A stretch of 64,000 bases of DNA from NCBI GenBank assembly GCA_017442365.1, contig JAFRZW010000001.1, positions 1-64,000 on the forward strand. The letters are read 5' to 3'. The translations under genes and the position numbers were made by a program. Source of the stretch: Rikenellaceae bacterium (GTDB lineage: Bacteria > Bacteroidota > Bacteroidia > Bacteroidales > Rikenellaceae). The notes beneath the pieces are model-generated. The model was not told the origin of the DNA. It searched no databases and saw nothing but the letters and a program-made list of their open reading frames with translations. Shown piece after piece: positions 1-64,000 of the stretch (position 1 is its first letter; each line of letters opens with the position of its first letter).

Positions 1-1
1 C

Positions 2-463
2 ACACCTTATCTTGTAGAGTTCTTCAATAGCCGCTTTGAGGATACAGGCAAGAAAATAAATGAAGAAGCAGCCAACCTGATTGTTGAACTTGTCGATAAT
101 CACCCTTACTACGCACAGCAGTTGGCACAGCAGTCGTGGTTAAGAACAAAGGATATCTGTACGGTTGAAATAGTGCGTGAGGCACACGCTGCATTGGTAG
201 AGCAGTTGAGTTTGTTGTTTGTAACGATTACCGAGACTTTGACAACGCAACAACTGAACTACCTTAAGGCACTTATTGCAGGCGAAAAGGCAATCTGTTC
301 TACCGATGTGATGCACCGCTACCAAATATCATCTCCGACATCTGTAGCTCGCTCAAAAGCAGCTCTTATCAAGAATGATATTTTGGATAACAAAGCAGGA
401 GAAATCTCGTTCCAAGACCCGATTTATGCCTACTGGTTGAAGACTGAATATTTTGCAAAGTAA
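2..463 (+). CDS. P-loop ATPase, C-terminal part (truncated by window edge)
   Basis: The frame is open from base 2 and ends at TAA 461-463, so only the last ~153 residues are seen and no start codon is in the window. The C-terminal half has a winged-helix look: a helix-rich stretch with the motif SSPTSVARSKAALIKNDIL, then FQDPIYAYWL. This is the usual ending of Bacteroidota and archaeal ATPases of the Arch_ATPase/ATPase_2 type (AAA plus wHTH). The Walker motifs would lie outside the window, so the family call rests on the C-terminus alone. Function is not known for most members; many sit in accessory regions. The gene is AT-rich like the next 4 kb and unlike the core genes after 6.8 kb. Confidence 0.6.
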   Translation, partial: TPYLVEFFNSRFEDTGKKINEEAANLIVELVDNHPYYAQQLAQQSWLRTKDICTVEIVREAHAALVEQLSLLFVTITETLTTQQLNYLKALIAGEKAICSTDVMHRYQISSPTSVARSKAALIKNDILDNKAGEISFQDPIYAYWLKTEYFAK

Positions 464-636
464 AGTATTATAATGCTTATTAGTCAATAAAAATCATTGC
501 TAATTATTGCTGATTTTCTGTTGAAATCGCATGTATAAACAATCATACCAAGAACGCTTGCATCGTTTCCGAAGAAGTAATAAATAGTAAAAATAGTTTG
601 TCATTACCGAATAATATCAAATTTAAATAGAATAAT

Positions 637-1626
637 ATGAAACGAGATAATATAATGTCAGAAACGATAAAGCGAGTGTATGACGAAATGGTTAAAAAGG
701 ATTATTTCTCTTTTGAAGGAAAACTCAAAGCCGGAATTTTTATTGATCCAGGACTCGGTTCTGCTCAAGCACAGAAAATAAATTCATTTATTCATGGCTA
801 TGATGGCAATAATGATGATCGTATTATTTCTGTATCAGATATATTTTGTCAAAAGATTTGGATTACATGTTTCATCTGCGCAAATCTTCTGACTGAAGCA
901 GGGTTATTTAAACAGGAGTCTCACAACAAGATTGCTTTATCAGGAGAATATAATCTAACCGGAGAAATTAAGACTGTAGTTTTAGCTGAATGCCGTGAAT
1001 TCTTACAAACTAAATTATCTTTACTTAGAGAAAACGAAAAAGGAAACAATATATCCGAAAAGTTAATTAATGATATCCTAGATATGCAAGGATGCAAAAT
1101 TAGAAACTGCAATTTAAAGATATATGTTGCTATGTGGATAACGGAGTATGCAATTAGAATGCTTCTGCTTCATGAATATTCTCACATAATTAACAACGAC
1201 AAAGAACAGGAGACGCAATATACACAAATAGAACAAGAAAAACGTGCAGATATAGATGCTTATAATACATTAGTAAAAAAAGAAGATAATATTGTTTCAC
1301 ATTTAGGGGCATTATGCCTACAATCATCAGGATTATTTCTAAATCATAGTTTAGATGGATATTACTCCCACCCTGATAGAAATGTTAGGATTGAATATAT
1401 ATATAATCTTCTTCCAAAATGTGAGATTTTTAAAGATTGTTTAGAAATATTCATTTCCCTATGGGCGCATGTCAATAATCAGGAGGAGTCATTCCTGCAA
1501 TTAGCTCAAAACATGAGTCCAGAGAACTTATTTGGTTATCTTGAAACAAAAAGAAAGGAGCAAATTAATCAAATAATAGAAGAAGGACAAAAGCATTTCA
1601 TTAACAATCGAAATACAACAAAATAG
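637..1626 (+). CDS. HExxH zinc metalloprotease-like protein
   Basis: 329 residues with a clear zincin signature. HEYSH at about residues 179-183 gives two His ligands and the catalytic Glu. EKRAD at 201-205 offers the downstream third ligand (ExxAD). SHPDRNVRIEYI later in the protein resembles the His-Pro segment of M48 peptidases. There is no signal peptide; a hydrophobic helix just before HEYSH looks like the buried zincin helix. Two starts lie close together (Met1 and Met7). Similar cytosolic HExxH proteins include phage-exclusion proteases such as Lit (Peptidase U49), but I cannot assign that family from sequence alone. It is AT-rich, stands alone, and sits in an accessory block with a toxin-antitoxin-like operon, so a defence or stress role is possible. 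Confidence 0.6.
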   Translation: MKRDNIMSETIKRVYDEMVKKDYFSFEGKLKAGIFIDPGLGSAQAQKINSFIHGYDGNNDDRIISVSDIFCQKIWITCFICANLLTEAGLFKQESHNKIALSGEYNLTGEIKTVVLAECREFLQTKLSLLRENEKGNNISEKLINDILDMQGCKIRNCNLKIYVAMWITEYAIRMLLLHEYSHIINNDKEQETQYTQIEQEKRADIDAYNTLVKKEDNIVSHLGALCLQSSGLFLNHSLDGYYSHPDRNVRIEYIYNLLPKCEIFKDCLEIFISLWAHVNNQEESFLQLAQNMSPENLFGYLETKRKEQINQIIEEGQKHFINNRNTTK

Positions 1627-1651
1627 ACGACTTGTATTTAGCTGACATCAG

Positions 1652-1685
1652 TTGGCGATAATACACGAGAAAAATCGTACCTTTG
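1652..1685 (+). promoter_or_regulatory. Bacteroidota-type promoter, probable
   Basis: TACCTTTG at 1678-1685 matches the -7 consensus TAnnTTTG. A TTG lies at 1652-1654 with a 23-base spacer, slightly long. It would start transcription near 1693, into about 550 bases with no intact gene. Confidence 0.45.
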
Positions 1686-2251
1686 CATTAGAAATCATTT
1701 GGAACGCAAATGCGGTAAGAGGCTGAATACGAATCACTTCAATTTGGTTTCTACCGAAACTTGAAAATGAGTTTGAAAAGCGCGGTACAACACGTATATC
1801 GAAATCGCTGATTTTCAACACGATGAATTTGTGAGTATTTTCCGTGTCATTGTAAAAATGCGAGTTGTACCGATTAAAAGGCTAAAAACGCTTTCAATCA
1901 ATAGTGTAAATGTGTTGCATCGGCAAGTGAAACGTGATAAATAGTGACAACAAAATATTATCAAAGGTACTCAAAATGAGAACCTTTGTTGTTTCTACGA
2001 TAAAGACTTTTAGTCAGTGGTTCTACTCTTTTTGTCATTTATTTCGCCCGATTTCAGCCCAAAACAAGGTGGCGTTGATAAATACTTGCATTTGCCCAAT
2101 GGTGTAGATTGTGAAAACAACAAGTGGTATCGTATAGCAGGGAAAGTGGAAAAGTGTTCTTGACCAAACAATCGTAATAATTTTAAATATTTTAGATAAA
2201 AACATCCTTACAATATCTGCAAGGATGTTTTAATTGATGTACAACATAGGG
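1686..2251. other. Gene-free stretch with inverted repeats
   Basis: No intact gene is seen. It contains a 9-base inverted repeat, CGGTACAAC at 1783-1791 and GTTGTACCG at 1864-1872. A strong hairpin lies at 1962-1988, with CAAAGGT and ACCTTTG as the outer arms and CTC/GAG inside. A fragment of coding-like sequence ends at 2163. Together with the promoter-like element in front, this could be a non-coding transcript or the remains of a decayed gene. I cannot decide which from the sequence. Confidence 0.35.
2014..2163 (+). pseudogene. Possible C-terminal gene remnant
   Basis: An open stretch of about 49 codons follows a stop at 2011-2013 and ends at TGA 2161-2163. Its second half reads like real protein (GGVDKYLHLPNG, then NNKWYRIAGKVEKCS), but there is no convincing start or upstream domain. 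It may be the end of a gene whose front is lost. No family was recognised. Confidence 0.25.
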
Positions 2252-2674
2252 TTATTTAGACTCTGCATCGACTGCTTCTGCAAAATTAAATGATGGAAGA
2301 ATAATTGGTGGTATTCCAGCATTTACGCATAGAGTCTGAATAAAACTTCTTAAAAAAGGAAATGCAATAGCTGGAGCATTAATGTTTGCAAAACCAGACG
2401 ATTTAAACTCCTCGGTTATATCCTTTTGGGTGGTGAATGTTGTCTGCGATTCTACATTTAACTTAAAAGCGGAATCATCATTATGTTGAATAGAAATTAT
2501 AAATTTCACAACGAACCGTTTCGATTGTTCATGAGAAAAACCAGTTGCAAATTTAAATTCTATTTTTAAGTTTTCCAATATTGACCCATCAATATCTTCC
2601 GTAACATTAAAATCTGATTTCAATATACGAAAGGATTCTAAGGATATTGCGTTTTGTACTTGCGGCTTTTTCAT
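2252..2674 (-). CDS. SecB-like chaperone of a toxin-antitoxin-chaperone module
   Basis: 140 residues. The C-terminal half follows the SecB pattern closely: NINAPAIAFPFLRSFIQTL, then AGIPPIILPSFNFAEAV. This corresponds to the SecB segment of the type ILFPYARE...GFPPLNLPPVNFDAL. SecB tetramers hold unfolded clients; solitary SecB homologues (SecB-TA) instead protect an aggregation-prone antitoxin. Here the gene is last of a three-gene minus-strand operon, 12 bases after the small middle gene. There is no sec machinery nearby. The order toxin-antitoxin-SecB is that of known TAC modules, so the TAC role is inferred from family plus context. AT-rich composition fits horizontal acquisition. Confidence 0.72.
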   Translation of the reverse strand: MKKPQVQNAISLESFRILKSDFNVTEDIDGSILENLKIEFKFATGFSHEQSKRFVVKFIISIQHNDDSAFKLNVESQTTFTTQKDITEEFKSSGFANINAPAIAFPFLRSFIQTLCVNAGIPPIILPSFNFAEAVDAESK

Positions 2675-2686
2675 AACTTAAATCAA

Positions 2687-2992
2687 TTAAGCAGCGATAG
2701 CATAACTGTTATTTATATCAGAAGAGTATATAATATCAACAGGATTTCCTATTTCAATGCCGTTCATTATACTCGGAGCTTCTATATCTTCTAAACGTCT
2801 ATAAACATGATCTATAATTTCAAAACTATCTGGTTCTAAAATATTACGCTGAAGTTGAGAGAAGTATTCCTCTATTGTTATATCCGTTGAAGAAGATCCT
2901 TTAATAGCACTAACAATCTCATCTAAATCCGATTCAGATATAGATGAAAAGAAATCATTCAATAATCGTAGTGAGTAATCAATGTCTCTCAT
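2687..2992 (-). CDS. Small acidic protein, candidate antitoxin
   Basis: 101 residues, acidic, helical at the N-terminus (DYSLRLLNDFFSSI). It has a less ordered C-terminal tail rich in Ile, Asn and Ser that ends NNSYAIAA. No helix-turn-helix or other DNA-binding motif is visible and I do not recognise the family. Its place between an ART-like protein (7 bases upstream) and a SecB-like chaperone (12 bases downstream) is that of the antitoxin in toxin-antitoxin-chaperone operons. In those modules the antitoxin carries a C-terminal chaperone-addiction segment, and the tail here could serve that purpose. Both role and tail function are inference. Confidence 0.5.
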   Translation of the reverse strand: MRDIDYSLRLLNDFFSSISESDLDEIVSAIKGSSSTDITIEEYFSQLQRNILEPDSFEIIDHVYRRLEDIEAPSIMNGIEIGNPVDIIYSSDINNSYAIAA

Positions 2993-2999
2993 ATAAACT

Positions 3000-3554
3000 T
3001 CATTCTACACTATCCACAATAATAGCACTCTGCAAAGGTATATCATTTCTATCAAAAAAGCAAATTATGTAACATGGATTTAATCGTGTAAATCCTCGTT
3101 TTCCTGCAACAAAAACAGTGCCGCCTTTTTTATTAATGTTGTAATCTGCAGCTCGAATAATTTTTATAGGAAAAACTCCAGGTGCTTCTTTCTCAACTAT
3201 TTGTAAAATCTGAATACATTTACTTATTCCAAAATCTTTACATTGTTCTCGTTTTCTAATATCATCATATAATCTGTGAAAATATGATATATCTTTTCGA
3301 GAACCTACTAAATCAAGGAACTGATCTCCAGACAATTCAAAATCGTATCCTAATATGGTATAATGATTGTCGTAATGTACCCGTCCCCAATGACGAGCAT
3401 ATTCAATATTATCATCCCAAAAATAAAAACCCTGTCCCAAGTATGCGTCTCCATTATTAGGGTCGCTTTTGAATGGTGCTTTTGCTTTAGCATAGGCAGG
3501 ATGACAGTACTTACAAGTATGATGCCCAATAGTTCTTATTATGTTTTCACTCAT
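3000..3554 (-). CDS. ADP-ribosyltransferase-like protein, candidate toxin
   Basis: 184 residues. The segment DAYLGQGFYFWDDNIEYARHWG (about 36-57) is the pattern of the DUF3990/ART-fold group: a Gly-rich turn, G-x-G-F-Y-F, then a helix with a conserved WG. Near the C-terminus FTRLNPCYIICFF could form a core strand. A C-x-x-C and His cluster at 11-18 (HHTCKYCH) may bind metal. The gene opens the three-gene operon and has its own promoter upstream (3649-3656). An ADP-ribosylating toxin paired with a SecB-type chaperone would differ from the RNase toxins of the best-known TAC modules. Catalytic residues cannot be assigned with certainty. Confidence 0.55.
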   Translation of the reverse strand: MSENIIRTIGHHTCKYCHPAYAKAKAPFKSDPNNGDAYLGQGFYFWDDNIEYARHWGRVHYDNHYTILGYDFELSGDQFLDLVGSRKDISYFHRLYDDIRKREQCKDFGISKCIQILQIVEKEAPGVFPIKIIRAADYNINKKGGTVFVAGKRGFTRLNPCYIICFFDRNDIPLQSAIIVDSVE

Positions 3555-3648
3555 TTTGATGATTTTTTTGTTATACAGTTAATTACATTGAATCATATAA
3601 ACTCAGTTCTTGCTTAATTAACACATTTGAGTGTGTACATTTGACTAC

Positions 3649-3656
3649 CAAAGATA
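3649..3656 (-). promoter_or_regulatory. -7 element of the ART/SecB operon
   Basis: On the minus strand this reads TATCTTTG, a full match to TAnnTTTG, 95 bases before the toxin start at 3554. No good -33 TTG is seen at the right distance, so strength is uncertain. Confidence 0.5.
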
Positions 3657-3659
3657 CGA

Positions 3660-4262
3660 AATAATTGCGAAAATTAAACGGGAGACATTATAATTATAAA
3701 ATAAATATCTTCGCAGAGATATTTTGAGAAGTAAAATGCTATACACTAAAAAGCCCATCCTTAACGATGGTGATAATCGACCTTTTCTAGGATAGTCATA
3801 CTAAAAAAAGTCGGCTTGTTTCCCTGCAATCAGTATATTTGATATGCTTATAGGGGAATAAATGATGCTATTAGAAATAACATTTTGCAATTCTGGACAA
3901 ATCGCTGTAATTCAGATTTTTCTTTTATAAAAAAAGCAGGCGACCCCCAAAGGACTATCCTCTTTGGGAAAAGTACAGTACAAACATTTGTAACACTCGA
4001 CACATCAACACGATACACAAATTAAAGTGAAACGATTTTGCAAACAAAACTGGTTATCGCTTTTCTGAACAGAAGTTCAGGAATAAAACGAGGACAACCA
4101 CACAATACCTATAATATCATCATAGCCGATACCAAGCAGAGGCAACCCCTCTGCTTTTTTTGTCGTTGTCCAACCTTTTCGGACGCAAGTCCCTACTCTT
4201 ACAATGAAGCGACCTCAATCGCACAGATATACATTTATGTTTAACCAATAAAACCAAGAACT
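3660..4262. other. Gene-free stretch with two hairpins
   Basis: No convincing gene was found between the toxin operon and the HTH gene. It holds a hairpin at 3946-3968 (CCCAAAG / CTTTGGG) and a true terminator at 4135-4161. A 68-codon open frame at 4038-4244 overlaps the terminator and looks non-coding. Leader or control DNA of an integrated element is the likeliest reading. Confidence 0.4.
4135..4161 (+). terminator. Rho-independent terminator or attenuator
   Basis: AGCAGAGG (4135-4142) pairs with CCTCTGCT (4148-4155) over a five-base loop, followed by seven T. It stands about 100 bases before the HTH gene with no gene upstream on this strand. It may therefore end a small RNA or attenuate the HTH gene. 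Confidence 0.65.
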
Positions 4263-4616
4263 ATGGAAGTATTAACTATCGAACACAGCGCCTTTCAGCA
4301 GCTGATTAGCAAAATTGATGCAATGGACGAGTTCATCCGCAAAGCCAAGTTAGAGCAGCAAAGCTCCCTCGACGATGATTGGGTTGATGGGCAGGCAGTA
4401 TGCGAGTATCTCTGCATCTGCGACAAAACCCTGCAACGCCTACGCAGTGCCGGCAAAATCACTTACAGCACTATCGGCAACAAGTATTACTACCAGATTG
4501 CGGAGATTAAGCGATGCTTGCGAGCTCACACAATTAAGAGTAGTGAGGAGATGCTACAAAACCTAATTGCCCACAAACGAAATAGCAAAGCGAAGGCGAG
4601 CGCTAATGTTCAGTAA
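4263..4616 (+). CDS. Excisionase-type helix-turn-helix protein
   Basis: 117 residues. An N-terminal coiled stretch (to ~40) precedes a MerR/excisionase-like domain: WVDGQAVCEYLCICDKTLQ is the recognition helix-turn-helix, followed by RLRSAGKITYSTIGNKYYY, the wing typical of HTH_17 proteins. Such proteins are very common near the ends of Bacteroides conjugative and mobilisable elements, where they control integration, excision or transfer genes. It is the last gene of the AT-rich block, so it may mark the right end of an integrated element. The integrase, if any, is not in the window. Start at ATG 4263 is supported by the position of the HTH domain. Confidence 0.75.
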   Translation: MEVLTIEHSAFQQLISKIDAMDEFIRKAKLEQQSSLDDDWVDGQAVCEYLCICDKTLQRLRSAGKITYSTIGNKYYYQIAEIKRCLRAHTIKSSEEMLQNLIAHKRNSKAKASANVQ

Positions 4617-4660
4617 ACCGTAGAGAGGTGGCTACAAATAGAGGCCATCTCTCATCGATT

Positions 4661-4690
4661 TTGTCAATTCAAAAATTATTCGTAAATTTG
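4661..4690 (+). promoter_or_regulatory. Consensus promoter of a short transcription unit
   Basis: TTG at 4661-4663, exactly 19 bases, then TAAATTTG at 4683-4690: one of the best matches to the Bacteroidota consensus in the window. It drives a unit of about 195 bases that ends at the terminator at 4864-4891. Confidence 0.75.
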
Positions 4691-4719
4691 TCGTAAGCAA
4701 CTGTAGTTCTGAAGTTTGT

Positions 4720-4872
4720 ATGGCAAAAGTCGGACTCGAAAACGATACCCTGAAACCTCCCAAGTGTCCCTCGAATTGGGAGTATAGTACTGGGCAAAGG
4801 CAAGTGCTTGATATACAGAGTGGAGAGCAGATGGACAGACTCTCGTTTTCCGCTCAAACGAAGAAGGCTTAG
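4720..4872 (+). CDS. Small ORF of 50 residues, or a non-coding RNA
   Basis: ATG 4720 to TAG 4870-4872, starting about 23 bases after the predicted transcription start. The product begins MAKVGLENDTLKPPKCPSNW and ends SFSAQTKKA: soluble, mixed charge, no motif recognised. The stop codon lies inside the terminator stem. The same transcript can also fold (CTCCCAA with TTGGGAG is one 7-bp hairpin), so a small RNA is an equal possibility. The unit is complete in itself, with its own consensus promoter and terminator, at the junction between the AT-rich block and the next genes. Protein-coding status is unproven. Confidence 0.4.
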   Translation: MAKVGLENDTLKPPKCPSNWEYSTGQRQVLDIQSGEQMDRLSFSAQTKKA

Positions 4873-4891
4873 AGAAATCTAAGCCTTTTTT
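4864..4891 (+). terminator. Strong terminator, GAAA loop
   Basis: AAGGCTTAGA (4864-4873), GAAA loop, TCTAAGCCTT (4878-4887), T run 4886-4891: a perfect 10-bp stem. It lies between convergent units, so it may also serve the minus-strand gene ending at 4941. Confidence 0.85.
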
Positions 4892-4940
4892 GTTTTCTGC
4901 ATTTAGGGGTAACAACCGCTCCCCACACACCTGTGGTAAA

Positions 4941-5423
4941 TCACCGCAGGATATGCACCGCCTTATCGCTATACCTATCAAGCGTGAAATGCAGGGTGCT
5001 GAGGGAGCTGGTGTTATCGAACTGGGTGAAATAGACCTCGGCAGCGAGGTCGGCGGCGCCCCAGTTGCGTTGTTGGGCAGAATTCCAGCTATGGCGCGTG
5101 TAGCCACGGAACGAAATAAACAGCAGATTCCCCTCGTCAAAAGCCGTTTGTAGGTATGACGGGACCTTCTTATAAAGTGCTCGGCCGAGTGCGAAAATCA
5201 CGGGGTGATGTCGTTCGAGCAGGTAGTTCAGAACTTCTTTTTCGAGTGGGGAGTGAAAGCCGCTGATGACGACTTTGTCGGTTTGGCAAATTGATTCGGC
5301 CCATTGCAGCGCCAATTGCGTGTCGTGTGGCGTTGCTTTCCGCGAAGCGAAGAATGCCACCAATCGTCTATCGAGCAAGTCCTTATTTCCGGATAAGTCC
5401 ATAAAAAAGCGCAGGCGCTGCAT
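4941..5423 (-). CDS. DprA/SLOG-like Rossmann protein
   Basis: 160 residues. The body has alternating strands and helices of a Rossmann-like fold: DKVVISGFHSPLEKEVLNYL, HHPVIFALGRAL, NLLFISF, then WGAADLAAEVYF. The ISG-F-x-S-x-x-E segment resembles the GxxSGxD-type nucleotide site of DprA and other SLOG-domain proteins, in reduced form. It is smaller than DprA and lacks its C-terminal domain. Bacteroidales carry many such short solitary proteins, often near mobile elements; their function is not established. Nucleotide binding is an inference from the fold. The gene is convergent with the short unit at 4661-4891. Confidence 0.5.
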   Translation of the reverse strand: MQRLRFFMDLSGNKDLLDRRLVAFFASRKATPHDTQLALQWAESICQTDKVVISGFHSPLEKEVLNYLLERHHPVIFALGRALYKKVPSYLQTAFDEGNLLFISFRGYTRHSWNSAQQRNWGAADLAAEVYFTQFDNTSSLSTLHFTLDRYSDKAVHILR

Positions 5424-5455
5424 TTACTTATCCCTCATCAAGGCCTTGGCTGCCC

Positions 5456-5573
5456 ACTCATTAGAATAAGCAACACAAACGCCCACGCAGGAAATATATC
5501 GCACATACCGAGCCAATCGGTAGTATGGATATACAACCTAACGGGACATTTTGTTGCCGTTCTTCTAATGAGT
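5456..5573. repeat. 11-bp inverted repeat around a central hairpin
   Basis: ACTCATTAGAA (5456-5466) is repeated inverted as TTCTAATGAGT (5563-5573). In the middle, TACCGA and TCGGTA form a hairpin near 5506-5521. The stretch 5424-5774 otherwise has no clear gene. A TATCTTTG on the minus strand (5663-5670) could be a far-upstream promoter for the SLOG-like gene, and TACCTTTG on the plus strand at 5749-5756 the promoter of the DUF169 gene. Two short overlapping minus-strand frames (about 60-71 codons, 5438-5653) are unconvincing. Confidence 0.5.
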
Positions 5574-5774
5574 CTAAAACTGCCAAGTTTTGATGAAGAA
5601 GAATCGTCAAAAAATATCCAATCAAATATGTACGGCTCAACGGCAAAAGCCATAAGCCATTACAAAGATAAGCAAAAATTTATAGAAACTCCGAATTTGG
5701 GCAGAAAACTATTTTGTTGTCCGTTAAACGCTGTGTCGAAAAAAACGTTACCTTTGGGGGAAAATAGAACCGTT

Positions 5775-6491
5775 ATGACTCCACAACAATTTATCGAGAA
5801 GTTTCGTGAGGCGTTTGGCGAGGCTGCACCAATGCCTATCGCCTTTTGGTATGGCGACACAGCCGTAAATGCCGAGAGCCGTGTGCCTCGTTGTATGATT
5901 GGCGCAATTCGCAAGGTGTGCGATGGCAATGCGCTGACGCTCACCGCCGAAAATGTGCAGTGCGGAGGTGGAGGGCTATACACCGCCTTTCGTCCGATGC
6001 CCGAGCGAGTACCACTCTTTGTATCAGAAACGGAGCATTACAAACAGACACCCGAACAGGTGCGGGACTATGTCGAGAGCCTCGAAATAGAGATTACCGA
6101 CAAGCCCTATCTTAACTTTGTAAGTGTAGATAAATTAGAGAGTTGGGAGGGCGTTGAGGCGGTTGTATTCTTCGCTACGCCCGATATGCTGTCGGGGCTT
6201 TGCACTTGGGCCTTTTATGATAACAATGCCGAGAATGCCGTTGTAACGAAGTTCGCATCGGGCTGTGCAGCAATCATTTCGTTTGCCACAACGGAGAATC
6301 GCAGGGGTGGTCGCAGCTGTTTCCTCGGTATGTTCGACCCTTCGGCACGACCACTTGTTCCGAAAAATGAACTGACCTTTGCCGTGCCGATGAGCCGCTT
6401 CAAGGAGATGCTGACAACAATGCCCGATTCGGCACTCTACCAAAAGGCATTTTCGGTTGTTAAGCGAAGAATAAATGGTGAGATAGGATAA
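5775..6491 (+). CDS. DUF169 family protein
   Basis: 238 residues from ATG 5775, 18 bases after a TACCTTTG -7 element; the frame is open further upstream but those codons precede the promoter. Recognised DUF169 features are: MPIAFWYGD near the N-terminus, a Gly/Cys-rich QCGGGGLYTAF, then FFATPDMLSGLCTWAFYDN and TKFASGCAAIISF with conserved Cys. DUF169 proteins (COG2043) are soluble, have conserved Cys and Gly, and are found mainly in anaerobes. Their biochemical role is not established; some link to corrinoid or metal cofactors has been proposed. It stands alone here, between the SLOG-like gene and glyS. Confidence 0.75.
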   Translation: MTPQQFIEKFREAFGEAAPMPIAFWYGDTAVNAESRVPRCMIGAIRKVCDGNALTLTAENVQCGGGGLYTAFRPMPERVPLFVSETEHYKQTPEQVRDYVESLEIEITDKPYLNFVSVDKLESWEGVEAVVFFATPDMLSGLCTWAFYDNNAENAVVTKFASGCAAIISFATTENRRGGRSCFLGMFDPSARPLVPKNELTFAVPMSRFKEMLTTMPDSALYQKAFSVVKRRINGEIG

Positions 6492-6818
6492 AGAACCCCC
6501 ATTCGGCTATGCTCTCGTGCAATGATGGCTTGTGCTCGGCCAGTTTTTATGTTGAAGTAGGTGAATAAAAGCAAATTACTTACGGCAGAAAAGGAAATAG
6601 TGTGGCAGATGGAAGTTTCCACAGTTACACAACCTTCTTATAGAAATAATTAATATTTTTGAATCATACAACACGTAAATCTTCTTGCATTTTGCGCTCG
6701 AACGAGCCGAAATTTGCATTTTGGATTCGATTTTCGGGCTGCGGGGTTTCGTATCTCGCTAATTATCGCTAAATTTGCGGGTTGTAACCAAGAATAATAC
6801 AAAAAACTATATCAAAAT
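6492..6818 (+). promoter_or_regulatory. glyS upstream region with promoter
   Basis: No gene is seen in these 327 bases. TAAATTTG at 6770-6777 fits the -7 consensus, with TTT at 6747-6749 twenty bases before it. This is 41 bases ahead of the glyS start. I saw no T-box: these are rare outside Firmicutes. Confidence 0.55.
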
Positions 6819-8366
6819 ATGACACAGGAAGAACTTTTCAAAAAGTTGGTCGCTCACTGCAAAGAGTACGGTTTCGTATTCCAGTCGAGTGAGATCTACG
6901 ACGGTCTGAGTGCCGTTTATGACTACGGTCAGAATGGTGTTGAGCTCAAAAACAACATCAAGCGTTACTGGTGGGATTCGATGGTTAAGCTCCACGAAAA
7001 TATCGTCGGTATCGACGCTGCAATCTTTATGCACCCCCGCACGTGGGAGGCTTCGGGCCACGTGGGCGCTTTCAACGACCCGCTGATCGACAACCGCGAC
7101 TCGAAGAAGCGCTATCGTGCCGATGTGCTGATCGAGGATTGGCTGGCTAAGCAGGACGAGAAGATTCAAAAGGAGGTCGATAAGGCTCGCAAGCGTTTTG
7201 GCGAGGCATTCGACGAGGAGCAGTATCGCGCAACTTCGCCCCGCGTGCTGGATATCGCTGCACGCCGCGATGAGATTCACAAGCGCTTCACCGAGGCTCT
7301 GAACGACACCAACCTCGAAGAGTTGCGTCAGATTATCCTCGACTGCGAGATCGTATGCCCCATTTCGGGTACTCGCAACTGGACCGAGGTGCGTCAGTTC
7401 AACCTGATGTTCTCGACCCAGATCGGTTCGGTGGCTGAGGGTGCCAACACCATCTATCTGCGTCCCGAGACGGCTCAGGGTATCTTCGTGAACTTCCTCA
7501 ATGTGCAGAAGACGGGTCGTATGAAGCTGCCGTTCGGTATTGCTCAGATCGGTAAGGCGTTCCGTAACGAGATCGTTGCACGTCAGTTCATCTTCCGTAT
7601 GCGCGAGTTCGAGCAGATGGAGATGCAGTTCTTCGTTCGTCCGGGCGAGGAGATGATGTGGTGGAACAAGTGGAAGAATACCCGTATGGCTTGGCACCGT
7701 GCGCTGGGCTTTGGCGACGAGAACTACCGCTTCCACGATCACGATAAGCTGGCTCACTACGCTAACGCTGCGACCGACGTCGAGTATAACTTCCCGTTCG
7801 GTTTCAAGGAGGTTGAGGGTATCCACTCGCGTACCGACTTCGACTTGGGCAACCACCAGAAGTTCTCGGGTCGCAAGATTCAATATTTCGACCCCGAGAC
7901 GGGCGAGAGCTACGTACCGTACGTTGTTGAGACCTCGATCGGTGTCGATCGTATGATCTTGCAGGTGCTGTCGGCTGCCTACACCGAGGAGAAGCTCGAA
8001 GGTGGCGACTCGCGCGTTGTGTTGCGCTTCCCCGCTGCGCTGGCACCGGTGAAGGTTGCCGTTCTGCCGCTGGTGAAGAAAGACGGTATGCCTGAGGTGG
8101 CTCAGAAGATCGTCGATGAGTTGAAGTATGACTTCAACGTGGTTTACGACGAGAAGGACTCGGTCGGCAAGCGCTACCGTCGTCAGGACGCAATCGGTAC
8201 TCCGTTCTGCGTTACGGTCGATGGTCAGACTTTGGAGGACGGAACGGTTACGGTTCGCCACCGCGACTCGATGACTCAGGAGCGCGTAGCGATCGACAAG
8301 TTGCACGCAATGGTCGATGAGGAGTGCTCGTTCCGCAAGCTCTTCAAGAAGTTGCAGGAGGCATAA
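6819..8366 (+). CDS. glyS: Glycyl-tRNA synthetase, class II homodimeric type
   Basis: 515 residues, full length for the eukaryote/archaea-like dimeric GlyRS used by Bacteroidota. It charges tRNA-Gly with glycine in the cytosol. Class II motifs are visible: YLRPETAQGIF before motif 2, FRNEIVARQFIFRMREFEQMEMQFF for motif 2, and IGVDRMILQVLSAAY for motif 3. The C-terminal anticodon-binding domain includes APVKVAVLPLVKKDG and GTPFCVTVDGQ. The start MTQEELFKKLV matches family starts. The gene leads a group with a small membrane peptide, ruvX and def, all on the same strand with short gaps. Product assignment is secure. Confidence 0.97.
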   Translation: MTQEELFKKLVAHCKEYGFVFQSSEIYDGLSAVYDYGQNGVELKNNIKRYWWDSMVKLHENIVGIDAAIFMHPRTWEASGHVGAFNDPLIDNRDSKKRYRADVLIEDWLAKQDEKIQKEVDKARKRFGEAFDEEQYRATSPRVLDIAARRDEIHKRFTEALNDTNLEELRQIILDCEIVCPISGTRNWTEVRQFNLMFSTQIGSVAEGANTIYLRPETAQGIFVNFLNVQKTGRMKLPFGIAQIGKAFRNEIVARQFIFRMREFEQMEMQFFVRPGEEMMWWNKWKNTRMAWHRALGFGDENYRFHDHDKLAHYANAATDVEYNFPFGFKEVEGIHSRTDFDLGNHQKFSGRKIQYFDPETGESYVPYVVETSIGVDRMILQVLSAAYTEEKLEGGDSRVVLRFPAALAPVKVAVLPLVKKDGMPEVAQKIVDELKYDFNVVYDEKDSVGKRYRRQDAIGTPFCVTVDGQTLEDGTVTVRHRDSMTQERVAIDKLHAMVDEECSFRKLFKKLQEA

Positions 8367-8401
8367 ACGCCGACACACTATCGAAGAAAAACACATTCGG
8401 A

Positions 8402-8512
8402 ATGGAGAAGACCAAGCGCATTTTGGGTATCGTGGTAAGGATCGTGGCGTTTTTAGCTGCGGCCTATGCCGTAGGGTATCTTATCGGATTGGCAGCGAGG
8501 GCTTTGGCTTAG
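8402..8512 (+). CDS. 36-residue single-helix membrane protein
   Basis: ATG 8402 to TAG 8510-8512. The product starts MEKTKRILGIVVRIVAFLAA: a short basic N-terminus followed by one long transmembrane helix rich in Ala, Leu and Gly to the end. It lies 35 bases after glyS and 4 bases before ruvX, in an operon-like run, which supports expression. No family recognised. Too short for most gene finders; could be a regulator of a membrane partner, which is not shown here. Confidence 0.6.
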   Translation: MEKTKRILGIVVRIVAFLAAAYAVGYLIGLAARALA

Positions 8513-8516
8513 GAAG

Positions 8517-8942
8517 ATGGGGCGCATACTCGCAATAGACTACGGATTGAAACGCACGGGATTGGCCGTGAGCGACCCGTTGCGAATCATCGCGGGGGCG
8601 CTCGATACGGTGGCGACCCACACTTTGATGGATTACTTGAAACAATATCTGTCGAAGAACGACGTTTCGACTATTGTGGTGGGGCAACCCAAGCAGACCA
8701 ACGGTGCGATGTCGGAGTCGTGGCGTGCGATTGAGCCCTTCGTGAACCGATTGCGAAAGGAGTTCCCGCAGGTGGAGGTGGTGCTCTACGACGAGCGTTT
8801 CACCTCGGTACTTGCCCATCGCACGATGCTCGAAAGTGGCATTGGGCGTATGGCTCGCCGCGATAAAGCGTTGGTCGATCGCATCTCGGCAACAATCATC
8901 TTGCAGGACTATATGCAGAGTCTGGAACTGAGAGGAATGTAA
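8517..8942 (+). CDS. ruvX: Putative pre-16S rRNA nuclease, YqgF/RuvX family
   Basis: 141 residues, usual length. The RNase H-like fold opens with ILAIDYGLKRTGLAVSDPLR, containing the first catalytic Asp (DYG). It continues with TIVVGQPKQTNG (acidic position replaced by Q/K as seen in some family members), VVLYDERFTSVLA with the DERxTS motif, and KALVDRISATIILQDYM with the last Asp. YqgF trims the 5' end of pre-16S rRNA in E. coli; the older resolvase name comes from fold similarity. It sits between a 36-residue membrane peptide and def, which fits a translation-related cluster with glyS. Confidence 0.92.
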   Translation: MGRILAIDYGLKRTGLAVSDPLRIIAGALDTVATHTLMDYLKQYLSKNDVSTIVVGQPKQTNGAMSESWRAIEPFVNRLRKEFPQVEVVLYDERFTSVLAHRTMLESGIGRMARRDKALVDRISATIILQDYMQSLELRGM

Positions 8943-8972
8943 ATAAAAACAAAACAGAAGGAGTATAAAACT

Positions 8973-9524
8973 ATGATCTATCCTATCGTAATATATGGTG
9001 CTCAGGTGCTGCGTGAGCAGTGCAAGGAGGTGCCGGCGGACTATCCCGATCTGAAAAAGTTGGTCGAGGATATGTTTTCGACGATGTACGAGGCTGAGGG
9101 TGTCGGATTGGCAGCACCGCAGATCGGCAAGGCATTGAAGCTCTTTGTGATCGATTGCTCGCCGTGGGCCGAGGACGATCCGCGTTTGGAGGGTTTCCGC
9201 AAGGCGTTCATCAACCCCGAGATCTATGAGCGTTCGGAGGAGGAGGAGCTCTTCAATGAGGGTTGCCTGAGTCTGCCCGGGCTGCACGAGGACGTTTCGC
9301 GCCCCGTGGCGATCCGTATCCGCTACTTCGACGAGGATTTCGTCGAGCACGATGAGGAGTTCGATGGCTATGCTGCCCGCGTGATCCAGCACGAGTACGA
9401 CCACTTGGAGGGTAAGGTCTTCACCGACCGTCTGTCGCCTCTGCGTCGCAATCTGTTGCGCAGCAAGTTGCTCGGTTTCGGCAAGGGCAAGTTCCGCGCC
9501 CACTACCGCACACGCCAAAAGTAA
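8973..9524 (+). CDS. def: Peptide deformylase
   Basis: 183 residues. All three deformylase motifs are present: GVGLAAPQIG (motif 1), EGCLSLPG (motif 2, Cys metal ligand) and QHEYDHLEGKVF (motif 3, HExxH with two His ligands and catalytic Glu). It removes the formyl group from nascent protein N-termini at the ribosome, using Fe2+ or Zn2+. Next to ruvX as in many Bacteroidota. Followed by a strong terminator at 9544-9577, so it closes the glyS-ruvX-def group. Secure assignment. Confidence 0.96.
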   Translation: MIYPIVIYGAQVLREQCKEVPADYPDLKKLVEDMFSTMYEAEGVGLAAPQIGKALKLFVIDCSPWAEDDPRLEGFRKAFINPEIYERSEEEELFNEGCLSLPGLHEDVSRPVAIRIRYFDEDFVEHDEEFDGYAARVIQHEYDHLEGKVFTDRLSPLRRNLLRSKLLGFGKGKFRAHYRTRQK

Positions 9525-9543
9525 CTGATAGCACAAATCACTG

Positions 9544-9577
9544 AGGTCGCCCCGCATTCGTTGGGCGACCTTTTTTT
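9544..9577 (+). terminator. Terminator after def
   Basis: AGGTCGCCC (9544-9552) pairs perfectly with GGGCGACCT (9563-9571), ten-base loop, then a run of T to 9577. Confidence 0.9.
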
Positions 9578-9718
9578 ATTGACGTTTGGGCGCTCGACTC
9601 ACAAAAATCGGGCACTCACAGCCCGCGTTTCCCCCATTCTCGGACGCCCCACCCCGCATTTATAAATATAGGTATCGAAAAAAGTTTTAAAATATTTGCA
9701 TTTTTCTTGTTCTATGTA

Positions 9719-9750
9719 TTGCAAAATACCATATTATTTTCATATCTTTG
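9719..9750 (+). promoter_or_regulatory. Promoter of the beta-barrel receptor gene
   Basis: TTG at 9719-9721, 21-base spacer, TATCTTTG at 9743-9750. This gives a leader of about 65 bases, rich in CAA, before ATG 9823. Confidence 0.75.
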
Positions 9751-9822
9751 TGTCGTAGAATTAAAAACAATACCAAGAACAAACGGATACAAACAACAAT
9801 AACAACAAAAAAATTACCCTCT

Positions 9823-12228
9823 ATGAAACGTTTTTTTACACTTTTGCTCATCGCATTGACACTCGCCGTCTCATCGGCTATGGCAGCTCGCCAGAACAAC
9901 CACTCGCTGCGCGGTCGCGTAGTCGATGAGAACAACCAGCCCGTTGAGTTCGCAACGGTCGTTGTCCTCGCCCCCGACTCGACCCAGCGCACGGGCATCG
10001 CCACCGACTCGAAGGGTCGCTTCGAGCTCTCGACCATCGAGGGCGAGGCGATCCTGACGGTGCAGTACGTAGGCTACCAGCCCTACTATCAGCCCATCAA
10101 CCTCACCTCATCGACCGACTTGGGCGACATCGCAATCGCGCCCGCCACGAACTCGGTCGGTGAGGTTGTCGTTACGGCTCGACTGATTACCCGCGAGGCC
10201 GACCGCTTTGTGGTCGATGTGGCCAACAACCGCGCCGTGGCGATCGGCAAGGACGGTATGGAGATTCTCCGCACTGCCCCGGGAGTGTGGATTCAAGGCG
10301 ACAAGATCTCGATCAATGGCGCGTCGGGCACACGCATTATGGTCAATGATCGAATGTTGAACCTCACGGGCGACGACCTGGCAGCCTACCTCCGCTCGCT
10401 CAATGCCGAGGACGTGCAGAAGATCGAGGTAATCCCCGTATCGGGTGCCGACTACGACGCCAATTCGTCGGGCGGTATCATCAAGATCACGATGCGCAAA
10501 CCGCGTCGCGACGGCGTTACGGGTTCGGTACAAACCCGCGTGATGACCAGCAAATACAACCCCATCTACGTTGTTCCGTCGGCTCGTGTCAGCTATCACC
10601 GTGGACGTGTAACGGTCAATGCCTCTGCAAATTACACCTACGACAACTATCTGGGCGAGGCGATCGAGAGCACCGAGTATCTCACCTCGTCGAACACGCT
10701 CTCGGGTTATTCGATGGATAGCCTGCGTAACCACCGAGGTAACGCCTCGCTCGGTGCGGTCTATGAGGTGAACGATCGCCACAGCATTGGTGCCGAAGGT
10801 TACTATCAAGGCTCGACCACGCGCAATCGCACCACCTCGACCTCGACCTTCACCAACGGCTCGTCGGTCGAAAACAGCAGTCAGTACTCAGGCTACGAAA
10901 AGCGCAACGTCTGGTCGGCATCGGCCAACTACATCGCCAAGCTCGACACACTCGGCTCGACCTTCAAGTTGATTGGCGACTTCTATTCGCAGATCAATAG
11001 CGACAACGACGACTACTCGAACCGCGCTTTGTCGACAGGCGTTGCGACCGATTCGACCTACCGCAGCATAGTTGGTACCGACTACCGAATCTACTCACTA
11101 TCAGCCGCTTTGGAGAAGAATTTCAACGCAAAGACCTCGCTTCACGTAGGCGCAAAATATACGCGCAACGAGATGAACAACGATCTGCTGTACGAATACT
11201 TGTCGGGTGGCGCGTGGAACGTCCACGATGGTCAGACGATCGACATCAACTTCACGGAGAATATCGCCGCAGCCTACGCCATCATCAACACTAAGTTTGG
11301 CAAGGTGGGTGTCAATGCGGGTCTGCGCCTCGAATATACCCACTCGGCACCCCGCACCAAGGGCGAGGGCGACAAATCGACCTACACCAAGCGCGAGTAC
11401 CTCAGCCTCTTTCCGCACGCCAACATCAGCGTTCCGCTCAATGAGAAGCAATCGACCTCGCTCGTTGCGACCTACGCCCGCACCATTGGTCGCCCGTCGT
11501 TCTGGCACTTGTCGCCCTACCGCGCGCAACTGACTCAGTACTCATACGTTACGGGTAACCCATACCTTAAACCCGTCTATAACAATAACTTCACGATGAC
11601 GGCCATCTTCGGCTACAAATACACCGTTTCGTTCACTGCTCTGTTGCAGGAGAACTACATCGCACAGATCGCCTATATCGACCCGACGGATCCCAATATG
11701 ATGTTCTACCGCCACGACAATATGAACTCGAATTGGAACTTCTGGCTTAATGTCAATCTGCCGTTCCAAATCACTAAATGGCTGTCGCTCAACACTTCGC
11801 TCGGAGGTATGAGTATCAACCAGCGCATTACAGCAGGCTCGGCAGTCGAGCGCAAGTGGATCGGTCAGGGTCGCGCTGCCCTCGCCGCAACACTGCCCAA
11901 GGGTTTCTTCATCGAGAGCTCGTTCTCGTGTATGTCGCCCATTATGCAGGGCAACCTCTACGTCGAGAATTGGATCACCGATTTCGGCGTGTCGGTCAAG
12001 AAGAGTTTCGCGAAGGATCGCTTTACGGTCAGCGCCACGGTCGATAACCTCTTCCAGCAGGAGAACGTGATTTTAGCCAAGCAGACCGAGTTCCGCCGTC
12101 GCACGCTGATGAACGACCAGAACCACACACCGCGATTCGTCTTTTCGTTGCGCTACAACTTCAAGAGCGGCGTAAAGTTCCGCAGCCGTTCGATCGAGCG
12201 TGGCGAGAGCAGCGAACGACTCAACTAA
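9823..12228 (+). CDS. TonB-dependent-receptor-like outer membrane beta-barrel protein
   Basis: 801 residues from ATG 9823. The frame is open upstream, but this Met begins a clear signal peptide (MKRFFTLLLIALTLAVSSAM, cleavage after the following Ala) and follows the promoter. Next comes a carboxypeptidase-regulatory-like domain (LRGRVVDENNQPVEFATVVV ... VQYVGYQPYY). A plug-like segment follows (VDVANNRAVAIGKDGMEIL, KIEVIPVSGADYDANSSGGI), then a large 22-strand-type barrel with aromatic strands to the end. This is the OMP_b-brl_3 group of Bacteroidota. No TonB box is obvious and the substrate is unknown. Monocistronic: own promoter and terminator. Confidence 0.88.
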   Translation: MKRFFTLLLIALTLAVSSAMAARQNNHSLRGRVVDENNQPVEFATVVVLAPDSTQRTGIATDSKGRFELSTIEGEAILTVQYVGYQPYYQPINLTSSTDLGDIAIAPATNSVGEVVVTARLITREADRFVVDVANNRAVAIGKDGMEILRTAPGVWIQGDKISINGASGTRIMVNDRMLNLTGDDLAAYLRSLNAEDVQKIEVIPVSGADYDANSSGGIIKITMRKPRRDGVTGSVQTRVMTSKYNPIYVVPSARVSYHRGRVTVNASANYTYDNYLGEAIESTEYLTSSNTLSGYSMDSLRNHRGNASLGAVYEVNDRHSIGAEGYYQGSTTRNRTTSTSTFTNGSSVENSSQYSGYEKRNVWSASANYIAKLDTLGSTFKLIGDFYSQINSDNDDYSNRALSTGVATDSTYRSIVGTDYRIYSLSAALEKNFNAKTSLHVGAKYTRNEMNNDLLYEYLSGGAWNVHDGQTIDINFTENIAAAYAIINTKFGKVGVNAGLRLEYTHSAPRTKGEGDKSTYTKREYLSLFPHANISVPLNEKQSTSLVATYARTIGRPSFWHLSPYRAQLTQYSYVTGNPYLKPVYNNNFTMTAIFGYKYTVSFTALLQENYIAQIAYIDPTDPNMMFYRHDNMNSNWNFWLNVNLPFQITKWLSLNTSLGGMSINQRITAGSAVERKWIGQGRAALAATLPKGFFIESSFSCMSPIMQGNLYVENWITDFGVSVKKSFAKDRFTVSATVDNLFQQENVILAKQTEFRRRTLMNDQNHTPRFVFSLRYNFKSGVKFRSRSIERGESSERLN

Positions 12229-12281
12229 CTCACTCTCAGCAAGCAAGCGATTTCCCCCTATACAGCAATTTTTTCGCCCCG

Positions 12282-12314
12282 CGCCCCTTTCCGACAAGGA
12301 TTGGGGCGTTTTTT
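12282..12314 (+). terminator. Terminator after the beta-barrel gene
   Basis: CGCCCC (12282-12287) with GGGGCG (12303-12308) followed by six T. An alternative upstream CGCCCC arm is at 12275-12280. Confidence 0.75.
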
Positions 12315-12382
12315 GCGGGCGGGCAATGATTACACGCAACAATTTTGTATATTTGTACGTTAAAAAGGAAAAATTTTACGCT

Positions 12383-13540
12383 ATGAAAATACACGAAGAC
12401 ATCAAATACATCGGCGTCGATGACCTCGATTTGGATCTGTTCGAGAGCCAATACATCATTCCCAACGGCATTTCGTACAACTCGTATCTCATTCTCGACA
12501 AGAAAATTGCGGTGATGGATACGGTCGATTCGCGCAAGTACGGCGAGTGGCGCGAGAATCTGCGCTCGGCACTCGAAGGTCGCACGCCCGACTACCTCAT
12601 CGTGCACCATATGGAGCCCGACCACGTGGGCGACATCGTGGCACTGATGGACGACTATCCCGAGATGATGATCGTTGCCTCGGCACGCGCCGTGCAGATG
12701 ATGCCGCAATTCTTCGAGGGTGTCGATTTCACACCCCGCACGATCGCCGTCAAGGAGGGCGATACGCTCTCGTTAGGCGCTCACACTCTGCACTTTATGA
12801 TGGCACCAATGGTGCATTGGCCCGAGGTGATGGTGTCGTACGATGAGCTGTCGAAGGTGGTCTTTTCGGCCGACGCCTTCGGTAAGTTCGGGGCGTTGTC
12901 GCACGACGAAGAGTGGGCTTGCGAGGCGCGTCGCTACTACTTCAACATCTGCGGAAAGTATGGCGTGCCCGTGCAGACGCTGCTCAAAAAATTGGCAGCG
13001 CTCGACGTCGAGATGATCTGCCCGCTGCACGGTCCGATACTGACCGAAAATCTCGATTACTACATCGGTCTGTACGACACGTGGAGCAAGTATAAGCCTG
13101 AGACTGAGGGCGTTTTCATTGCCTTCGCGTCGATTCACGGAGGTACGGCCGCAGCTGCCGGAAAGTTGGCCGAGATACTGCGTGCAAAGGGTGCTCCGAA
13201 GGTCTCGGTGGCAGATCTGAGCCGCGACGATATGGCTGAGGCTGTGGAAGATGCGTTCCGAATGAGCAAGCTCGTGGTGGCAGCATCGTCGTATGACTCG
13301 GGCGTATTCCCACCGATGTACGACTTCCTGCACCATTTGCAGATCAAGAGTTTCCAGAAGCGTCGCGTTGCGATCGTCGAAAATGGTTCGTGGGCGCCGT
13401 CGGCAGGTCGCGTTATGCGCGCGATGTTGGGCGAGATGAAGGATTTGGAGATCGTCGAGCCGATGGTTACGATCCGCTCGCGAATGAAGAGCACCGATCT
13501 GCCCGCAATGGAGGCTCTGGCCGACGCTCTGCTGGCATAA
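12383..13540 (+). CDS. FprA-type flavodiiron protein
   Basis: 385 residues from ATG 12383, usual length for an A-type flavoprotein. The N-terminal metallo-beta-lactamase domain carries the diiron motif HHMEPDHVGD (ligands H76, E78, D80), and further ligands lie in HWPEVM, SADAFG and CPLHGP. The C-terminal flavodoxin domain (from about 250, IAFASIHGGTAAAAGKLAE) binds FMN. Flavodiiron proteins reduce O2 to water or NO to N2O in the cytosol of anaerobes, protecting oxygen-sensitive enzymes. A TATATTTG at 12348-12355 is a plausible -7 element. It is followed after 21 bases by the phosphoesterase gene. Confidence 0.93.
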   Translation: MKIHEDIKYIGVDDLDLDLFESQYIIPNGISYNSYLILDKKIAVMDTVDSRKYGEWRENLRSALEGRTPDYLIVHHMEPDHVGDIVALMDDYPEMMIVASARAVQMMPQFFEGVDFTPRTIAVKEGDTLSLGAHTLHFMMAPMVHWPEVMVSYDELSKVVFSADAFGKFGALSHDEEWACEARRYYFNICGKYGVPVQTLLKKLAALDVEMICPLHGPILTENLDYYIGLYDTWSKYKPETEGVFIAFASIHGGTAAAAGKLAEILRAKGAPKVSVADLSRDDMAEAVEDAFRMSKLVVAASSYDSGVFPPMYDFLHHLQIKSFQKRRVAIVENGSWAPSAGRVMRAMLGEMKDLEIVEPMVTIRSRMKSTDLPAMEALADALLA

Positions 13541-13561
13541 ACCATTGATACGCAAACCGAT

Positions 13562-14641
13562 ATGAAGCTGATGTTTTTGGCGATGATGGCGGCGTATGTG
13601 GGTGGCAACATCTACATTTTCGTGCGTGCATTGCAGCAGCTTGGCGGTGCACCTACGTGGGTGCGCGTGCTGTTCGGCGTGCTGTTTTGGGCGGCGGCGC
13701 TGGCGCTATTTGTCGCTATCGGAATGCGAAACATCGCTCTGCCCGCGACGCTCAGTCGCGCGATGTTCAACCTCGGTTCGATCTGGTTGGTCTTTACGCT
13801 TTATATGGTTATTGCGCTGATTGTTACCGACTTGGCGCATTGGGCAATGCCGTCGTTCAAGTGCGGTTTTTGGGTCGCATTCGTGGCGGTCAGCGCGTTG
13901 CTCGTATATGGATATTGGAACTATCGACACCCGCGCGTGGTCGAGCTGGACCTCACGATCGACCGACCGATTGAGGGCGGACAAATGCGAATTGTGGCGG
14001 TGAGCGACGTCCATTTGGGCGAGGGTACGGGGCGCAAAAAGTTGCGTCGCTATGTAGATATGATCAACGCTCAAAAGCCTGATGTTGTGCTCGTTGCAGG
14101 CGATTTGATCGACAACTCGGTGCTGCCCGTTGTGCGAGATTCGATGGGCGAAGAGTTGGCACGAATCGAGGCTCCGATCTATATGGCGGCAGGTAACCAC
14201 GAGTATATCAGCGGGATAGAGCGTATCGAGGAGTATCTGCGCTCGACGCCCGTACGGTTGTTGCGCGACTCGGTGGCGGTGCTGCCTAATGGGGTGCAGT
14301 TGATCTGCCGCGACGACCGTGCGAATCGACGTCGAGAGTCGCTGAGTGCGCTCATCGCCAAGGCCGATACGACACGCCCGATGGTCGTTATCGACCACCA
14401 ACCCTACCACTTGGCGGAGGCTGACTCGCTCGGTATCGACCTGCAAATCAGCGGACATACCCACCGTGGGCAGGTGTGGCCACTCAATCTGCTCACCGAT
14501 CGAATGTACGAACAGAGCCACGGCTATCGACGTTGGTCGCAGGCACACATCTACGTTTCGAGTGGTCTGTCGCTGTGGGGTCCTCCGTTCCGAATCGGCA
14601 CCCAAAGCGAGCTTGTAGTAATCCGACTTAAAAACGAATAA
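13562..14641 (+). CDS. Membrane-anchored metallophosphoesterase
   Basis: 359 residues. Three or four N-terminal transmembrane helices (to about 125) precede a calcineurin-like phosphoesterase domain. All metal motifs are present: AVSDVHLG (DxH), VAGDLIDN (GDxxD), AAGNHEY (GNHE) and SGHTHRGQVWP (GHTH). This is the layout of YaeI/YkuE-type membrane phosphodiesterases, some of which act on lipids or cell-wall precursors; the substrate here is unknown. It lies 21 bases after the flavodiiron gene and 4 bases before the nitroreductase, so the three probably form one operon. Confidence 0.9.
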   Translation: MKLMFLAMMAAYVGGNIYIFVRALQQLGGAPTWVRVLFGVLFWAAALALFVAIGMRNIALPATLSRAMFNLGSIWLVFTLYMVIALIVTDLAHWAMPSFKCGFWVAFVAVSALLVYGYWNYRHPRVVELDLTIDRPIEGGQMRIVAVSDVHLGEGTGRKKLRRYVDMINAQKPDVVLVAGDLIDNSVLPVVRDSMGEELARIEAPIYMAAGNHEYISGIERIEEYLRSTPVRLLRDSVAVLPNGVQLICRDDRANRRRESLSALIAKADTTRPMVVIDHQPYHLAEADSLGIDLQISGHTHRGQVWPLNLLTDRMYEQSHGYRRWSQAHIYVSSGLSLWGPPFRIGTQSELVVIRLKNE

Positions 14642-14645
14642 CGAT

Positions 14646-15284
14646 ATGGCAGACAATTACTTAGGCAAAAAGATGGAAGAGTATATGGCTCGTCGCGACG
14701 CGGGTACTGCACCCCGACGTGGGCACTCGCTCACGCACCTGCTGACCCGAAATCGCAGCCACCGCGCCTACGATCCGACGTTCATCGTGCGCGAGGATCA
14801 ACTGCGACGCATTATCGAGGTCAATACGCGCACTCCATCGGCTCGCAATCAACAGGTTCTGCGTTTCCGTGCGGTGCTCTCGGACGAGGCGGCGAAGGTG
14901 CTGCCGCACGTGCGTATGGGTGGTGCGCTACCCGAGCTACATCTGCCCACTGCGGGCACCGAGCCGAACGCCTACATAGTCATCTGCGCGACCGTGCCCG
15001 AAACGCGCGAGGTAAGCATTGATCTGGGCATCTCGGTACAGTCTATGTTGCTGCAAGCCACCGAGATAGGGTTGAACGGGCTCTGCATTGCAGCATTCAA
15101 TCGTGAGGCGGTGAAGGAGGCGTTGGAGTTGCCTTACGACCCTCTGCTCATTGTGGCGATTGGACGTGGAGCCGACCGAATCGAACTGACCCAAATCGCG
15201 TCCGCAGACGACCACCGATACTATCGCCGTGAGGGCACGCACTACGTCCCAAAAGTCGCTCTCGACGAATTGATAATCAAGTAA
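14646..15284 (+). CDS. Nitroreductase family protein
   Basis: 212 residues. FMN-binding pattern of the nitroreductase fold is visible: NRSHRAYDPTF near the N-terminus, NTRTPSARNQQVLRF (phosphate-binding Arg/Ser/Asn), a mid section DLGISVQSMLLQATEIGLNGLCIAAF, and LLIVAIGRGAD near the C-terminus. These flavoproteins reduce nitro compounds, quinones or enones with NAD(P)H; the natural substrate is not evident. Start 4 bases after the phosphoesterase stop. A terminator follows at 15305-15329. Confidence 0.9.
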   Translation: MADNYLGKKMEEYMARRDAGTAPRRGHSLTHLLTRNRSHRAYDPTFIVREDQLRRIIEVNTRTPSARNQQVLRFRAVLSDEAAKVLPHVRMGGALPELHLPTAGTEPNAYIVICATVPETREVSIDLGISVQSMLLQATEIGLNGLCIAAFNREAVKEALELPYDPLLIVAIGRGADRIELTQIASADDHRYYRREGTHYVPKVALDELIIK

Positions 15285-15304
15285 AACGTCCGACAACACA
15301 ATCG

Positions 15305-15329
15305 AAAGCCACCTGCGCGGGTGGCTTTT
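15305..15329 (+). terminator. Terminator after the nitroreductase
   Basis: AAAGCCACC (15305-15313) with GGTGGCTTT (15320-15328), short T run. Confidence 0.8.
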
Positions 15330-15364
15330 ACCTTATATATAATGGTGGTTTGAAAACAATTTCG

Positions 15365-15372
15365 TATCTTTG
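15365..15372 (+). promoter_or_regulatory. -7 element of ftsY
   Basis: TATCTTTG, 24 bases before the ftsY start; the -33 part is not clear. Confidence 0.6.
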
Positions 15373-15395
15373 CAAAAATCTATTGACTGAAAACT

Positions 15396-16394
15396 ATGGG
15401 ATTATTCGATTTTTTCAAGAAGAAAAAGGCCGAAGAGCAGGCCGCGGCACCCGAAACCGCAGCCGCCGAGCGCGAAGAACTTAACGCAGGACTCGAAAAG
15501 ACCAAGCAGGGTCTGTTCAGCAAGTTGGCACGCGCCGTGGCGGGTCGCTCGAAGGTCGATGACGATATGCTCGATGAGTTGGAGGAGATCCTGATCACCT
15601 CGGACGTGGGCGTCGAAACAACCGTAAAAATCATTCGCCGTATCGAGGAGCGCGTGGCTCGCGACAAGTATATGAATGCCGCTGAGCTTCAATTGATTCT
15701 GCGCGACGAGATCGCTCTGCTGCTCGAAGAGAATCACGGCAACGACTCTACTTTCGGGCTCGACGCAAAGGAGGGAGAGCCCTATGTTGTAATGGTCGTG
15801 GGCGTCAATGGCGCAGGCAAAACCACTACCATCGGCAAGCTCGCTGCACAGCTCCGCAAGGCGGGCAAGAAGGTCTACATCGGTGCGGCGGATACCTTCC
15901 GCGCGGCGGCGATCGACCAGCTGGGCGTGTGGGCCGAGCGTGCCGGAGCGACAATGATTCGCCAAGAGATGGGCTCGGATCCCGCTTCTGTGGCCTTCGA
16001 TACGCTCAAATCGGCAAAGGCAAACGGTGCAGACGTGGTGCTGATCGACACCGCAGGTCGTCTGCACAACAAGATCGGTCTGATGAACGAGCTGACCAAA
16101 ATCCGCAACGTGATGGCAAAGGTGATCCCCGACGCTCCGCACGAAGTGATGCTCGTGCTGGACGGCTCGACGGGCCAGAACGCCTTTGAGCAGGCTCGTC
16201 AGTTTACTCAGGCGACAAAGGTTACATCGCTGGCAATCACCAAGTTGGACGGCACGGCAAAGGGTGGCGTTGTGATCGGCATTAGCGATCAGTTCCACGT
16301 TCCGGTGCGCTACATCGGCATTGGCGAGGGTATCGACCAACTGAAAATTTTCGACCGCCGCGAGTTTGTCGACGCTCTGTTTGGGGATAAATAG
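15396..16394 (+). CDS. ftsY: Signal recognition particle receptor FtsY
   Basis: 332 residues. A short basic/acidic N-terminal A-region (FDFFKKKKAEEQ ...) is followed by the four-helix N domain and the GTPase G domain. Visible GTPase motifs: GVNGAGKTTTIGKLAAQL (P-loop), DTFRAAAIDQL, DTAGRLHNK (G3), TKLDGTAKGG (G4) and YIGIGEGIDQL (closing loop). FtsY binds the SRP-ribosome complex at the inner membrane and hands it to SecYEG. The A-region is short, as usual in Bacteroidota. First gene of a run with the DUF4919 gene and rimO. Confidence 0.97.
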   Translation: MGLFDFFKKKKAEEQAAAPETAAAEREELNAGLEKTKQGLFSKLARAVAGRSKVDDDMLDELEEILITSDVGVETTVKIIRRIEERVARDKYMNAAELQLILRDEIALLLEENHGNDSTFGLDAKEGEPYVVMVVGVNGAGKTTTIGKLAAQLRKAGKKVYIGAADTFRAAAIDQLGVWAERAGATMIRQEMGSDPASVAFDTLKSAKANGADVVLIDTAGRLHNKIGLMNELTKIRNVMAKVIPDAPHEVMLVLDGSTGQNAFEQARQFTQATKVTSLAITKLDGTAKGGVVIGISDQFHVPVRYIGIGEGIDQLKIFDRREFVDALFGDK

Positions 16395-16416
16395 TATCAT
16401 TAAGCAAGTAAAAGTT

Positions 16417-17220
16417 ATGAGCCGAATTCTAATTACAGCCTGCGTAGTCATTTTTACGACGAGTGCACTTTTTGCTCAACAACCGACGGCAGATAGCATT
16501 GCAACGGAGCCTAAACAAGCACGATGGGCCAATGTAATCGAGGGAGATAGTTTGCTTGCACTTGCAGGCGCAAATGGGAAACTTGATTATGCAGTTTTCG
16601 GTCAGGTCGCTCGCAACGATGAGCAGTACAACGCATTGGTTGCTCGTTTTGAAAACTTAGATGGGAAGTTTGAGTTGTCCGATATCTTTGTACTTTATTA
16701 TGGACAAGCCTTTCGTGATGATTTTGCAGGAGGACACATCTCAGGTGTCATAACGCCTGAAACATCAGATTTTGAGGCTGCTTATAATGAATGTTGCCAA
16801 AAATTGGCAAAGTCTCCCACATCATTACGGTTGCTTGGTGAGGCGGGTATGTTGGCTCACAAACTCAATTTGCCCGAAGAAGTTGCAAAAAAATACCGTA
16901 TTCGCTACCTGTTAATAAGAGAGGTGATAACGCTGACGGGTGATGGTACATTCGATCAACCTTACAAAGTCGTTCACATCAGCGATGAGTATGAGATTTT
17001 GTTCAGTCTGCTTGGGGCAAATTCAATCGTCACACAAGGCGTTGCAAGTGGAACTACCATAATGGATCGAATTACTTACACGATAAAAAGTGCAACAACC
17101 GATCCCGCAACGAACGAGCAGCAACTCGAACAGCAAGATGCCTATTTTGATATAGAGTTGCCGATGGCCTATTTACAAAAGATGTTTTTGGGGAAGGTAA
17201 AAAGCGATGAAAAAAATTAA
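16417..17220 (+). CDS. DUF4919 family secreted protein
   Basis: 267 residues from ATG 16417, which begins a signal peptide (MSRILITACVVIFTTSALFA, then QQ). The body is helical with TPR-like spacing; FELSDIFVLYYGQAFRDDFAGG is the recognisable DUF4919 core. DUF4919 proteins are found in Bacteroidota and have no known function. The AT-richer, less biased codons differ from ftsY and rimO on either side. It overlaps rimO by 14 bases (17207-17220), suggesting coupled translation. A later insertion between ftsY and rimO is possible, since these two are often closer. Confidence 0.75.
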   Translation: MSRILITACVVIFTTSALFAQQPTADSIATEPKQARWANVIEGDSLLALAGANGKLDYAVFGQVARNDEQYNALVARFENLDGKFELSDIFVLYYGQAFRDDFAGGHISGVITPETSDFEAAYNECCQKLAKSPTSLRLLGEAGMLAHKLNLPEEVAKKYRIRYLLIREVITLTGDGTFDQPYKVVHISDEYEILFSLLGANSIVTQGVASGTTIMDRITYTIKSATTDPATNEQQLEQQDAYFDIELPMAYLQKMFLGKVKSDEKN

Positions 17221-18505
17221 CGTAGTAACGCTCGGTTGTTCGAAAAATACGGTCGATTCGGAGCACCTCGCAGCCCAACTCGCTGCGGCGGGATACCAGA
17301 TTGTCTTCGACAGCAACCGCACCGACGCCAAAGTCGTGGTGATCAATACGTGCGGATTTATCGGCGACGCCAAGCAGGAGTCGATCGACACGATTCTGCG
17401 TTTCGCCGCCGCAAAAGAGCAGGGATTGATCGAACGATTGTTTGTAATCGGCTGCCTCAGTGAGCGTTACGCCGACGAGTTGCGTGCCGAGATTCCCGAA
17501 GTCGATGACTATTTCGGTGCGCGCGATATGCAGGGCATTGCACGTGTGCTGTGCGCTGCGGGCGACCCCGACACCTCGACCGAGCGTCTGACCTCGACCC
17601 CGAAACACTACGCATACCTGAAAATTGCCGAGGGCTGTAATTGGCATTGCGGCTACTGCGCCATTCCGCTGATTCGCGGTCCACACCGCTCGGTACCGAT
17701 GGAGCGTTGCGTCGAGGAGGCGGAGCGATTGGCAGCGCAGGGCGTGCGTGAGTTGATCGTAATCGCCCAAGATACAACCTATTACGGTCGCGATCTGTAT
17801 GGTCGTCGTGCTTTGGCCGAGTTGCTCGAAAAGTTGTGCAAGATCGAAGGCATCGAGTGGATTCGACTGCACTACGCCTACCCTACCGACTTTCCGCAGG
17901 ACGTGATCGAGGTGATGGCACGCGAGAAGAAGATCTGCCCCTACCTCGATATTCCGTTCCAGCACATCTCGGATCACCAGCTGACGTTGATGAAGCGTCG
18001 CCACACGAAGGCCGACGCATACGCGCTCATCGAGCGTCTGCGCGCGGCGGTGCCCGATTTGGCTCTGCGCACCACACTTTTGGTGGGTTATCCCGACGAG
18101 ACGGAGGAGGATTTCGAGGAGTTGATGGAGTTTGTCGAGAAGGTCCGATTCGAGCGTCTGGGCGTCTTCCCCTACTCGGAGGAGGAGGGCACGTTCTCGG
18201 CTCGTGAGCTGCAAGACAATGTACCTGAGGAGGTTAAGCAGGAGCGCGTCGATCGTATTATGGCTCTGCAAAATCGCATTTCGCTCGAAAAGAATCAGGA
18301 TCGTGTGGGTCAGTGCGAGCAGGTGATTGTCGATTCGCGCCAAGGCGATTGGTACGTTGCTCGCGGTCGCTACGACTCGCCCGAGGTCGATCAAGAGATC
18401 TTGATTCCCGCCTCGGAACGCCAACTCAGACGCGGCAAGATCTACACGGTCGAGATCACGGGCGCCGAAGAGTATGACCTCTACGCGAGCGTGGTCGCAA
18501 AATAA
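17207..18505 (+). CDS. rimO: Ribosomal protein S12 methylthiotransferase
   Basis: 432 residues, full length. Three domains are visible: an N-terminal UPF0004 domain with cluster Cys in VVTLGCSKNTVDSE, NTCGFIGDAK and VIGCLSERY; the radical-SAM domain with CNWHCGYCAIPLIRG (CxxxCxxC); and a C-terminal TRAM domain (VDSRQGDWYVARGRYDSPEV ...). The enzyme adds a methylthio group to an Asp of ribosomal protein S12 using two 4Fe-4S clusters and SAM. CSKNTVDSE separates RimO from MiaB. The start at 17207 lies within the 3' end of the DUF4919 gene. Confidence 0.96.
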   Translation: MKKINVVTLGCSKNTVDSEHLAAQLAAAGYQIVFDSNRTDAKVVVINTCGFIGDAKQESIDTILRFAAAKEQGLIERLFVIGCLSERYADELRAEIPEVDDYFGARDMQGIARVLCAAGDPDTSTERLTSTPKHYAYLKIAEGCNWHCGYCAIPLIRGPHRSVPMERCVEEAERLAAQGVRELIVIAQDTTYYGRDLYGRRALAELLEKLCKIEGIEWIRLHYAYPTDFPQDVIEVMAREKKICPYLDIPFQHISDHQLTLMKRRHTKADAYALIERLRAAVPDLALRTTLLVGYPDETEEDFEELMEFVEKVRFERLGVFPYSEEEGTFSARELQDNVPEEVKQERVDRIMALQNRISLEKNQDRVGQCEQVIVDSRQGDWYVARGRYDSPEVDQEILIPASERQLRRGKIYTVEITGAEEYDLYASVVAK

Positions 18506-18517
18506 GAGCGAACGAAA

Positions 18518-18549
18518 TTTGTAAGTTTCAGCAAAATTTACTACCTTTG
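18518..18549 (+). promoter_or_regulatory. Consensus promoter of the zapA pair
   Basis: TTTG at 18518-18521, 20-base spacer, TACCTTTG at 18542-18549: near-perfect Bacteroidota promoter, 31 bases before the first gene. Confidence 0.8.
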
Positions 18550-18579
18550 AGGTTGAAAAGCTAAATATATACCCGAAAA

Positions 18580-18867
18580 ATGGCAAACAAAAGCATTATC
18601 GAAGGCATCGAGAAGAAGGTTGCGCGACTCATCGAGCAGCACGATCGCCTCAAACGACAGGCCGCAGAGTTGCAGGCCGAGCGCGATAAGCTCGTGGCTA
18701 AAAATCGGGAACTTACGAACAAATTGGCCGAGGCCGAGCGCCGTATCTCAATGCTCGAACTGAGCGAGGGTCTGGCAGGTAATGCGGCTAATAAAAAGCA
18801 GGCAAAAGCGCGCGTCAATCGTCTTATGCGGGAGATCGACCGTTGCATTGCCCTACTGAACAAATAA
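18580..18867 (+). CDS. Coiled-coil protein upstream of zapA (ZapB-like candidate)
   Basis: 95 residues, almost wholly predicted coiled coil (about 5-70: IEKKVARLIEQHDRLKRQ ... LTNKLAEAERRISMLEL). A helical basic C-terminus follows. No catalytic motif. It is 13 bases upstream of zapA with a shared promoter, an arrangement conserved in Bacteroidota. By position and shape it could be a Z-ring associated coiled-coil partner, as ZapB is for ZapA in E. coli. That is an analogy, not homology I can show. Confidence 0.7.
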   Translation: MANKSIIEGIEKKVARLIEQHDRLKRQAAELQAERDKLVAKNRELTNKLAEAERRISMLELSEGLAGNAANKKQAKARVNRLMREIDRCIALLNK

Positions 18868-18880
18868 CGAATAAACGAAG

Positions 18881-19177
18881 ATGTCGAAACAATCGATAAC
18901 GCTGAAAATTGCCGGTAAGCAGTACCCACTGAGCGTCGATGCGCGTCAGGAGGAGTTGTATCGCTTGGCCGAACGCGAAATCAACGAACGATTTAGCCGC
19001 ATTGAGAGGGCTAAGTTCAAGGATTTCAAGCGCGAAGACTGCTTGGCGTTGGCCGCTTTGCAGATCAGTTTCGACTTTATTGAAACGCGCCTCAGCCGCT
19101 CGCTCGGCGACGAACAAGTGGAGCAGCTGGCCGAACTCGACTCGAAGTTGGATCAATATTTGAATCAACTCGATTAG
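18881..19177 (+). CDS. zapA: Cell division protein ZapA
   Basis: 98 residues, usual length. The N-terminal globular part SKQSITLKIAGKQYPLSV and the motif RQEELYRLAEREINERF match ZapA. The C-terminal half is a coiled coil (QISFDFIETRLSRSL ... AELDSKLDQYL). ZapA is a cytosolic tetramer that cross-links FtsZ filaments at the division site. Its place before a 6S-like RNA recalls the E. coli zapA-ssrS arrangement; rny follows. Confidence 0.9.
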   Translation: MSKQSITLKIAGKQYPLSVDARQEELYRLAEREINERFSRIERAKFKDFKREDCLALAALQISFDFIETRLSRSLGDEQVEQLAELDSKLDQYLNQLD

Positions 19178-19179
19178 GG

Positions 19180-19227
19180 TTTGACAACGCGATTACGTAA
19201 CCTCCAAAGGCGGAGTGCGTAGTCAAA
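19180..19227 (+). other. Hairpin after zapA
   Basis: TTTGAC (19180-19185) pairs with GTCAAA (19222-19227), with inner TACG/CGTA and CTCC/GGAG pairs. There is no T run, so it is not a classical terminator; it may protect the mRNA 3' end. The stretch 19228-19326 shows nothing else except TTCTTTG at 19296-19302, a weak -7 element for the following RNA. Confidence 0.4.
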
Positions 19228-19326
19228 TTGCGATGGCGACGAGGTGATATATTAGATGGGTAATGCGTTGAGAATTAACACAAACGCCCAACAAGTTCTT
19301 TGAACATACGACACAAAATTGGAATA

Positions 19327-19545
19327 TCCCGCATAGATTCCTTATAAGCTTTGCGAAACTGAACACTTTTTACATTGAGGATAACTCGGCCTTTCAAAAA
19401 CAGGCCTTAACCGCGCTTCGGCTCGGTGTATCTGAGGATACCGTTGGACGTTTGCGATCGGATTTTGTCGGAGCCCTCACACCTGACTTATCTTTGCAGA
19501 TTCGTCAAACAAGATTAGGAATCTCTATGCGGGACTTTTTTTTTT
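19327..19545 (+). ncRNA. ssrS: 6S RNA candidate
   Basis: A roughly 210-base gene-free unit between zapA and rny. Its ends pair: TCCCGCATAGATTCC from 19327 with the complementary AGGAATCTCTATGCGGGA (19517-19534, one mismatch), followed by a run of ten T (19536-19545). A long closing stem, length near 200, and a terminator directly on the stem are what is expected of 6S RNA, which sequesters housekeeping RNA polymerase. Position after zapA agrees with gamma-proteobacterial ssrS. The central bubble was not modelled, so the family call is inferential. Confidence 0.65.
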
Positions 19546-19596
19546 GCAACAAACTATAAAACAAATACTTAAACCAATAAACACAAAAAAATAACA

Positions 19597-21150
19597 ATGA
19601 GCACAAGTATCGTAATACTGATCGCCGCTCTGGCCGCTGTGGTTGCCGTAGGTTGCTACATCTTGGTTACAAATTTCGTTACCAAGAACACAATCCGCAC
19701 GCGCCGCGAGGCAGCCATCAAAGAGGCTGAGGCTGAGGGCGAAATGATAAAGAAGGAGAAGATTCTTCAAGCAAAGGAGAAGTTCATTCAGCTCAAAAGC
19801 GACTACGACCGTCAGGTCAATGAGCGCAACGCTAAACTCAAAGAGCGTGAGCAGGCTATCCGCCAAAATGAGAACTCGATCAAGGAGCAGCAGAAGGATC
19901 TCGAACGTAAGCACAACGAGTCGAACCGATTGAAGGAGCAGCTCGAAAACCAACTCGCAGCACTCGATCGCAAGAAGGAAGATGTCGAGCGTATGATGCG
20001 CGAGCAGAACGCACGCTTGGAGCAGATCAGCGGTATGAGCAGCGAGGAGGCCAAGAATATTCTGATCGAGAATATGAAGTCCGAGGCTAAGGCCGACGCG
20101 ATGACCTACATCAACGAGACCATCGAGGAGGCTAAGATGAGCGCTAACAAGGAGGCAAAACGCATTGTCGTTCAGACGATTCAGCGCGTTGCTACCGAGA
20201 CCGCAATCGAGAACTCGGTAACGGTTTTCAACATCGATAGCGACGAAGTGAAGGGTCGTATCATCGGCCGCGAGGGTCGTAACATTCGCGCATTGGAGGC
20301 CGCTACGGGCATCGAGATCATCGTCGATGACACCCCCGAGGCAATCATTCTGTCGGGTTTCGATCCCGTTCGCCGCGAAATCGCACGACTGGCTCTGCAT
20401 CAGCTGGTTACCGACGGTCGTATCCACCCCGCACGTATCGAGGAGGTTGTTGCGAAGGTACAGAAGCAGATCGAGGAGGAGATCGTCGAGGTGGGTAAGC
20501 GCACCACAATCGACCTGGGTATTCACGGTCTGCACCCCGAATTGATCCGTCTGATCGGTAAGATGAAGTACCGCTCGTCGTATGGTCAGAATCTGTTGCA
20601 GCACTCGCGCGAAACGGCCAATATGGCGGGTATTATGGCTGCCGAGTTGGGTCTGAACCCGAAGTTGGCTCGCCGCGCAGGTCTGTTGCACGATATCGGC
20701 AAGGTACCCGATGATGAACCCGAACTGCCGCACGCAATTATCGGTATGAAGTTGGCCGAGAAATATAAGGAGAAACCCGACGTTTGCAACGCCATCGGTG
20801 CGCACCACGACGAGGCTGAGATGACCTCGCTCTACGCTCCGATTGTGCAGGTTTGCGACGCGATTTCGGGCGCACGTCCCGGTGCTCGCCGCGAGGTTGT
20901 GGAGTCGTACATCAAGCGTTTGAAGGAGATGGAGGATATCGCTCTGTCGTACCCCGGTGTGATGAAGACCTACGCAATTCAGGCAGGTCGCGAGCTGCGC
21001 GTGATTGTTGGCGCCGACAAGCTCTCGGATCAGGAGTCGGATCAGCTCTCGCACGATATCGCAAAGAAGATTCAGGACGAGATGACCTATCCCGGTCAGG
21101 TGAAGATCACCGTAATCCGCGAAACACGCTCGGTCAGCTACGCAAAGTAG
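19597..21150 (+). CDS. rny: Ribonuclease Y
   Basis: 517 residues, full length. Domains in order: N-terminal membrane helix (about 3-25, [19 protein letters not shown]); a long charged coiled coil (30-200); a KH RNA-binding domain ([19 protein letters not shown]); and an HD domain with [18 protein letters not shown] and GLLHDIGK holding the metal-binding His/Asp. RNase Y is a membrane-bound endonuclease that starts mRNA decay. It begins 51 bases after the 6S-like terminator, so it needs its own promoter or read-through. A terminator follows at 21173-21209. Confidence 0.97.
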
Positions 21151-21172
21151 GCCGCAGCAAGACTATCGCACA

Positions 21173-21209
21173 AACAGTCCCTAACGAACACTCGTTAGGG
21201 GCTGTTTTT
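21173..21209 (+). terminator. Terminator after rny
   Basis: AACAGTCCCTAACGA pairs with TCGTTAGGGGCTGTT over a four-base loop, then T run. It lies between convergent rny and murA and may work in both directions. Confidence 0.9.
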
Positions 21210-21278
21210 ATACTGACGCCAACACACTTACTGAGTGGCAGATACGTTACGCAGAATAGGTCATAATCGGCCCGTCGG

Positions 21279-22589
21279 CTACTCGTCGCGGCGGATAATC
21301 TTGGCGCCGAGAGCGTTCAGACGACCGTCGATATCCTTGTAACCGCGGTCGATCTGCTCGATGTTCTGGATAATGCTGCGACCATCGGCATTGAGGGCGG
21401 CAATCAGCAGCGCCACTCCCGCACGAATATCGGGCGACGACATTCGTGTTGGACGCAGACGGTGGTCGTGATCCAGACCGATGACCGTCGCACGGTGGGG
21501 GTCGCACAAGATGATCTTGGCTCCCATATCGATCAGTTTATCAACGAAGAACAGACGCGATTCGAACATCTTCTGGTGGATCAGCACCTCGCCACGCGCC
21601 TGCGTCGCCACAACCAAAAATACCGACAGCAGGTCGGGCGTCAGACCCGGCCACGGAGCGTCGGCAATGGTCATAATCGAGCCGTCGATAAAGCTCTCAA
21701 TACGGTAGTGATCCTGCTTGGGAATATAGAGGTCGTCGCCACGCTGCTCCATTGCGATACCCATTCGACGGAACTGCGCGGGAATGATTCCGAGATTCTC
21801 GTACGACACATTTTTGATCGTGATTTCCGACTTGGTCATCGCTGCCAGACCGATAAAACTACCAACCTCGATCATATCGGGCAACATCGTATGCTCGGTT
21901 CCGCCCAATGCCTCAACGCCCTCAATCACAAGCAGATTCGATGCAATGCCCGAGATCTTTGCGCCCATACGGTTGAGCATCTTGCAGAGCTGTTGCAGAT
22001 ATGGCTCGCACGCAGCGTTGTAGATCGTGGTCTTGCCCTTAGCCAGCACAGCCGCCATCACGATATTGGCGGTACCCGTTACCGAGGCCTCGTCGAGCAA
22101 CATATAGCACCCCTGCAAGCGCTCGGCCTCGACCGCAAAGAACTCCTCGCCCGCGTCGAAATTGAACTTGGCGCCGAGCTTCTGGAAGCCGATAAAGTGG
22201 GTGTCGAGGCGACGACGACCGATCTTGTCGCCACCGGGTTTGGGAATGTAGCCGACGCCAAAGCGAGCGAGCAGCGGACCGATCAACATCACCGAGCCAC
22301 GCAGACGCGCCGCACGACGACGATAGTCGTCCGATTTGAGGTATTCGAGATCTATGTTTTTTGCTTGGAACGAGTATGTATCCTCGGCAAGTTGCTCGAC
22401 CTCGGAGCCCATACACTTCAAGAGTTCGATCAGTTGTTGCACGTCGAGGATCTGCGGCACGTTCTTGACGATGATCTTCTCTTCGGTCAGGAGCGTCGCG
22501 CAAAGTATTTGCAGTGCCTCATTTTTAGCACCTTGCGGGGTGATTTCGCCACTAAGGGTTCGACCACCGTGAACTTCAAAAACAGCCAT
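21279..22589 (-). CDS. murA: UDP-N-acetylglucosamine 1-carboxyvinyltransferase with Asp for catalytic Cys
   Basis: 436 residues, full length, two inside-out alpha/beta domains of the EPSP synthase fold. It transfers enolpyruvate from PEP to UDP-GlcNAc, the first committed step of peptidoglycan synthesis. Recognisable: GAKNEALQILCATLLT (substrate Lys/Asn), RAARLRGSVMLIGPLLARFG, and ADAPWPGLTPDLLSVF. The active-site loop reads PKPGGDKIGRRRLDTH, so Asp121 stands where E. coli has Cys115 (GGCAIG). Asp at this position is known to keep activity but prevent alkylation by fosfomycin, as in mycobacteria and chlamydiae. Confidence 0.96.
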   Translation of the reverse strand: MAVFEVHGGRTLSGEITPQGAKNEALQILCATLLTEEKIIVKNVPQILDVQQLIELLKCMGSEVEQLAEDTYSFQAKNIDLEYLKSDDYRRRAARLRGSVMLIGPLLARFGVGYIPKPGGDKIGRRRLDTHFIGFQKLGAKFNFDAGEEFFAVEAERLQGCYMLLDEASVTGTANIVMAAVLAKGKTTIYNAACEPYLQQLCKMLNRMGAKISGIASNLLVIEGVEALGGTEHTMLPDMIEVGSFIGLAAMTKSEITIKNVSYENLGIIPAQFRRMGIAMEQRGDDLYIPKQDHYRIESFIDGSIMTIADAPWPGLTPDLLSVFLVVATQARGEVLIHQKMFESRLFFVDKLIDMGAKIILCDPHRATVIGLDHDHRLRPTRMSSPDIRAGVALLIAALNADGRSIIQNIEQIDRGYKDIDGRLNALGAKIIRRDE

Positions 22590-22660
22590 AAAAAGGGGTT
22601 TCGCTAAATTATTTTGTCAAATGTAACAAAAAATTTCGAATCGACCAAAATCGCCCCCCA

Positions 22661-22701
22661 CGAAAAAACAAGTGCCCCACGTCATCACGACGGAGGGCAC
22701 T
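22661..22701 (-). terminator. Terminator of the fimbrillin-like operon
   Basis: On the minus strand AGTGCCC (22701-22695) pairs with GGGCACT (22677-22671), followed by TGTTTTTTCG. A second, weaker hairpin closer to the gene is at 22784-22810 (AGTCCC/GGGACT). Confidence 0.75.
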
Positions 22702-22783
22702 CTTCAAAAATTCAAACTTATGAGTAGTGTTAACTATTTAGTTCCGATAGTTAATCGAAAACTCTTTATAAAGTTTTGTTTGC

Positions 22784-22810
22784 AGTCCCCCGCCCTTGTG
22801 GCGAGGGACT
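22784..22810 (-). terminator. First hairpin after the fimbrillin-like gene
   Basis: On the minus strand AGTCCC(TCGCC) pairs with (GGGCG)GGGACT around a short loop. The T content behind it is poor, so it may act as a 3' end stabiliser. Confidence 0.5.
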
Positions 22811-22851
22811 TGCGCTTGAAGAAAACTAAATGTGTGAAGTATGAGTATAAA

Positions 22852-24837
22852 TTATTTATTCAAGTAGTTAGCCTTGAACTCGTCGAGCGTCATCTCCAAG
22901 TCAGCGCCATCGGTGCCCTGACCTTCGAGAATTACGGTGCCAACAGTTGCACCCTCCTCGATAGTTACGCGCGAGAAGTTGGTAAAGGGCTGACCGAATT
23001 TCAGAGTATTAACGGTTGCGCCAGCCTTAACCTCAATCTTGGTTGCATAAGTATCCTTCGAGGTGTACGAGCCATTACCACGAGCGTACAAAGTACCAAC
23101 GGTAGCGTCCTCAACGATAACACCATTATCCTTCTTCGCGATATAGAGAGCAATAGTTGTAATCGAGCCAATCTCAGCACCACCCTTGAAGGTGTATTTC
23201 GAATGCTCCCAACCATAGATATTGCCAACCTTACCGCCGTTGATAGTTACCTTAGCGCTATTGTCGCCGGCCAAGTCGTAAATAGGAATACCAACCAAGT
23301 CCTCACGGGTAGCAACGTCGTCCGATGCAACAGTACCGGTTACCTGGCAGTTATTCAGGACAGCAGTACCATAGCACATTACAGCTGCACCAATACCACC
23401 TGCAACAGCAGAATTCTTGCCCAGATAGGGAATAATCTTACCATCGATAACGGTTACTTCATTCCACTCAGTGTTAAAGTTAGTCTGCTCTGACGATTCG
23501 CCCTCAACAGCACCCGTAGCACCTGCGTTGCCAATATAAACACCCATAGTGTTGCAACGGAACTTACCTTCAATATTAAGATTATTTACGGTTACTTTTG
23601 CGGGGGTTACACCCTTGATACCGCCCGACAAAGTCACGAAGTTGTTGATAATGTAAGTGGGGAAACCACTCTCCTCGTTAGGCTCAGCCCAGAAAGTAAT
23701 CGTGTTACCCTTAATGTTAGATGCCGACGGATCATAATGGGGAAGACCGTGACCATTGATTACAAACTCGGTTACATCACGAGCAGGGGTTTCGAAAATA
23801 TAGTCAAATGCGGTCTGATAGGGGAAACCCTGATTGTTGCAGTTCACAATATCTGCGATCAGAGCCTTCGGGGTCTTCATCGAGTTCTTGATTAAGATAG
23901 TGGTCTTGGTGCCCTCCTCGATCTCCTCATACCAATCGAAAGTGCCGTCGAATTTCAGATCGAGAGTTACGTTGAACTCCATATACTTGCTACGTGCAAC
24001 CTCATAACCTGTGGGAACGGTAACGTTGCAATCAAATGCGTCGTTCGAGCAGTCGAAGCTCAGAGTCAGATCGTCTGCTGCATAGGTACCTGCGGGGATA
24101 GCGATAATGAAAGTCTTGTACTCGGGGGTCATCTTACCAACCTCCTCGCAACCGCTCAGAGTGATCGACTTGGTTGCGTTGTTATCTTCAACAACCTTTG
24201 CGGTGAAATCGTCGTTACCTGCGTCAACAACAACGCGACCAGCCAGATAATTGTTCTTCGACTCAACCTTGATCGAATTCAGATAGAACTCATCAGCCCA
24301 ATCAGCGGTGGTGCGAACATTAACCTTAATCAACGCGCACGAATTCTTGAAGTGGAAAACCTTGTCCATCGAAGGAATGGTCGAGGTCATAATTGCGTAG
24401 TCCAGACCAGCCTTGCTTGCATCGTGTACCTGCTCAGCCTCCAACTGTGCAACTACCGAGTAGAATGCACCATTAACGAATGCCAAGTGGTTAGCCGTGC
24501 TGTAAGGGAATACAGCGTAGTGGCGATCCCAAACCGAAGGAGTCGGGCTACCGGTAGGAGCATCGGGCTTGCTAACGAAGTTCAGATCGGTCAGAATTAC
24601 GTCCGAATCCTCAGCCTCATACATACGGTTACGATCGTCGAATGCGAAAACCGACACCTTGTCGCCAGCCTCCCATCGATAGTAGTTGTCTTCACCGAGA
24701 TAAACGCGAGTCTCCTCGGTGTCAAAAGTCGCCTTGAACTCGGGCTCGTTCAGAGCCTCCTTGATCCCTGCGGGATCGTTCTGGCAACCTACGAACATCG
24801 CTGCCATAGCAACAATGCCTAAGAAAAATCTTTTCAT
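22852..24837 (-). CDS. Fimbrillin-family-like surface lipoprotein
   Basis: 661 residues. Lipoprotein signal MKRFFLGIVAMAAMFVGC with lipidated Cys18, then N-terminal FimA/Mfa-like features: EPEFKATFDTEETRVYLGEDN, YRWEAGDKVSVF and HYAVFPYS. The second half (about 320-640) is beta-rich with parallel-helix-like repeats (TVNNLNIEG, VTINGGKVGNIYGW, ATVGTLYARGNGSY, TVNTLKFGQ). Bacteroidales fimbrillin-like lipoproteins are exported to the cell surface, some being polymerised after Rgp/Kgp-type cleavage. The repeat domain would suit a tip or adhesin subunit. Codon use is T-rich, as in strongly expressed genes. It is preceded by a 55-residue peptide gene on the same transcript. Confidence 0.72.
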   Translation of the reverse strand: MKRFFLGIVAMAAMFVGCQNDPAGIKEALNEPEFKATFDTEETRVYLGEDNYYRWEAGDKVSVFAFDDRNRMYEAEDSDVILTDLNFVSKPDAPTGSPTPSVWDRHYAVFPYSTANHLAFVNGAFYSVVAQLEAEQVHDASKAGLDYAIMTSTIPSMDKVFHFKNSCALIKVNVRTTADWADEFYLNSIKVESKNNYLAGRVVVDAGNDDFTAKVVEDNNATKSITLSGCEEVGKMTPEYKTFIIAIPAGTYAADDLTLSFDCSNDAFDCNVTVPTGYEVARSKYMEFNVTLDLKFDGTFDWYEEIEEGTKTTILIKNSMKTPKALIADIVNCNNQGFPYQTAFDYIFETPARDVTEFVINGHGLPHYDPSASNIKGNTITFWAEPNEESGFPTYIINNFVTLSGGIKGVTPAKVTVNNLNIEGKFRCNTMGVYIGNAGATGAVEGESSEQTNFNTEWNEVTVIDGKIIPYLGKNSAVAGGIGAAVMCYGTAVLNNCQVTGTVASDDVATREDLVGIPIYDLAGDNSAKVTINGGKVGNIYGWEHSKYTFKGGAEIGSITTIALYIAKKDNGVIVEDATVGTLYARGNGSYTSKDTYATKIEVKAGATVNTLKFGQPFTNFSRVTIEEGATVGTVILEGQGTDGADLEMTLDEFKANYLNK

Positions 24838-24876
24838 AGTGTTGTTTGTTTGATTAGTTATTAATTGTGTTAGTTA

Positions 24877-25044
24877 TTAGTCCTCGGGGAACAGATCCTC
24901 ACCACCCGGAGGTGTTACAGGCTCATAGGGATCGACCGTATCGTCCCAGCCACTACCATAGTTTGTGCCGACAAAGCCCAACTCAACATTGACGAGCACA
25001 ATGTCCAACTCGGGACGCTCGTAGATTTCTGTCATTTTTTTCAT
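24877..25044 (-). CDS. 55-residue peptide upstream of the fimbrillin-like gene
   Basis: ATG at 25044 (or the second Met three codons later) to TAA at 24879-24877. The product begins MKKMTEIYERPELDIVLVNV, continues VELGFVGTNYGSGWDD, and ends with an acidic, Pro/Gly-rich tail (YEPVTPPGGEDLFPED). The pattern K-x-Y-x-x-P-x-x-x-x-V then GF, Gly/Trp/Asp-rich tail recurs in small Bacteroidales proteins next to cell-surface lipoprotein genes, as I recall it. No signal peptide and no known function. It lies 39 bases before the lipoprotein gene on the same strand, behind a long leader with a consensus promoter. Confidence 0.65.
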   Translation of the reverse strand: MKKMTEIYERPELDIVLVNVELGFVGTNYGSGWDDTVDPYEPVTPPGGEDLFPED

Positions 25045-25207
25045 TTGCTATTATGTAATTTTATTTCGCTCACCCCAAAAAAAGTCCCGCGCGTCAAGTC
25101 CAACAAAGACAAAACGCGAACGGGCGGCACCATTTACGATGTCGCCAAACAAAGTTCTAAAATGTCTGATTCAGCTAAATTACTGTGTGAGATAAACCGA
25201 CGTAAAT

Positions 25208-25217
25208 CCCCCCCCCC
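25208..25217. repeat. Ten-base C/G homopolymer in the fimbrillin leader
   Basis: Ten consecutive C on the plus strand (G on the transcribed RNA), about 165 bases upstream of the small peptide start and inside the leader. Tracts of this length change by slippage. Confidence 0.9.
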
Positions 25218-25287
25218 TCAGCAACTTACAAAAATCGCTACACATCTTTATTCCCTTTACTCGATTGTTTTTCAGTTATTTATGTCG

Positions 25288-25318
25288 CAAAGTTAGAATT
25301 AAGTTTTAGAAAAAACAA
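25288..25318 (-). promoter_or_regulatory. Consensus promoter of the fimbrillin-like operon
   Basis: On the minus strand TTG (25318-25316), 20-base spacer, TAACTTTG (25295-25288). This implies a leader of about 235 bases before the peptide start at 25044. No other gene is seen in the leader. Confidence 0.75.
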
Positions 25319-25644
25319 GCACAATCGTTTTAATTTTTTAGCCAAAATTTTCTAAAAAACAGTCTTGTTAAAGTCGTGAATTGATATTGGCGATTTCGGT
25401 GAAATCGACACACACTCGCGGGCTCGCCCTTTGGGCGCCCCCCGCAGCCCGCGAGTGTGCGCCTGTCATTGGGAATGGGGCTATGGGCGATATTTCGAAA
25501 GCAAACAAAAAGCCACGTCCCGAAGGGCGTGGCATAATTTTGAGTTTTGAACCGGCGCTGAGGCGCGAAGTAGGAAAAACCTCCGTAGCAGAATTAATTT
25601 TGAATCTTGAATCTTGAATTTTGAATTTTGAATTGCGCAGAGCC
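25319..25644. repeat. Gene-free stretch with palindromes and short tandem repeats
   Basis: CACACTCGCGGGCT (25411-25424) is a perfect 14-bp inverted match to AGCCCGCGAGTGTG (25446-25459), with CGCCC/GGGCG nested in the loop. A second hairpin is GCCACG/CGTGGC (25512-25533). Then TTGAATCT/TTGAATTT units repeat about five times in 25600-25634. This looks like a dispersed intergenic repeat (REP- or MITE-like) rather than a gene. Confidence 0.6.
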
Positions 25645-26199
25645 TTACTCCTCCTTGAAGAGGTCGATTTCGCCGCGCTCGGCCGAATGGAACACCCGCG
25701 CAAGCTCTGCCACCACGGGCGACACCAACTCCACAACGTCTGCAATGGCACGGTTCTCGCCCTGACCCTTAATGCGGTAGAGCATAACGGCATAGAGCGC
25801 GCGGAAACACAGCTCCACGTCGCTTGCCTCGTGCTTCGAGAAGAGCGTGCGCAGGCGCGGCAGTTCGGGCGCAAGGCGCGCAAAACGTGCCCGATACTCC
25901 TCACCGACGGGTAGCTGCATCAGTTGCAGGTGGAGATTTTGCAGGTCAGCAATCAGGTGCAGAGTGTGGTTCAGATGCCCCTGCTCCTCCTTGCCCTCCT
26001 CGCGCAGAAGGTTGCACAACTCCATATACCACAGAAAGATAGCCTGCTGTTGTTCGGGTGCGGCATCGCGCTTGGCAACCAGCGTCGCCCAGATAGCCTC
26101 GGGGCTGAATTGCAGGGCACGCAGCAGATCTTCGAGCTGCCACAGGTAGAGTATATATTCGGCGATATTCTCGCGACGACGACTTTGAGCTATATCCAT
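25645..26199 (-). CDS. DUF4924 family protein
   Basis: 184 residues from ATG 26199; the frame is open 11 codons further, but MDIAQSRRRENIAEYILYLW is the family's normal start. All-helical, acidic, soluble. Recognisable DUF4924 segments: ENIAEYILYLWQLEDLLRAL at the N-terminus and DVELCFRALYAVMLYRIKG near the C-terminus. The family is widespread in Bacteroidota with no known function. It is divergent from the glycosyltransferase gene across about 130 bases that hold the latter's promoter. Confidence 0.85.
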   Translation of the reverse strand: MDIAQSRRRENIAEYILYLWQLEDLLRALQFSPEAIWATLVAKRDAAPEQQQAIFLWYMELCNLLREEGKEEQGHLNHTLHLIADLQNLHLQLMQLPVGEEYRARFARLAPELPRLRTLFSKHEASDVELCFRALYAVMLYRIKGQGENRAIADVVELVSPVVAELARVFHSAERGEIDLFKEE

Positions 26200-26276
26200 T
26201 GTTCGAAAAGATGTTTGATTCGTTCCGCACAAAAGTAACTAAAAAAACCGAACTCTACGCTTCGCAAGGCTCGTTT

Positions 26277-26308
26277 TTTGGTTATGCCGCAAATAAAAAC
26301 TACCTTTG
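26277..26308 (+). promoter_or_regulatory. Consensus promoter of the glycosyltransferase gene
   Basis: TTTG at 26277-26280, 20-base spacer, TACCTTTG at 26301-26308. This fixes ATG 26331 as the start, although the frame is open upstream. Confidence 0.8.
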
Positions 26309-26330
26309 TACAAAGATTAATCAAGCAGAA

Positions 26331-28070
26331 ATGAAAACACTCGCTTTTGTTCATCGCAGTCCGTTCCCCAACGGTGGCGCCGAAAAAGTTACCATCGACC
26401 TCGCGCAGTGGTTAGTCAAGCAGGGCTGGCGTATCTATATCATCGCCAAGTCGATCGACGACCGTCTGCCCGCGTGGATCAAGAATAGCAATAGTGTTAC
26501 GATCCTCACCTACAACAAGTTGTCGCACAAGCAGCTCGCTCGCTTTGTTGTTGAGATGAGCCACTTGTACAATTTCGACGCAATCGTGGTGCAGGGTTTG
26601 TGGTTGCGACGCATCGACATTGTTCACAGCAAGCAGTCGGCACCCATTATTCACTGCAACCACGGAGTGCCTTTGTGGCAATGTATCAAGAAGTTGCACG
26701 CCTTGGGCTCACTGCGCCAACGCACCGAGAAATGGCCGATTCTGGGACGAGCTATCGGGTGGCTCAGCTATCGCTTGGGCGACTATTTTCGTCGCTCCAC
26801 TATCAACACCTACAAAATGGTCTATGACAACTGCGACGTGATGACCCAGCTGTGCGATGCCTACACCGAAACAATGGCCAATGTGCTAAACCTGCCCTCG
26901 GACAACCACCTGATGACAATGCACAATGCACAACCACCCGCCCCAATCAACTACTCGACCGACAAACAGCGCGAGGTACTCTATATGGGGCGTCTTTCGC
27001 ATAGCGATAAGCGCGTCGATCGTCTGCTCGATATATGGCACCGCGTCGAGCGTCGCCACCCCGAATGGTGTTTGAAGATTGTTGGCGAGGGTCGTGAGCG
27101 CACCGCTCTCGAAGCTCAGGCCGCACGTTTGGGACTGCAACGAGTTGAATTTTGTGGCGCAACCGCCACACCCTATATTTATTATAATACGGCGTCAATT
27201 CTCTGTCTGACCTCGACGTTTGAAGGTATGCCACTTGTACTTGGCGAGGCTCAGCAGGCAGGCGTTGTGCCGATTGCATTTGCGTGCGTCGATGGCATTA
27301 TCGAGATCCTGTCGCCCTCGTGGGAGAATGGCGTGCTTGTCGAACCGTTTGATTTAGACGCATTTGCGGCAGCGCTCTCGCGTTTAATGAGCGACGATGA
27401 TCTGCGCCATCAGATGGCAGCCAACTGCCGCGAGAAGGTCAATCACTACTCCATCGAGCACGTCGGTCGTGCGTGGGAGCAGCTACTCGAACAATTAGCA
27501 AGCGATAAGCCGACGCGCGATATGGACACACGAACGATCACTATTCGCGCGGCCGTAGCCGATGATGCCGAGCTGATCGCAACGGCGGTCTGTATGGCGG
27601 TCGGGTACGATCGGTCGCACCCGATCTATCCCGTTTTCCGCGAGTTAGCCGAGCGCGAGGTGGCGCAATACAGCTACCGTAATGCCCTCATTGCCGAGGT
27701 CGATGGCGTGGCGGCGGGTGCGATTGTGGGTTACGACGGAGCACGTTTGGCGGAGTTGCGAGAGCCGATTTTCCCGTTGCTCGAAAAATATTTGGGCGAG
27801 GCGTTGCAGATCGAAGACGAGTGCGAGGCGGGTGAATTTTATCTCGATTCGCTTGGGGTATTGCCCCAATTTCAAGGACTTGGCGTAGGTGCGCGACTGC
27901 TTACCGCGATGCGCGACCGAGCCTTCGCCGATGGGCACCAACGGATCGGTCTGATCGTCGATTTCGACAATCCGCGTGCCGAACGGCTCTACACGTCGCT
28001 CGGTTGGCGTCGCGTTGGCGAAAAACGATTCCTCGGCCACCGAATGTGGCATTTGCAGTGTGAGAGATAG
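26331..28070 (+). CDS. GT4-type glycosyltransferase fused to a GNAT acetyltransferase
   Basis: 579 residues. Residues 1-385 form a GT-B glycosyltransferase: RSPFPNGGAEKVTIDLAQWL (acceptor-side Gly loop), VLYMGRLSHSDKRVDRLL and TSTFEGMPLVLGEAQQAGVVPIAF (family 4 E-x7-E donor site). From about residue 398 (MDTRTITIRAAVADDAEL) a complete GNAT domain follows: FYLDSLGVLPQFQGLGVGARLL is the acetyl-CoA loop and DNPRAERLYTSLGWRRVGEK the C-terminal part. It may build a surface or capsular glycan and acetylate it, which is inference. A Met at the domain junction (27522) could allow separate translation. Monocistronic. Confidence 0.85.
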   Translation: MKTLAFVHRSPFPNGGAEKVTIDLAQWLVKQGWRIYIIAKSIDDRLPAWIKNSNSVTILTYNKLSHKQLARFVVEMSHLYNFDAIVVQGLWLRRIDIVHSKQSAPIIHCNHGVPLWQCIKKLHALGSLRQRTEKWPILGRAIGWLSYRLGDYFRRSTINTYKMVYDNCDVMTQLCDAYTETMANVLNLPSDNHLMTMHNAQPPAPINYSTDKQREVLYMGRLSHSDKRVDRLLDIWHRVERRHPEWCLKIVGEGRERTALEAQAARLGLQRVEFCGATATPYIYYNTASILCLTSTFEGMPLVLGEAQQAGVVPIAFACVDGIIEILSPSWENGVLVEPFDLDAFAAALSRLMSDDDLRHQMAANCREKVNHYSIEHVGRAWEQLLEQLASDKPTRDMDTRTITIRAAVADDAELIATAVCMAVGYDRSHPIYPVFRELAEREVAQYSYRNALIAEVDGVAAGAIVGYDGARLAELREPIFPLLEKYLGEALQIEDECEAGEFYLDSLGVLPQFQGLGVGARLLTAMRDRAFADGHQRIGLIVDFDNPRAERLYTSLGWRRVGEKRFLGHRMWHLQCER

Positions 28071-28086
28071 CGATCATACAAAAAAC

Positions 28087-28123
28087 AATAAAGCCGACAC
28101 TCACTATGAGTATCGGCTTTATT
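28087..28123. terminator. Bidirectional terminator between the glycosyltransferase and the CRISPR array
   Basis: AATAAAGCCGA (28087-28097) pairs perfectly with TCGGCTTTATT (28113-28123). A-rich and T-rich flanks on both sides allow it to stop the glycosyltransferase transcript and, from the other side, the array transcript. Confidence 0.8.
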
Positions 28124-28138
28124 ATGTATGAAATAGTA

Positions 28139-28371
28139 GATAAGGATTCACCTAAATATCAAGGCATTAACACCCGAGCACCGCTCGATTACACGGTTGC
28201 AATGTTGGATATTCACTTAAATATCAAGGCATTAACACCTTGGCAAGGTGCTCAATCCGTCGAGTGATCGTTGGATATTCACTTAAATATCAAGGCATTA
28301 ACACCTATTCACTAACAACTAAATTTTTACAACTAGTTGGATATTCACTTAAATATCAAGGCATTAACACC
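28139..28371 (-). CRISPR. Four-repeat CRISPR array
   Basis: Three identical 36-base repeats at 28204-28239, 28270-28305 and 28336-28371, and a fourth, degenerate one at 28139-28174 (6 mismatches, all in 14 bases at its 28139 side). Spacers are 28175-28203 (29), 28240-28269 (30) and 28306-28335 (30), all different. Read on the minus strand the repeat starts GGTGTTAATGCC and ends GTGAATATCCAAC next to the spacer, like type V repeats that end in CAAC. The degenerate copy is therefore at the distal end and the leader side is 28372, facing the nuclease gene. No spacer match was noticed within the window. Confidence 0.95.
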
Positions 28372-28566
28372 GTGTAAGTCGGAATACGATGAATTCCAAC
28401 CGTTTATCACAAAAATTAAGTGAATTTTTTGAGTGCTTGGAGATCGAAAGTGCCTTCACACCAACGATTTTTTGAATCCAAACCTCAAACTAAGGCGTTC
28501 CAACACGCCCGTCCCCGAAGGGACTTGAAATCCATTATATCTATTATTTCAAAGATCCTAAATTCA
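28372..28566 (-). ncRNA. tracrRNA-like structured RNA between cas12f-like gene and array
   Basis: About 195 gene-free bases read on the minus strand from a consensus promoter towards the array. Hairpins in RNA order: TTGAAAT/ATTTCAA (28552-28525); GTCCC-TTCG-GGGAC, a UUCG tetraloop (28524-28511); GGCGT/ACGCC (28509-28494); and smaller ones. Near the 3' end GTTGGAATTCAT (28400-28389) can pair with the repeat end AGTGAATATCCAAC over 12 bp with one bulge, so it is an anti-repeat. A second possible one, ATTCACTTAA, is at 28425-28416. These are the expected parts of a Cas12f tracrRNA. Confidence 0.75.
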
Positions 28567-28572
28567 ATAGTA

Positions 28573-28602
28573 CAAAGATAGTCTATTTTTTCTTACGTTC
28601 AA
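28573..28602 (-). promoter_or_regulatory. Promoter of the tracrRNA/array inside the nuclease gene end
   Basis: On the minus strand TTG (28602-28600), exactly 19 bases, TATCTTTG (28580-28573). The -33 part lies in the last codons of the nuclease gene (stop ends at 28583), the -7 part just after it. Confidence 0.75.
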
Positions 28603-30028
28603 CAATTTTGTCGCTCAATGCGATATTTCGTGCCGCATTCCAATCGGCATTGATACCCTCGAATGTGCCGTCCGAACGCTCTTTGCCCTTACCCTTCGTG
28701 CAATCGGGATTCTTGCAGATAAAGGTCGCCTGATTCACTCGCTGACCCTTCTCGTAGTGTCCGCAGAAACTGCACGTCTGGCTGGTGTGGTAGGGATCGA
28801 CGTAGCGCACCTCGATACCCGCCGCTTTTGCCTTATACTCGATCATCGTCTGCAACTCGAAGAACGACCAATAGCGCAAAATAAACTTGAAGCCCTCGTC
28901 CACCTCGTCGTTGCGGTCGTGTCCGAAACCTGTCAAGCGCTCCATTTGGATTGCGCCCGCCTCGTTACGCAACGCATACTCGATAATCGACTTGCTGAAT
29001 ATATGGTTTTGCAGGTGTACCCAATTACGCTCCTTGCCCTCCAAGCGGTCGAGTGCCTGCAACTTCTGCTTGCGCCCGTGTCCGCCATTGGTCGCCACGC
29101 GCAAATTGCGCTGCAACTCACGCTTTTGCGCCGCCATACGCATACGCACTTTGAGGAACTGATCGCGCGAGCCGATACTCAAACCGCCATACGTATTGTC
29201 GTTGAGAGCCGCATAGAGCGGAATATTGACACCCAAATCGACACCCACAACGCGGTCGGGATTGAGCGCACGGCTCTCTTTGGGAATCTTCACAACCAAC
29301 AACAAAAAGCGTTTGCCGTTTTTCGCCTCCTGAATCGACGAACCACCAACATCATACTGACCACTCAGCACTCGCTCGACAATCTCGCGGTTGTTGCTGC
29401 GGTCGCGACCGAAATTCAAATCCCACTCCAACCCCTTGGGAAAACTGAGATAGATTGATCCATCTTCGCGCTTTCTTAAAAGTAAGGCTCCATTCCTTTT
29501 TACTCGGACAGGCACGGGGATACCTTTCTTAAAATTAGATATTGTTCGCACACCTCGTTCAACATCACGCGCATATTCTTTATAGGTAGAAGCGATATTC
29601 TGATTCAAACAAGTAAGTACCTCCGACGGAATCACGTCCAAAAACTCGTGAGAAACGACTCTGTCTGTCGAGTTCTGCTCCGAGCCACCAAGAAAAGATT
29701 GACGCTGACGCTTGAACTCGGCAAACAACTCCTTGCGCTCGGCTTTGAGCGCCTTAATATCATCGTCGGTCAACTTGTTGCGCTTGGCATATTTCAGCAA
29801 CCTCTCAATCTCCTTGAATCTCGGAGAGTGCAACTTCAAACGATACTCATAAGCATCATTGAAGAAACAGTGCGAAATAATGCGATTCGCCGCCTTATAC
29901 AAATTGTCGTTGATCTCGTCCCAAATACGATACTCCTCTTTCAAACGCTGAGCCGCCTCCTCACTATCACCGTGGCGATGAAGATGAACCTCGATTTTGC
30001 GGGTTATGCAAGTATATTCTGTTGCCAT
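28583..30028 (-). CDS. Cas12f/TnpB-like RNA-guided RuvC nuclease
   Basis: 481 residues, within the Cas12f range and longer than a typical TnpB (~400). A helical, basic N-terminal half (about 1-250) precedes a split RuvC domain: RuvC-I RVVGVDLGVNIP (D264), RuvC-II AIQMERLTGFG (E363), a zinc ribbon with C419, C422, C438 and C443 (TCSFCGH ... FICKNPDC), and RuvC-III INADWNAARNIA (D462). All key residues are present, so it should be active. It lies directly upstream of a tracrRNA-like RNA and CRISPR array on the same strand, with no cas1, cas2, cas4 or TnpA beside it. Context favours a CRISPR effector (type V-F or V-U) over a transposon TnpB. Subtype is undetermined. Confidence 0.88.
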   Translation of the reverse strand: MATEYTCITRKIEVHLHRHGDSEEAAQRLKEEYRIWDEINDNLYKAANRIISHCFFNDAYEYRLKLHSPRFKEIERLLKYAKRNKLTDDDIKALKAERKELFAEFKRQRQSFLGGSEQNSTDRVVSHEFLDVIPSEVLTCLNQNIASTYKEYARDVERGVRTISNFKKGIPVPVRVKRNGALLLRKREDGSIYLSFPKGLEWDLNFGRDRSNNREIVERVLSGQYDVGGSSIQEAKNGKRFLLLVVKIPKESRALNPDRVVGVDLGVNIPLYAALNDNTYGGLSIGSRDQFLKVRMRMAAQKRELQRNLRVATNGGHGRKQKLQALDRLEGKERNWVHLQNHIFSKSIIEYALRNEAGAIQMERLTGFGHDRNDEVDEGFKFILRYWSFFELQTMIEYKAKAAGIEVRYVDPYHTSQTCSFCGHYEKGQRVNQATFICKNPDCTKGKGKERSDGTFEGINADWNAARNIALSDKIVERKKK

Positions 30029-30119
30029 TGTCTAAAATTTCCTCAAAAATAATAAAAAAAGATGTATATTGCACTCCAAATTACAAAAAACTTACCCGCA
30101 AAACCGAAGTAACCACAAT

Positions 30120-31298
30120 ATGACAAACGTCCAACACGCTACTACCCCATCGGCCGTATTTGCCGACAGCAAACCCCACTACGCCCTGCTCGACGGCTTG
30201 CGAGGTGCGGCGGCACTGATGGTGGTCTGGTATCACTTTTTCGAGGGCTTTGCCTTTGCCGAGGGCTCGGCCATCACGACCTTCAACCACGGTCATTTGG
30301 GCGTCGATTTGTTCTTTATGCTCTCGGGTTTTGTGATCAGCTACGCCTACGACGATCGTTGGCAATCATCACGCAACCGACTGACACTCCGCGACTTCTT
30401 CAAACGCCGACTGATCCGTCTGCACCCTATGCTCATTATGGGTGCGGTGATCGGACTGATCACATTCTGGTTGCAAGGCGGAGTGCAGTGGGACGGCACA
30501 CAGACCTCGTTCGCGTGGTCAATGGTGGCATTGGTGGCGGCGATGTTGTTCGTGCCCGCCTACCCCGGTGCGCCGTACGACGTGCGTGGCAATGGCGAGA
30601 TGTTCTCGCTCAATGGACCGAGCTGGTCGCTCTTCTTCGAGTATCTCGGCAACCTGATCTATGCCCTCTTCGTTCGTCGCTTGGGTAATCGTGCGCTGGC
30701 GCTGCTGACAACGGTGTTGGGCGTGGCGTGGGTGTGGTTCGTGGCGACCGACGTTTCGGGCTACGATATGATCGGTATCGGCTGGACACTCGACACGGTC
30801 AATTTCTTCGGCGGTCTGCTACGAATGATGTTCCCATTTACGGTGGGTATGCTCTTGGCGCGCAACTTTAAGCCCGTGAAGATCAAAGGCATATTCTGGA
30901 TCGCGTGGGCGGTGCTGTTCGCGCTGTTCTCGGTGCCCGCATTTGCAAAATGTGGCGCAGTGAGCCTCAACGGAGTGTATGAACTCGCGTGCGTGGTGAT
31001 CGTCTTTCCCGCAATCGTGTGGTTAGCTGCCTCGGGCGAAACGACCGATAAGATCTCGTCGCGCGTATGTCAATTCTTGGGCGATATCTCCTACCCGTTG
31101 TATATCGTACATTACCCGGTGATGTACCTCTTCTACGCTTGGCTGATCGAGAATCAACTCTACTCGCTCAGTGCAACGTGGCCTGCGGTGATTATGGTCT
31201 TTGCGATCAACATCACGCTCGCCTACGCCTGCTTGAAGCTCTACGACGAGCCCGTACGTCGCTGGCTCACAAAGCGTTTCATCAAGACGACGAAGTAA
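30120..31298 (+). CDS. Acyltransferase 3 family membrane protein
   Basis: 392 residues from ATG 30120; earlier in-frame codons lie within the divergent promoter region. About ten transmembrane helices. Family marks: YALLDGLRGAAALMVVWYHFFEGF at the N-terminus with the conserved R-G and catalytic-type His, GHLGVDLFFMLSGFVISY, FFKRRLIRLHPM, and SYPLYIVHYPVMYLF. These proteins O-acylate exported glycans, lipids or peptidoglycan at the inner membrane. The target is unknown; the nearby glycosyltransferase-GNAT fusion suggests surface glycan decoration, though the CRISPR locus separates them. Divergent from the nuclease gene. Confidence 0.9.
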   Translation: MTNVQHATTPSAVFADSKPHYALLDGLRGAAALMVVWYHFFEGFAFAEGSAITTFNHGHLGVDLFFMLSGFVISYAYDDRWQSSRNRLTLRDFFKRRLIRLHPMLIMGAVIGLITFWLQGGVQWDGTQTSFAWSMVALVAAMLFVPAYPGAPYDVRGNGEMFSLNGPSWSLFFEYLGNLIYALFVRRLGNRALALLTTVLGVAWVWFVATDVSGYDMIGIGWTLDTVNFFGGLLRMMFPFTVGMLLARNFKPVKIKGIFWIAWAVLFALFSVPAFAKCGAVSLNGVYELACVVIVFPAIVWLAASGETTDKISSRVCQFLGDISYPLYIVHYPVMYLFYAWLIENQLYSLSATWPAVIMVFAINITLAYACLKLYDEPVRRWLTKRFIKTTK

Positions 31299-31370
31299 TC
31301 CACACAAGACAAACGACACAAAGAGATTATTTTTTTCGATCAACGTGATACAACGAAAGAAATTTTTTCA

Positions 31371-31378
31371 TATATTTG
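31371..31378 (+). promoter_or_regulatory. -7 element of the trpB leader
   Basis: TATATTTG, 24 bases before the leader peptide start; the -33 element is not clear. Confidence 0.5.
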
Positions 31379-31401
31379 CTCTCAACTAAGACGATTTTGA
31401 T

Positions 31402-31461
31402 ATGTCATTACACTTGTTGAATCTTAATTGGTGGCGCCTCATTGGACATAACGAACAATGA
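31402..31461 (+). CDS. trpL: Trp leader peptide of an attenuator
   Basis: ATG 31402 to TGA 31459-31461; product MSLHLLNLNWWRLIGHNEQ, 19 residues with two adjacent Trp codons (31429-31434) six codons before the antiterminator segment. Tandem Trp in a tiny ORF ahead of a tryptophan synthase gene and a terminator is the classic attenuation layout. It is too short for ordinary gene finding and would be missed. Confidence 0.85.
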   Translation: MSLHLLNLNWWRLIGHNEQ

Positions 31462-31550
31462 GTCGAGAAGGTGTATTCGCATAACGAACTTAGTTAATCA
31501 CAACAAAACACAAACAACCATTGTTCATCTCGGACAATGGTTGTTTTCAT
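31453..31550 (+). promoter_or_regulatory. Transcription attenuator of trpB
   Basis: Terminator: AAACAACCATTGT (31512-31524) pairs perfectly with ACAATGGTTGTTT (31534-31546), nine-base loop, then TTTTCATTTTT. Antiterminator: GAACAATG (31453-31460, at the leader stop codon) can pair with CATTGTTC (31519-31526), which covers part of the terminator's 5' arm. A ribosome stalled at the Trp codons leaves 31453-31460 free, favouring antitermination; one that reaches the stop covers it, favouring termination. Confidence 0.8.
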
Positions 31551-31593
31551 TTTTGACCGAACAACGAAGAATAACCAAACAACACACAACAAT

Positions 31594-32955
31594 ATGAAAA
31601 CCAAGAAATTTATGCTCTCCGAGCAACAGATGCCAACCAAATGGTATAACATCGTGGCCGATATGCCCAACAAACCTCTGCCGGCACTCGATCCCGCCAC
31701 CAAACAACCTGTTACCTTCGAGTCGCTCTCGCGTGTATTCGGCGAGGAGTTGGTCAAGCAGGAGCTCTCCGAGGAGCGATTCATCGAGATCCCCGACGAG
31801 GTACAGGATCTCTACAAGATATGGCGTCCTACCCCATTGGTGCGCGCCTACGGATTGGAGCGTATGCTCGACACCCCCGCCAAGATCTACTTCAAGAACG
31901 AAAGCACCTCCCCCGCAGGCTCACATAAACCCAATACGGCCATACCGCAGGCCTACTACAACGCCAAGCAGGGTATCAAATATCTGGCAACCGAGACCGG
32001 TGGCGGACAATGGGGCAGCGCGATGGCTCTGGCCTGCCAATACTTCAATATCGACCTGCGCGTCTATATGGTCAAGGTGAGCTGCGAGCAGAAACCCTAT
32101 CGCAAACTGCTGATGAATGCTTGGGGTGCAAACGTCATACCTTCACCCAGCACCACAACCCGCTTTGGACGCGACGTGCTTGCCAAAGACCCCGATTGTG
32201 CAGGCAATCTGGGCATTGCAATCTCGGAGGCCGTCGAGGTGGCATTGGAGCACGGTGAGCATACGCGCTATTGCTTGGGTAGCGTGATGAACCACGTACT
32301 GCTCCACCAGACGATCATCGGTGAGGAGGCTCTGCTCCAAATGGAGATGGCGGGCGACGAACCCGACGTTGTGATTGGCTGCTTCGGTGGCGGTTCGAAT
32401 TTTGCGGGTATCGGCTTTCCGTTCCTTCGCCGCAACTTGACCGAAGGCAAACAGACCCGCATTGTGGCTGTCGAGCCCACGTCGTGCCCCAAACTGACAC
32501 GCGGCGAGTTCCAATATGACTTCGGCGATACGGCAGGTATGACCCCGATGATGCCGATGTACACGCTCGGGCACTCGTTCCAGCCATCGAACATTCACGC
32601 GGGAGGTCTGCGCTACCACGGTGCAGGCAGCATCGTGAGCCAGCTCTACAAGGATCGCCTGATCGAAGCTCAATCGGTTCCTCAACTCGAAACGTTTGCC
32701 GCCGGTATGATGTTCGCCAACAGCGAGGGCATAATTCCCGCACCGGAGTCGTGCCACGCCATTGCTGTCGCCATTCGTGAGGCCAAGCGCGCCAAGGAGG
32801 AGGGTTGCCCGCGCACGATTCTGTTCAACCTGTCGGGCAACGGAATGATCGACCTCTACGCCTTTGAGCAATACTTCGCCAACAAACTGACCGATTACGA
32901 CCTGCCTGAGAGCGAGATACGCCGCTCGATCGACGAGTTGGAACAAATAATTTAG
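31594..32955 (+). CDS. trpB: TrpB2-type tryptophan synthase beta chain
   Basis: 453 residues from ATG 31594; the frame runs through the attenuator upstream, so the later Met is the start. PLP Lys112 lies in SPAGSHKPNTA; the phosphate loop is GCFGGGSNFAG. The long N-terminus (FMLSEQQMPTKWYNIVADMP) and RPTPLVRAYGLE are typical of the TrpB2 group, longer than the ~400-residue TrpB1 that pairs with TrpA. TrpB2 enzymes make Trp from indole and Ser, often as indole salvage. No trpA or other trp gene is adjacent. The Trp attenuator in front shows it is controlled by tryptophan supply. Confidence 0.93.
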   Translation: MKTKKFMLSEQQMPTKWYNIVADMPNKPLPALDPATKQPVTFESLSRVFGEELVKQELSEERFIEIPDEVQDLYKIWRPTPLVRAYGLERMLDTPAKIYFKNESTSPAGSHKPNTAIPQAYYNAKQGIKYLATETGGGQWGSAMALACQYFNIDLRVYMVKVSCEQKPYRKLLMNAWGANVIPSPSTTTRFGRDVLAKDPDCAGNLGIAISEAVEVALEHGEHTRYCLGSVMNHVLLHQTIIGEEALLQMEMAGDEPDVVIGCFGGGSNFAGIGFPFLRRNLTEGKQTRIVAVEPTSCPKLTRGEFQYDFGDTAGMTPMMPMYTLGHSFQPSNIHAGGLRYHGAGSIVSQLYKDRLIEAQSVPQLETFAAGMMFANSEGIIPAPESCHAIAVAIREAKRAKEEGCPRTILFNLSGNGMIDLYAFEQYFANKLTDYDLPESEIRRSIDELEQII

Positions 32956-33020
32956 GACTGCCTTGTGGTCAAATCCAATAAATTTTTTGTTACTTTGTGA
33001 GGCAAAACAGAGATTATGAT

Positions 33021-33323
33021 ATGAAACGAATCCGCATTACGGTTATGCGCATCACGCGCTATGAGGATTTGATGGCGCAGTATGAGAATCCGATCGAGCA
33101 CGCGTGCGATATGCGCCTCGGGCAGACCTTCGTGGTCGAGAATGGCGAGCGCCCCTCGGCGATGTGCGAGAGTGCGTGGGCGACGCTCGAACCCTTCGTG
33201 CGCGAGCTGGCGGAGGGTGGCGGCAATTTCTTCGATGGTTGGATGCGCAACCCACACTCGGCAATGCTCTCGTGCAACGATGGTTTCCGCCCCGTAACGT
33301 TCTACGTCGAGGTGGTGGAATAA
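33021..33323 (+). CDS. TIGR04076 family protein
   Basis: 100 residues from ATG 33021. Pattern of TIGR04076: an N-terminal strand KRIRITVMRITRYEDL, a middle region MRLGQTFVVENGERPSAMCESAWATLEPFV, and the end FFDGWMRNPHSAMLSCNDGFRPVTFYVE with the invariant CNDG-RPV. Conserved Cys residues could bind metal or take part in redox chemistry, but function is not known. A TACTTTG just upstream (about 32991-32997) may be its -7 element. Single gene between trpB and the restriction-like pair. Confidence 0.82.
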   Translation: MKRIRITVMRITRYEDLMAQYENPIEHACDMRLGQTFVVENGERPSAMCESAWATLEPFVRELAEGGGNFFDGWMRNPHSAMLSCNDGFRPVTFYVEVVE

Positions 33324-33357
33324 TGTTCTAAAAACACATTTTTTAAGAATTTATTTG

Positions 33358-33365
33358 TACCTTTG
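33358..33365 (+). promoter_or_regulatory. -7 element of the methylase-nuclease pair
   Basis: TACCTTTG, 20 bases before the methylase start. Confidence 0.6.
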
Positions 33366-33385
33366 TAGAAATTAGCAATTTCATA

Positions 33386-34396
33386 ATGGCAAATAAGAAT
33401 CTCAATAAAGCCAAAGAGGCAAAAAAAGATGAATTTTACACCCAACTCGAAGATATCAACAACGAGTTGCGCCACTACCGCGAGCATTTTCGAGGCAAGA
33501 CCGTATTATGCAACTGCGACGATCCTCGCGTAAGTAATTTTTTTACCTATTTCGCTTACAATTTCGAGTTTCTTGGGTTGAAGAAACTAATCACCACCTG
33601 CTATAAAAACCAAGATACTGATTTATTTAGCACACAACAAAGCAAGGAGGCTGTCTATTTGATCTATGAGGGGGACAAAAATGGCGACCATATTCCCAAT
33701 GTCGAAGAGATTGGCGTTCACCCATTGAAAGGCGACGGTGATTTTCGCAGTGCCGAGTGTATCGAATTGCTTAAAGAGGCTGATATTGTGGTTACAAACC
33801 CACCCTTTTCGCTTTTCCGCGAATATATCGCACAGTTGATTGAATATGACAAGAAATTCATAATTGTAGGAAATGTCAATGCTGTAAAATACAAAGAGGT
33901 TTTCCCTCTAATAATGCAAAATAAAGTTTGGCTGGGAGCGAGTATTCATAGTGGAGATAGAAAATTTTGGGTTCCTGATGAATACGAATTAAATGCTGCG
34001 GGTTGCGGAATTGACGAAACAGGAAGAAAGTATATTCGCGTTAAGGGCGTTCGTTGGTTTACAAACTTAGACTATTCAACGCGCCACGAAAACTTAATTT
34101 TATACAAATCGTACACACCTCACGAATATCCTAAATATGAGAACTACGATGCGATAGAGGTCGCTAAAACATCGGAGATTCCATTTGACTATGATGGACT
34201 TATGGGTGTACCTATTACGTTCCTTGATAAATACAACCCAGATCAATTTGAGATTATTGGGGTTAGCTTAGTTTTAGGCAACCAAAAACCCAAAGACCTG
34301 CCAAAAAGCAAACAAGGTGGTCCGGCTTTCTACTTAAAGGAAAACGGCGAGTATAGACGACTATTTGATAGAATTGTTATCCGCAAACGACAATAA
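33386..34396 (+). CDS. EcoRI-type adenine-specific DNA methyltransferase
   Basis: 336 residues, the length of M.EcoRI. AKKDEFYTQLEDINNELRHY at the N-terminus and CNCDDPRVSNFFTYF (SAM-binding region) match the EcoRI methylase group. The catalytic motif is NPPF (138-141, in VVTNPPFSLFREYI). Later WFTNLDYSTRHENLILYKSY and GLMGVPITFLDKYNPDQFEIIG are typical. It would methylate N6 of adenine in a specific site; the site cannot be read from sequence. Less biased, AT-richer codons than its neighbours suggest acquisition. Its stop is 2 bases before the next gene, so both are translated together. Confidence 0.92.
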   Translation: MANKNLNKAKEAKKDEFYTQLEDINNELRHYREHFRGKTVLCNCDDPRVSNFFTYFAYNFEFLGLKKLITTCYKNQDTDLFSTQQSKEAVYLIYEGDKNGDHIPNVEEIGVHPLKGDGDFRSAECIELLKEADIVVTNPPFSLFREYIAQLIEYDKKFIIVGNVNAVKYKEVFPLIMQNKVWLGASIHSGDRKFWVPDEYELNAAGCGIDETGRKYIRVKGVRWFTNLDYSTRHENLILYKSYTPHEYPKYENYDAIEVAKTSEIPFDYDGLMGVPITFLDKYNPDQFEIIGVSLVLGNQKPKDLPKSKQGGPAFYLKENGEYRRLFDRIVIRKRQ

Positions 34397-34398
34397 AT

Positions 34399-35517
34399 AT
34401 GAATATTGAGCTTAAATCTATTCCGATCCGAGATTTGATCGATGGGTATAGCAACAATCCCGATAGTGGCGTACGTGCCTACGGTGGCAAACTCGACGTG
34501 CGTCCACCGTATCAGCGTGAGTTCCGCTACGATGAGAAACAAAAACAAGCTGTCATTGAGACTATTATGAAAGGGTTTCCGCTCAATATTATGTATTGGT
34601 CGGAAGATGGAAACGGCAACTTCGAAATGATCGACGGTCAGCAACGTACTCTGTCGATCTGCGAGTTCTATACGCACGACTTTAATATCGTGGATAAAGA
34701 CAGAGGTGTAATGTTCTTTAACACGCTGACCGACGACGAAAAAAAAGCATTCCTCGACTACGAACTGACCGTATATTTTTGTAGCGGAACAGATAAAGAA
34801 AAGTTAGATTGGTTTCGAGTGATAAACATCGCAGGCGAGAAATTGCTCGAACAAGAGTTGCGAAACGCTGTATATGTTGGTCCTTTCGTATCGGACGCTC
34901 GTCGCCATTTCTCAAAAAACGCCTGCCCCGCATATCGTTTAGGTAACAAGTATATGAATGGTAACACCGTCGAACAAGCATACCTCGAAACAATCTTGAA
35001 ATGGGCAGCGCGCCACGACAATATCCGCGATGAAAAGCCGATTGACAAATATATGGCGATTCATCAGTTCGACCCTAACGCCAATAAACTTTGGGCTTAC
35101 TATACTCAAATTATCACTTGGATAGAATCAACATTCCCACATTATCGCAAAGAAATGAAGGGTTTGGATTGGGGCGCAATGTTTGACGAATTTAGCGAAA
35201 ATATATACGACACAAACGAACTCGAACAGCAGATTCACGACCTAATGGAAGATGATGAAATTATGAAAAAATCAGGAATCTACCGTTATGTCCTGAGTGG
35301 CGACCTGCGTGATTTATCGTTCCGCGCATTTGACAAAAAGCAAAAACGCGAAGCCTACGAACGCCAAAAAGGGGTCTGCGTGCACTGCGGAAAGCATTTT
35401 GAACTCGAAGAAATGGAGGCAGATCACATAACGCCGTGGAAAGAGGGTGGCACAACCATAGCCGAAAATTGCCAAATGCTATGCAGAAATTGTAACAGAG
35501 TTAAGGGCGGGAAATAA
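34399..35517 (+). CDS. DUF262-HNH nuclease paired with the methylase
   Basis: 372 residues. The N-terminal DUF262 domain (about 20-230) has PYQREFRYDEKQKQAVIETI and the MIDGQQRTLSI motif, a ParB/Srx-like nucleotide site. The C-terminal HNH domain (about 315-372) has CVHCGKHF, EADHITPW (catalytic DH) and CQMLCRNCNRVKGG, a complete zinc-stabilised HNH. DUF262 plus a nuclease occurs in GmrSD-type modification-dependent enzymes and phosphorothioate-sensing SspE. Here the partner is an EcoRI-like adenine methylase coupled two bases upstream. It therefore acts either as the restriction half of an R-M pair or as a linked defence nuclease. The mechanism is inference. Confidence 0.85.
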   Translation: MNIELKSIPIRDLIDGYSNNPDSGVRAYGGKLDVRPPYQREFRYDEKQKQAVIETIMKGFPLNIMYWSEDGNGNFEMIDGQQRTLSICEFYTHDFNIVDKDRGVMFFNTLTDDEKKAFLDYELTVYFCSGTDKEKLDWFRVINIAGEKLLEQELRNAVYVGPFVSDARRHFSKNACPAYRLGNKYMNGNTVEQAYLETILKWAARHDNIRDEKPIDKYMAIHQFDPNANKLWAYYTQIITWIESTFPHYRKEMKGLDWGAMFDEFSENIYDTNELEQQIHDLMEDDEIMKKSGIYRYVLSGDLRDLSFRAFDKKQKREAYERQKGVCVHCGKHFELEEMEADHITPWKEGGTTIAENCQMLCRNCNRVKGGK

Positions 35518-35544
35518 AACAACCTGACGCAAAACCCAAACCCA

Positions 35545-37359
35545 ATGAATCTGATTAACCTTTTCCGAAAGATCGGACCATACGTGCGACCCTACCGCTG
35601 GCTGGTGGTGCTGACGCTGATCCTAACCCTTATCGGGTCGTTCATCGCGCAGATCAATGCCGTGGTGCTCGACCGAACGGTCGATGCAATCAACAATCTG
35701 ATCAACACCGACTCGATGGTGTGGAGTCGTGCGGCGCACATTCTCACCATCATTACCCTCGTGTTGCTCGGCAAGGAGGTGCTCTCAGCGGCAATCACCT
35801 ACGCACAGCACTTCTTCGGCGAAAAGATGCGTATCAACGTGTCGAAGGATCTCTCGCAGGCAGTCATCGACCAGATGTTGCGCTACCGAATGGCCTTCTT
35901 TTCGCGGGCAAACAACGAAACGGGCAAGCTCCAAACACGTATCGACCAAGGCGTTAGCAGCCTCTCATCGACCGTGCAGAACTTCTTTATCGACCTGTTG
36001 CCGCTGTTTATGAGTGCGGTGCTGGCGCTGATACTGATGTTTGCGGCAAATGTCTATGTCGGTTTGGCGGCGTTGGGCATTGTGCCCATCTATATCTGGA
36101 TCACGATCCGTCAAGCGCGCAAGTTGCAGGGCTGGCGACGCAATATGCGCTCTTACCGCGAGCAAAAAAGCCACGGCGTGATGAATATCATCGAGAGTAT
36201 CAACGTCATCAAATCGTTCAACCGCGAGCAGATCGAGAGCGACAAGCAGTGGCAACTGCAAACCGAATTTACCGACAACCAAATGCGTGTGCGCAAGACC
36301 TCGTTCTACTTCGACGGAATGAAAAGCTTTGTACGTCAGGTGGGTACGGTGCTCATCATAATCTTGACCGCCTACTTGGTGATGATCGACTACCCGGGTA
36401 TGTCGATCGGTAAGATTATGTATCACGTGATGTTGTTCTCGAACGTAACGGCTCCAATCACCCAGCTGCAACGTATCTTCGACCAGATGAACGATGCGCT
36501 GATCTATGCCGAGGGTTTCTTCGATATTTTGGAGGCCGACGGCGAGTGCGAGCCCTCGGGAGCATACCGCCCCGAACGTGTCGAGGGTAACTTCGAGCTG
36601 TCGGGTGTCGATTTCACCTACCCCAACGGCACCAAGGCGCTGCACAATATCGATATGCGTATCGAGAGCGGTAAGATCACCGCGCTGGTTGGATTGTCGG
36701 GTGCGGGCAAATCGACCGTGCTCAATCTGCTGGTGAAGTTCTACTCGCCCGACTGCGGCTCGATCAAGTTAGACGGGGTCGATCTGCGCGAGTACGACAC
36801 CAAGTTCCTGCGCGACAATATCGGTATGGTGTTGCAGAAGAACCACATCTTCGACGGTTCGATCGAGGAGAATATCCGCTACGGACGCCCCAACGCCACT
36901 CGCGAGCAGGTCGAGGAGGCAGCCCGCAAGGCGTATATCTATGACCAGATTATGAAGCTGCCCAACGGCTTCGATTCGAAGGCGCAGCTGCTCTCGGGCG
37001 GTCAGCAACAACGTATCGCCATCGCGCGTATGTTCTTGAAGAATCCGCCGATCATCTTCCTCGACGAGCCGACCGCCTCGCTCGACGCCATCGCCACCGA
37101 GCAGATCAAGGCAAGTATCGACGCCATCAAGCGCGACCGCACGGTGATCATCATCTCGCACAGCATTTCGCAAATCATTGATAGTGATGTGATTTACGCG
37201 ATGAAGGAGGGACGTGTCGAGCAGTCGGGCGACCCCGATGCGTTGTACCGCGAGGGAGGTGTCTATAAGGATATTGTCGATGCGTCGGCACGCAGCCTGA
37301 ACATCGACAAGCTGGCACAGACGCTCGATGCGGACGGCGACGGAGTGATGTTTGACTAA
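35545..37359 (+). CDS. ABC transporter, fused permease and ATPase
   Basis: 604 residues. Six transmembrane helices (about 20-310) are followed by one ATPase domain: Walker A GLSGAGKSTVLNLL, Q-loop GMVLQKNHIFDG, signature LSGGQQQRIAIARM, Walker B PIIFLDEPTASLD and switch IISHSIS. This is the half-transporter exporter form (MsbA/LmrA type) that works as a homodimer. Its substrate (lipid, drug or peptide) is not evident. It starts 27 bases after the HNH gene and has core-type codons, so the restriction pair may have been inserted upstream of it. Confidence 0.93.
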   Translation: MNLINLFRKIGPYVRPYRWLVVLTLILTLIGSFIAQINAVVLDRTVDAINNLINTDSMVWSRAAHILTIITLVLLGKEVLSAAITYAQHFFGEKMRINVSKDLSQAVIDQMLRYRMAFFSRANNETGKLQTRIDQGVSSLSSTVQNFFIDLLPLFMSAVLALILMFAANVYVGLAALGIVPIYIWITIRQARKLQGWRRNMRSYREQKSHGVMNIIESINVIKSFNREQIESDKQWQLQTEFTDNQMRVRKTSFYFDGMKSFVRQVGTVLIIILTAYLVMIDYPGMSIGKIMYHVMLFSNVTAPITQLQRIFDQMNDALIYAEGFFDILEADGECEPSGAYRPERVEGNFELSGVDFTYPNGTKALHNIDMRIESGKITALVGLSGAGKSTVLNLLVKFYSPDCGSIKLDGVDLREYDTKFLRDNIGMVLQKNHIFDGSIEENIRYGRPNATREQVEEAARKAYIYDQIMKLPNGFDSKAQLLSGGQQQRIAIARMFLKNPPIIFLDEPTASLDAIATEQIKASIDAIKRDRTVIIISHSISQIIDSDVIYAMKEGRVEQSGDPDALYREGGVYKDIVDASARSLNIDKLAQTLDADGDGVMFD

Positions 37360-37446
37360 AAATTCTCAAATTTTCGATATAACGAGGTGCGCGAGTGTCG
37401 AAATTCGCGCACTTTTCGTTACCTTTGCGCCCGAAAAACAAGAACA

Positions 37447-38019
37447 ATGGAACAATCGCAATACTATAACGAATACGAGGAGCGTTTGCAGATCGAACTG
37501 CTCAAATTGTGCACCTCGCACGGTATGTTGGAGGGTACGCTGCTCGCCTCGGACGACATCGACGAGCGCTGGAACGACTACGCCTCGCACTATATGGCCG
37601 ACTCGGTGAGCCAGATCAACACCTTCCCTGCTGCCGCAATCGCGTGGGCAGGCTACGTAGGTATGGCCGTGGCGCACCGTTGGGACGAGGATTGGGAGCA
37701 ATACGCCGAGGAGGAGTATGACGCTCTGCACGGTGAGCGCGGTTTCGACGATATGGACGAACATATCGTACAGAATATCTTAGGTTTGGCTCTCGATTCG
37801 GAGGAGGCCGCCAAGATCGAGGACACGATGCGAAGTTGCGCCCATACGGCGATGACGCTCATTCGCCGCGAGCAGGTCGAGGGGCAAAGCACCAAAGCCT
37901 TCTACATCTTCGCTCGAACGGCCAAAGTGTTATTCCGCATCGGTGCCGCATTGGAATTGCGACGATTGGGTTACCGATTCGAAAAAGTCAATATGGAGGA
38001 TCAGCCGCTTTACTCGTAA
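37447..38019 (+). CDS. Conserved hypothetical protein
   Basis: 190 residues from ATG 37447, 19 bases after a TACCTTTG (37420-37427). Soluble, helical, acidic. Segments such as ERLQIELLKLCTSHGMLEG, FPAAAIAWAGYVGMAVAHRW and KAFYIFARTAKVLFRIGAAL suggest a helical bundle. I recognise no motif or catalytic site. It has its own promoter and terminator. Similar proteins appear to be conserved in Bacteroidales next to core genes, but I cannot name the family. Confidence 0.75.
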   Translation: MEQSQYYNEYEERLQIELLKLCTSHGMLEGTLLASDDIDERWNDYASHYMADSVSQINTFPAAAIAWAGYVGMAVAHRWDEDWEQYAEEEYDALHGERGFDDMDEHIVQNILGLALDSEEAAKIEDTMRSCAHTAMTLIRREQVEGQSTKAFYIFARTAKVLFRIGAALELRRLGYRFEKVNMEDQPLYS

Positions 38020-38046
38020 AAAGAGAGTAAGCGGCTATTTTTTTGC
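38003..38046 (+). terminator. Terminator overlapping the gene end
   Basis: AGCCGCTTTACTC (38003-38015, includes the last codons) pairs with GAGTAAGCGGCT (38025-38036) with one bulge, then a T run. Confidence 0.8.
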
Positions 38047-38088
38047 AAAAAAGGGCGAACGAAACGGCTCAATCGAAAGAAAAAATAG

Positions 38089-38096
38089 TATCTTTG
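38089..38096 (+). promoter_or_regulatory. -7 element of carB
   Basis: TATCTTTG, giving a leader of about 100 bases before ATG 38205. No leader peptide or known riboswitch was recognised in it. Confidence 0.55.
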
Positions 38097-38204
38097 TACG
38101 AATAACTGCGCGCGTGCGACAATCGGACGCAGCTAATTCGGTATAAAACACTTGCTTACGGGCAAAATTTTGTGGAAAATATTTACAAAATACATACTGA
38201 ACAA

Positions 38205-41200
38205 ATGGCAAATCTTACCAATCCCAAGAAGAAAGTTGTAGTGCTGGGCTCAGGCGCACTCAAAATCGGTCAGGCCGGTGAGTTCGACTACTCAGGCTCG
38301 CAGGCTCTGAAAGCTATGCGCGAAGAGGGCATTCAGACCGTGCTGATCAACCCCAACATCGCAACTATCCAGACCTCGGACGGCATCGCTGACAGCGTCT
38401 ATTTCCTGCCGGTAACCCCCCACTTCGTGGAGGAGATCATCAAAAAAGAGCAGCCCGACGGTATCCTGCTCGCATTCGGTGGTCAGACCGCACTGAACTG
38501 CGGTACGGAGCTCTACCAGAAAGGCATTCTGCAAAAGTATGGCGTCGAGGTGCTTGGCACATCGGTCGAGGCGATTATGGCTACCGAGGACCGCGATCTG
38601 TTCGTCAAGAAGCTCGATGAGATCGACGTCAAGACCCCCATTTCGCAGGCCGTAGAGACGATGGAGGACGCAATTGCTGCCGCTCGCAAGATCGGTTTCC
38701 CGATTATGGTTCGCTCGGCTTACGCGTTGGGTGGCTTGGGTAGCGGTATCTGCCGCAACGAGGAGGAGTTCGTAACGCTGTGCGAAAGCTCGTTCGCCTA
38801 CTCGAAGCAGATTCTGGTCGAGGAGTCGCTCAAAGGTTGGAAGGAGATCGAGTTCGAGGTTATCCGCGACCGCAACGACCACTGCTTTACCGTTGCAAGT
38901 ATGGAGAACTTCGACCCGCTGGGTATCCACACCGGCGAGTCGATCGTGGTAGCTCCCACCTGCTCGCTCGACGAGGGTGAGTTGAAGATGTTGCAGGAGC
39001 TGTCGGTGAAGATTATCCGCCACATCGGTATCGTGGGCGAGTGCAACGTTCAGTATGCGTTCAACTCGGACACGGACGACTACCGCGTGATCGAGGTCAA
39101 TGCTCGTCTGAGCCGTTCGTCGGCATTGGCGTCGAAGGCTACGGGTTACCCGCTGGCATTTGTGGCTGCGAAGTTGGCGCTGGGCTATACGCTCGACCAG
39201 ATTGGCGAGATGGGTACAACCAACTCGGCATATAAGGCTCCCGAATTGGACTACCTGATCTGCAAGATCCCGCGTTGGGACCTCACGAAGTTTGCAGGCG
39301 TATCGCGTCAGATCGGCTCGTCGATGAAGTCGGTGGGCGAGATTATGTCGATCGGCAAATCGTTTGAGGAGGTGATTCAGAAGGGTCTGCGTATGATCGG
39401 TCAGGGTATGCACGGCTTTGTCGGAAACGAGAACCAGCACTTCGACGATTTGGACAAGGAGCTGTCGAATCCGACCGACCTGCGTGTATTTGCCATTGCT
39501 GAGGCGTTGAAGCAAGGCTACACGATCGAGCGTCTGTTCGAATTGACGAAGATCTCGCCTTGGTTCCTCGAAAAGTTGAAGAATATCTACGACTACTCGG
39601 TTGTGTTGAGCAGTTTCAACTCGATCGAAGAGGTTCCTACCGAAGTGCTTTGGAAGGCTAAGCAGCTGGGATTCTCGGACTTCCAGATCGCACGTTTCGC
39701 AGGCAAGAACCGCGAAAATATGCACAAGCAGGTGCTGGCCGTACGCGCACTGCGTAAGAAGGCTAACGTACTACCCACCGTCAAGCGTATCAATACGGTC
39801 GCATCGGAGCACCCCGAGCTGACCAACTATCTCTATATGACCTACGACGCAACGGATCACGACATTCCGTTCTTCAAGAACGAGAAGTCGGTTGTGGTGC
39901 TGGGCTCGGGTGCCTACCGCATCGGCTCGTCGGTTGAGTTCGACTGGTGCTCGGTCAATGCAATCCAAACGGCTCGCAAGCTGGGCTACAAGTCGATTAT
40001 GGTCAATTACAACCCCGAAACCGTTTCGACCGACTACGATATGTGCGACCGACTGTATTTCGACGAGCTGTCGTTCGAGCGCGTGATGGACGTGATGGAT
40101 CTCGAAACCCCGCGCGGCGTGATCGTTTCGGTGGGTGGTCAGATCCCCAACAACTTGGCAATGAAGCTCTATCATCAGGATATTCCCGTGCTGGGCACCT
40201 CGCCTCTGTCGATCGACCGCGCCGAGAACCGCCACAAGTTTTCGAGTATGCTCGATCAGCTCGGTATCGACCAGCCCGCGTGGAAGGAGCTGTCGGATAT
40301 GAAGGATATCTACGAGTTTGTCGATAAGGTTGGCTACCCCGTTCTGGTGCGTCCTTCGTACGTGCTCTCGGGTGCAGCGATGAACGTCTGCTACAATCAG
40401 GAGCAGCTCGAACGTTTCTTGGCTGCTGCTGCCGAGGTTTCGAAGGAGTATCCCGTTGTGGTTTCGCAATTCTTGCAGAATGCCAAGGAGATCGAGTTCG
40501 ACGCTGTGGCTAAGGACGGTGAGGTTGTCGAGTACGCAATCTCGGAGCACATCGAGTTTGCAGGAGTCCATTCGGGCGACGCGACACTCGTATTCCCGCC
40601 CCAGAAGATCTACTTCGAGACGGCTCGCCGAATCAAGAAGATCAGCCGCAAGATTGCTAAGGAGCTGAATATCAGCGGTCCGTTCAATATCCAATACTTA
40701 GCCAAGAACAACGACGTGAAGGTTATCGAGTGTAACCTGCGTGCATCGCGTTCGTTCCCCTTCGTGTCGAAGGTCTTGAAGCGCAACTTCATCGAGACCG
40801 CAACGCGAATTATGCTCGACGCACCCTATAACAAGCCCGATACCAACGTATTCGATATCGACTGGATCGGTGTCAAGTCGTCGCAGTTCTCGTTCGCGCG
40901 TCTGCACAATGCCGACCCCGTGCTGAGCGTCGATATGTCATCGACGGGCGAGGTTGGTTGCTTGGGCGACGACTTCCACGAGGCTCTGCTGACGGCAATG
41001 ATCTCGGTCGGCTACTCGATTCCCGAGAAGAACATTATGGTTTCGTCGGGCGACGCTAAGTCGAAGGTCGATCTGTTGGAGCCCTGCAAGGTATTGCAGA
41101 AGCACGGCTACAACATCTTCGCAACCAAGGGCACACAGCGTTTCCTCGGCGAGCACGGCATCGAGGCAACCGTTGTCGATTGGCCCGATGAGGGTGAGAG

Positions 41201-41435
41201 CGGTCTGAATGTGATGGATATGATCTCGAACCACGGTTTCGACCTGATCGTGAATATCCCCAAGAACCACACCCACCGCGAGCTGACCAACGGCTACAAG
41301 ATCCGCCGCGCTGCCATCGACCACAACATTCCGTTGATCACCAACGCTCGTCTGGCGAGTGCCTTCATCGAGGCTTGTTGCGAGTTGAAGGAGGGCAATA
41401 TCCAGATCAAGAGCTGGCAGGAGTATAAGATGTAA
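38205..41435 (+). CDS. carB: Carbamoyl-phosphate synthase large subunit
   Basis: 1076 residues from ATG 38205, matching the usual ~1073; an in-frame GTG at 38172 would add 11 residues unlike the family start. Two homologous ATP-grasp halves are visible. The first opens KKVVVLGSGALKIGQAGEFDYSG; the second opens SVVVLGSGAYRIGSSVEFDWCSV (about residue 560). A C-terminal MGS-like allosteric domain (from about 940, NIMVSSGDAKSKVDLL) follows. It makes carbamoyl phosphate for pyrimidines and arginine from bicarbonate, ATP and ammonia supplied by CarA. carA is not in the window. A terminator follows at 41456. Confidence 0.96.
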   Translation: MANLTNPKKKVVVLGSGALKIGQAGEFDYSGSQALKAMREEGIQTVLINPNIATIQTSDGIADSVYFLPVTPHFVEEIIKKEQPDGILLAFGGQTALNCGTELYQKGILQKYGVEVLGTSVEAIMATEDRDLFVKKLDEIDVKTPISQAVETMEDAIAAARKIGFPIMVRSAYALGGLGSGICRNEEEFVTLCESSFAYSKQILVEESLKGWKEIEFEVIRDRNDHCFTVASMENFDPLGIHTGESIVVAPTCSLDEGELKMLQELSVKIIRHIGIVGECNVQYAFNSDTDDYRVIEVNARLSRSSALASKATGYPLAFVAAKLALGYTLDQIGEMGTTNSAYKAPELDYLICKIPRWDLTKFAGVSRQIGSSMKSVGEIMSIGKSFEEVIQKGLRMIGQGMHGFVGNENQHFDDLDKELSNPTDLRVFAIAEALKQGYTIERLFELTKISPWFLEKLKNIYDYSVVLSSFNSIEEVPTEVLWKAKQLGFSDFQIARFAGKNRENMHKQVLAVRALRKKANVLPTVKRINTVASEHPELTNYLYMTYDATDHDIPFFKNEKSVVVLGSGAYRIGSSVEFDWCSVNAIQTARKLGYKSIMVNYNPETVSTDYDMCDRLYFDELSFERVMDVMDLETPRGVIVSVGGQIPNNLAMKLYHQDIPVLGTSPLSIDRAENRHKFSSMLDQLGIDQPAWKELSDMKDIYEFVDKVGYPVLVRPSYVLSGAAMNVCYNQEQLERFLAAAAEVSKEYPVVVSQFLQNAKEIEFDAVAKDGEVVEYAISEHIEFAGVHSGDATLVFPPQKIYFETARRIKKISRKIAKELNISGPFNIQYLAKNNDVKVIECNLRASRSFPFVSKVLKRNFIETATRIMLDAPYNKPDTNVFDIDWIGVKSSQFSFARLHNADPVLSVDMSSTGEVGCLGDDFHEALLTAMISVGYSIPEKNIMVSSGDAKSKVDLLEPCKVLQKHGYNIFATKGTQRFLGEHGIEATVVDWPDEGESGLNVMDMISNHGFDLIVNIPKNHTHRELTNGYKIRRAAIDHNIPLITNARLASAFIEACCELKEGNIQIKSWQEYKM

Positions 41436-41455
41436 TCGCACAACTCACACAATAG

Positions 41456-41486
41456 AGAGGGCTGCGCCTTGGGCGTGGCCCTCTTT
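41456..41486 (+). terminator. Terminator after carB
   Basis: AGAGGGC (41456-41462) with GCCCTCT (41478-41484), inner GCGCC/GGCGT pairing, T-rich tail. Confidence 0.8.
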
Positions 41487-41511
41487 ATACCTTAATTATA
41501 TATAGGCAACT

Positions 41512-41985
41512 ATGGCTGAGCACCTCGAAATCTCAAACGGAACAAAGGCCGAGCGTTATGCGCTCCTCACACGACAGATCGAAGCTGTCGTGGCAGGCGA
41601 AACGGATATGATCGCGCGTATGGCAAACGTGGCGTCGATGATCCACCACACATTCGGTTTCTGGTGGACAGGATTCTATCGCACGGTGGGCAACGAGTTG
41701 GTGCTCGGACCGTTTCAAGGGCCATTGGCCTGCACCCGTATCGCCTTCGGACGAGGCGTTTGCGGTACGGCGTGGCGCGACGAGCAGACAATCGTAGTAC
41801 CCGATGTCGAACAATTCGAGGGACATATCGCGTGCAGTTCGGCCTCACGTAGCGAAATCGTCGTGCCCCTGCGCCAAAATGGAGTGATCATCGGGGTACT
41901 CGATATCGACAGTTGCGAGCTGGCAACATTCGACGCAACCGACCGAGAGTGGTTGGAGCGAATTGTCGAGTGTATCACCCGCTGA
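41512..41985 (+). CDS. msrC: Free methionine-(R)-sulfoxide reductase
   Basis: 157 residues, one GAF domain. ACTRIAFGRGVCGTAW and HIACSSASRSEIVVPL are the fRMsr signature. The three redox Cys are at 74, 84 and 108, with the same 10 and 24 spacing as in the E. coli enzyme. It reduces free Met-R-sulfoxide using thioredoxin, an oxidative-stress repair step in the cytosol. It follows the carB terminator by 26 bases and is followed by its own hairpin terminator at 42024-42060. Confidence 0.92.
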   Translation: MAEHLEISNGTKAERYALLTRQIEAVVAGETDMIARMANVASMIHHTFGFWWTGFYRTVGNELVLGPFQGPLACTRIAFGRGVCGTAWRDEQTIVVPDVEQFEGHIACSSASRSEIVVPLRQNGVIIGVLDIDSCELATFDATDREWLERIVECITR

Positions 41986-42023
41986 AAACGCCCTCTGAGG
42001 TAGCTACAACCAACAATTCGAAA

Positions 42024-42060
42024 GTCATCTCGACGAGCAGGCCGCGCGCGATGACCTTTT
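42024..42060 (+). terminator. Terminator after msrC
   Basis: GTCATC (42024-42029) with GATGAC (42050-42055) and further GC-rich inner pairing, then CTTTTTA. Confidence 0.65.
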
Positions 42061-42503
42061 TACCTCAAAGCACAGCTCCGTTATGCGACAAAGTGGCTGG
42101 GGACGATAGTAAAATAAATTTTTCTCGCGCACATCGCAGAGTGTTAAATCGCTAACAGACAAGTGTTAGAGCGCTGAATTGGGGCGATGAATCGAGTCTA
42201 TTTGCGTCATTTTATCACATTTCGCATTACAGCCAACAAAAACGGCCTATTTTTTTGCAGAAAAATTAGAACACCCGCCACACCGCCATATCACACTATA
42301 AAACAAGAGATTAGACCGACGGCAGCGGTCCATAAAACTAATTAAACCAACCAAAAGGCGAGCATTGAAATAGTTTTGAATTTTTTTTGTTGAAAAATTA
42401 TTCGTACATTGCACCCCTAAATTAGTACTGAAAGTGTTTATTTTGTGATTAGCAAACAGATTTCGACTAAAATTTAATATTCAATTAATTTAATTTTTTA
42501 ACT
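42061..42503 (+). promoter_or_regulatory. Long upstream region of the 998-aa lipoprotein gene
   Basis: No gene is seen. AGTGTTAAATCGCTAA (42140-42155) is repeated directly as AGTGTTAGAGCGCTGA (42162-42177) with three mismatches, 22 bases apart: exactly two helical turns, as for paired regulator sites. TACATTGC at 42405-42412 is an imperfect -7 element with TTTG at 42386-42389. The leader after it is about 85 bases and AT-rich. Confidence 0.45.
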
Positions 42504-45500
42504 ATGAAGAACTTTTTACTTAAAGTTGCTCTGATCGGCGCTATGTTCGCTGGTTTGGCTCTGACGGGTTGCGAGAATGAGGACCCGATGGAGAATGTTG
42601 CAATGGGTGCAGAGGTTACTTCGACCAGCTTGACCGGCGTATCGGTTAAGGTGATGACCAACGGTATCACCGAGTACGCTTATACGGTTATGCAGGCCGG
42701 CGCAACGAAGCCTACTGCTGATGCCGTTTTTGCTAACGGTACGGTTAAGTCGTTGGAGTTCACCGACGGTGAGGACGCATTCACCGTTAGTGGTCTGACT
42801 CCCGAAAGCGACTACGTTTGCTACGTAGCAGGTAAGGCAGGCTCGACCTACTACCCCGTAGTATGCGATTTGGCATTCTCGACCGCAGTTGTTCCTGCAT
42901 CGATGACCGCTGCATTGGTTGAGTCGGCTACCACCGCACAGACTCTGAGCGTAGAGGTTAAGACCGTGAAGATCAAGGCATTTGCTTACACAGCATTCAA
43001 GGCTGAGGAGGCACCTGAGAAGGCTCCCAACGCTGACGTTGTATTTGCTGACGGTCAGATGGTTGAGTGCTCGGACGGTACTCACTCGTTCACTTTGGAG
43101 GAGTTGTCGCCCAACACCGAGTACGTAGTTTACGTAGCAGGTCTGTTGAGCGAGGCTGACGAGAATGGTAACAACCAGCCTTACGAGAAGGTATTGGAGG
43201 TTAAGGCTACCACCGGTGATTTCACCGAGGAGTTGACCATCTTCGACAACACCGGCCGCTCGTTCAAGTTGCACGTGAAGCCGACGCTGAGCGATCCCGC
43301 TAACGTTATCAAGTGGGGTACTTGCGACATCTTTATGTACAATATGAACAACACTCCCGACTTCGAGATGCTGAACCTGCACGACCAGTACTATGGCAAC
43401 TACTTCCAGGGCGATACCACTTTGGTATTCGACGAGGCTCACGGTAACGTATGGAGCGACGAGATGGGCGACTACATTACCTACTACGAGGCAATCGTTC
43501 CCGGTCAGCCCCAGTACTTGGCACTCGGTGAGTTCAAGTATTCGGACGACGAGGAAGAGCACGGCCGTTGGGGTTGGGGTGCTGGTTACTACCTGGCTAT
43601 GTTCAATCAGGAGGCTTACTACGAGGCTATGTATCCTTACTGGTATGGCGAGACCGATCAGATGCCCAACGAGAACGAATACTGGACCGGCTACCACAAG
43701 CAGATCAAGTTCCAGACCAAGGCTCCCGAGCTGCTCGACGCTGCTTTGGAGATCGATATGAGCGGTCTGCGCGCTAACGGCGGCCCGATCCGTATCAACA
43801 CCAACGGTGCTGCTGACCGCATAACCGTAATGTTGCTCGACCCGATGACCTACCAGCAGATTATGCCTCTCTTGGATGACAACGAGGATTACTTGCAGTG
43901 GTTCACCACTTCGTACGTAGGCTTTATGATGGTAGGTGCTCAGACCTTCGGTGGCGCTAACATCGAGTTCGAGATGACCGACTTCCTGTGGGAGGTTAGC
44001 AAGGAGGAGACCTACAAGCTGCTGGTAGTTGCTACCAAGGACGCTGTTGAGGGTTCGCTCGACGCTAAGTTCCAGCAGTTCGCTAAGGCTGACGTTGTTC
44101 TGCCCGACTACAAGCTGCCCGCTCCTACTTTGGAGATCACCCCGATCGAGTCGACTTCGCCCTTCGAGGTTTCGTTCAACGTTAAATGTCCTTCGCAGGA
44201 CGCTTACTACGGTAAGTACGCTGCTAACTACGCTCGCGAGTGGGCTGAGGCTGGTTTCGATGAGAACCCCGCTGAGGCTATGGAGTACAACGGTAACGAT
44301 CTGACCGCTGATGATCTGGCACTGATCAACTCGGCTGAGGGTATGGTATTCAACTTCCCGTCGTACGAGGATATGGTAACCAAGCTCGGCGTTGTATTGG
44401 AGAGCATCGAGGGTCTGCCCTGCGAGCCCGTGATCGTCGAGAACAAGTCGTTGGCTGAGCCCGCTAAGACTCCCGTTGATTCGAAGTACTTCACTTCGCT
44501 CAATGGCGACTGGACTGCTACCGCTACCAACCGCCTCGTTAAGCAGACCTACGATTGGCAGAATGGTGGCTACATCTATGACACCATCATCACCGAGAAG
44601 GTTTCGAAGGTAACCATTGGCGACGTAACCTATCCCGCATCGTTGGACGAGGAGGTATATAACACTTGGTTCGAGAATACTCCTTACAAGACCGAGGCTG
44701 AGGTTGATGCTCAGTTCGCTCTGTTCAAGGAGGCTGTTGATATCTTCAACAAGAAGAACGTTGCTCAGAACCGTATCTTGATGAACGGCTTTGACTTCCA
44801 GGTTCCTCTGACTCAGTACTACACGATCTACTCGAAGTACTCGTCGCCTTTCGAATTGTGGTGCTCGGATAGCTACAATGGCTACGACAACACATCGCCC
44901 GTTTGGGATTTCGGTCCGAAGTGGTACTTGGAGGTTGCTGCTGATGGTAGCGTAACCGCTCCGTTCAATATGAACTACTTCGCTCCTATGTCGAACTGGT
45001 CGTCGTACAACGCATACTACTTCGCAGGCGCAAGCGACAAGGCTTATATGCCTTACAACACTGCTGTTCAGGCTGAGTATCCTTGCGAGAATGGTCAGTT
45101 CCCCGTTGAGATTTCGGAGGACGGCAACACCATCACCGTTAAGCCTTTGGTTGCTCACAACGATACTTTCTATCCCAATATGGGTTACGTAAGCTGGGGC
45201 AACTTCACGATGGGCAACTACGGCCAGATCGTAAGCGAGATCGTTCTGACCCGCGGCTGGACCGAGGAGGGTACTGACGAGCCCGTTGAGACCGCAGCTG
45301 TTGCAAACGGCGTTAAGTATGTTCCCGCAAACTACACCAACCTCTACAACGTGAAGCCGGCTCAGAAGCCTATGCCTCGCACCGTTATTAAGGCTATGCC
45401 TAATTACGAGAAGGTAGAGATGAAGGTGGTAAGCGTTGATGAGTTCAAGGCTAACGTCGAGAAACTCCGCAAGGCAACCAAAGCTGCTGCACGTAAGTAA
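42504..45500 (+). CDS. Large surface lipoprotein, strongly expressed codon use
   Basis: 998 residues. Lipoprotein signal MKNFLLKVALIGAMFAGLAL with lipidated Cys23 (TGCENED). Residues about 30-235 hold two beta-sandwich repeats, fibronectin-III/IPT-like, each ending in L(T/S)P(E/N)(S/T)(D/E)YV(C/V)YVAG. The remainder is beta-rich and aromatic, with many Tyr, Asn and Trp. An acidic residue right after the Cys agrees with surface-export signals of Bacteroidota lipoproteins. Codons favour GCT, GTT and TAC far more than neighbours, as in abundant proteins. No known function. It has its own long upstream region and terminator, and stands before a thioredoxin-barrel-Omp28 group. Confidence 0.8.
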   Translation: MKNFLLKVALIGAMFAGLALTGCENEDPMENVAMGAEVTSTSLTGVSVKVMTNGITEYAYTVMQAGATKPTADAVFANGTVKSLEFTDGEDAFTVSGLTPESDYVCYVAGKAGSTYYPVVCDLAFSTAVVPASMTAALVESATTAQTLSVEVKTVKIKAFAYTAFKAEEAPEKAPNADVVFADGQMVECSDGTHSFTLEELSPNTEYVVYVAGLLSEADENGNNQPYEKVLEVKATTGDFTEELTIFDNTGRSFKLHVKPTLSDPANVIKWGTCDIFMYNMNNTPDFEMLNLHDQYYGNYFQGDTTLVFDEAHGNVWSDEMGDYITYYEAIVPGQPQYLALGEFKYSDDEEEHGRWGWGAGYYLAMFNQEAYYEAMYPYWYGETDQMPNENEYWTGYHKQIKFQTKAPELLDAALEIDMSGLRANGGPIRINTNGAADRITVMLLDPMTYQQIMPLLDDNEDYLQWFTTSYVGFMMVGAQTFGGANIEFEMTDFLWEVSKEETYKLLVVATKDAVEGSLDAKFQQFAKADVVLPDYKLPAPTLEITPIESTSPFEVSFNVKCPSQDAYYGKYAANYAREWAEAGFDENPAEAMEYNGNDLTADDLALINSAEGMVFNFPSYEDMVTKLGVVLESIEGLPCEPVIVENKSLAEPAKTPVDSKYFTSLNGDWTATATNRLVKQTYDWQNGGYIYDTIITEKVSKVTIGDVTYPASLDEEVYNTWFENTPYKTEAEVDAQFALFKEAVDIFNKKNVAQNRILMNGFDFQVPLTQYYTIYSKYSSPFELWCSDSYNGYDNTSPVWDFGPKWYLEVAADGSVTAPFNMNYFAPMSNWSSYNAYYFAGASDKAYMPYNTAVQAEYPCENGQFPVEISEDGNTITVKPLVAHNDTFYPNMGYVSWGNFTMGNYGQIVSEIVLTRGWTEEGTDEPVETAAVANGVKYVPANYTNLYNVKPAQKPMPRTVIKAMPNYEKVEMKVVSVDEFKANVEKLRKATKAAARK

Positions 45501-45526
45501 TTTACGCACAATACTCTTAAACCAAT

Positions 45527-45557
45527 CAGTAACTCTCCGCGAGGGGAGTTACTGTTT
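45527..45557 (+). terminator. Terminator after the lipoprotein gene
   Basis: CAGTAACTCTCC pairs with GGGGAGTTACTG over a short loop, followed by TTT. Because no clear promoter follows before 45597, some read-through may serve the next genes. Confidence 0.8.
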
Positions 45558-45596
45558 GGCTTATATAGCGAACACCTAAATTAAAACAAAAAATCT

Positions 45597-46079
45597 ATGA
45601 ACAAGCTGTTATGTTTGGCCGTAGCATTGGTGGCATCGCTCACCGTGTCGGCACAACAACTGCCCGACGTGAAGGTCGAAAACGAGAGCGGTAAAATGAT
45701 CTCGACTCGCTCGCTCGTGGGTAAACCGATGATCATCTCATATTGGTCGTTAGCGTGCAAGCCCTGTATTCAGGAGCTCAACGCAATGAACGACGCTCTG
45801 GAAGAGTGGCGCGAAGAGGCCGATTTCGAGGTGGTTGCTGTTTCGGTCGATGACGTGCGCCTCAAAGCTCGCGCTAAGGCTAAGGCAGCCTCGATGGGTT
45901 GGGACTTCATCTGCCTGTTCGACGCTAACCAAGCAATGAAACGCGCTATGAATGTGTCGCTTACGCCGCAAACATTCGTAGTCGATGCCGAGGGTAACAT
46001 CGTATTCTCGCACTCGGGTTACACGCCCGGCAGCGAGCAGTTGCTGTTCGAGAAATTGCTCGAAACCATCAAAAAGTAG
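45597..46079 (+). CDS. TlpA-like periplasmic thioredoxin
   Basis: 160 residues. Signal peptide MNKLLCLAVALVASLTVSAQ, then a TlpA/AhpC-TSA thioredoxin fold: KPMIISYWSLACKPCIQELN holds the C54-x-x-C57 active site with W four residues before it, and LTPQTFVVDAEGNIVF holds the cis-Pro loop. It probably reduces or shuffles disulfides in the periplasm. It is 8 bases before the DUF6029 gene and two genes before an Omp28 lipoprotein that has its own CGYC. These three genes look like one operon for oxidative folding or export of surface proteins. Confidence 0.9.
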   Translation: MNKLLCLAVALVASLTVSAQQLPDVKVENESGKMISTRSLVGKPMIISYWSLACKPCIQELNAMNDALEEWREEADFEVVAVSVDDVRLKARAKAKAASMGWDFICLFDANQAMKRAMNVSLTPQTFVVDAEGNIVFSHSGYTPGSEQLLFEKLLETIKK

Positions 46080-46087
46080 CTACAACT

Positions 46088-47761
46088 ATGAAACGTATTT
46101 TGCTGGTTCTGACCGCGTTGGTTGCAGCGTTCACTGCCTCGGCCCAAATTCAGTTTGGCGAGAAGGGTGGCTATATGACCATCGGTCTGGAATCGAACAA
46201 TATCCTCTACGTCAATGACGCAAAGCTCGGCACGACCTACCCCAGCAAGTTCGGCTCGAACGACTACTTGAAGCTCGACTATGTGAATGGTCGCTTCTCG
46301 GTCGGCGTGCAGGGCGAGGCATATCTGCCCGCATTGCAGGGTTATGACGACCTGCGTAACAACGGCTTCGACAAACCGAAGGTGATGCTGGCCTCGAAGT
46401 ATATTCAGTGGCAGGACGCAAACTACTCGGTGATGGTCGGCAACGTCTATGATCAGTTCGGTAACGGTCTGATCTTCCGCAGTTTCGAGGATCGTCAGCT
46501 GGGTATCAACAACTCGATCGAGGGTGGTCGCGTAACGGCAACTTTCGGCAACATCGTATCGGTGAAGGCACTGTTCGGTCGTCCGCGTCTGTACAGTAGC
46601 GCCAATGGCTACTCGCGCGGCTGGATCGGATCGCAGTATGCCCGCTCGACGGTGGGTGGTGCCGATCTGTCGGTTTCGTTGTCGGATATCATTGGCAGCG
46701 AGGAGCTTATGATGTCGATCGAGGGTAGCTACGTCAATCGCCGCGAGCGTCTGGACCGTGAGCTGAACGGTATGAACTACGGCACGGACTACTTCCCCTA
46801 CTTCGAACTTACGTCGCCCGATCTGAATATGTATTCGGCTCGCCTGAATCTCGACTACAAGGGTTTCACCCTGCGTGGCGAGTATGCAGGCAAGGGTAAA
46901 GACATCAGCTCGGGTGCTGTGTTGGGTAAGGCAGCAAAGGGCTCGGCAGTTTTGGCTGAGTTGGGCTATAACGTTGGTGGTCTGAGCGTTTCGGCTCAGG
47001 TGCGTCGATTGGAGATGATGGGCACATCGCTCTCGCTCTATGGCAACCTCGGCGTTATGGGCAACACGCTGAACTATCTGCCCGCACTGACTCGTCAGCA
47101 TACCTATATGCTGGCAGCGCTCAATCCCTGCCAGATGAATGCCGAGGGTGAGTTGGCAGTTCAGGCCGACATCTATTACACCCTGCGCAGCAAGCAGAGC
47201 CGTCAGCGTTACTGGAATTTCCACGCTAACTACTCGACCGCATACACATTGAAGGCGTACCAGACGGCAAGCGGCAAGCGCGAGCTGTTGTGGAGCGACG
47301 TGAATGTCGATGTCGAGCGTCAGTGGAACAAGCAGTGGAAGACTACGGTAATGTTCTCGCGTCAGGAGTGGAACACCTCGCACGGTCAGGGTCCGGCATT
47401 GCCATCGACAACCTTCGCGTCGAATATCTTTGTGGGCGATGTGATGTACAAGATCAACAAGAAGTTCTCGTTGCGTATGGAGGCTCAATACCTGCTCTCG
47501 AACGACTACGAGGGCGATTGGGTTGCAGGCCTCGTTGAGTTCAACGTTGCACCCCATTGGAGCGTATTTTTCAGCGATATGTACAACCTCGGCACGACCA
47601 AAACCAACTACTACAACGGTGGTTTGAGCTTCACGCACAACCGTACCCGAGTACAGGTCAGCTATGGTCGCAACCGCGCAGGTTATGTCTGCTCGGGCGG
47701 TGTATGTCGCTACCAGCCCGCCTATACGGGTGTCAATCTGATGCTTACGACGTCATTCTAA
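46088..47761 (+). CDS. DUF6029 family outer membrane beta-barrel protein
   Basis: 557 residues. Signal peptide MKRILLVLTALVAAFTASAQ, then a long series of amphipathic beta strands alternating Gly/Ser with Tyr/Phe, e.g. YVNGRFSVGVQGEAYLPAL, YSVMVGNVYDQFGNGLIFRSF and WSVFFSDMYNLGTTKTNYY. It ends in an aromatic residue (MLTTSF), the outer membrane barrel signal. GNVYDQFGNGLIFRSFEDRQLGINNS is typical of the family. Transport substrate unknown. Genes of this family commonly lie with a TlpA-like thioredoxin and an Omp28 protein, as here. Confidence 0.8.
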   Translation: MKRILLVLTALVAAFTASAQIQFGEKGGYMTIGLESNNILYVNDAKLGTTYPSKFGSNDYLKLDYVNGRFSVGVQGEAYLPALQGYDDLRNNGFDKPKVMLASKYIQWQDANYSVMVGNVYDQFGNGLIFRSFEDRQLGINNSIEGGRVTATFGNIVSVKALFGRPRLYSSANGYSRGWIGSQYARSTVGGADLSVSLSDIIGSEELMMSIEGSYVNRRERLDRELNGMNYGTDYFPYFELTSPDLNMYSARLNLDYKGFTLRGEYAGKGKDISSGAVLGKAAKGSAVLAELGYNVGGLSVSAQVRRLEMMGTSLSLYGNLGVMGNTLNYLPALTRQHTYMLAALNPCQMNAEGELAVQADIYYTLRSKQSRQRYWNFHANYSTAYTLKAYQTASGKRELLWSDVNVDVERQWNKQWKTTVMFSRQEWNTSHGQGPALPSTTFASNIFVGDVMYKINKKFSLRMEAQYLLSNDYEGDWVAGLVEFNVAPHWSVFFSDMYNLGTTKTNYYNGGLSFTHNRTRVQVSYGRNRAGYVCSGGVCRYQPAYTGVNLMLTTSF

Positions 47762-47789
47762 CAGTTTAATAGATAACAGAACAAGAACT

Positions 47790-49223
47790 ATGAAAAAGTT
47801 TTTTAGCTTAATAGCGATGATCGCAGCGGTGGCGATGGTTTCGTGTGAGCCTACACCCAGCCCCGAACCCGATCCTACGCCCGAGAAGCTGACCGCAAGC
47901 GTATCTCCCTCGGAGATCACTGCTGATGGTCAGTCGAAGGCTGTCTTTACCGTAAAGTATGGCGACAAGGCTGTGTCGAACGTAAAGGCTTACGTCAATG
48001 GCGCAGAGACTGCGTTGAGCGCACTGACCTTCACGACCAAGACCGCAGGTACGTATAAGTTCTACTTCACTTACGAGTGGAAAACGGGCGAAACCGTCAA
48101 GTCGAACGAGGTTACCGTAACGGCTAAGGCTGCTGAGCAGTCGGGCGACGCGTCGGGTCTGACAATGGAGGTTGATAACACCATTATTCCGATCAATACG
48201 GGTCGTGCGACCTTCACCATTAAGTTCAATGGTAAGGTTGTCGAGAGCGGCTACAAGATCTACAAGAACGGAACGGAGACCAAGTTGCCGACCGATGCGA
48301 ACAAGAAACCCTATTTCGAGAGCAAAACGACGGGTACATATTCGTTCTACGTTACCTACAACATCACCGAGAGCACCAAAAATAAGCCTATCTCGGTTCA
48401 GGTAATCAACGACGCAATTCCCGATCGTGCTGAGGATCCCAATCCGACGAGCACCTCGTTCAAGCGTCGCGCAATGGTAATGCAGTTCACGGGTACGGAT
48501 TGTGGCTACTGCCCCTATATCATTGAGCCTTTGGAGACTATGGCAGCTGATGCAGCTTACAAAGATAAGTTCTCGTGGGCAGCTATTCACACATTCAACT
48601 CAGATGATCCGGCTGCTCCTTGTAATAGTAGCGATTACACCAAATTAAGTTTTGCGGCAGCATACGGCGGAATCAGTGGTTACCCGACAGTATTGTTCGA
48701 CTTGACCTCTCAGGTTGGCAATCTTGGTAGCGTTGCTGTCAATTTGGCAAACTTGAAGAAGGCAGTCGATAACTCGGTTGCAAATCCTGCGTCGGCTGGT
48801 ATCTCGGCTACGATGACTCTCGACGAAAATAACCGCGTAGTTACTGCTCGCGTAAGCGTTAAGGCTAAGGACGCTAAGGTTTACCGCGTAAGTATGTGGG
48901 TATTGGAGGATAAGATTAGAGGCAATCAGAATGGTAGCACCACTATCCAATGGCACGACAATGCTCTTCGCTACGTTGCTCGCGGCGCTGATGGCTCGGC
49001 CGACTACTACGGCTACCCGCTTAACGAAGGTAAGACGATGAATCCAGGTCAGGTTTGCGACTACGTATTCGCAGTGAATATCTCGAACCAGTCAGTTAAT
49101 TTGGCTAACTGCCAGCTGTTGTTCTTCGTTACTACGTCGGTTGGCAACAACAAGTATACGGTTGTGAACTCGGCTGTAACGAAGGACCTCAAAACTACGC
49201 TGCCGTTCGAGTACAACAACTAA
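47790..49223 (+). CDS. Omp28-related lipoprotein with thioredoxin-like CxxC
   Basis: 477 residues. Lipoprotein signal MKKFFSLIAMIAAVAMVSC (Cys19). Two Ig/IPT-like repeats follow (about 32-112 and 123-207: ASVSPSEITADGQSKAVFTV; LTMEVDNTIIPINTGRATFT). The Omp28 domain starts near 225 with MVMQFTGTDCGYCPYIIEPL, a thioredoxin-like fold with C238-x-x-C241, then HTFNSDDPAAPCNS and GYPTVLFDL (cis-Pro position). A C-terminal beta domain ends the protein. It is likely a thiol-active surface lipoprotein working with the TlpA-like protein two genes upstream. A terminator follows. Confidence 0.88.
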   Translation: MKKFFSLIAMIAAVAMVSCEPTPSPEPDPTPEKLTASVSPSEITADGQSKAVFTVKYGDKAVSNVKAYVNGAETALSALTFTTKTAGTYKFYFTYEWKTGETVKSNEVTVTAKAAEQSGDASGLTMEVDNTIIPINTGRATFTIKFNGKVVESGYKIYKNGTETKLPTDANKKPYFESKTTGTYSFYVTYNITESTKNKPISVQVINDAIPDRAEDPNPTSTSFKRRAMVMQFTGTDCGYCPYIIEPLETMAADAAYKDKFSWAAIHTFNSDDPAAPCNSSDYTKLSFAAAYGGISGYPTVLFDLTSQVGNLGSVAVNLANLKKAVDNSVANPASAGISATMTLDENNRVVTARVSVKAKDAKVYRVSMWVLEDKIRGNQNGSTTIQWHDNALRYVARGADGSADYYGYPLNEGKTMNPGQVCDYVFAVNISNQSVNLANCQLLFFVTTSVGNNKYTVVNSAVTKDLKTTLPFEYNN

Positions 49224-49250
49224 ACGAACGGGGGCAACCCTAAACAAAAG

Positions 49251-49288
49251 AAAACGACCTTTCTCCGCGTGGAGAGAGGTCGTTTTTT
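49251..49288. terminator. Bidirectional terminator
   Basis: AAAACGACCT (49251-49260) and AGGTCGTTTT (49277-49286) with an inner CTCC/GGAG pair: strong stem with A-run and T-run, between the convergent Omp28 and SDR genes. Confidence 0.9.
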
Positions 49289-49304
49289 ATTGGGGTGTAA
49301 TGAA

Positions 49305-50099
49305 TCAGATTCGTTCGAGGATTCGGCGCACAGCGGGGATCCGCAACACAGGCAGGAGCACCCACGAGGGCAGAAGATAACAGATGGCAACTTCGATCTT
49401 GGTCAGCAACGATGGAAAGCACCTGCGGCGACCACGTCGCGCTGCACGCAACGCCCTGCGAGCCACCTCATCAGCAGTCTGCATTATGCCTAAACGACGC
49501 AACCATCGACGCGCACCGTCGCCGAGCGAATAGAGAGGCGTATCGACTGCCGACGGGAATACCGTCGTAACCGTTACGCCCGAGCCACGCATTTCGTACC
49601 AGAGCGACTGCCCGAAGCTACGCAGGTAGCTCTTCGTGGCGGCATAGTGCGAAATGGTCGGGAAGGGAGTCCACGCCGTAACCGACGACATCAGAACAAT
49701 ATGCCCGCCACCGCGCTCGCGCATTACGGGCGCGAACAATCGGCAGAGTTTGGTCGGCGTGGTGCAGTGCAGAGCGATGATTGCCTCAATACGCGCAGAA
49801 TCGGTGCGCTCCAACTGATTGAAGATCAGCATTCCTGCATTATTGACGAGAGTATCGACCTCGATTGCGTGCTGCTCACAATATTCGAATATCTGCTCGG
49901 CAGCCGTCGGCTCGGTCAGATCGACACACAGCGGCTCGACCTCGACACCGAACTCCGCCCGAACGCTCGCTGCCACACGTCGGTTCTCGACGTCGCGGTT
50001 GCTCACCACAACGACATTGCGCCCCTCGGCAGCCAGCTGGCGCACATACTGCTCGCCAATGCCCGACGAGCCACCCGTAACCAACGCAAAACGTGCCAT
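49305..50099 (-). CDS. Short-chain dehydrogenase/reductase
   Basis: 264 residues. Classical SDR marks: TGGSSGIGEQYVRQLA (TGxxxGIG, cofactor), DTLVNNAGMLIF (NNAG), MSSVTAWTPFPTISHYAATK (catalytic Ser with Y-x-x-x-K) and FPSAVDTPLYSLG. It oxidises or reduces an unknown hydroxyl/keto substrate with NAD(P). The C-terminal ~50 residues are basic and then hydrophobic (AICYLLPSWVLLPVL), suggesting membrane association, as in DltE-like or lipid-modifying SDRs. Last gene of a tight minus-strand operon, 2 bases after hslR. Confidence 0.9.
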   Translation of the reverse strand: MARFALVTGGSSGIGEQYVRQLAAEGRNVVVVSNRDVENRRVAASVRAEFGVEVEPLCVDLTEPTAAEQIFEYCEQHAIEVDTLVNNAGMLIFNQLERTDSARIEAIIALHCTTPTKLCRLFAPVMRERGGGHIVLMSSVTAWTPFPTISHYAATKSYLRSFGQSLWYEMRGSGVTVTTVFPSAVDTPLYSLGDGARRWLRRLGIMQTADEVARRALRAARRGRRRCFPSLLTKIEVAICYLLPSWVLLPVLRIPAVRRILERI

Positions 50100-50101
50100 C
50101 G

Positions 50102-50491
50102 TTAATCCTCGTCGTAATAGAGATTATCCATCAATGAATCCAACTCACGACGCTCCTTCTTCGTGGGGCGTCCCGTGCCTCGGTCGCGCACGATGAAGAT
50201 CGTTTCGCGTGGCACGTTGAGCTTATCCAGCTCCGATTGGGGCGTGATGTCGGCAGCGTACAGAGGCACATTCTTGGCGGGCTGACGGCTCGACACCAAC
50301 TCCACAACGCGATACTGATAGACTACGGGCATCTTCTTGACCGAAATGACATCGCCCACCTTCACCTCGCGCGAGGGCTTGGCGTAGGCATCATTGACCA
50401 GCACACGATTGGTGCGACAAGCGTCGGCAGCGTCGCTACGTGTCTTGAAAACACGCACCGCCCAGAGCCATTTATCGAGTCTGACCTCCAT
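50102..50491 (-). CDS. hslR: S4-domain RNA-binding protein, Hsp15 type
   Basis: 129 residues. S4 domain at the N-terminus: VRLDKWLWAVRVFKTRSDAADACRTNRVLVND, followed by VKVGDVISVKK. A basic tail (RDRGTGRPTKKERREL) follows. Hsp15 binds free 50S subunits carrying nascent chains and helps recycle them after heat shock. It is between the pentapeptide/TIR-like gene (2-base gap upstream) and the SDR gene (2-base gap downstream). Family assignment is firm; stress role is from E. coli. Confidence 0.92.
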   Translation of the reverse strand: MEVRLDKWLWAVRVFKTRSDAADACRTNRVLVNDAYAKPSREVKVGDVISVKKMPVVYQYRVVELVSSRQPAKNVPLYAADITPQSELDKLNVPRETIFIVRDRGTGRPTKKERRELDSLMDNLYYDED

Positions 50492-50493
50492 CG

Positions 50494-51768
50494 CTAATTT
50501 GTTTTCTGCAAAGAATAATTATCCACCAAATTAATCCACTTATCAAAGATAGCTCTTTGATTTGAGATTAATTCTTCATACTCCACGAAAAATATAGAAC
50601 TCTCGGAATTAACAATCGTATCCTCAAAAATACCATTTCGAATCATCCCTTTTTCCCCTATAATAAGAATTGGCATACCCAAGCTATTTGCCATCGTAGC
50701 CTCTATCTGCATCCAAGGCGACGGAAGGCATTTATTTTCAACTCTATTTTCTTCGACATTTCGATGTAAATAGCCCTCCGAAACTGCAAGATAGGAGAAC
50801 GCTAACACGATCATTCCCGAACACTCCTTTATACCGTCTTTGACTGTACCAAGTTGTCCTTTATCTCGATAATCGTTTCTATCAATATATGCAAACTGAG
50901 TATTATATGCCCGCTGTAAGTAGTCTTTAACATCATTATAATGAACCACTTGAAGCGCATCCATTAAACCAAGTTTGCTGATAAAAATTTTGCGCACTGG
51001 CTCCTTATCACTATATTTATTATCAGCATTATTGAGGTTCTTAACAGAAAAATTCCCCTTTGAATCTAAATAATCAATTATTGCCGATTTGGGATAATTT
51101 TTACCAAGAACTTTAATTGTTGATAACGCCTTTACATTACTGAAATTTGCACCTTCTAATTCGCAACCCTTAAATTTGACATTCTCCATATTAGCCAACT
51201 CAAATGAGGCATTACGAAAATCACTAAAATGGAATGTCGTATTTTTCATTCTGCAATTATAGAATATCGCTTCTTGGGCATTGATATTACTGATTGAACA
51301 TTCATTAATATCTGCGTTATAGAAGTCAGCACACTTCATGGTAATACGACGTTGCAAATATTTATCATCTTTCGTAATTTCAAACATTATACGAGACTTC
51401 GGCTTAATCGAAGCATTGTTGAGATTTACATCTTGAAAATCTTGTCCATCAATATTATCAATATAAGAGATGCTATCTGCCAAAGTTTTCTGCATATTAC
51501 CAGATGGTAACGTTCTAAGCAATGCCACTATCAAATTAACAGTATCTTGCTTATATGCTTTACGTTTAAGAAAACTTCTTAATAAAATGGCAGATGTTAT
51601 TTGAGCTGTTTCGTTAGTAGAGTAGAGGTTATTCGCACAGTTATTAAAATCCTCAGCCCTTTTCGCACGAACTTGCGATCTATATACCCCATAATGATAT
51701 ATAGATACAATTACCGCTGCGGCCAACGACATATAGACCGTTGACTCTGCCAATGTTTCCCAAAACAT
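50494..51768 (-). CDS. Membrane-anchored pentapeptide-repeat protein with TIR/NDT-like C-terminus
   Basis: 424 residues. One N-terminal transmembrane helix (about 8-28), then a helical linker, a degenerate pentapeptide-repeat solenoid (about 108-215: DVNLNNASI, CADFYNADINECSI, NTTFHFSDFRNASFELANMENVKF, ELEGANF), and a C-terminal Rossmann-like domain (258-400). The last has VRKIFISKLG, KECSGMIVLAFSYLAVSEG and PWMQIEATMANSLGMPILIIGE; Glu356 in WMQIEA is a candidate catalytic residue as in TIR or nucleoside deoxyribosyltransferase folds. AT-rich with unbiased codons, unlike both neighbours, yet only 12 and 2 bases from them. A defence effector role is inference. Confidence 0.65.
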   Translation of the reverse strand: MFWETLAESTVYMSLAAAVIVSIYHYGVYRSQVRAKRAEDFNNCANNLYSTNETAQITSAILLRSFLKRKAYKQDTVNLIVALLRTLPSGNMQKTLADSISYIDNIDGQDFQDVNLNNASIKPKSRIMFEITKDDKYLQRRITMKCADFYNADINECSISNINAQEAIFYNCRMKNTTFHFSDFRNASFELANMENVKFKGCELEGANFSNVKALSTIKVLGKNYPKSAIIDYLDSKGNFSVKNLNNADNKYSDKEPVRKIFISKLGLMDALQVVHYNDVKDYLQRAYNTQFAYIDRNDYRDKGQLGTVKDGIKECSGMIVLAFSYLAVSEGYLHRNVEENRVENKCLPSPWMQIEATMANSLGMPILIIGEKGMIRNGIFEDTIVNSESSIFFVEYEELISNQRAIFDKWINLVDNYSLQKTN

Positions 51769-51780
51769 ACTATATCAATT

Positions 51781-52311
51781 TTATTTAACCCAAATAACCT
51801 TATCCGAGTCGTCCTTCTCGGAGTGGGGTTTGACCTCCTGCGCGGGATAGCCCAACGCAATGAAGCACAGCGGACGCCACTCGGCAGGAATCGGCAGGAA
51901 CTCACGCAGATACTCCTCAGCCGACTGACCCTCAGGCTCGGCTTTGAGCTTCGGGCGACCATTGATATGCACCCAGCACGAACCCAAACCTGCGTCAGTT
52001 ACAGCGAGTTGCAGAATCGTAGCCGAGATCGAGCAGTTATCGACCCACAGATCGGTTACCGACTCATCGCCCGCAACCATAATCGCCATCGGGCAATCCT
52101 TCATAAATGCCGAGCCATAGTCGCGCATCTGGGCGATACGCTCCATCATTTCGCGCCCCTCGACAACCATATAGCGTGTCGAGCGGGTGTTGCGCGACGA
52201 GGGTGCCGTGAAGGCCTGCTTCAACAACTCCTCGACAACCTCACGCTCGACGGCGCGATCCTCAAATTTACGAACGCTGCGACGCGCACGCAATATCTCC
52301 TTTAATTCCAT
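51781..52311 (-). CDS. Nitroreductase family protein
   Basis: 176 residues. FMN-site pattern: MELKEILRARRSVRKFEDRAVER at the N-terminus, TAPSSRNTRSTRYMVV, a middle CSISATILQLAVTDAGLGSCWVHING, and LPIPAEWRPLCFIALGYPAQEVKPH near the end. It is shorter than, and not closely similar to, the nitroreductase at 14646-15284. It reduces flavin-accessible electrophiles with NAD(P)H; the substrate is unknown. First gene of the minus-strand operon nitroreductase, pentapeptide/TIR-like, hslR, SDR. Confidence 0.92.
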   Translation of the reverse strand: MELKEILRARRSVRKFEDRAVEREVVEELLKQAFTAPSSRNTRSTRYMVVEGREMMERIAQMRDYGSAFMKDCPMAIMVAGDESVTDLWVDNCSISATILQLAVTDAGLGSCWVHINGRPKLKAEPEGQSAEEYLREFLPIPAEWRPLCFIALGYPAQEVKPHSEKDDSDKVIWVK

Positions 52312-52409
52312 AGTTTTCTACGATTTTTGTGGTTTACTTTTGTGCAAATGTAATGAAAATTCCGTCAAAAACCTTACCTTTACAATCTGAATCTTAATAC
52401 ATACGAAAT

Positions 52410-53249
52410 ATGGAACAACAGGTAACAGCCGCAATGATCTACGATTTCGACGGCACACTCTCACCAGGCAATATGCAGGAGTACGATTTCATTCCCGCCA
52501 TCGGCAAGAGCAACAAGGAGTTTTGGCACGATTGCAACGAGTTGGCGCGCGTGCAGGACGCCGATATGACACTTACCTATATGGCCCGAATGATCCAATA
52601 TGCCCGCAGCAAGGGCCTCTCGCTCAAACGCGAGGCATTCCAAGAGTCGGGACGTTGTATCTCGCTCTATGCAGGTGTCGAGCAGTGGTTCGCGCGCATT
52701 AATGCCTACGCTGCCGAGCGCGGTGTGCGTATGTTGCACTATATCAATTCGTCGGGCATCAAGGAGATCATCGAGGGTACCCCGATCGCGGGTGAGTTCC
52801 GCAAGATCTACGCCTGCTCGTTCCTCTACGATGTCGATGGAGTGGCTTATTGGCCTGCCGTAGCAGTCAATTACACCAACAAGACACAGTTTATCTTCAA
52901 GATCAACAAGGGCGTTGAGTCGGTTTTCGATGCGACGTTGGTCAATCAATATATCGAGGAGAGCAAGCGCCCCGTACCCTTCAAGCGTATGATCTACGTG
53001 GGCGATGGCACGACCGACATTCCCTGTATGCGTCTTGTGAAGAACTTTGGCGGCCACTCGATTGCGGTCTATAACCCCAACAAGCAGGGGGCGCAGAAGG
53101 GTCTTTCGTCGCTCATTCACGACAACCGCGTGAATCACGTCTGCCCGGCCGACTACTCGGCTGGCTCGGATATCGACACCGTTGTTAAGACCATCATCGA
53201 CAAGATCGCAGTCGATTACCGACTGAGCCAAATGGAGGTTGTAAAGTAA
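52410..53249 (+). CDS. HAD-superfamily phosphatase
   Basis: 279 residues. HAD motif I is [14 protein letters not shown] (nucleophile Asp and acid Asp), motif [14 protein letters not shown], motif III a Lys around RPVPFKRM, and motif [15 protein letters not shown] helical cap (about 30-100) makes it a C1-type, phosphoserine-phosphatase-like enzyme. The substrate is not evident. TACCTTTA about 40 bases upstream (near 52374) is a likely -7 element. Its gene is 13 bases before rdgB and they may share a transcript, which would fit a house-cleaning role. Confidence 0.9.
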
Positions 53250-53262
53250 TCAGGGGCACGCT

Positions 53263-53835
53263 ATGAAACTAATTTTTGCGACAAACAACGCCCACAAACT
53301 CGCTGAGGCACAAGCGGTTTTGGGCGAAGGATATGAATTGGTAACACCGCGTCAGATGGGCATTACGGAGGAGATTCCCGAAACGGCCTCGACGCTCGAA
53401 GGCAATGCCCGACAGAAGGCTCGCTATCTGTACGAGCGCACTGGCTTGGACTGCTTTGCCGACGATACGGGTTTGGAAGTAGATGCGTTGGACGGTGCGC
53501 CGGGTGTTCATTCGGCACGCTACGCCACCGACGGCCACGACTTCGAGGCCAACACCCGCCTGCTGCTCCGCAATATGGAGGGCAAGGAGAATCGTCGCGC
53601 GCGATTCCGCACGGCAATTATCCTGATCGCAGGGGGCGAGGAGCACCTTTTCGAGGGTCGTGTCGAGGGCGAGATCACCCACGAGCCAGCAGGTTGTGGT
53701 GGTTTTGGCTACGATCCCGTTTTCCGTCCCGAGGGCTACGAGCAGACCTTTGCCGAGATGTCGGCCGACGAGAAAAACTCGATCTCGCACCGCGCACGTG
53801 CCGTAGCCAAATTGGTTGAATATTTGAAACGATAA
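53263..53835 (+). CDS. rdgB: XTP/dITP diphosphatase
   Basis: 190 residues, full Ham1/RdgB length. Conserved: [19 protein letters not shown] (triphosphate-binding N-terminus), [38 protein letters not shown] and [12 protein letters not shown] (SHR). It hydrolyses dITP, dXTP and their ribo forms to monophosphates, keeping deaminated purines out of DNA and RNA. The GTG start of the next gene follows 3 bases after its stop. Confidence 0.96.
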
Positions 53836-53838
53836 AGG

Positions 53839-54378
53839 GTGAAACGACTGCTATTAGTTTTGGTGGAGCTGTTCGTCGTTTGTACCGCCTCGGCGCAGCT
53901 ATATATCGTTAATGGTGAGGAGTATAGCGCCGAGCAGATGCGTCGTATCGACCCCGAGCGTGTCGAGTCCTCGGAGCAGGTGGCCATCAACGATAGCATT
54001 ATGGCGCTCTATGGCGAACGGGCGGCAGACGGCGTGATCGTCGTAAAGCTCAAACACGATACCGAGCCGCAGTTTTCGGTCGATTCGCTCTCGTTCCGCG
54101 AGTGGGTCGAGCGCGAGGTGGCGTGGGGCGACGATGAGCCTGCGGCACGGGTTGTCTATCGCTATGTGGTTGGTACTGACGGACGTGCGCAGCTGACCGA
54201 GCTGATCGAATCGACCGACAACCGACTGCGCCAACGTGTTGTGCGGGCGGTCAAACGCGCGCCGTTGTGGGCGCCTGCCGAGCGTGAAGGGCGTGCGGTC
54301 GAGGTCGAGCAGGTGCTCATCATCGAGCTGCCCAAAGGCAAACGTCTGCGCGGCAAGCATTTCTTGATAAGGTTGTAG
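53839..54378 (+). CDS. Secreted protein with plug-like motif and TonB-C-like domain
   Basis: 179 residues from GTG 53839, three bases after rdgB; the start is set by the signal peptide (KRLLLVLVELFVVCTASAQ). NDSIMALYGERAADGVIVVKLK resembles the end of a TonB-receptor plug domain (YGxRGxxGVxxI). The C-terminal part (about 85-170, RVVYRYVVGTDGRAQLTELI ... RAPLWAPAEREGRAVEVEQV) resembles the TonB C-terminal domain, which normally follows a membrane helix and Pro-rich linker, both absent here. Such small plug/TonB-C hybrids occur in Bacteroidota; role unknown. Confidence 0.65.
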   Translation: MKRLLLVLVELFVVCTASAQLYIVNGEEYSAEQMRRIDPERVESSEQVAINDSIMALYGERAADGVIVVKLKHDTEPQFSVDSLSFREWVEREVAWGDDEPAARVVYRYVVGTDGRAQLTELIESTDNRLRQRVVRAVKRAPLWAPAEREGRAVEVEQVLIIELPKGKRLRGKHFLIRL

Positions 54379-54426
54379 AAGCGGCCGTTGCGAATACCCT
54401 TTTTTCGAAAAAAGTTGGCATTTTTC

Positions 54427-54455
54427 TTGCAGGGGGGGGAATTTTCCTATCTTTG
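54427..54455 (+). promoter_or_regulatory. Promoter with a G8 tract in its spacer
   Basis: TTG (54427-54429), 18 bases, TATCTTTG (54448-54455). The spacer contains eight consecutive G (54432-54439). A change in tract length would alter the -33/-7 distance of the following gene. Confidence 0.7.
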
Positions 54456-54479
54456 CAAAAACCACTAAATCAAACTACT

Positions 54480-55454
54480 ATGAAACACATTCTCACACTT
54501 GTTTTGTTGGCAATGCAGATAGCAGTTTGCGCAGCTCAGCCCTCGACGCCAATGACCAACCCCACCGCCGAGAGCAAAGTGCTCTATATCGTGGCAGATA
54601 GTTGCGACTTTCAAATTAGCATTCTACACACTAAGCAAAAAGATTATTCGATGTACCAAACGCTGAATATTCCGACCGACAACGGGATTTTCGCCATTGG
54701 TTGCAAGGATTCTTTCATCGAACGCAATGGCAAAACTGAGTTAGCCATTGATAAAATATTCCCCAAAAGCGACTTGGACAAGACGCCGACGATCCGAATG
54801 AAGGAGTTCGCCAAAGGCAAGTCCGCCAAGCAATTACAACGCGCCTACGACCGCTGGCAGGAGGAGTACGACTACGTCTTTATAACCAAATGTAACAACC
54901 CCGATAACGACAAACAAGAGCGCAGTTTGGCAGTCGATAGCTACATCTACAATCCCTCAAAAGTCAAGTATCCGCACTACCCTGCTGATTCGCTTACGAA
55001 TGCGATCGAACGCGGTGCGCGTGTCTTGATTTTCGACTCGAACAAACCCTACGCCAGAATTAGAACTAATGTAGCGCCAGGTGTTACTTATGCTCACGGT
55101 TTCTATGCAAATATTGCGGGATACGATCTCCGCGACCAAAATGGCGATAAGGTTCGATTGAATTTTCTCACGCAAGATAACCTTCCTCCGGCAGAAGAGG
55201 TTACGACCTATACCATAGATCGTTCGGAGGTAACATTGGAGGGCGAGGCATTTTTCGATTTCAGCGAGATTGCCGCAACACGCAACGAGAAGGAGATTCG
55301 CGAACTGTACTATAAGTTCGAAAAGTTCAATAGCAAGGAACAAGAGATGAGCAAACGCAAGCACCGTCCGATCTATATTATCGACCGCGCCGAGATGACC
55401 AAGGGTAAGATAACGGTGCACAAGATGATCATTGAGTTTATAGTTGTCTCATAA
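54480..55454 (+). CDS. Secreted protein of unknown function
   Basis: 324 residues from ATG 54480, 25 bases after the promoter. Signal peptide MKHILTLVLLAMQIAVCAAQ. The rest is soluble, basic and mixed alpha/beta with no motif I recognise; KEFAKGKSAKQLQRAYDRWQ is a charged helix and EVTLEGEAFFDFSEIAATRN a later landmark. AT-richer and less codon-biased than rdgB upstream, so it may be a recent or strain-specific gene. Its promoter carries a homopolymer G tract, suggesting variable expression. A perfect terminator follows. Confidence 0.65.
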   Translation: MKHILTLVLLAMQIAVCAAQPSTPMTNPTAESKVLYIVADSCDFQISILHTKQKDYSMYQTLNIPTDNGIFAIGCKDSFIERNGKTELAIDKIFPKSDLDKTPTIRMKEFAKGKSAKQLQRAYDRWQEEYDYVFITKCNNPDNDKQERSLAVDSYIYNPSKVKYPHYPADSLTNAIERGARVLIFDSNKPYARIRTNVAPGVTYAHGFYANIAGYDLRDQNGDKVRLNFLTQDNLPPAEEVTTYTIDRSEVTLEGEAFFDFSEIAATRNEKEIRELYYKFEKFNSKEQEMSKRKHRPIYIIDRAEMTKGKITVHKMIIEFIVVS

Positions 55455-55502
55455 AATCTTGAAGGGCAATCGCAAGTCTGAACGCCCTATATAACAACAC
55501 AT

Positions 55503-55534
55503 AGGAGATACCTTTCAATGGGTATCTCCTTTTA
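55503..55534 (+). terminator. Terminator
   Basis: AGGAGATACC (55503-55512) with GGTATCTCCT (55521-55530), then T-rich tail. Confidence 0.88.
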
Positions 55535-55564
55535 TTATGCTGTACGAATTTTGTGGCGCGAGTG

Positions 55565-55823
55565 CGGTCGCGAGTTACTAACCAACGTGCATAAAATCAA
55601 AATCCCAAAATCCAAAAGGATCTCGGGGATTTTGCGGTATGGACGAGACTCGAGCCCGCGCTACGCGCGTGCCTGCTCGCGAATCTAATTTTGACAACCC
55701 CTCCAAACCTCCCCTTGATAGGGGAGGCTTTGTCGGTCGCGAGCTCCTAACCAACGTACATAAAATCAAAATCCCCAAAATCCAAAAGGATCTCGGGGAT
55801 TTTGCGGTATGGACGAGACTCGA
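55565..55823. repeat. Direct repeat duplicating the tRNA-Asp 3' end
   Basis: Copies at 55565-55653 and 55734-55823 (89 and 90 bases) differ at only a few positions. Each contains the last ~20 bases of tRNA-Asp plus about 70 bases beyond its 3' end. The 80 bases between them hold a hairpin, CCTCCCC/GGGGAGG. No integrase or other gene remains. It looks like a scar of site-specific insertion at the tRNA, or a tandem duplication. Confidence 0.8.
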
Positions 55824-55879
55824 ACTCGCGACCTCCTGCGTGACAGGCAGGCATTCTAACCAGCTGAACTACCACACCG
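55804..55879 (-). tRNA. tRNA-Asp (GTC)
   Basis: On the minus strand the acceptor arms CGGTGTG and CATACCG pair (one G-T). D arm around AGTTCAGCTGGTTAGA; anticodon stem CCTGC/GCAGG with loop CTGTCAC gives anticodon GTC; T arm GGTTCGA-type (GCGAGTTCGAGTCTCGT). CCA is not encoded. The 3' end lies inside the direct repeat. Confidence 0.95.
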
Positions 55880-55967
55880 TTTGCTTGTTTGCGAGTGCAA
55901 AAGTAATACATTTTTCACAATCTGCAAACTCTCAGACTATTTTTTTACATTTTTTTTGCATTTTTCG

Positions 55968-58262
55968 CTATCGACGACTTACACTCTCGACAAATTCAAC
56001 CGCATCGGGCGACAACGTTTCGGTTCGATCGCGCCATACTCCACTCTCAGTCAGGCGTTTGCGACGTCGATCAATCGACTGCTGAATCGGGAACTTCGGC
56101 TGCGGCTTTCTTGTCATCTCCGCGCGACGCGACGGACGCAACTCGCGGTCGAAAACCTGCTCCATCGTGGGACACTTATCGCCGTGCCAAACAAAATTGC
56201 GCAACGTACGCTCTTGATCCTCGGGGACTTGCGTGATATTATAGATCGAATAAACCGGATTGCCGCGCCAGATGATCGTCTCGACCTTACGATCAACCAA
56301 CAAGAACGAGATATCGCCACACGTAATGGTCATAAACTCCGTTATGCGCCCCGAATTTTCATCGGTCGTATAGTAGAGCGTCTGCCCGTTACCGATGGCA
56401 TTGACGCGATAGATCTCGTTGTCGCGGAACAGGGCCTCGATCGTCTTGCCCGCCACCTGATTATACGCCACCGAGTCGATCTGCTCGGCCATAATCGGGT
56501 TGCCCGTAAATTCAGCTCGGGTAATCTGTTGGTTTGCCGTAAAGATATCGATCACATCGGCCGTAACCTGATTGCTGCCATACCACAATATGGGCGATTG
56601 ATAGAGATGTATTGTCGAATCGACCGACAGCACCACCATCGAGTCGCAAATCGATTGGAAATCTTTACGATAGCTACGCACATTGCGGTATGCACGGATA
56701 ATGCGGTGCACCGAATCGTGCGGGATTGTATCCGCCTCAACGGCGAGGCTGTCGCTCATCTCGTCCTCGGCAAATTCGGCTGCGGGATCGACACCCGCCA
56801 ACGAGTCGGCAGCCAACGAATCCTGCGCCAACGAATCGCGGACGATACCACGCGAGCGCTCATATTTCTCGATTTTGGCTTGGCGTTTAGCGCGACGCTC
56901 CGCCGCCTTTGCCTTCAATCGCTCCTCCTTAGCCGCGGCTTTCTCGGCCTTTGCCTTCGCCTTTTCGGCCTTCACACGCTCCTTCTCGGCCTTCGCTGCT
57001 GCCTTGCGAGCCTCAGCCTCGGCACGCTCCTGAGCCTTGATCTCATCGGGTGTAAGTTCGGGAGCAGGCTCACCATCGGGCGCCACCTCAACGCTCTCAA
57101 CAGCCGTGCTATCAGCCGTTTGCATTACGACCGCGCTACTATCGGCAATCGGCTCTGCGACTATCGTCGTATCGTTTGCGGCAGCCATTGCAGCGGCAGC
57201 CTCGGCAATCTGCTGACGCATTGCATCGTCGGCAGCCAGCTGAACCTGAGCCAACGAATCGACACTTGCCAACGAATCGACCACAGCCGTACTATCGACA
57301 TCGTAGGGACGCTCCGTAAAGAGCAATATCGAGTCGGCGCGCAGGAACAACGAGTCGCCCATCTCGGGATCGTAGCTGATCACCGACGGCCGCGCTGTCA
57401 GCAATGCCTCCTCTCGATCACCCCAATACTCGCCATAGTCGCCAAATGCCAACACCATCTGATCGGTATCATCAATCTGAATATTGCGACGCAGAACGGC
57501 ATTCTCCAACTCGCGTCGATAGTCGATACTATCGGCCCAGACCTCCTGTTTTTCGGTCAGTATGTAGCTATCTGAGAACAATTCGAAACGATCCGACGGG
57601 CGATCGTAGCGGCCTGCCGTAGCATTGACCATTTCGCCCTTTTCGTTCCAGATATAGGTATTGGTAGCAAACTCCGCCACATCGGTATCGAGGTTATAGA
57701 TCACCGAATCGGATTGCAACTTATACTGCGTATCCTGCATCTCGACCGCCTCGACGCATATCACCACGCTGCTGTCGGCATAGTAGTAACCGCGCTCGGC
57801 CTCCAAACGGTTGTCGCCCTTGGTGAGGATTGCGCCACCGCCAAAACGACCCACGTTGTCGAGCGTATTGAACGAGAATGTATAGGTGTACATCGTCGCG
57901 TCTCCATCGACCACCTTGATCAATGGCGAAAAGACGTATGCCATATTGGTTTCGCCATTGTACTCGGCACGATCGCCATAGACATAGAGCGAGTCCTTGT
58001 TGATCAACACGTTACGGAAGCACTCCATATGGCGCTCGCTATAACGCACCGCGCTATCGCACGTGATGACCGTGCCGTTGTGGTGGAACATCACGTTGCC
58101 CACCAGACACAACGCCGTCGTGTCCTCGTATTTGATCGAATAGGCATCGTCGCCCTGCATATCCACCGGCTTGCGACCACGACGCGACGCCCCTCCCGAC
58201 TGCGCAAATGCAATCGAGAACACCGCCGCACAAACGAGCAATATGGATAACAGACGTTTCAA
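55968..58262 (-). CDS. OstA-like LPS transport protein
   Basis: 764 residues. Signal peptide MKRLLSILLVCAAVFSIAFA. Residues ~35-330 and ~550-700 are OstA/LptA-type beta-jellyroll repeats: LVGNVMFHHNGTVITCDSAVRYSE, YVYGDRAEYNGETNMAYVF, RYDRPSDRFELFSDSYIL and VTADVIDIFTANQQITRAEF. Between them lies an insert rich in Ala, Glu and Lys (about 405-470, EKERVKAEKAKAKAEKAAAK), probably one long charged helix. LptA-type proteins bridge LPS across the periplasm. Bacteroidota versions are much longer than E. coli LptA, as here. It heads a minus-strand envelope group's 3' end, after two SurA/PpiC chaperones. Confidence 0.85.
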   Translation of the reverse strand: MKRLLSILLVCAAVFSIAFAQSGGASRRGRKPVDMQGDDAYSIKYEDTTALCLVGNVMFHHNGTVITCDSAVRYSERHMECFRNVLINKDSLYVYGDRAEYNGETNMAYVFSPLIKVVDGDATMYTYTFSFNTLDNVGRFGGGAILTKGDNRLEAERGYYYADSSVVICVEAVEMQDTQYKLQSDSVIYNLDTDVAEFATNTYIWNEKGEMVNATAGRYDRPSDRFELFSDSYILTEKQEVWADSIDYRRELENAVLRRNIQIDDTDQMVLAFGDYGEYWGDREEALLTARPSVISYDPEMGDSLFLRADSILLFTERPYDVDSTAVVDSLASVDSLAQVQLAADDAMRQQIAEAAAAMAAANDTTIVAEPIADSSAVVMQTADSTAVESVEVAPDGEPAPELTPDEIKAQERAEAEARKAAAKAEKERVKAEKAKAKAEKAAAKEERLKAKAAERRAKRQAKIEKYERSRGIVRDSLAQDSLAADSLAGVDPAAEFAEDEMSDSLAVEADTIPHDSVHRIIRAYRNVRSYRKDFQSICDSMVVLSVDSTIHLYQSPILWYGSNQVTADVIDIFTANQQITRAEFTGNPIMAEQIDSVAYNQVAGKTIEALFRDNEIYRVNAIGNGQTLYYTTDENSGRITEFMTITCGDISFLLVDRKVETIIWRGNPVYSIYNITQVPEDQERTLRNFVWHGDKCPTMEQVFDRELRPSRRAEMTRKPQPKFPIQQSIDRRRKRLTESGVWRDRTETLSPDAVEFVESVSRR

Positions 58263-58306
58263 GCCCCTTCCCTGATTAACACGTTAAGACTCTGGCCGAT
58301 CAATCG

Positions 58307-59695
58307 TTATTTGATCCAACCCTTGTACTCCCACTCGCCCTCGCGGAACTCAGGCTCGACACGAACATACATCGCTTCGATCTTACCCAACAGCCACTTG
58401 TTGTACTCGGCGCGCTTCTTATGCTCCAAAGCCGCCTCCTCGATCATCAGGTAGTCCTCATCGAGCGTTGCCGTATGCGACGGAATCACATCGACCAACT
58501 TAACGATCTTGCTCAGCTGGTTGTTCTTCATATCCATCGTCTGGTAGGCGTTCGACACCTCGCCCTTCTTCAAGCGACGCAGTGCATTGTAGTCGGCAGG
58601 CATCAAATACTCCTTATAGAATTTGGTCTGCGTCAAGCTGGCCTCGTATGCCTGCTGAGCCTCCAAGATATCGTGGTTCGACACCAAACCGCCATTCTGC
58701 TTCGAATAGACGTCGTCCGAGTGCTCCAATGCCGCAGCCTCGAAGGTGATCGAGTCGTTGCGAATCAGATTTGCCAACGAATCGAGCAACTGATCGCTCT
58801 CAGCCAACTCCGAAGGAGTGTAGTAGGGACGAATCAAGATGTGGCGGCAACGATAGGTGTTGTTGGGCAACTGCTCGATGCCCTGAATGATATGGAAACC
58901 AAACTCGGTCTCGACAACCTCCGAGATCTGATCGGGCTTCAACTTCTCCAACGCGTCGGCAAACGGCTTCACAAAACCATCGAGCGGCATCGGCTCCAAC
59001 TCGCCACCACGCACTGCCGAACCGTCCTCCGAGTACATACGAGCCAACGTCGAGAACGATGCCTTGCCTGCGATGATACGCTCACGCATATCGAGCAGAC
59101 GCTCGCGCACACGACGCTTTGCCTCGTCCATCGACGAGGGGAACTTGGTGATATGAGCATAGACATACTGCTCGGGAACAATCGGCAGGCTATCCTTCGG
59201 TTGCGACTTATAGAAACGCTCGACCTCACCCGGAGTGATCGTTACCTTATCCATAATGGTACGCTGCATCGACTGCGCCGACTGCACCTCAACATACTCC
59301 TGCTGCATCGACTCGCGGATATCGAAGACTGCCTTGTGCTCCTTGGCCTCCAATGCTCCGATCGAACCCGCCTCAGCGATCATACTCTGGATCATATTCT
59401 CGACAGGAACTGCAACCTCGGCACGCGACACATCGACCGAGTCGATCTGCGACTGATGATAGAGCAACTTCTGCAACATCAACTGCTCCAAAGCCTCGTT
59501 TTGCGGATCGCGGTCGGAGGTGTAACCCATCTCACGACGCTGCTGCGTCAAACGTTCGGCCGTCGCAATAACGTCCGAATAGTAGATTGCCGAATTGCCC
59601 ACAACAGCCACGATCTTATCGACGATCACCTGCTGAGCCTCAACTGCCACTGCACAAAGCATTGCGCCGAGCAACATTATAACTCTCTTTGTCAT
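58307..59695 (-). CDS. surA: SurA-like periplasmic chaperone/peptidyl-prolyl isomerase
   Basis: 462 residues. Signal peptide MTKRVIMLLGAMLCAVAVEA, then an N-terminal SurA chaperone domain (QQVIVDKIVAVVGNSAIYYSDV ... NEALEQLMLQKLLYHQSQ). Two PpiC/parvulin domains follow: EQYVYAHITKFPSS ... FSTLARMYSEDGSAVRGGELEPM with VVETEFGFHIIQ; and TYRCRHILIRPYYT ... FEAAALEHSDDVYSKQNGG. It escorts and folds outer membrane proteins. It lies between OstA (44-base gap) and another PpiC-type gene (20 bases), forming an outer-membrane biogenesis group. Confidence 0.9.
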   Translation of the reverse strand: MTKRVIMLLGAMLCAVAVEAQQVIVDKIVAVVGNSAIYYSDVIATAERLTQQRREMGYTSDRDPQNEALEQLMLQKLLYHQSQIDSVDVSRAEVAVPVENMIQSMIAEAGSIGALEAKEHKAVFDIRESMQQEYVEVQSAQSMQRTIMDKVTITPGEVERFYKSQPKDSLPIVPEQYVYAHITKFPSSMDEAKRRVRERLLDMRERIIAGKASFSTLARMYSEDGSAVRGGELEPMPLDGFVKPFADALEKLKPDQISEVVETEFGFHIIQGIEQLPNNTYRCRHILIRPYYTPSELAESDQLLDSLANLIRNDSITFEAAALEHSDDVYSKQNGGLVSNHDILEAQQAYEASLTQTKFYKEYLMPADYNALRRLKKGEVSNAYQTMDMKNNQLSKIVKLVDVIPSHTATLDEDYLMIEEAALEHKKRAEYNKWLLGKIEAMYVRVEPEFREGEWEYKGWIK

Positions 59696-59715
59696 ATTTT
59701 GGTTTTATTGTTTTT

Positions 59716-60759
59716 TTATTTCGTTACTTCATTAATTGTGTCGGACACTACGCCGCCGATCGTATCCGTCGTTTGTTTCGGCTCACGCTGAGTCGATTGG
59801 GTCGAATCAATCTGTGCAGACTGCTCTACGGGCTGCTCAGCCGCCTCACCAACCTGCTCGGTCGGCTCCTCGCTCTGTTCTTCGGTCGGCTCCTCGTCGC
59901 CCAAATTAATGCGCAGATCGCCCGACGCCAACGCCTCCTCGTAGATTCGCTCCTCGTGCGCACGGATAATCTCGCTCTGACGCTGGTTGAAGAGGATTCG
60001 CTTGATCGTCTCGCGCACGCGCTCCAATGGTGCAGCGTCGCCCGCACGACGTATGTCGGTGATTACGAAATAGTAGCGACCATCATCAACGCGCATCTCC
60101 TGCAACACGTCCTGTTTCAGCAACTCCTCATACTTGCGGCCTCGCAAAGTGGGCAGCGTCGAGAGGAACTCCGAGTAATCAACCCACGACGTATATTCCT
60201 GAATCTCAATACTATTCTTTTGGCACATATCGCGCCAGTCCTGCAACTTTTCGCCCGACGTCGAGCGCATTGCCTCGCGCAGTTTGGTCGTTTGTCGGAA
60301 GGTCGAGGGCACCAACATCTGACGACCTCGCACCACCGTTCGATCCAATCGGAAATCGGACGGGTGGCGGTTGTAGTACTCCTCGATCTGCGCGTCGGTA
60401 AAGAGCGTATCCAACTCTTGATCAACATAATACTGATCCAAACGACGCGTCAGCAACGAGTTGCGATACTCGGCAACCATCGCCTCGATCGCCTCCTCGC
60501 TATCGCGGAAGAGCGTCTCGGCTGCACGCAGTTTCAACTCCTTTTTGACCCAACGATCGACATAGATTTCGAGCAGTGCGGTGCTATCCTCAGCCGTTAC
60601 AGCCTGCGCATAGATCGACTGCACGTCGCTCTCACGCAGTTTTTTATCGCCCACCTGAGCCACCACGCGGTCGTATTCGAACGGCGACGGCAACTCGCGG
60701 CACGCCCCCAAGATTACGAGCACACCGACCACGAGCAATATTTTTGTAATTCGAGCCAT
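59716..60759 (-). CDS. PpiC/SurA-related lipoprotein
   Basis: 347 residues from the Met at 60759; this one begins a lipoprotein signal (MARITKILLVVGVLVILGAC, Cys20), while 11 upstream codons do not fit. The body is SurA-like: DRVVAQVGDKKLRESDVQSIY, then VDRWVKKELKLRAAETLF and RNSLLTRRLDQYYVDQELD. A degenerate parvulin region follows (DGRYYFVITDIRRAGDAAPLERVRETI). The last ~45 residues are rich in Glu, Gln and Thr (EEPTEEQSEEPTEQ), probably unfolded. It likely acts as a membrane-tethered chaperone with the SurA protein encoded next to it. Confidence 0.82.
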   Translation of the reverse strand: MARITKILLVVGVLVILGACRELPSPFEYDRVVAQVGDKKLRESDVQSIYAQAVTAEDSTALLEIYVDRWVKKELKLRAAETLFRDSEEAIEAMVAEYRNSLLTRRLDQYYVDQELDTLFTDAQIEEYYNRHPSDFRLDRTVVRGRQMLVPSTFRQTTKLREAMRSTSGEKLQDWRDMCQKNSIEIQEYTSWVDYSEFLSTLPTLRGRKYEELLKQDVLQEMRVDDGRYYFVITDIRRAGDAAPLERVRETIKRILFNQRQSEIIRAHEERIYEEALASGDLRINLGDEEPTEEQSEEPTEQVGEAAEQPVEQSAQIDSTQSTQREPKQTTDTIGGVVSDTINEVTK

Positions 60760-60816
60760 AAACAAAATGCAAAGATAGTGTTTTTCCTGCAACTAACGCA
60801 CTTTCACACCCGATTA

Positions 60817-61821
60817 TTATGCGCGAGGGCTCCCAGCGTTGATTTTTTCGATCGAACGCCACACCATATAGCCCGATGCCACGAGCGCCGCCAGCGACAC
60901 ACCATAGACCACGGCATAGACCGTATTGTTCTCGATGAGCGAGCGCACGGTGATATTTGCGCCATCGCTCCACTGCATAACGACGTAGGCCATTGCGTTG
61001 TTCAGCGCGTGGATCACGATCACCGGCCAAAGCGACTCGGTGCGAACGTATATGTATCCGAGAATCAGACCAATAACAAAGGCATTGACCACCTGCTGAG
61101 GGATAAAATGGATCACACCGAACATCAGCGCCGACACCACGATTGCACGTCCTGCACTATGTTTCGAGCGCACCGATTCGAGCAGTATTCCGCGGAAGAG
61201 TACCTCCTCCATCACGGGTGCCAGCACCACCAACATCAGAATCGACCAACCGCCGTGCATACCCATCTTGTCGATCATTTTGAGGAATGCGTCGGGGAAG
61301 AGTTCGAGCACGGGTTCAATCACCACGCCCGTCAGCAGCACCATCACAAATCCCCACAGAATCAACATCGGGTTGAAGCCTCGCAGCGAGAAGTGGAACA
61401 TACGTCCCGTACCACGACGCAACTTGCGGTAGATCAGCACGCCCACGATTGTCAAACCCATCGACAACGCATAGCTCAGTGCGCTCATCGGACCGCTCGA
61501 CATCTTCTCGGCAAAGCTCTCAGCACCGCCCGAGATGGCAGCGATGATTGCCACGACGATCGACGTTCCGACGGTCGCTAACAGATAGATTCCGATCACG
61601 GCCAGCATATCGCCCCACGTCGGGAAACGCTGTGCGCGCGGAGCCTCGAATCGAGGATCATTCATCGGATCCACAGCGGGCTCGGTGGCGGGTGCAGCGG
61701 CAGGCTCTGAGGGCTGCTCCGAGGGGTTATTTTCGCTATTGTTGGGGGCGGTAGTTTCGATTGTTTCTGCGACCTCCGAGCGGGGATTCACGTTCGGGGT
61801 CTGCTCCAAATTTTCGCTCAT
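60817..61821 (-). CDS. CPBP-family intramembrane metalloprotease
   Basis: 334 residues from the Met at 61821. The first ~85 residues are a cytosolic, acidic, Pro/Ala/Glu-rich tail (SEPAAAPATEPAVDPMND). About eight transmembrane helices follow. The CPBP/Abi motifs are EEVLFRGILLESVR (EExxxR), FGVIHFIPQ (FxxxH) and HALNNAMAY (HxxxN/B). These are glutamate-type intramembrane proteases related to Rce1; bacterial members handle bacteriocin maturation or self-immunity, or have unknown roles. No bacteriocin gene was seen nearby. Confidence 0.9.
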   Translation of the reverse strand: MSENLEQTPNVNPRSEVAETIETTAPNNSENNPSEQPSEPAAAPATEPAVDPMNDPRFEAPRAQRFPTWGDMLAVIGIYLLATVGTSIVVAIIAAISGGAESFAEKMSSGPMSALSYALSMGLTIVGVLIYRKLRRGTGRMFHFSLRGFNPMLILWGFVMVLLTGVVIEPVLELFPDAFLKMIDKMGMHGGWSILMLVVLAPVMEEVLFRGILLESVRSKHSAGRAIVVSALMFGVIHFIPQQVVNAFVIGLILGYIYVRTESLWPVIVIHALNNAMAYVVMQWSDGANITVRSLIENNTVYAVVYGVSLAALVASGYMVWRSIEKINAGSPRA

Positions 61822-61997
61822 AATTACATTATATTTAGTTTTAAGTGTCAAATATAGTCATTTTCCTCGGAATATGGTGGCAAAATCCGATAAAATCATT
61901 AATTTTGTGGGTTGAATACTATGCCCCAACCGCAGGGTGCGCAATATGGAGTGCAACACCAACCGTTTGTGGCAGAATAAGATAGCAACCGTTTACA

Positions 61998-62771
61998 ATG
62001 GGAAAGATAGTAGCATTAGCAAATCAAAAGGGCGGCGTGGGCAAGACCACAACGGCTATCAACTTAGCAGCCTCGTTGGCGATCTTGGGTCGCAAGGTGC
62101 TGTTGGTCGATGCCGATCCGCAGGCAAACGCCACGTCGAGCCTCGGCTTCGACATCACGGGCGAAGGCATCTACGAGTGTATCACCGGTCAGCGCAAAGC
62201 CGAGGAGGTGATTCAGCAGAGCCACGACCTGAAAAAGCTGTGGCTCATCGGATCGAGCATTGATCTGGTGGCTGCCGACACCGAACTGCCCAAAATGGAC
62301 GACGCTCACTTCGTCGTCAAACGCGTATTGGAGTCGGTGCGCGACCGTTTCGACTACATTTTAGTCGATTGCTCGCCCTCGTTAGGCTACACTACGGTCA
62401 ATGTGCTGACGGCAGCCGACTCGGTGTTGGTACCCGTGCAGTGCGAATACCTCGCTTTGGAGGGTCTGAGCAAGTTGCTCAACACGATCAAAATCGTCAA
62501 GAGTGGTCTGAACCCCCAACTCGAAATCGAGGGTTTCCTGCTGACGCTCTACTCGCGCAACCGTCTTAACAATCAGGTGGTTGCCGAAGTTCGTGAGCAC
62601 TTCGGGCACTTGGCTTTCGACACAATAATTCAACGAAATATACGTTTGGGAGAGGCTCCCTCGCACGGCAAACCTGTAATGTTGTACGACGCCTCGGCAA
62701 CGGGCTCGCAGAACTATCTGAACCTTGCAAAAGAGTTCCTCAAACGTAACAAAAAGCAATCGAGCAGATGA
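61998..62771 (+). CDS. parA: Chromosome-partitioning ATPase ParA (Soj)
   Basis: 257 residues. Deviant Walker A NQKGGVGKTTTAINLAASLA, Walker A' VLLVDADPQANATSSLG, Walker B YILVDCSPSLGYTTVNVL, and PVQCEYLALEGLSKLL: all typical of chromosomal ParA. The ATP-bound dimer coats nucleoid DNA and moves ParB-bound origins. It overlaps parB by four bases (ATGA at 62768-62771), so the two are translationally coupled. Promoter not clearly identified in 61822-61997. No parS site was noticed in the window. Confidence 0.96.
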   Translation: MGKIVALANQKGGVGKTTTAINLAASLAILGRKVLLVDADPQANATSSLGFDITGEGIYECITGQRKAEEVIQQSHDLKKLWLIGSSIDLVAADTELPKMDDAHFVVKRVLESVRDRFDYILVDCSPSLGYTTVNVLTAADSVLVPVQCEYLALEGLSKLLNTIKIVKSGLNPQLEIEGFLLTLYSRNRLNNQVVAEVREHFGHLAFDTIIQRNIRLGEAPSHGKPVMLYDASATGSQNYLNLAKEFLKRNKKQSSR

Positions 62772-63637
62772 AAAACAAAGGTTTAGGACGCGGTCTGGAC
62801 GCCATCTTCGGGCTGGACGGCGCAAACATAGATGTCAAGAGTACTCCGATGAGTTCGATGCGCGAAATCGAGCTGTCGAAGATCATTCCCAACCCCACGC
62901 AGCCCCGCGCAACGTTCGACGACGAGGCTCTCACGGAGTTGGCCGACTCGATCCGCACACTCGGTGTGATTCAGCCCATTACGGTCAAGCGTAACACCGA
63001 CAACGAGTACGTTATCATCAGTGGCGAGCGTCGTTGGCGCGCCTCGAAAGCGGCTGGTTTGGCGACAATTCCTGCCTATATCCGCGAGGTCAATGACGCC
63101 AATCTGCACGCAATGGCTCTGGTCGAGAATATTCAGCGTCAGGATCTTAACGCTATCGAGATCGCTCTCGGTCTGCAACGTCTGGTCGATGAGTGCGGAC
63201 TGACGCAGGACTCGTTGGCCGAGAAGGTGGGCAAGAAGCGCTCGACCGTAGCCAACTATATGCGTCTGCTGCGTCTGCCCGACGAGGTGCAGTTGGCATT
63301 GAAGGAGGGTCTGATCTCGATGGGCCACGCCAAGGCGATTGCAGGTGTGCCCGATGAGAAGCAGCTCGCGCTGTTAAAGCGTTGCTTGAAGAAGGCTCTC
63401 TCGGTGCGTCAGGCCGAGGAGATGGCTCGCGCAATGTGCGAGGCTCCCAAGGCAAAAGCGATCGAGGAGGAGCAGGAGTATCCCGAATCATACACCCGCC
63501 TGGTGGAGCAGTTCGAGAAGCTCTTCTCGCAGAATATCAGTATCAAACGCTCGAAGACGGGTGGCGGTCGCATTACGATCGACTTCGCCTCGGACGCCGA
63601 CATCGAGCAGTTTGTAACACGTTTCGACAACCTCTAA
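62768..63637 (+). CDS. parB: Chromosome-partitioning protein ParB
   Basis: 289 residues. Basic N-terminus KNKGLGRGLDAIFG binds ParA. The CTPase domain has EIELSKIIPNPTQPRATFDD, GVIQPITVKR and ISGERRWRASKAAGLATIP (GERRxRA). The HTH region is TQDSLAEKVGKKRSTVANYMRLLRLP. The C-terminal dimerisation domain ends RITIDFASDADIEQFV. ParB loads on parS and slides as a CTP clamp. It overlaps parA and precedes a DUF5683-like gene, a common order in Bacteroidota. Confidence 0.96.
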   Translation: MKNKGLGRGLDAIFGLDGANIDVKSTPMSSMREIELSKIIPNPTQPRATFDDEALTELADSIRTLGVIQPITVKRNTDNEYVIISGERRWRASKAAGLATIPAYIREVNDANLHAMALVENIQRQDLNAIEIALGLQRLVDECGLTQDSLAEKVGKKRSTVANYMRLLRLPDEVQLALKEGLISMGHAKAIAGVPDEKQLALLKRCLKKALSVRQAEEMARAMCEAPKAKAIEEEQEYPESYTRLVEQFEKLFSQNISIKRSKTGGGRITIDFASDADIEQFVTRFDNL

Positions 63638-63654
63638 AAACGATTCACTCGACA

Positions 63655-64000
63655 ATGAGCCTCGCAAAGAGAATATTTCTCGCCATTGCGCTCGCGCTGA
63701 GTTGCATCGCCACCGCTACGGCACAACAACCTCGCGGTGCGCGAACGATCATTCGTGGCGGTACGCGACAGGAGATCCGTAGCGACTCGGCCTCGATGGC
63801 TGCCGATTCGTTGCGTTCGGGCGTGATGGGTTTGGACTCGGCATCGCTGGCTGCGCTCGGTCTGGACGAGGCCCTGATCGACACCCTCTCGGCCGACTCG
63901 ATTGCTGCTCGATTGAGCTCACTTCCGGTCGATTCGCTCGCCTCGTTGATGGGTCGTATGCCCGACACCACAACCGTCGCAAAGCTCGATTCGCTGGCAC
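63655..64000 (+). CDS. DUF5683-like secreted protein, N-terminal part
   Basis: ATG 63655; the gene continues past the window end, so 115 residues are seen. Signal peptide MSLAKRIFLAIALALSCIAT followed by ATAQQ. The visible part is a low-complexity region of Asp-Ser-Leu/Ala repeats (DSASMAADSLRSGVMGLDSA, DTLSADSIAARLSS, VDSLASLMGRMPDTTT). In Bacteroidota the gene after parB usually encodes a DUF5683 envelope protein with such a linker before its membrane helices. That domain is outside the window, so the name rests on position and linker style. Confidence 0.6.
   Translation, partial: MSLAKRIFLAIALALSCIATATAQQPRGARTIIRGGTRQEIRSDSASMAADSLRSGVMGLDSASLAALGLDEALIDTLSADSIAARLSSLPVDSLASLMGRMPDTTTVAKLDSLA

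Follow-up and report, generated by a model that had tools for sequence, protein, structure and literature searches.

A putative ribosome-mediated tryptophan attenuator upstream of a lone trpB2 gene in Bacteroidales

Described tryptophan leaders and the trpB2 locus

Tryptophan leaders are known in Bacteroidota from the Bacteroid-trp RNA, Rfam family RF01692, which is annotated as 'Bacteroidete tryptophan peptide leader RNA' (Weinberg et al. 2010, PMC2864571). Here we analysed a window of 64,000 nucleotides (positions 1 to 64,000 of the forward strand of contig JAFRZW010000001.1 from a Rikenellaceae bacterium), in which a short leader ORF with adjacent Trp codons lies before a trpB2 gene. Both systems have a Trp-codon leader ORF (e.g. 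MSKQLVNTFWWWCLQLKQVVRS, MNFLLTNTFWWWHSQLKKS) before a trp gene in Bacteroidales, and the two sets of leader peptides are similar (NxxWWW or alike). They differ in their target: RF01692 sites precede canonical trpB, whereas the window element precedes a lone trpB2. Among 101 relatives RF01692 was present in four, each time upstream of canonical trpB. Its model gave no match between 31300 and 31620 of the window up to an E-value of 10 (curated threshold 49 bits), and the further trpB2 leaders that were scanned did not match it either.

For the reverse comparison we used a covariance model built from trpB2 leaders (R1). It matched three of the four RF01692 sites (G062, G079, G090) with 30-40 bits, the canonical-trpB leaders of genomes G054 and G088, and sites immediately upstream of trpE in G066 and G082. 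Further matches were WWWP leaders (L122-L148) that precede an apparent trpE in numerous genomes from a single family, which belongs to the same phylum but lies outside the class of the window. The trpE leaders of family f64 from other Bacteroidota, found by R1, share the WWW codons in short leaders (e.g. MKNENAHKNSWWWPFAIYSSGHRM) but precede an apparent trpE, named from the sequence by eye, of a biosynthetic pathway. Since R1 finds RF01692 sites as well as WWW leaders before trpE, the elements look related, and by sequence comparison the trpB2 leader appears to be a relative of RF01692 beyond the reach of that model. As R1 includes the Trp codons, its similarity to RF01692 could be partly convergent. 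The trpB2 leaders represent a large conserved sister group missed by the Rfam model for Bacteroidetes, which the covariance model and the leader motif allow to annotate.

With the enterobacterial trpL leader (RF00513, Trp_leader) the locus shares adjacent Trp codons, the 1:2, 2:3 and 3:4 pairings and a terminator with a T run. It differs in that it would regulate a single gene instead of a biosynthetic operon and in that, in the window, the stop codon of the leader is located within region 2. Matches to RF00513 were weak (17.9 bits with E 0.35 for the window, 25.9 and 22.7 bits for L016 and L015) and stayed below the gathering score of 41 bits. In Corynebacterium diphtheriae a candidate attenuator was described before an operon named trpB2A (PMC1262725), a likeness by gene name; that case is from Actinobacteria and concerns an operon with trpA instead of a lone gene. 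An Rfam scan of the whole window at gathering scores returned only a tRNA. Weak matches to RefA9, rliE and mir-3051 were discarded since they reflect mostly the hairpin, and minus-strand matches of R1 at the leader site were dismissed as due to the palindromic terminator.

A search of mostly openly accessible literature on attenuation combined with TrpB2, Bacteroidetes or Bacteroidota returned no trpB2 leader described in the phylum; a prior report is possible. Vitreschak et al. 2004 reportedly mention candidate attenuators in Bacteroidetes. The original prediction, made from the letters of the window, had placed the attenuator in Bacteroidota and regarded it as notable for its target, a lone TrpB2. 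The phylum itself is not the surprise, because tryptophan leaders were already known there from RF01692, and the type of switch is classical. What apparently has not been described is trpB2 as the target and the wide conservation.

Anatomy and conservation of the trpB2 leader

The elements of the locus are collected in Table 1. The 19-residue leader peptide with adjacent Trp codons had been predicted, as had the 8-bp antiterminator pairing at exactly these coordinates. The predicted perfect 13-bp terminator stem corresponds to 13 uninterrupted Watson-Crick pairs within a stem of 15 pairs (31512-31526 with 31532-31546) that contains one G-U pair. The hairpin has a folding energy of -19 kcal/mol (z -7.0), with no shuffled sequence folding equally well, and 47 nt separate its stem from the trpB2 start codon. 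The perfect 1:2 pairing, which acts as the protector in our scheme, is an addition to the original prediction.

Table 1. Features of the trpB2 leader locus (positions within the window)
Feature	Position	Strand	Sequence or description	Evidence
Bacteroidota-type -7 promoter box	31371-31378	+	TATATTTG	TAnnTTTG conserved before trpB2 leader ORFs
Leader ORF	31402-31461	+	19 codons, MSLHLLNLNWWRLIGHNEQ-stop; ATG at 31402, TGA at 31459-31461	read from sequence; WW leader ORFs in 76/93 trpB2 upstream regions
Adjacent Trp codons (putative control codons)	31429-31434	+	TGG TGG, codons 10-11	invariant in 33-sequence alignment A1
Region 1	31438-31444	+	CTCATTG, pairs with CAATGAG at 31456-31462 (1:2 protector)	-7 kcal/mol, z -6.7
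Region 2	31453-31460	+	GAACAATG, pairs with region 3 (antiterminator)	8/8 Watson-Crick pairs
Region 3	31519-31526	+	CATTGTTC, common to antiterminator and terminator	complementarity, conservation, covariation
Terminator hairpin (3:4)	31512-31546	+	15 pairs, loop ATCTC	intrinsic terminator score, folding energy, covariation
T-rich terminator tail	31547-31554	+	TCATTTTT	sequence, intrinsic terminator scan
trpB2	31594-32955	+	standalone TrpB-like PLP enzyme, 453 aa	NCBIfam profiles

We collected TrpB2 homologues from relatives and named genomes, comprising Alistipes, other Rikenellaceae, Butyricimonas, Odoribacter, Sanguibacteroides, Paludibacter-like and other Bacteroidales. This provided 93 distinct upstream regions after de-duplication. 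The nearest relatives of the window were Alistipes (Rikenellaceae) MAGs, mostly from ruminant gut. An ORF of 8-40 codons that starts with ATG and contains WW was counted as a leader, and at least 7 Watson-Crick pairs were demanded for the antiterminator. A leader was found in 76 of the upstream regions, a leader with terminator in 72 and the full set including the antiterminator in 57. Dinucleotide shuffles of the same regions (n=5580) yielded 41, 14 and 2 cases, respectively, such that the combination is not a product of chance. When leader and terminator were kept and only the spacer was shuffled, 348 of 4320 sequences reached the criterion for the 2:3 helix compared to 57 of 72 real loci. 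The geometry was conserved as well: WW started at codon 8-11 in nearly all trpB2 leaders, and region 2 began 11-21 nt past the WW codons in the 57 full loci. In some other species the leader ORF runs through region 2. The promoter motif TAnnTTTG was located at most 60 nt upstream of the leader ORF in 58 of 72 loci, where about 0.02 are expected per such stretch; its distance to the ATG was mostly 17-26 nt across trpB2 leaders and 23 nt in the window. The WW codons and stems that the original prediction had suggested to look for in related genomes are thus present, and the leader ORF, whose lack of conservation it had named as speaking against an attenuator, turned out to be conserved.

No adjacent-Trp leader was found by the ORF scan in 17 of the 93 upstream regions, and no simple 7-pair 2:3 helix in 15 of the 72 loci with leader and terminator, mainly Paludibacteraceae-like ones. 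Bulged pairing or another arrangement may apply to these loci. In one trpB2 upstream region (L085) a leader-like ORF has only one Trp (...FSKYWRRRKSA...) and a terminator-like hairpin has been retained; this is possibly a decayed leader.

Both competing helices are supported by covariation in alignment A1 (33 sequences). In the terminator helix 97.9% of the cells were paired and 7 of 12 pairs changed on both sides, while for the antiterminator helix 89.5% were paired and 5 of 12 pairs changed on both sides. Slid registers of the helices reached 31-61% paired cells. The covariation scores of both helices exceeded all 500 shuffles, counts that are not probabilities because the aligned sequences are related, and they also exceeded all slid registers. 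Part of the covariation is common to the two helices, since region 3 belongs to both.

These data bear on two simpler explanations. An acyltransferase gene on the same strand ends upstream at 31298, and the hairpin, which scores as an intrinsic terminator, might merely be its constitutive terminator with the leader ORF being incidental. This is very improbable given the conserved promoter box between the acyltransferase gene and the leader, the conservation of the WW codons and of the covarying 2:3 helix, and the invariance of TGGTGG, which is not expected of an incidental ORF. The structured 5' leader before an amino-acid gene would equally fit a riboswitch or T-box that senses tryptophan or tRNA without leader translation, the ORF being secondary. 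Conservation is however focused on the in-frame Trp codons and the competing arms, and T-box and riboswitch families, including the T-box Rfam model, gave no match at gathering score in the window and none in 31300-31620 up to an E-value of 10, such that we regard this explanation as highly unlikely, too. The locus instead has the constituents of a tryptophan attenuator: a short ORF that lies between the promoter and the gene and contains neighbouring Trp codons, and a mutually exclusive antiterminator and intrinsic terminator with a shared arm.

Modelled switching and proposed mechanism

We calculated base-pair probabilities for nascent RNA ending at the terminator loop for 57 loci. The ribosome footprint was assumed to extend 11 nt past the A-site codon. 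With a ribosome on the first Trp codon, the modelled probability P(2:3) had a median of 0.99 and was above 0.5 in 57 of 57 loci. In ribosome-free nascent RNA the median P(2:3) was only 0.02, because the 1:2 and outer pairings win. For a ribosome at the stop codon the model provided a median P(3:4) of 0.96. The window behaved alike, with P(2:3) of 0.99 in the stalled and 0.14 in the ribosome-free state and P(3:4) of 0.97 once the ribosome was placed on the stop codon. Twelve of the 57 loci kept a preference for 2:3 even without a ribosome; the protector is thus not universal. In the model a stalled ribosome hence leaves region 2 free for pairing and a terminating one masks it. In addition to the 1:2 pairing, leader codons such as CATAAC (A1 columns ~20-30) are able to pair with TGTGT/TTATG downstream of region 2 (columns ~85-97), and this outer helix lengthens 1:2 in many predicted folds.

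It is very probable that trpB2 is governed by a ribosome-mediated transcription attenuator by which Trp starvation induces the conversion of indole to Trp. RNA polymerase would start just past the -7 box and a ribosome would translate the leader. Under a shortage of charged tRNA-Trp, the ribosome would stall on the two Trp codons and cover region 1. Regions 2 and 3 could then pair before region 4 is synthesized, such that the terminator is blocked and trpB2 transcribed. With ample Trp, the ribosome would reach the stop codon inside region 2 and hide this region, and the 3:4 terminator would form. Without translation of the leader, 1:2 would form and termination would likewise follow. The TrpB2 produced would form Trp by condensing indole with serine or one of its derivatives. 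Ribosome-stalling attenuation of a lone TrpB2, as originally proposed, agrees with the conservation of WW or WWW, their position, the antiterminator, the terminator and the promoter, with the modelled switch and with the gene content described below. From these we infer stalling, termination and Trp dependence in vivo, as well as the substrates of the enzyme, in the window organism.

TrpB2 and its genomic context

The gene product scored 704 bits against NF009057 (cutoff 366) and 611 bits against TIGR01415 (cutoff 518.9), above both curated cutoffs and better than the only 139 bits obtained against canonical trpB (TIGR00263, cutoff 392). The nearest solved chains were 6hul_B, 4qys_B and 6hte_B. 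In line with the predicted lone target, no trpA, trpC, trpE or second (canonical) trpB was found in the window genome; being a 96% complete draft, it does not prove their absence absolutely. The lone TrpB2 is the only route to Trp visible in this genome, which also contains a tryptophanase (G000:C11:8862-10229). Without trpA, trpC and trpE, indole must be external or come from the organism's own tryptophanase. For this genome with a lone trpB2 and a tryptophanase, the best reading is that Trp starvation induces indole-to-Trp conversion, so that the window organism would salvage indole under this regulation.

The substrate preferences of TrpB2 vary between subgroups. Together with the divergence of the window protein from TrpB1, seen in its low TIGR00263 score, this would favour a role different from salvage, in which the leader attenuates as proposed but TrpB2 serves, for instance, a different pathway with another acceptor resembling indole or another serine donor. 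We consider this unlikely, although less so than the two explanations above, since the Trp codons of the leader link trpB2 to the Trp supply and since TrpB2 of Bacteroides thetaiotaomicron (BT_RS23500) behaves in E. coli like an enzyme that converts indole to Trp: it provided a growth benefit to a trpA mutant when indole-secreting wild type was present, and the authors of that study interpreted this as indole-to-Trp conversion (PMC11535334).

Within the genus of the window, trpE was not found in any of the 36 genomes searched, and only one of them, A. montrealensis (G054), has trpA and trpC; its canonical trpB and its trpB2 are each preceded by a WWW leader. The trpB2 leader is also present in Alistipes sp. 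An66. At the TrpB2 level, over half of the genomes of this genus gave no match. Trp-rich leaders (e.g. WRWRW, WCW) on trpB2 also occur in species that possess the full pathway, such that trpB2 leaders are not limited to auxotrophs. Under the attenuation mechanism the locus offers a testable control point for the use of indole in gut Bacteroidota, where apparent Trp auxotrophs would induce an indole-to-Trp enzyme when starved for Trp. A more far-reaching idea, to which we give slightly less than an even chance, is that of a Bacteroidales-wide attenuator family that shares its ancestor with the trp-operon leader and was kept on standalone trpB2 after loss of the pathway. Trp-auxotrophic gut Alistipes with tryptophanase might then switch between making and reclaiming indole according to tRNA-Trp charging.

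Some further elements were noted in the surroundings of these genes. About 250 nt upstream of the tryptophanase gene of the window genome, a 23-residue ORF with Trp as its last residue (MKFYAKLFCKIVSLLFVFFVRNW; L165, 738-809) may be a regulatory leader or occur by chance. Adjoining trpB2 on the plus strand of the window (33386-35517), a gene for an EcoRI-type adenine methyltransferase (PF13651, 493 bits) is followed by one for a GmrSD_N/HNH protein (PF03235 and PF01844), a pair that looks like a restriction-modification or defence system. A gene for a TnpB-family RNA-guided nuclease (NF040570, 160 bits) is located on the minus strand at 28583-30028. In another Alistipes (L009, 3199-3322) a match to His_leader downstream of trpB2, which at 36.1 bits stays below the gathering score of 49 bits, is possibly a histidine attenuator.
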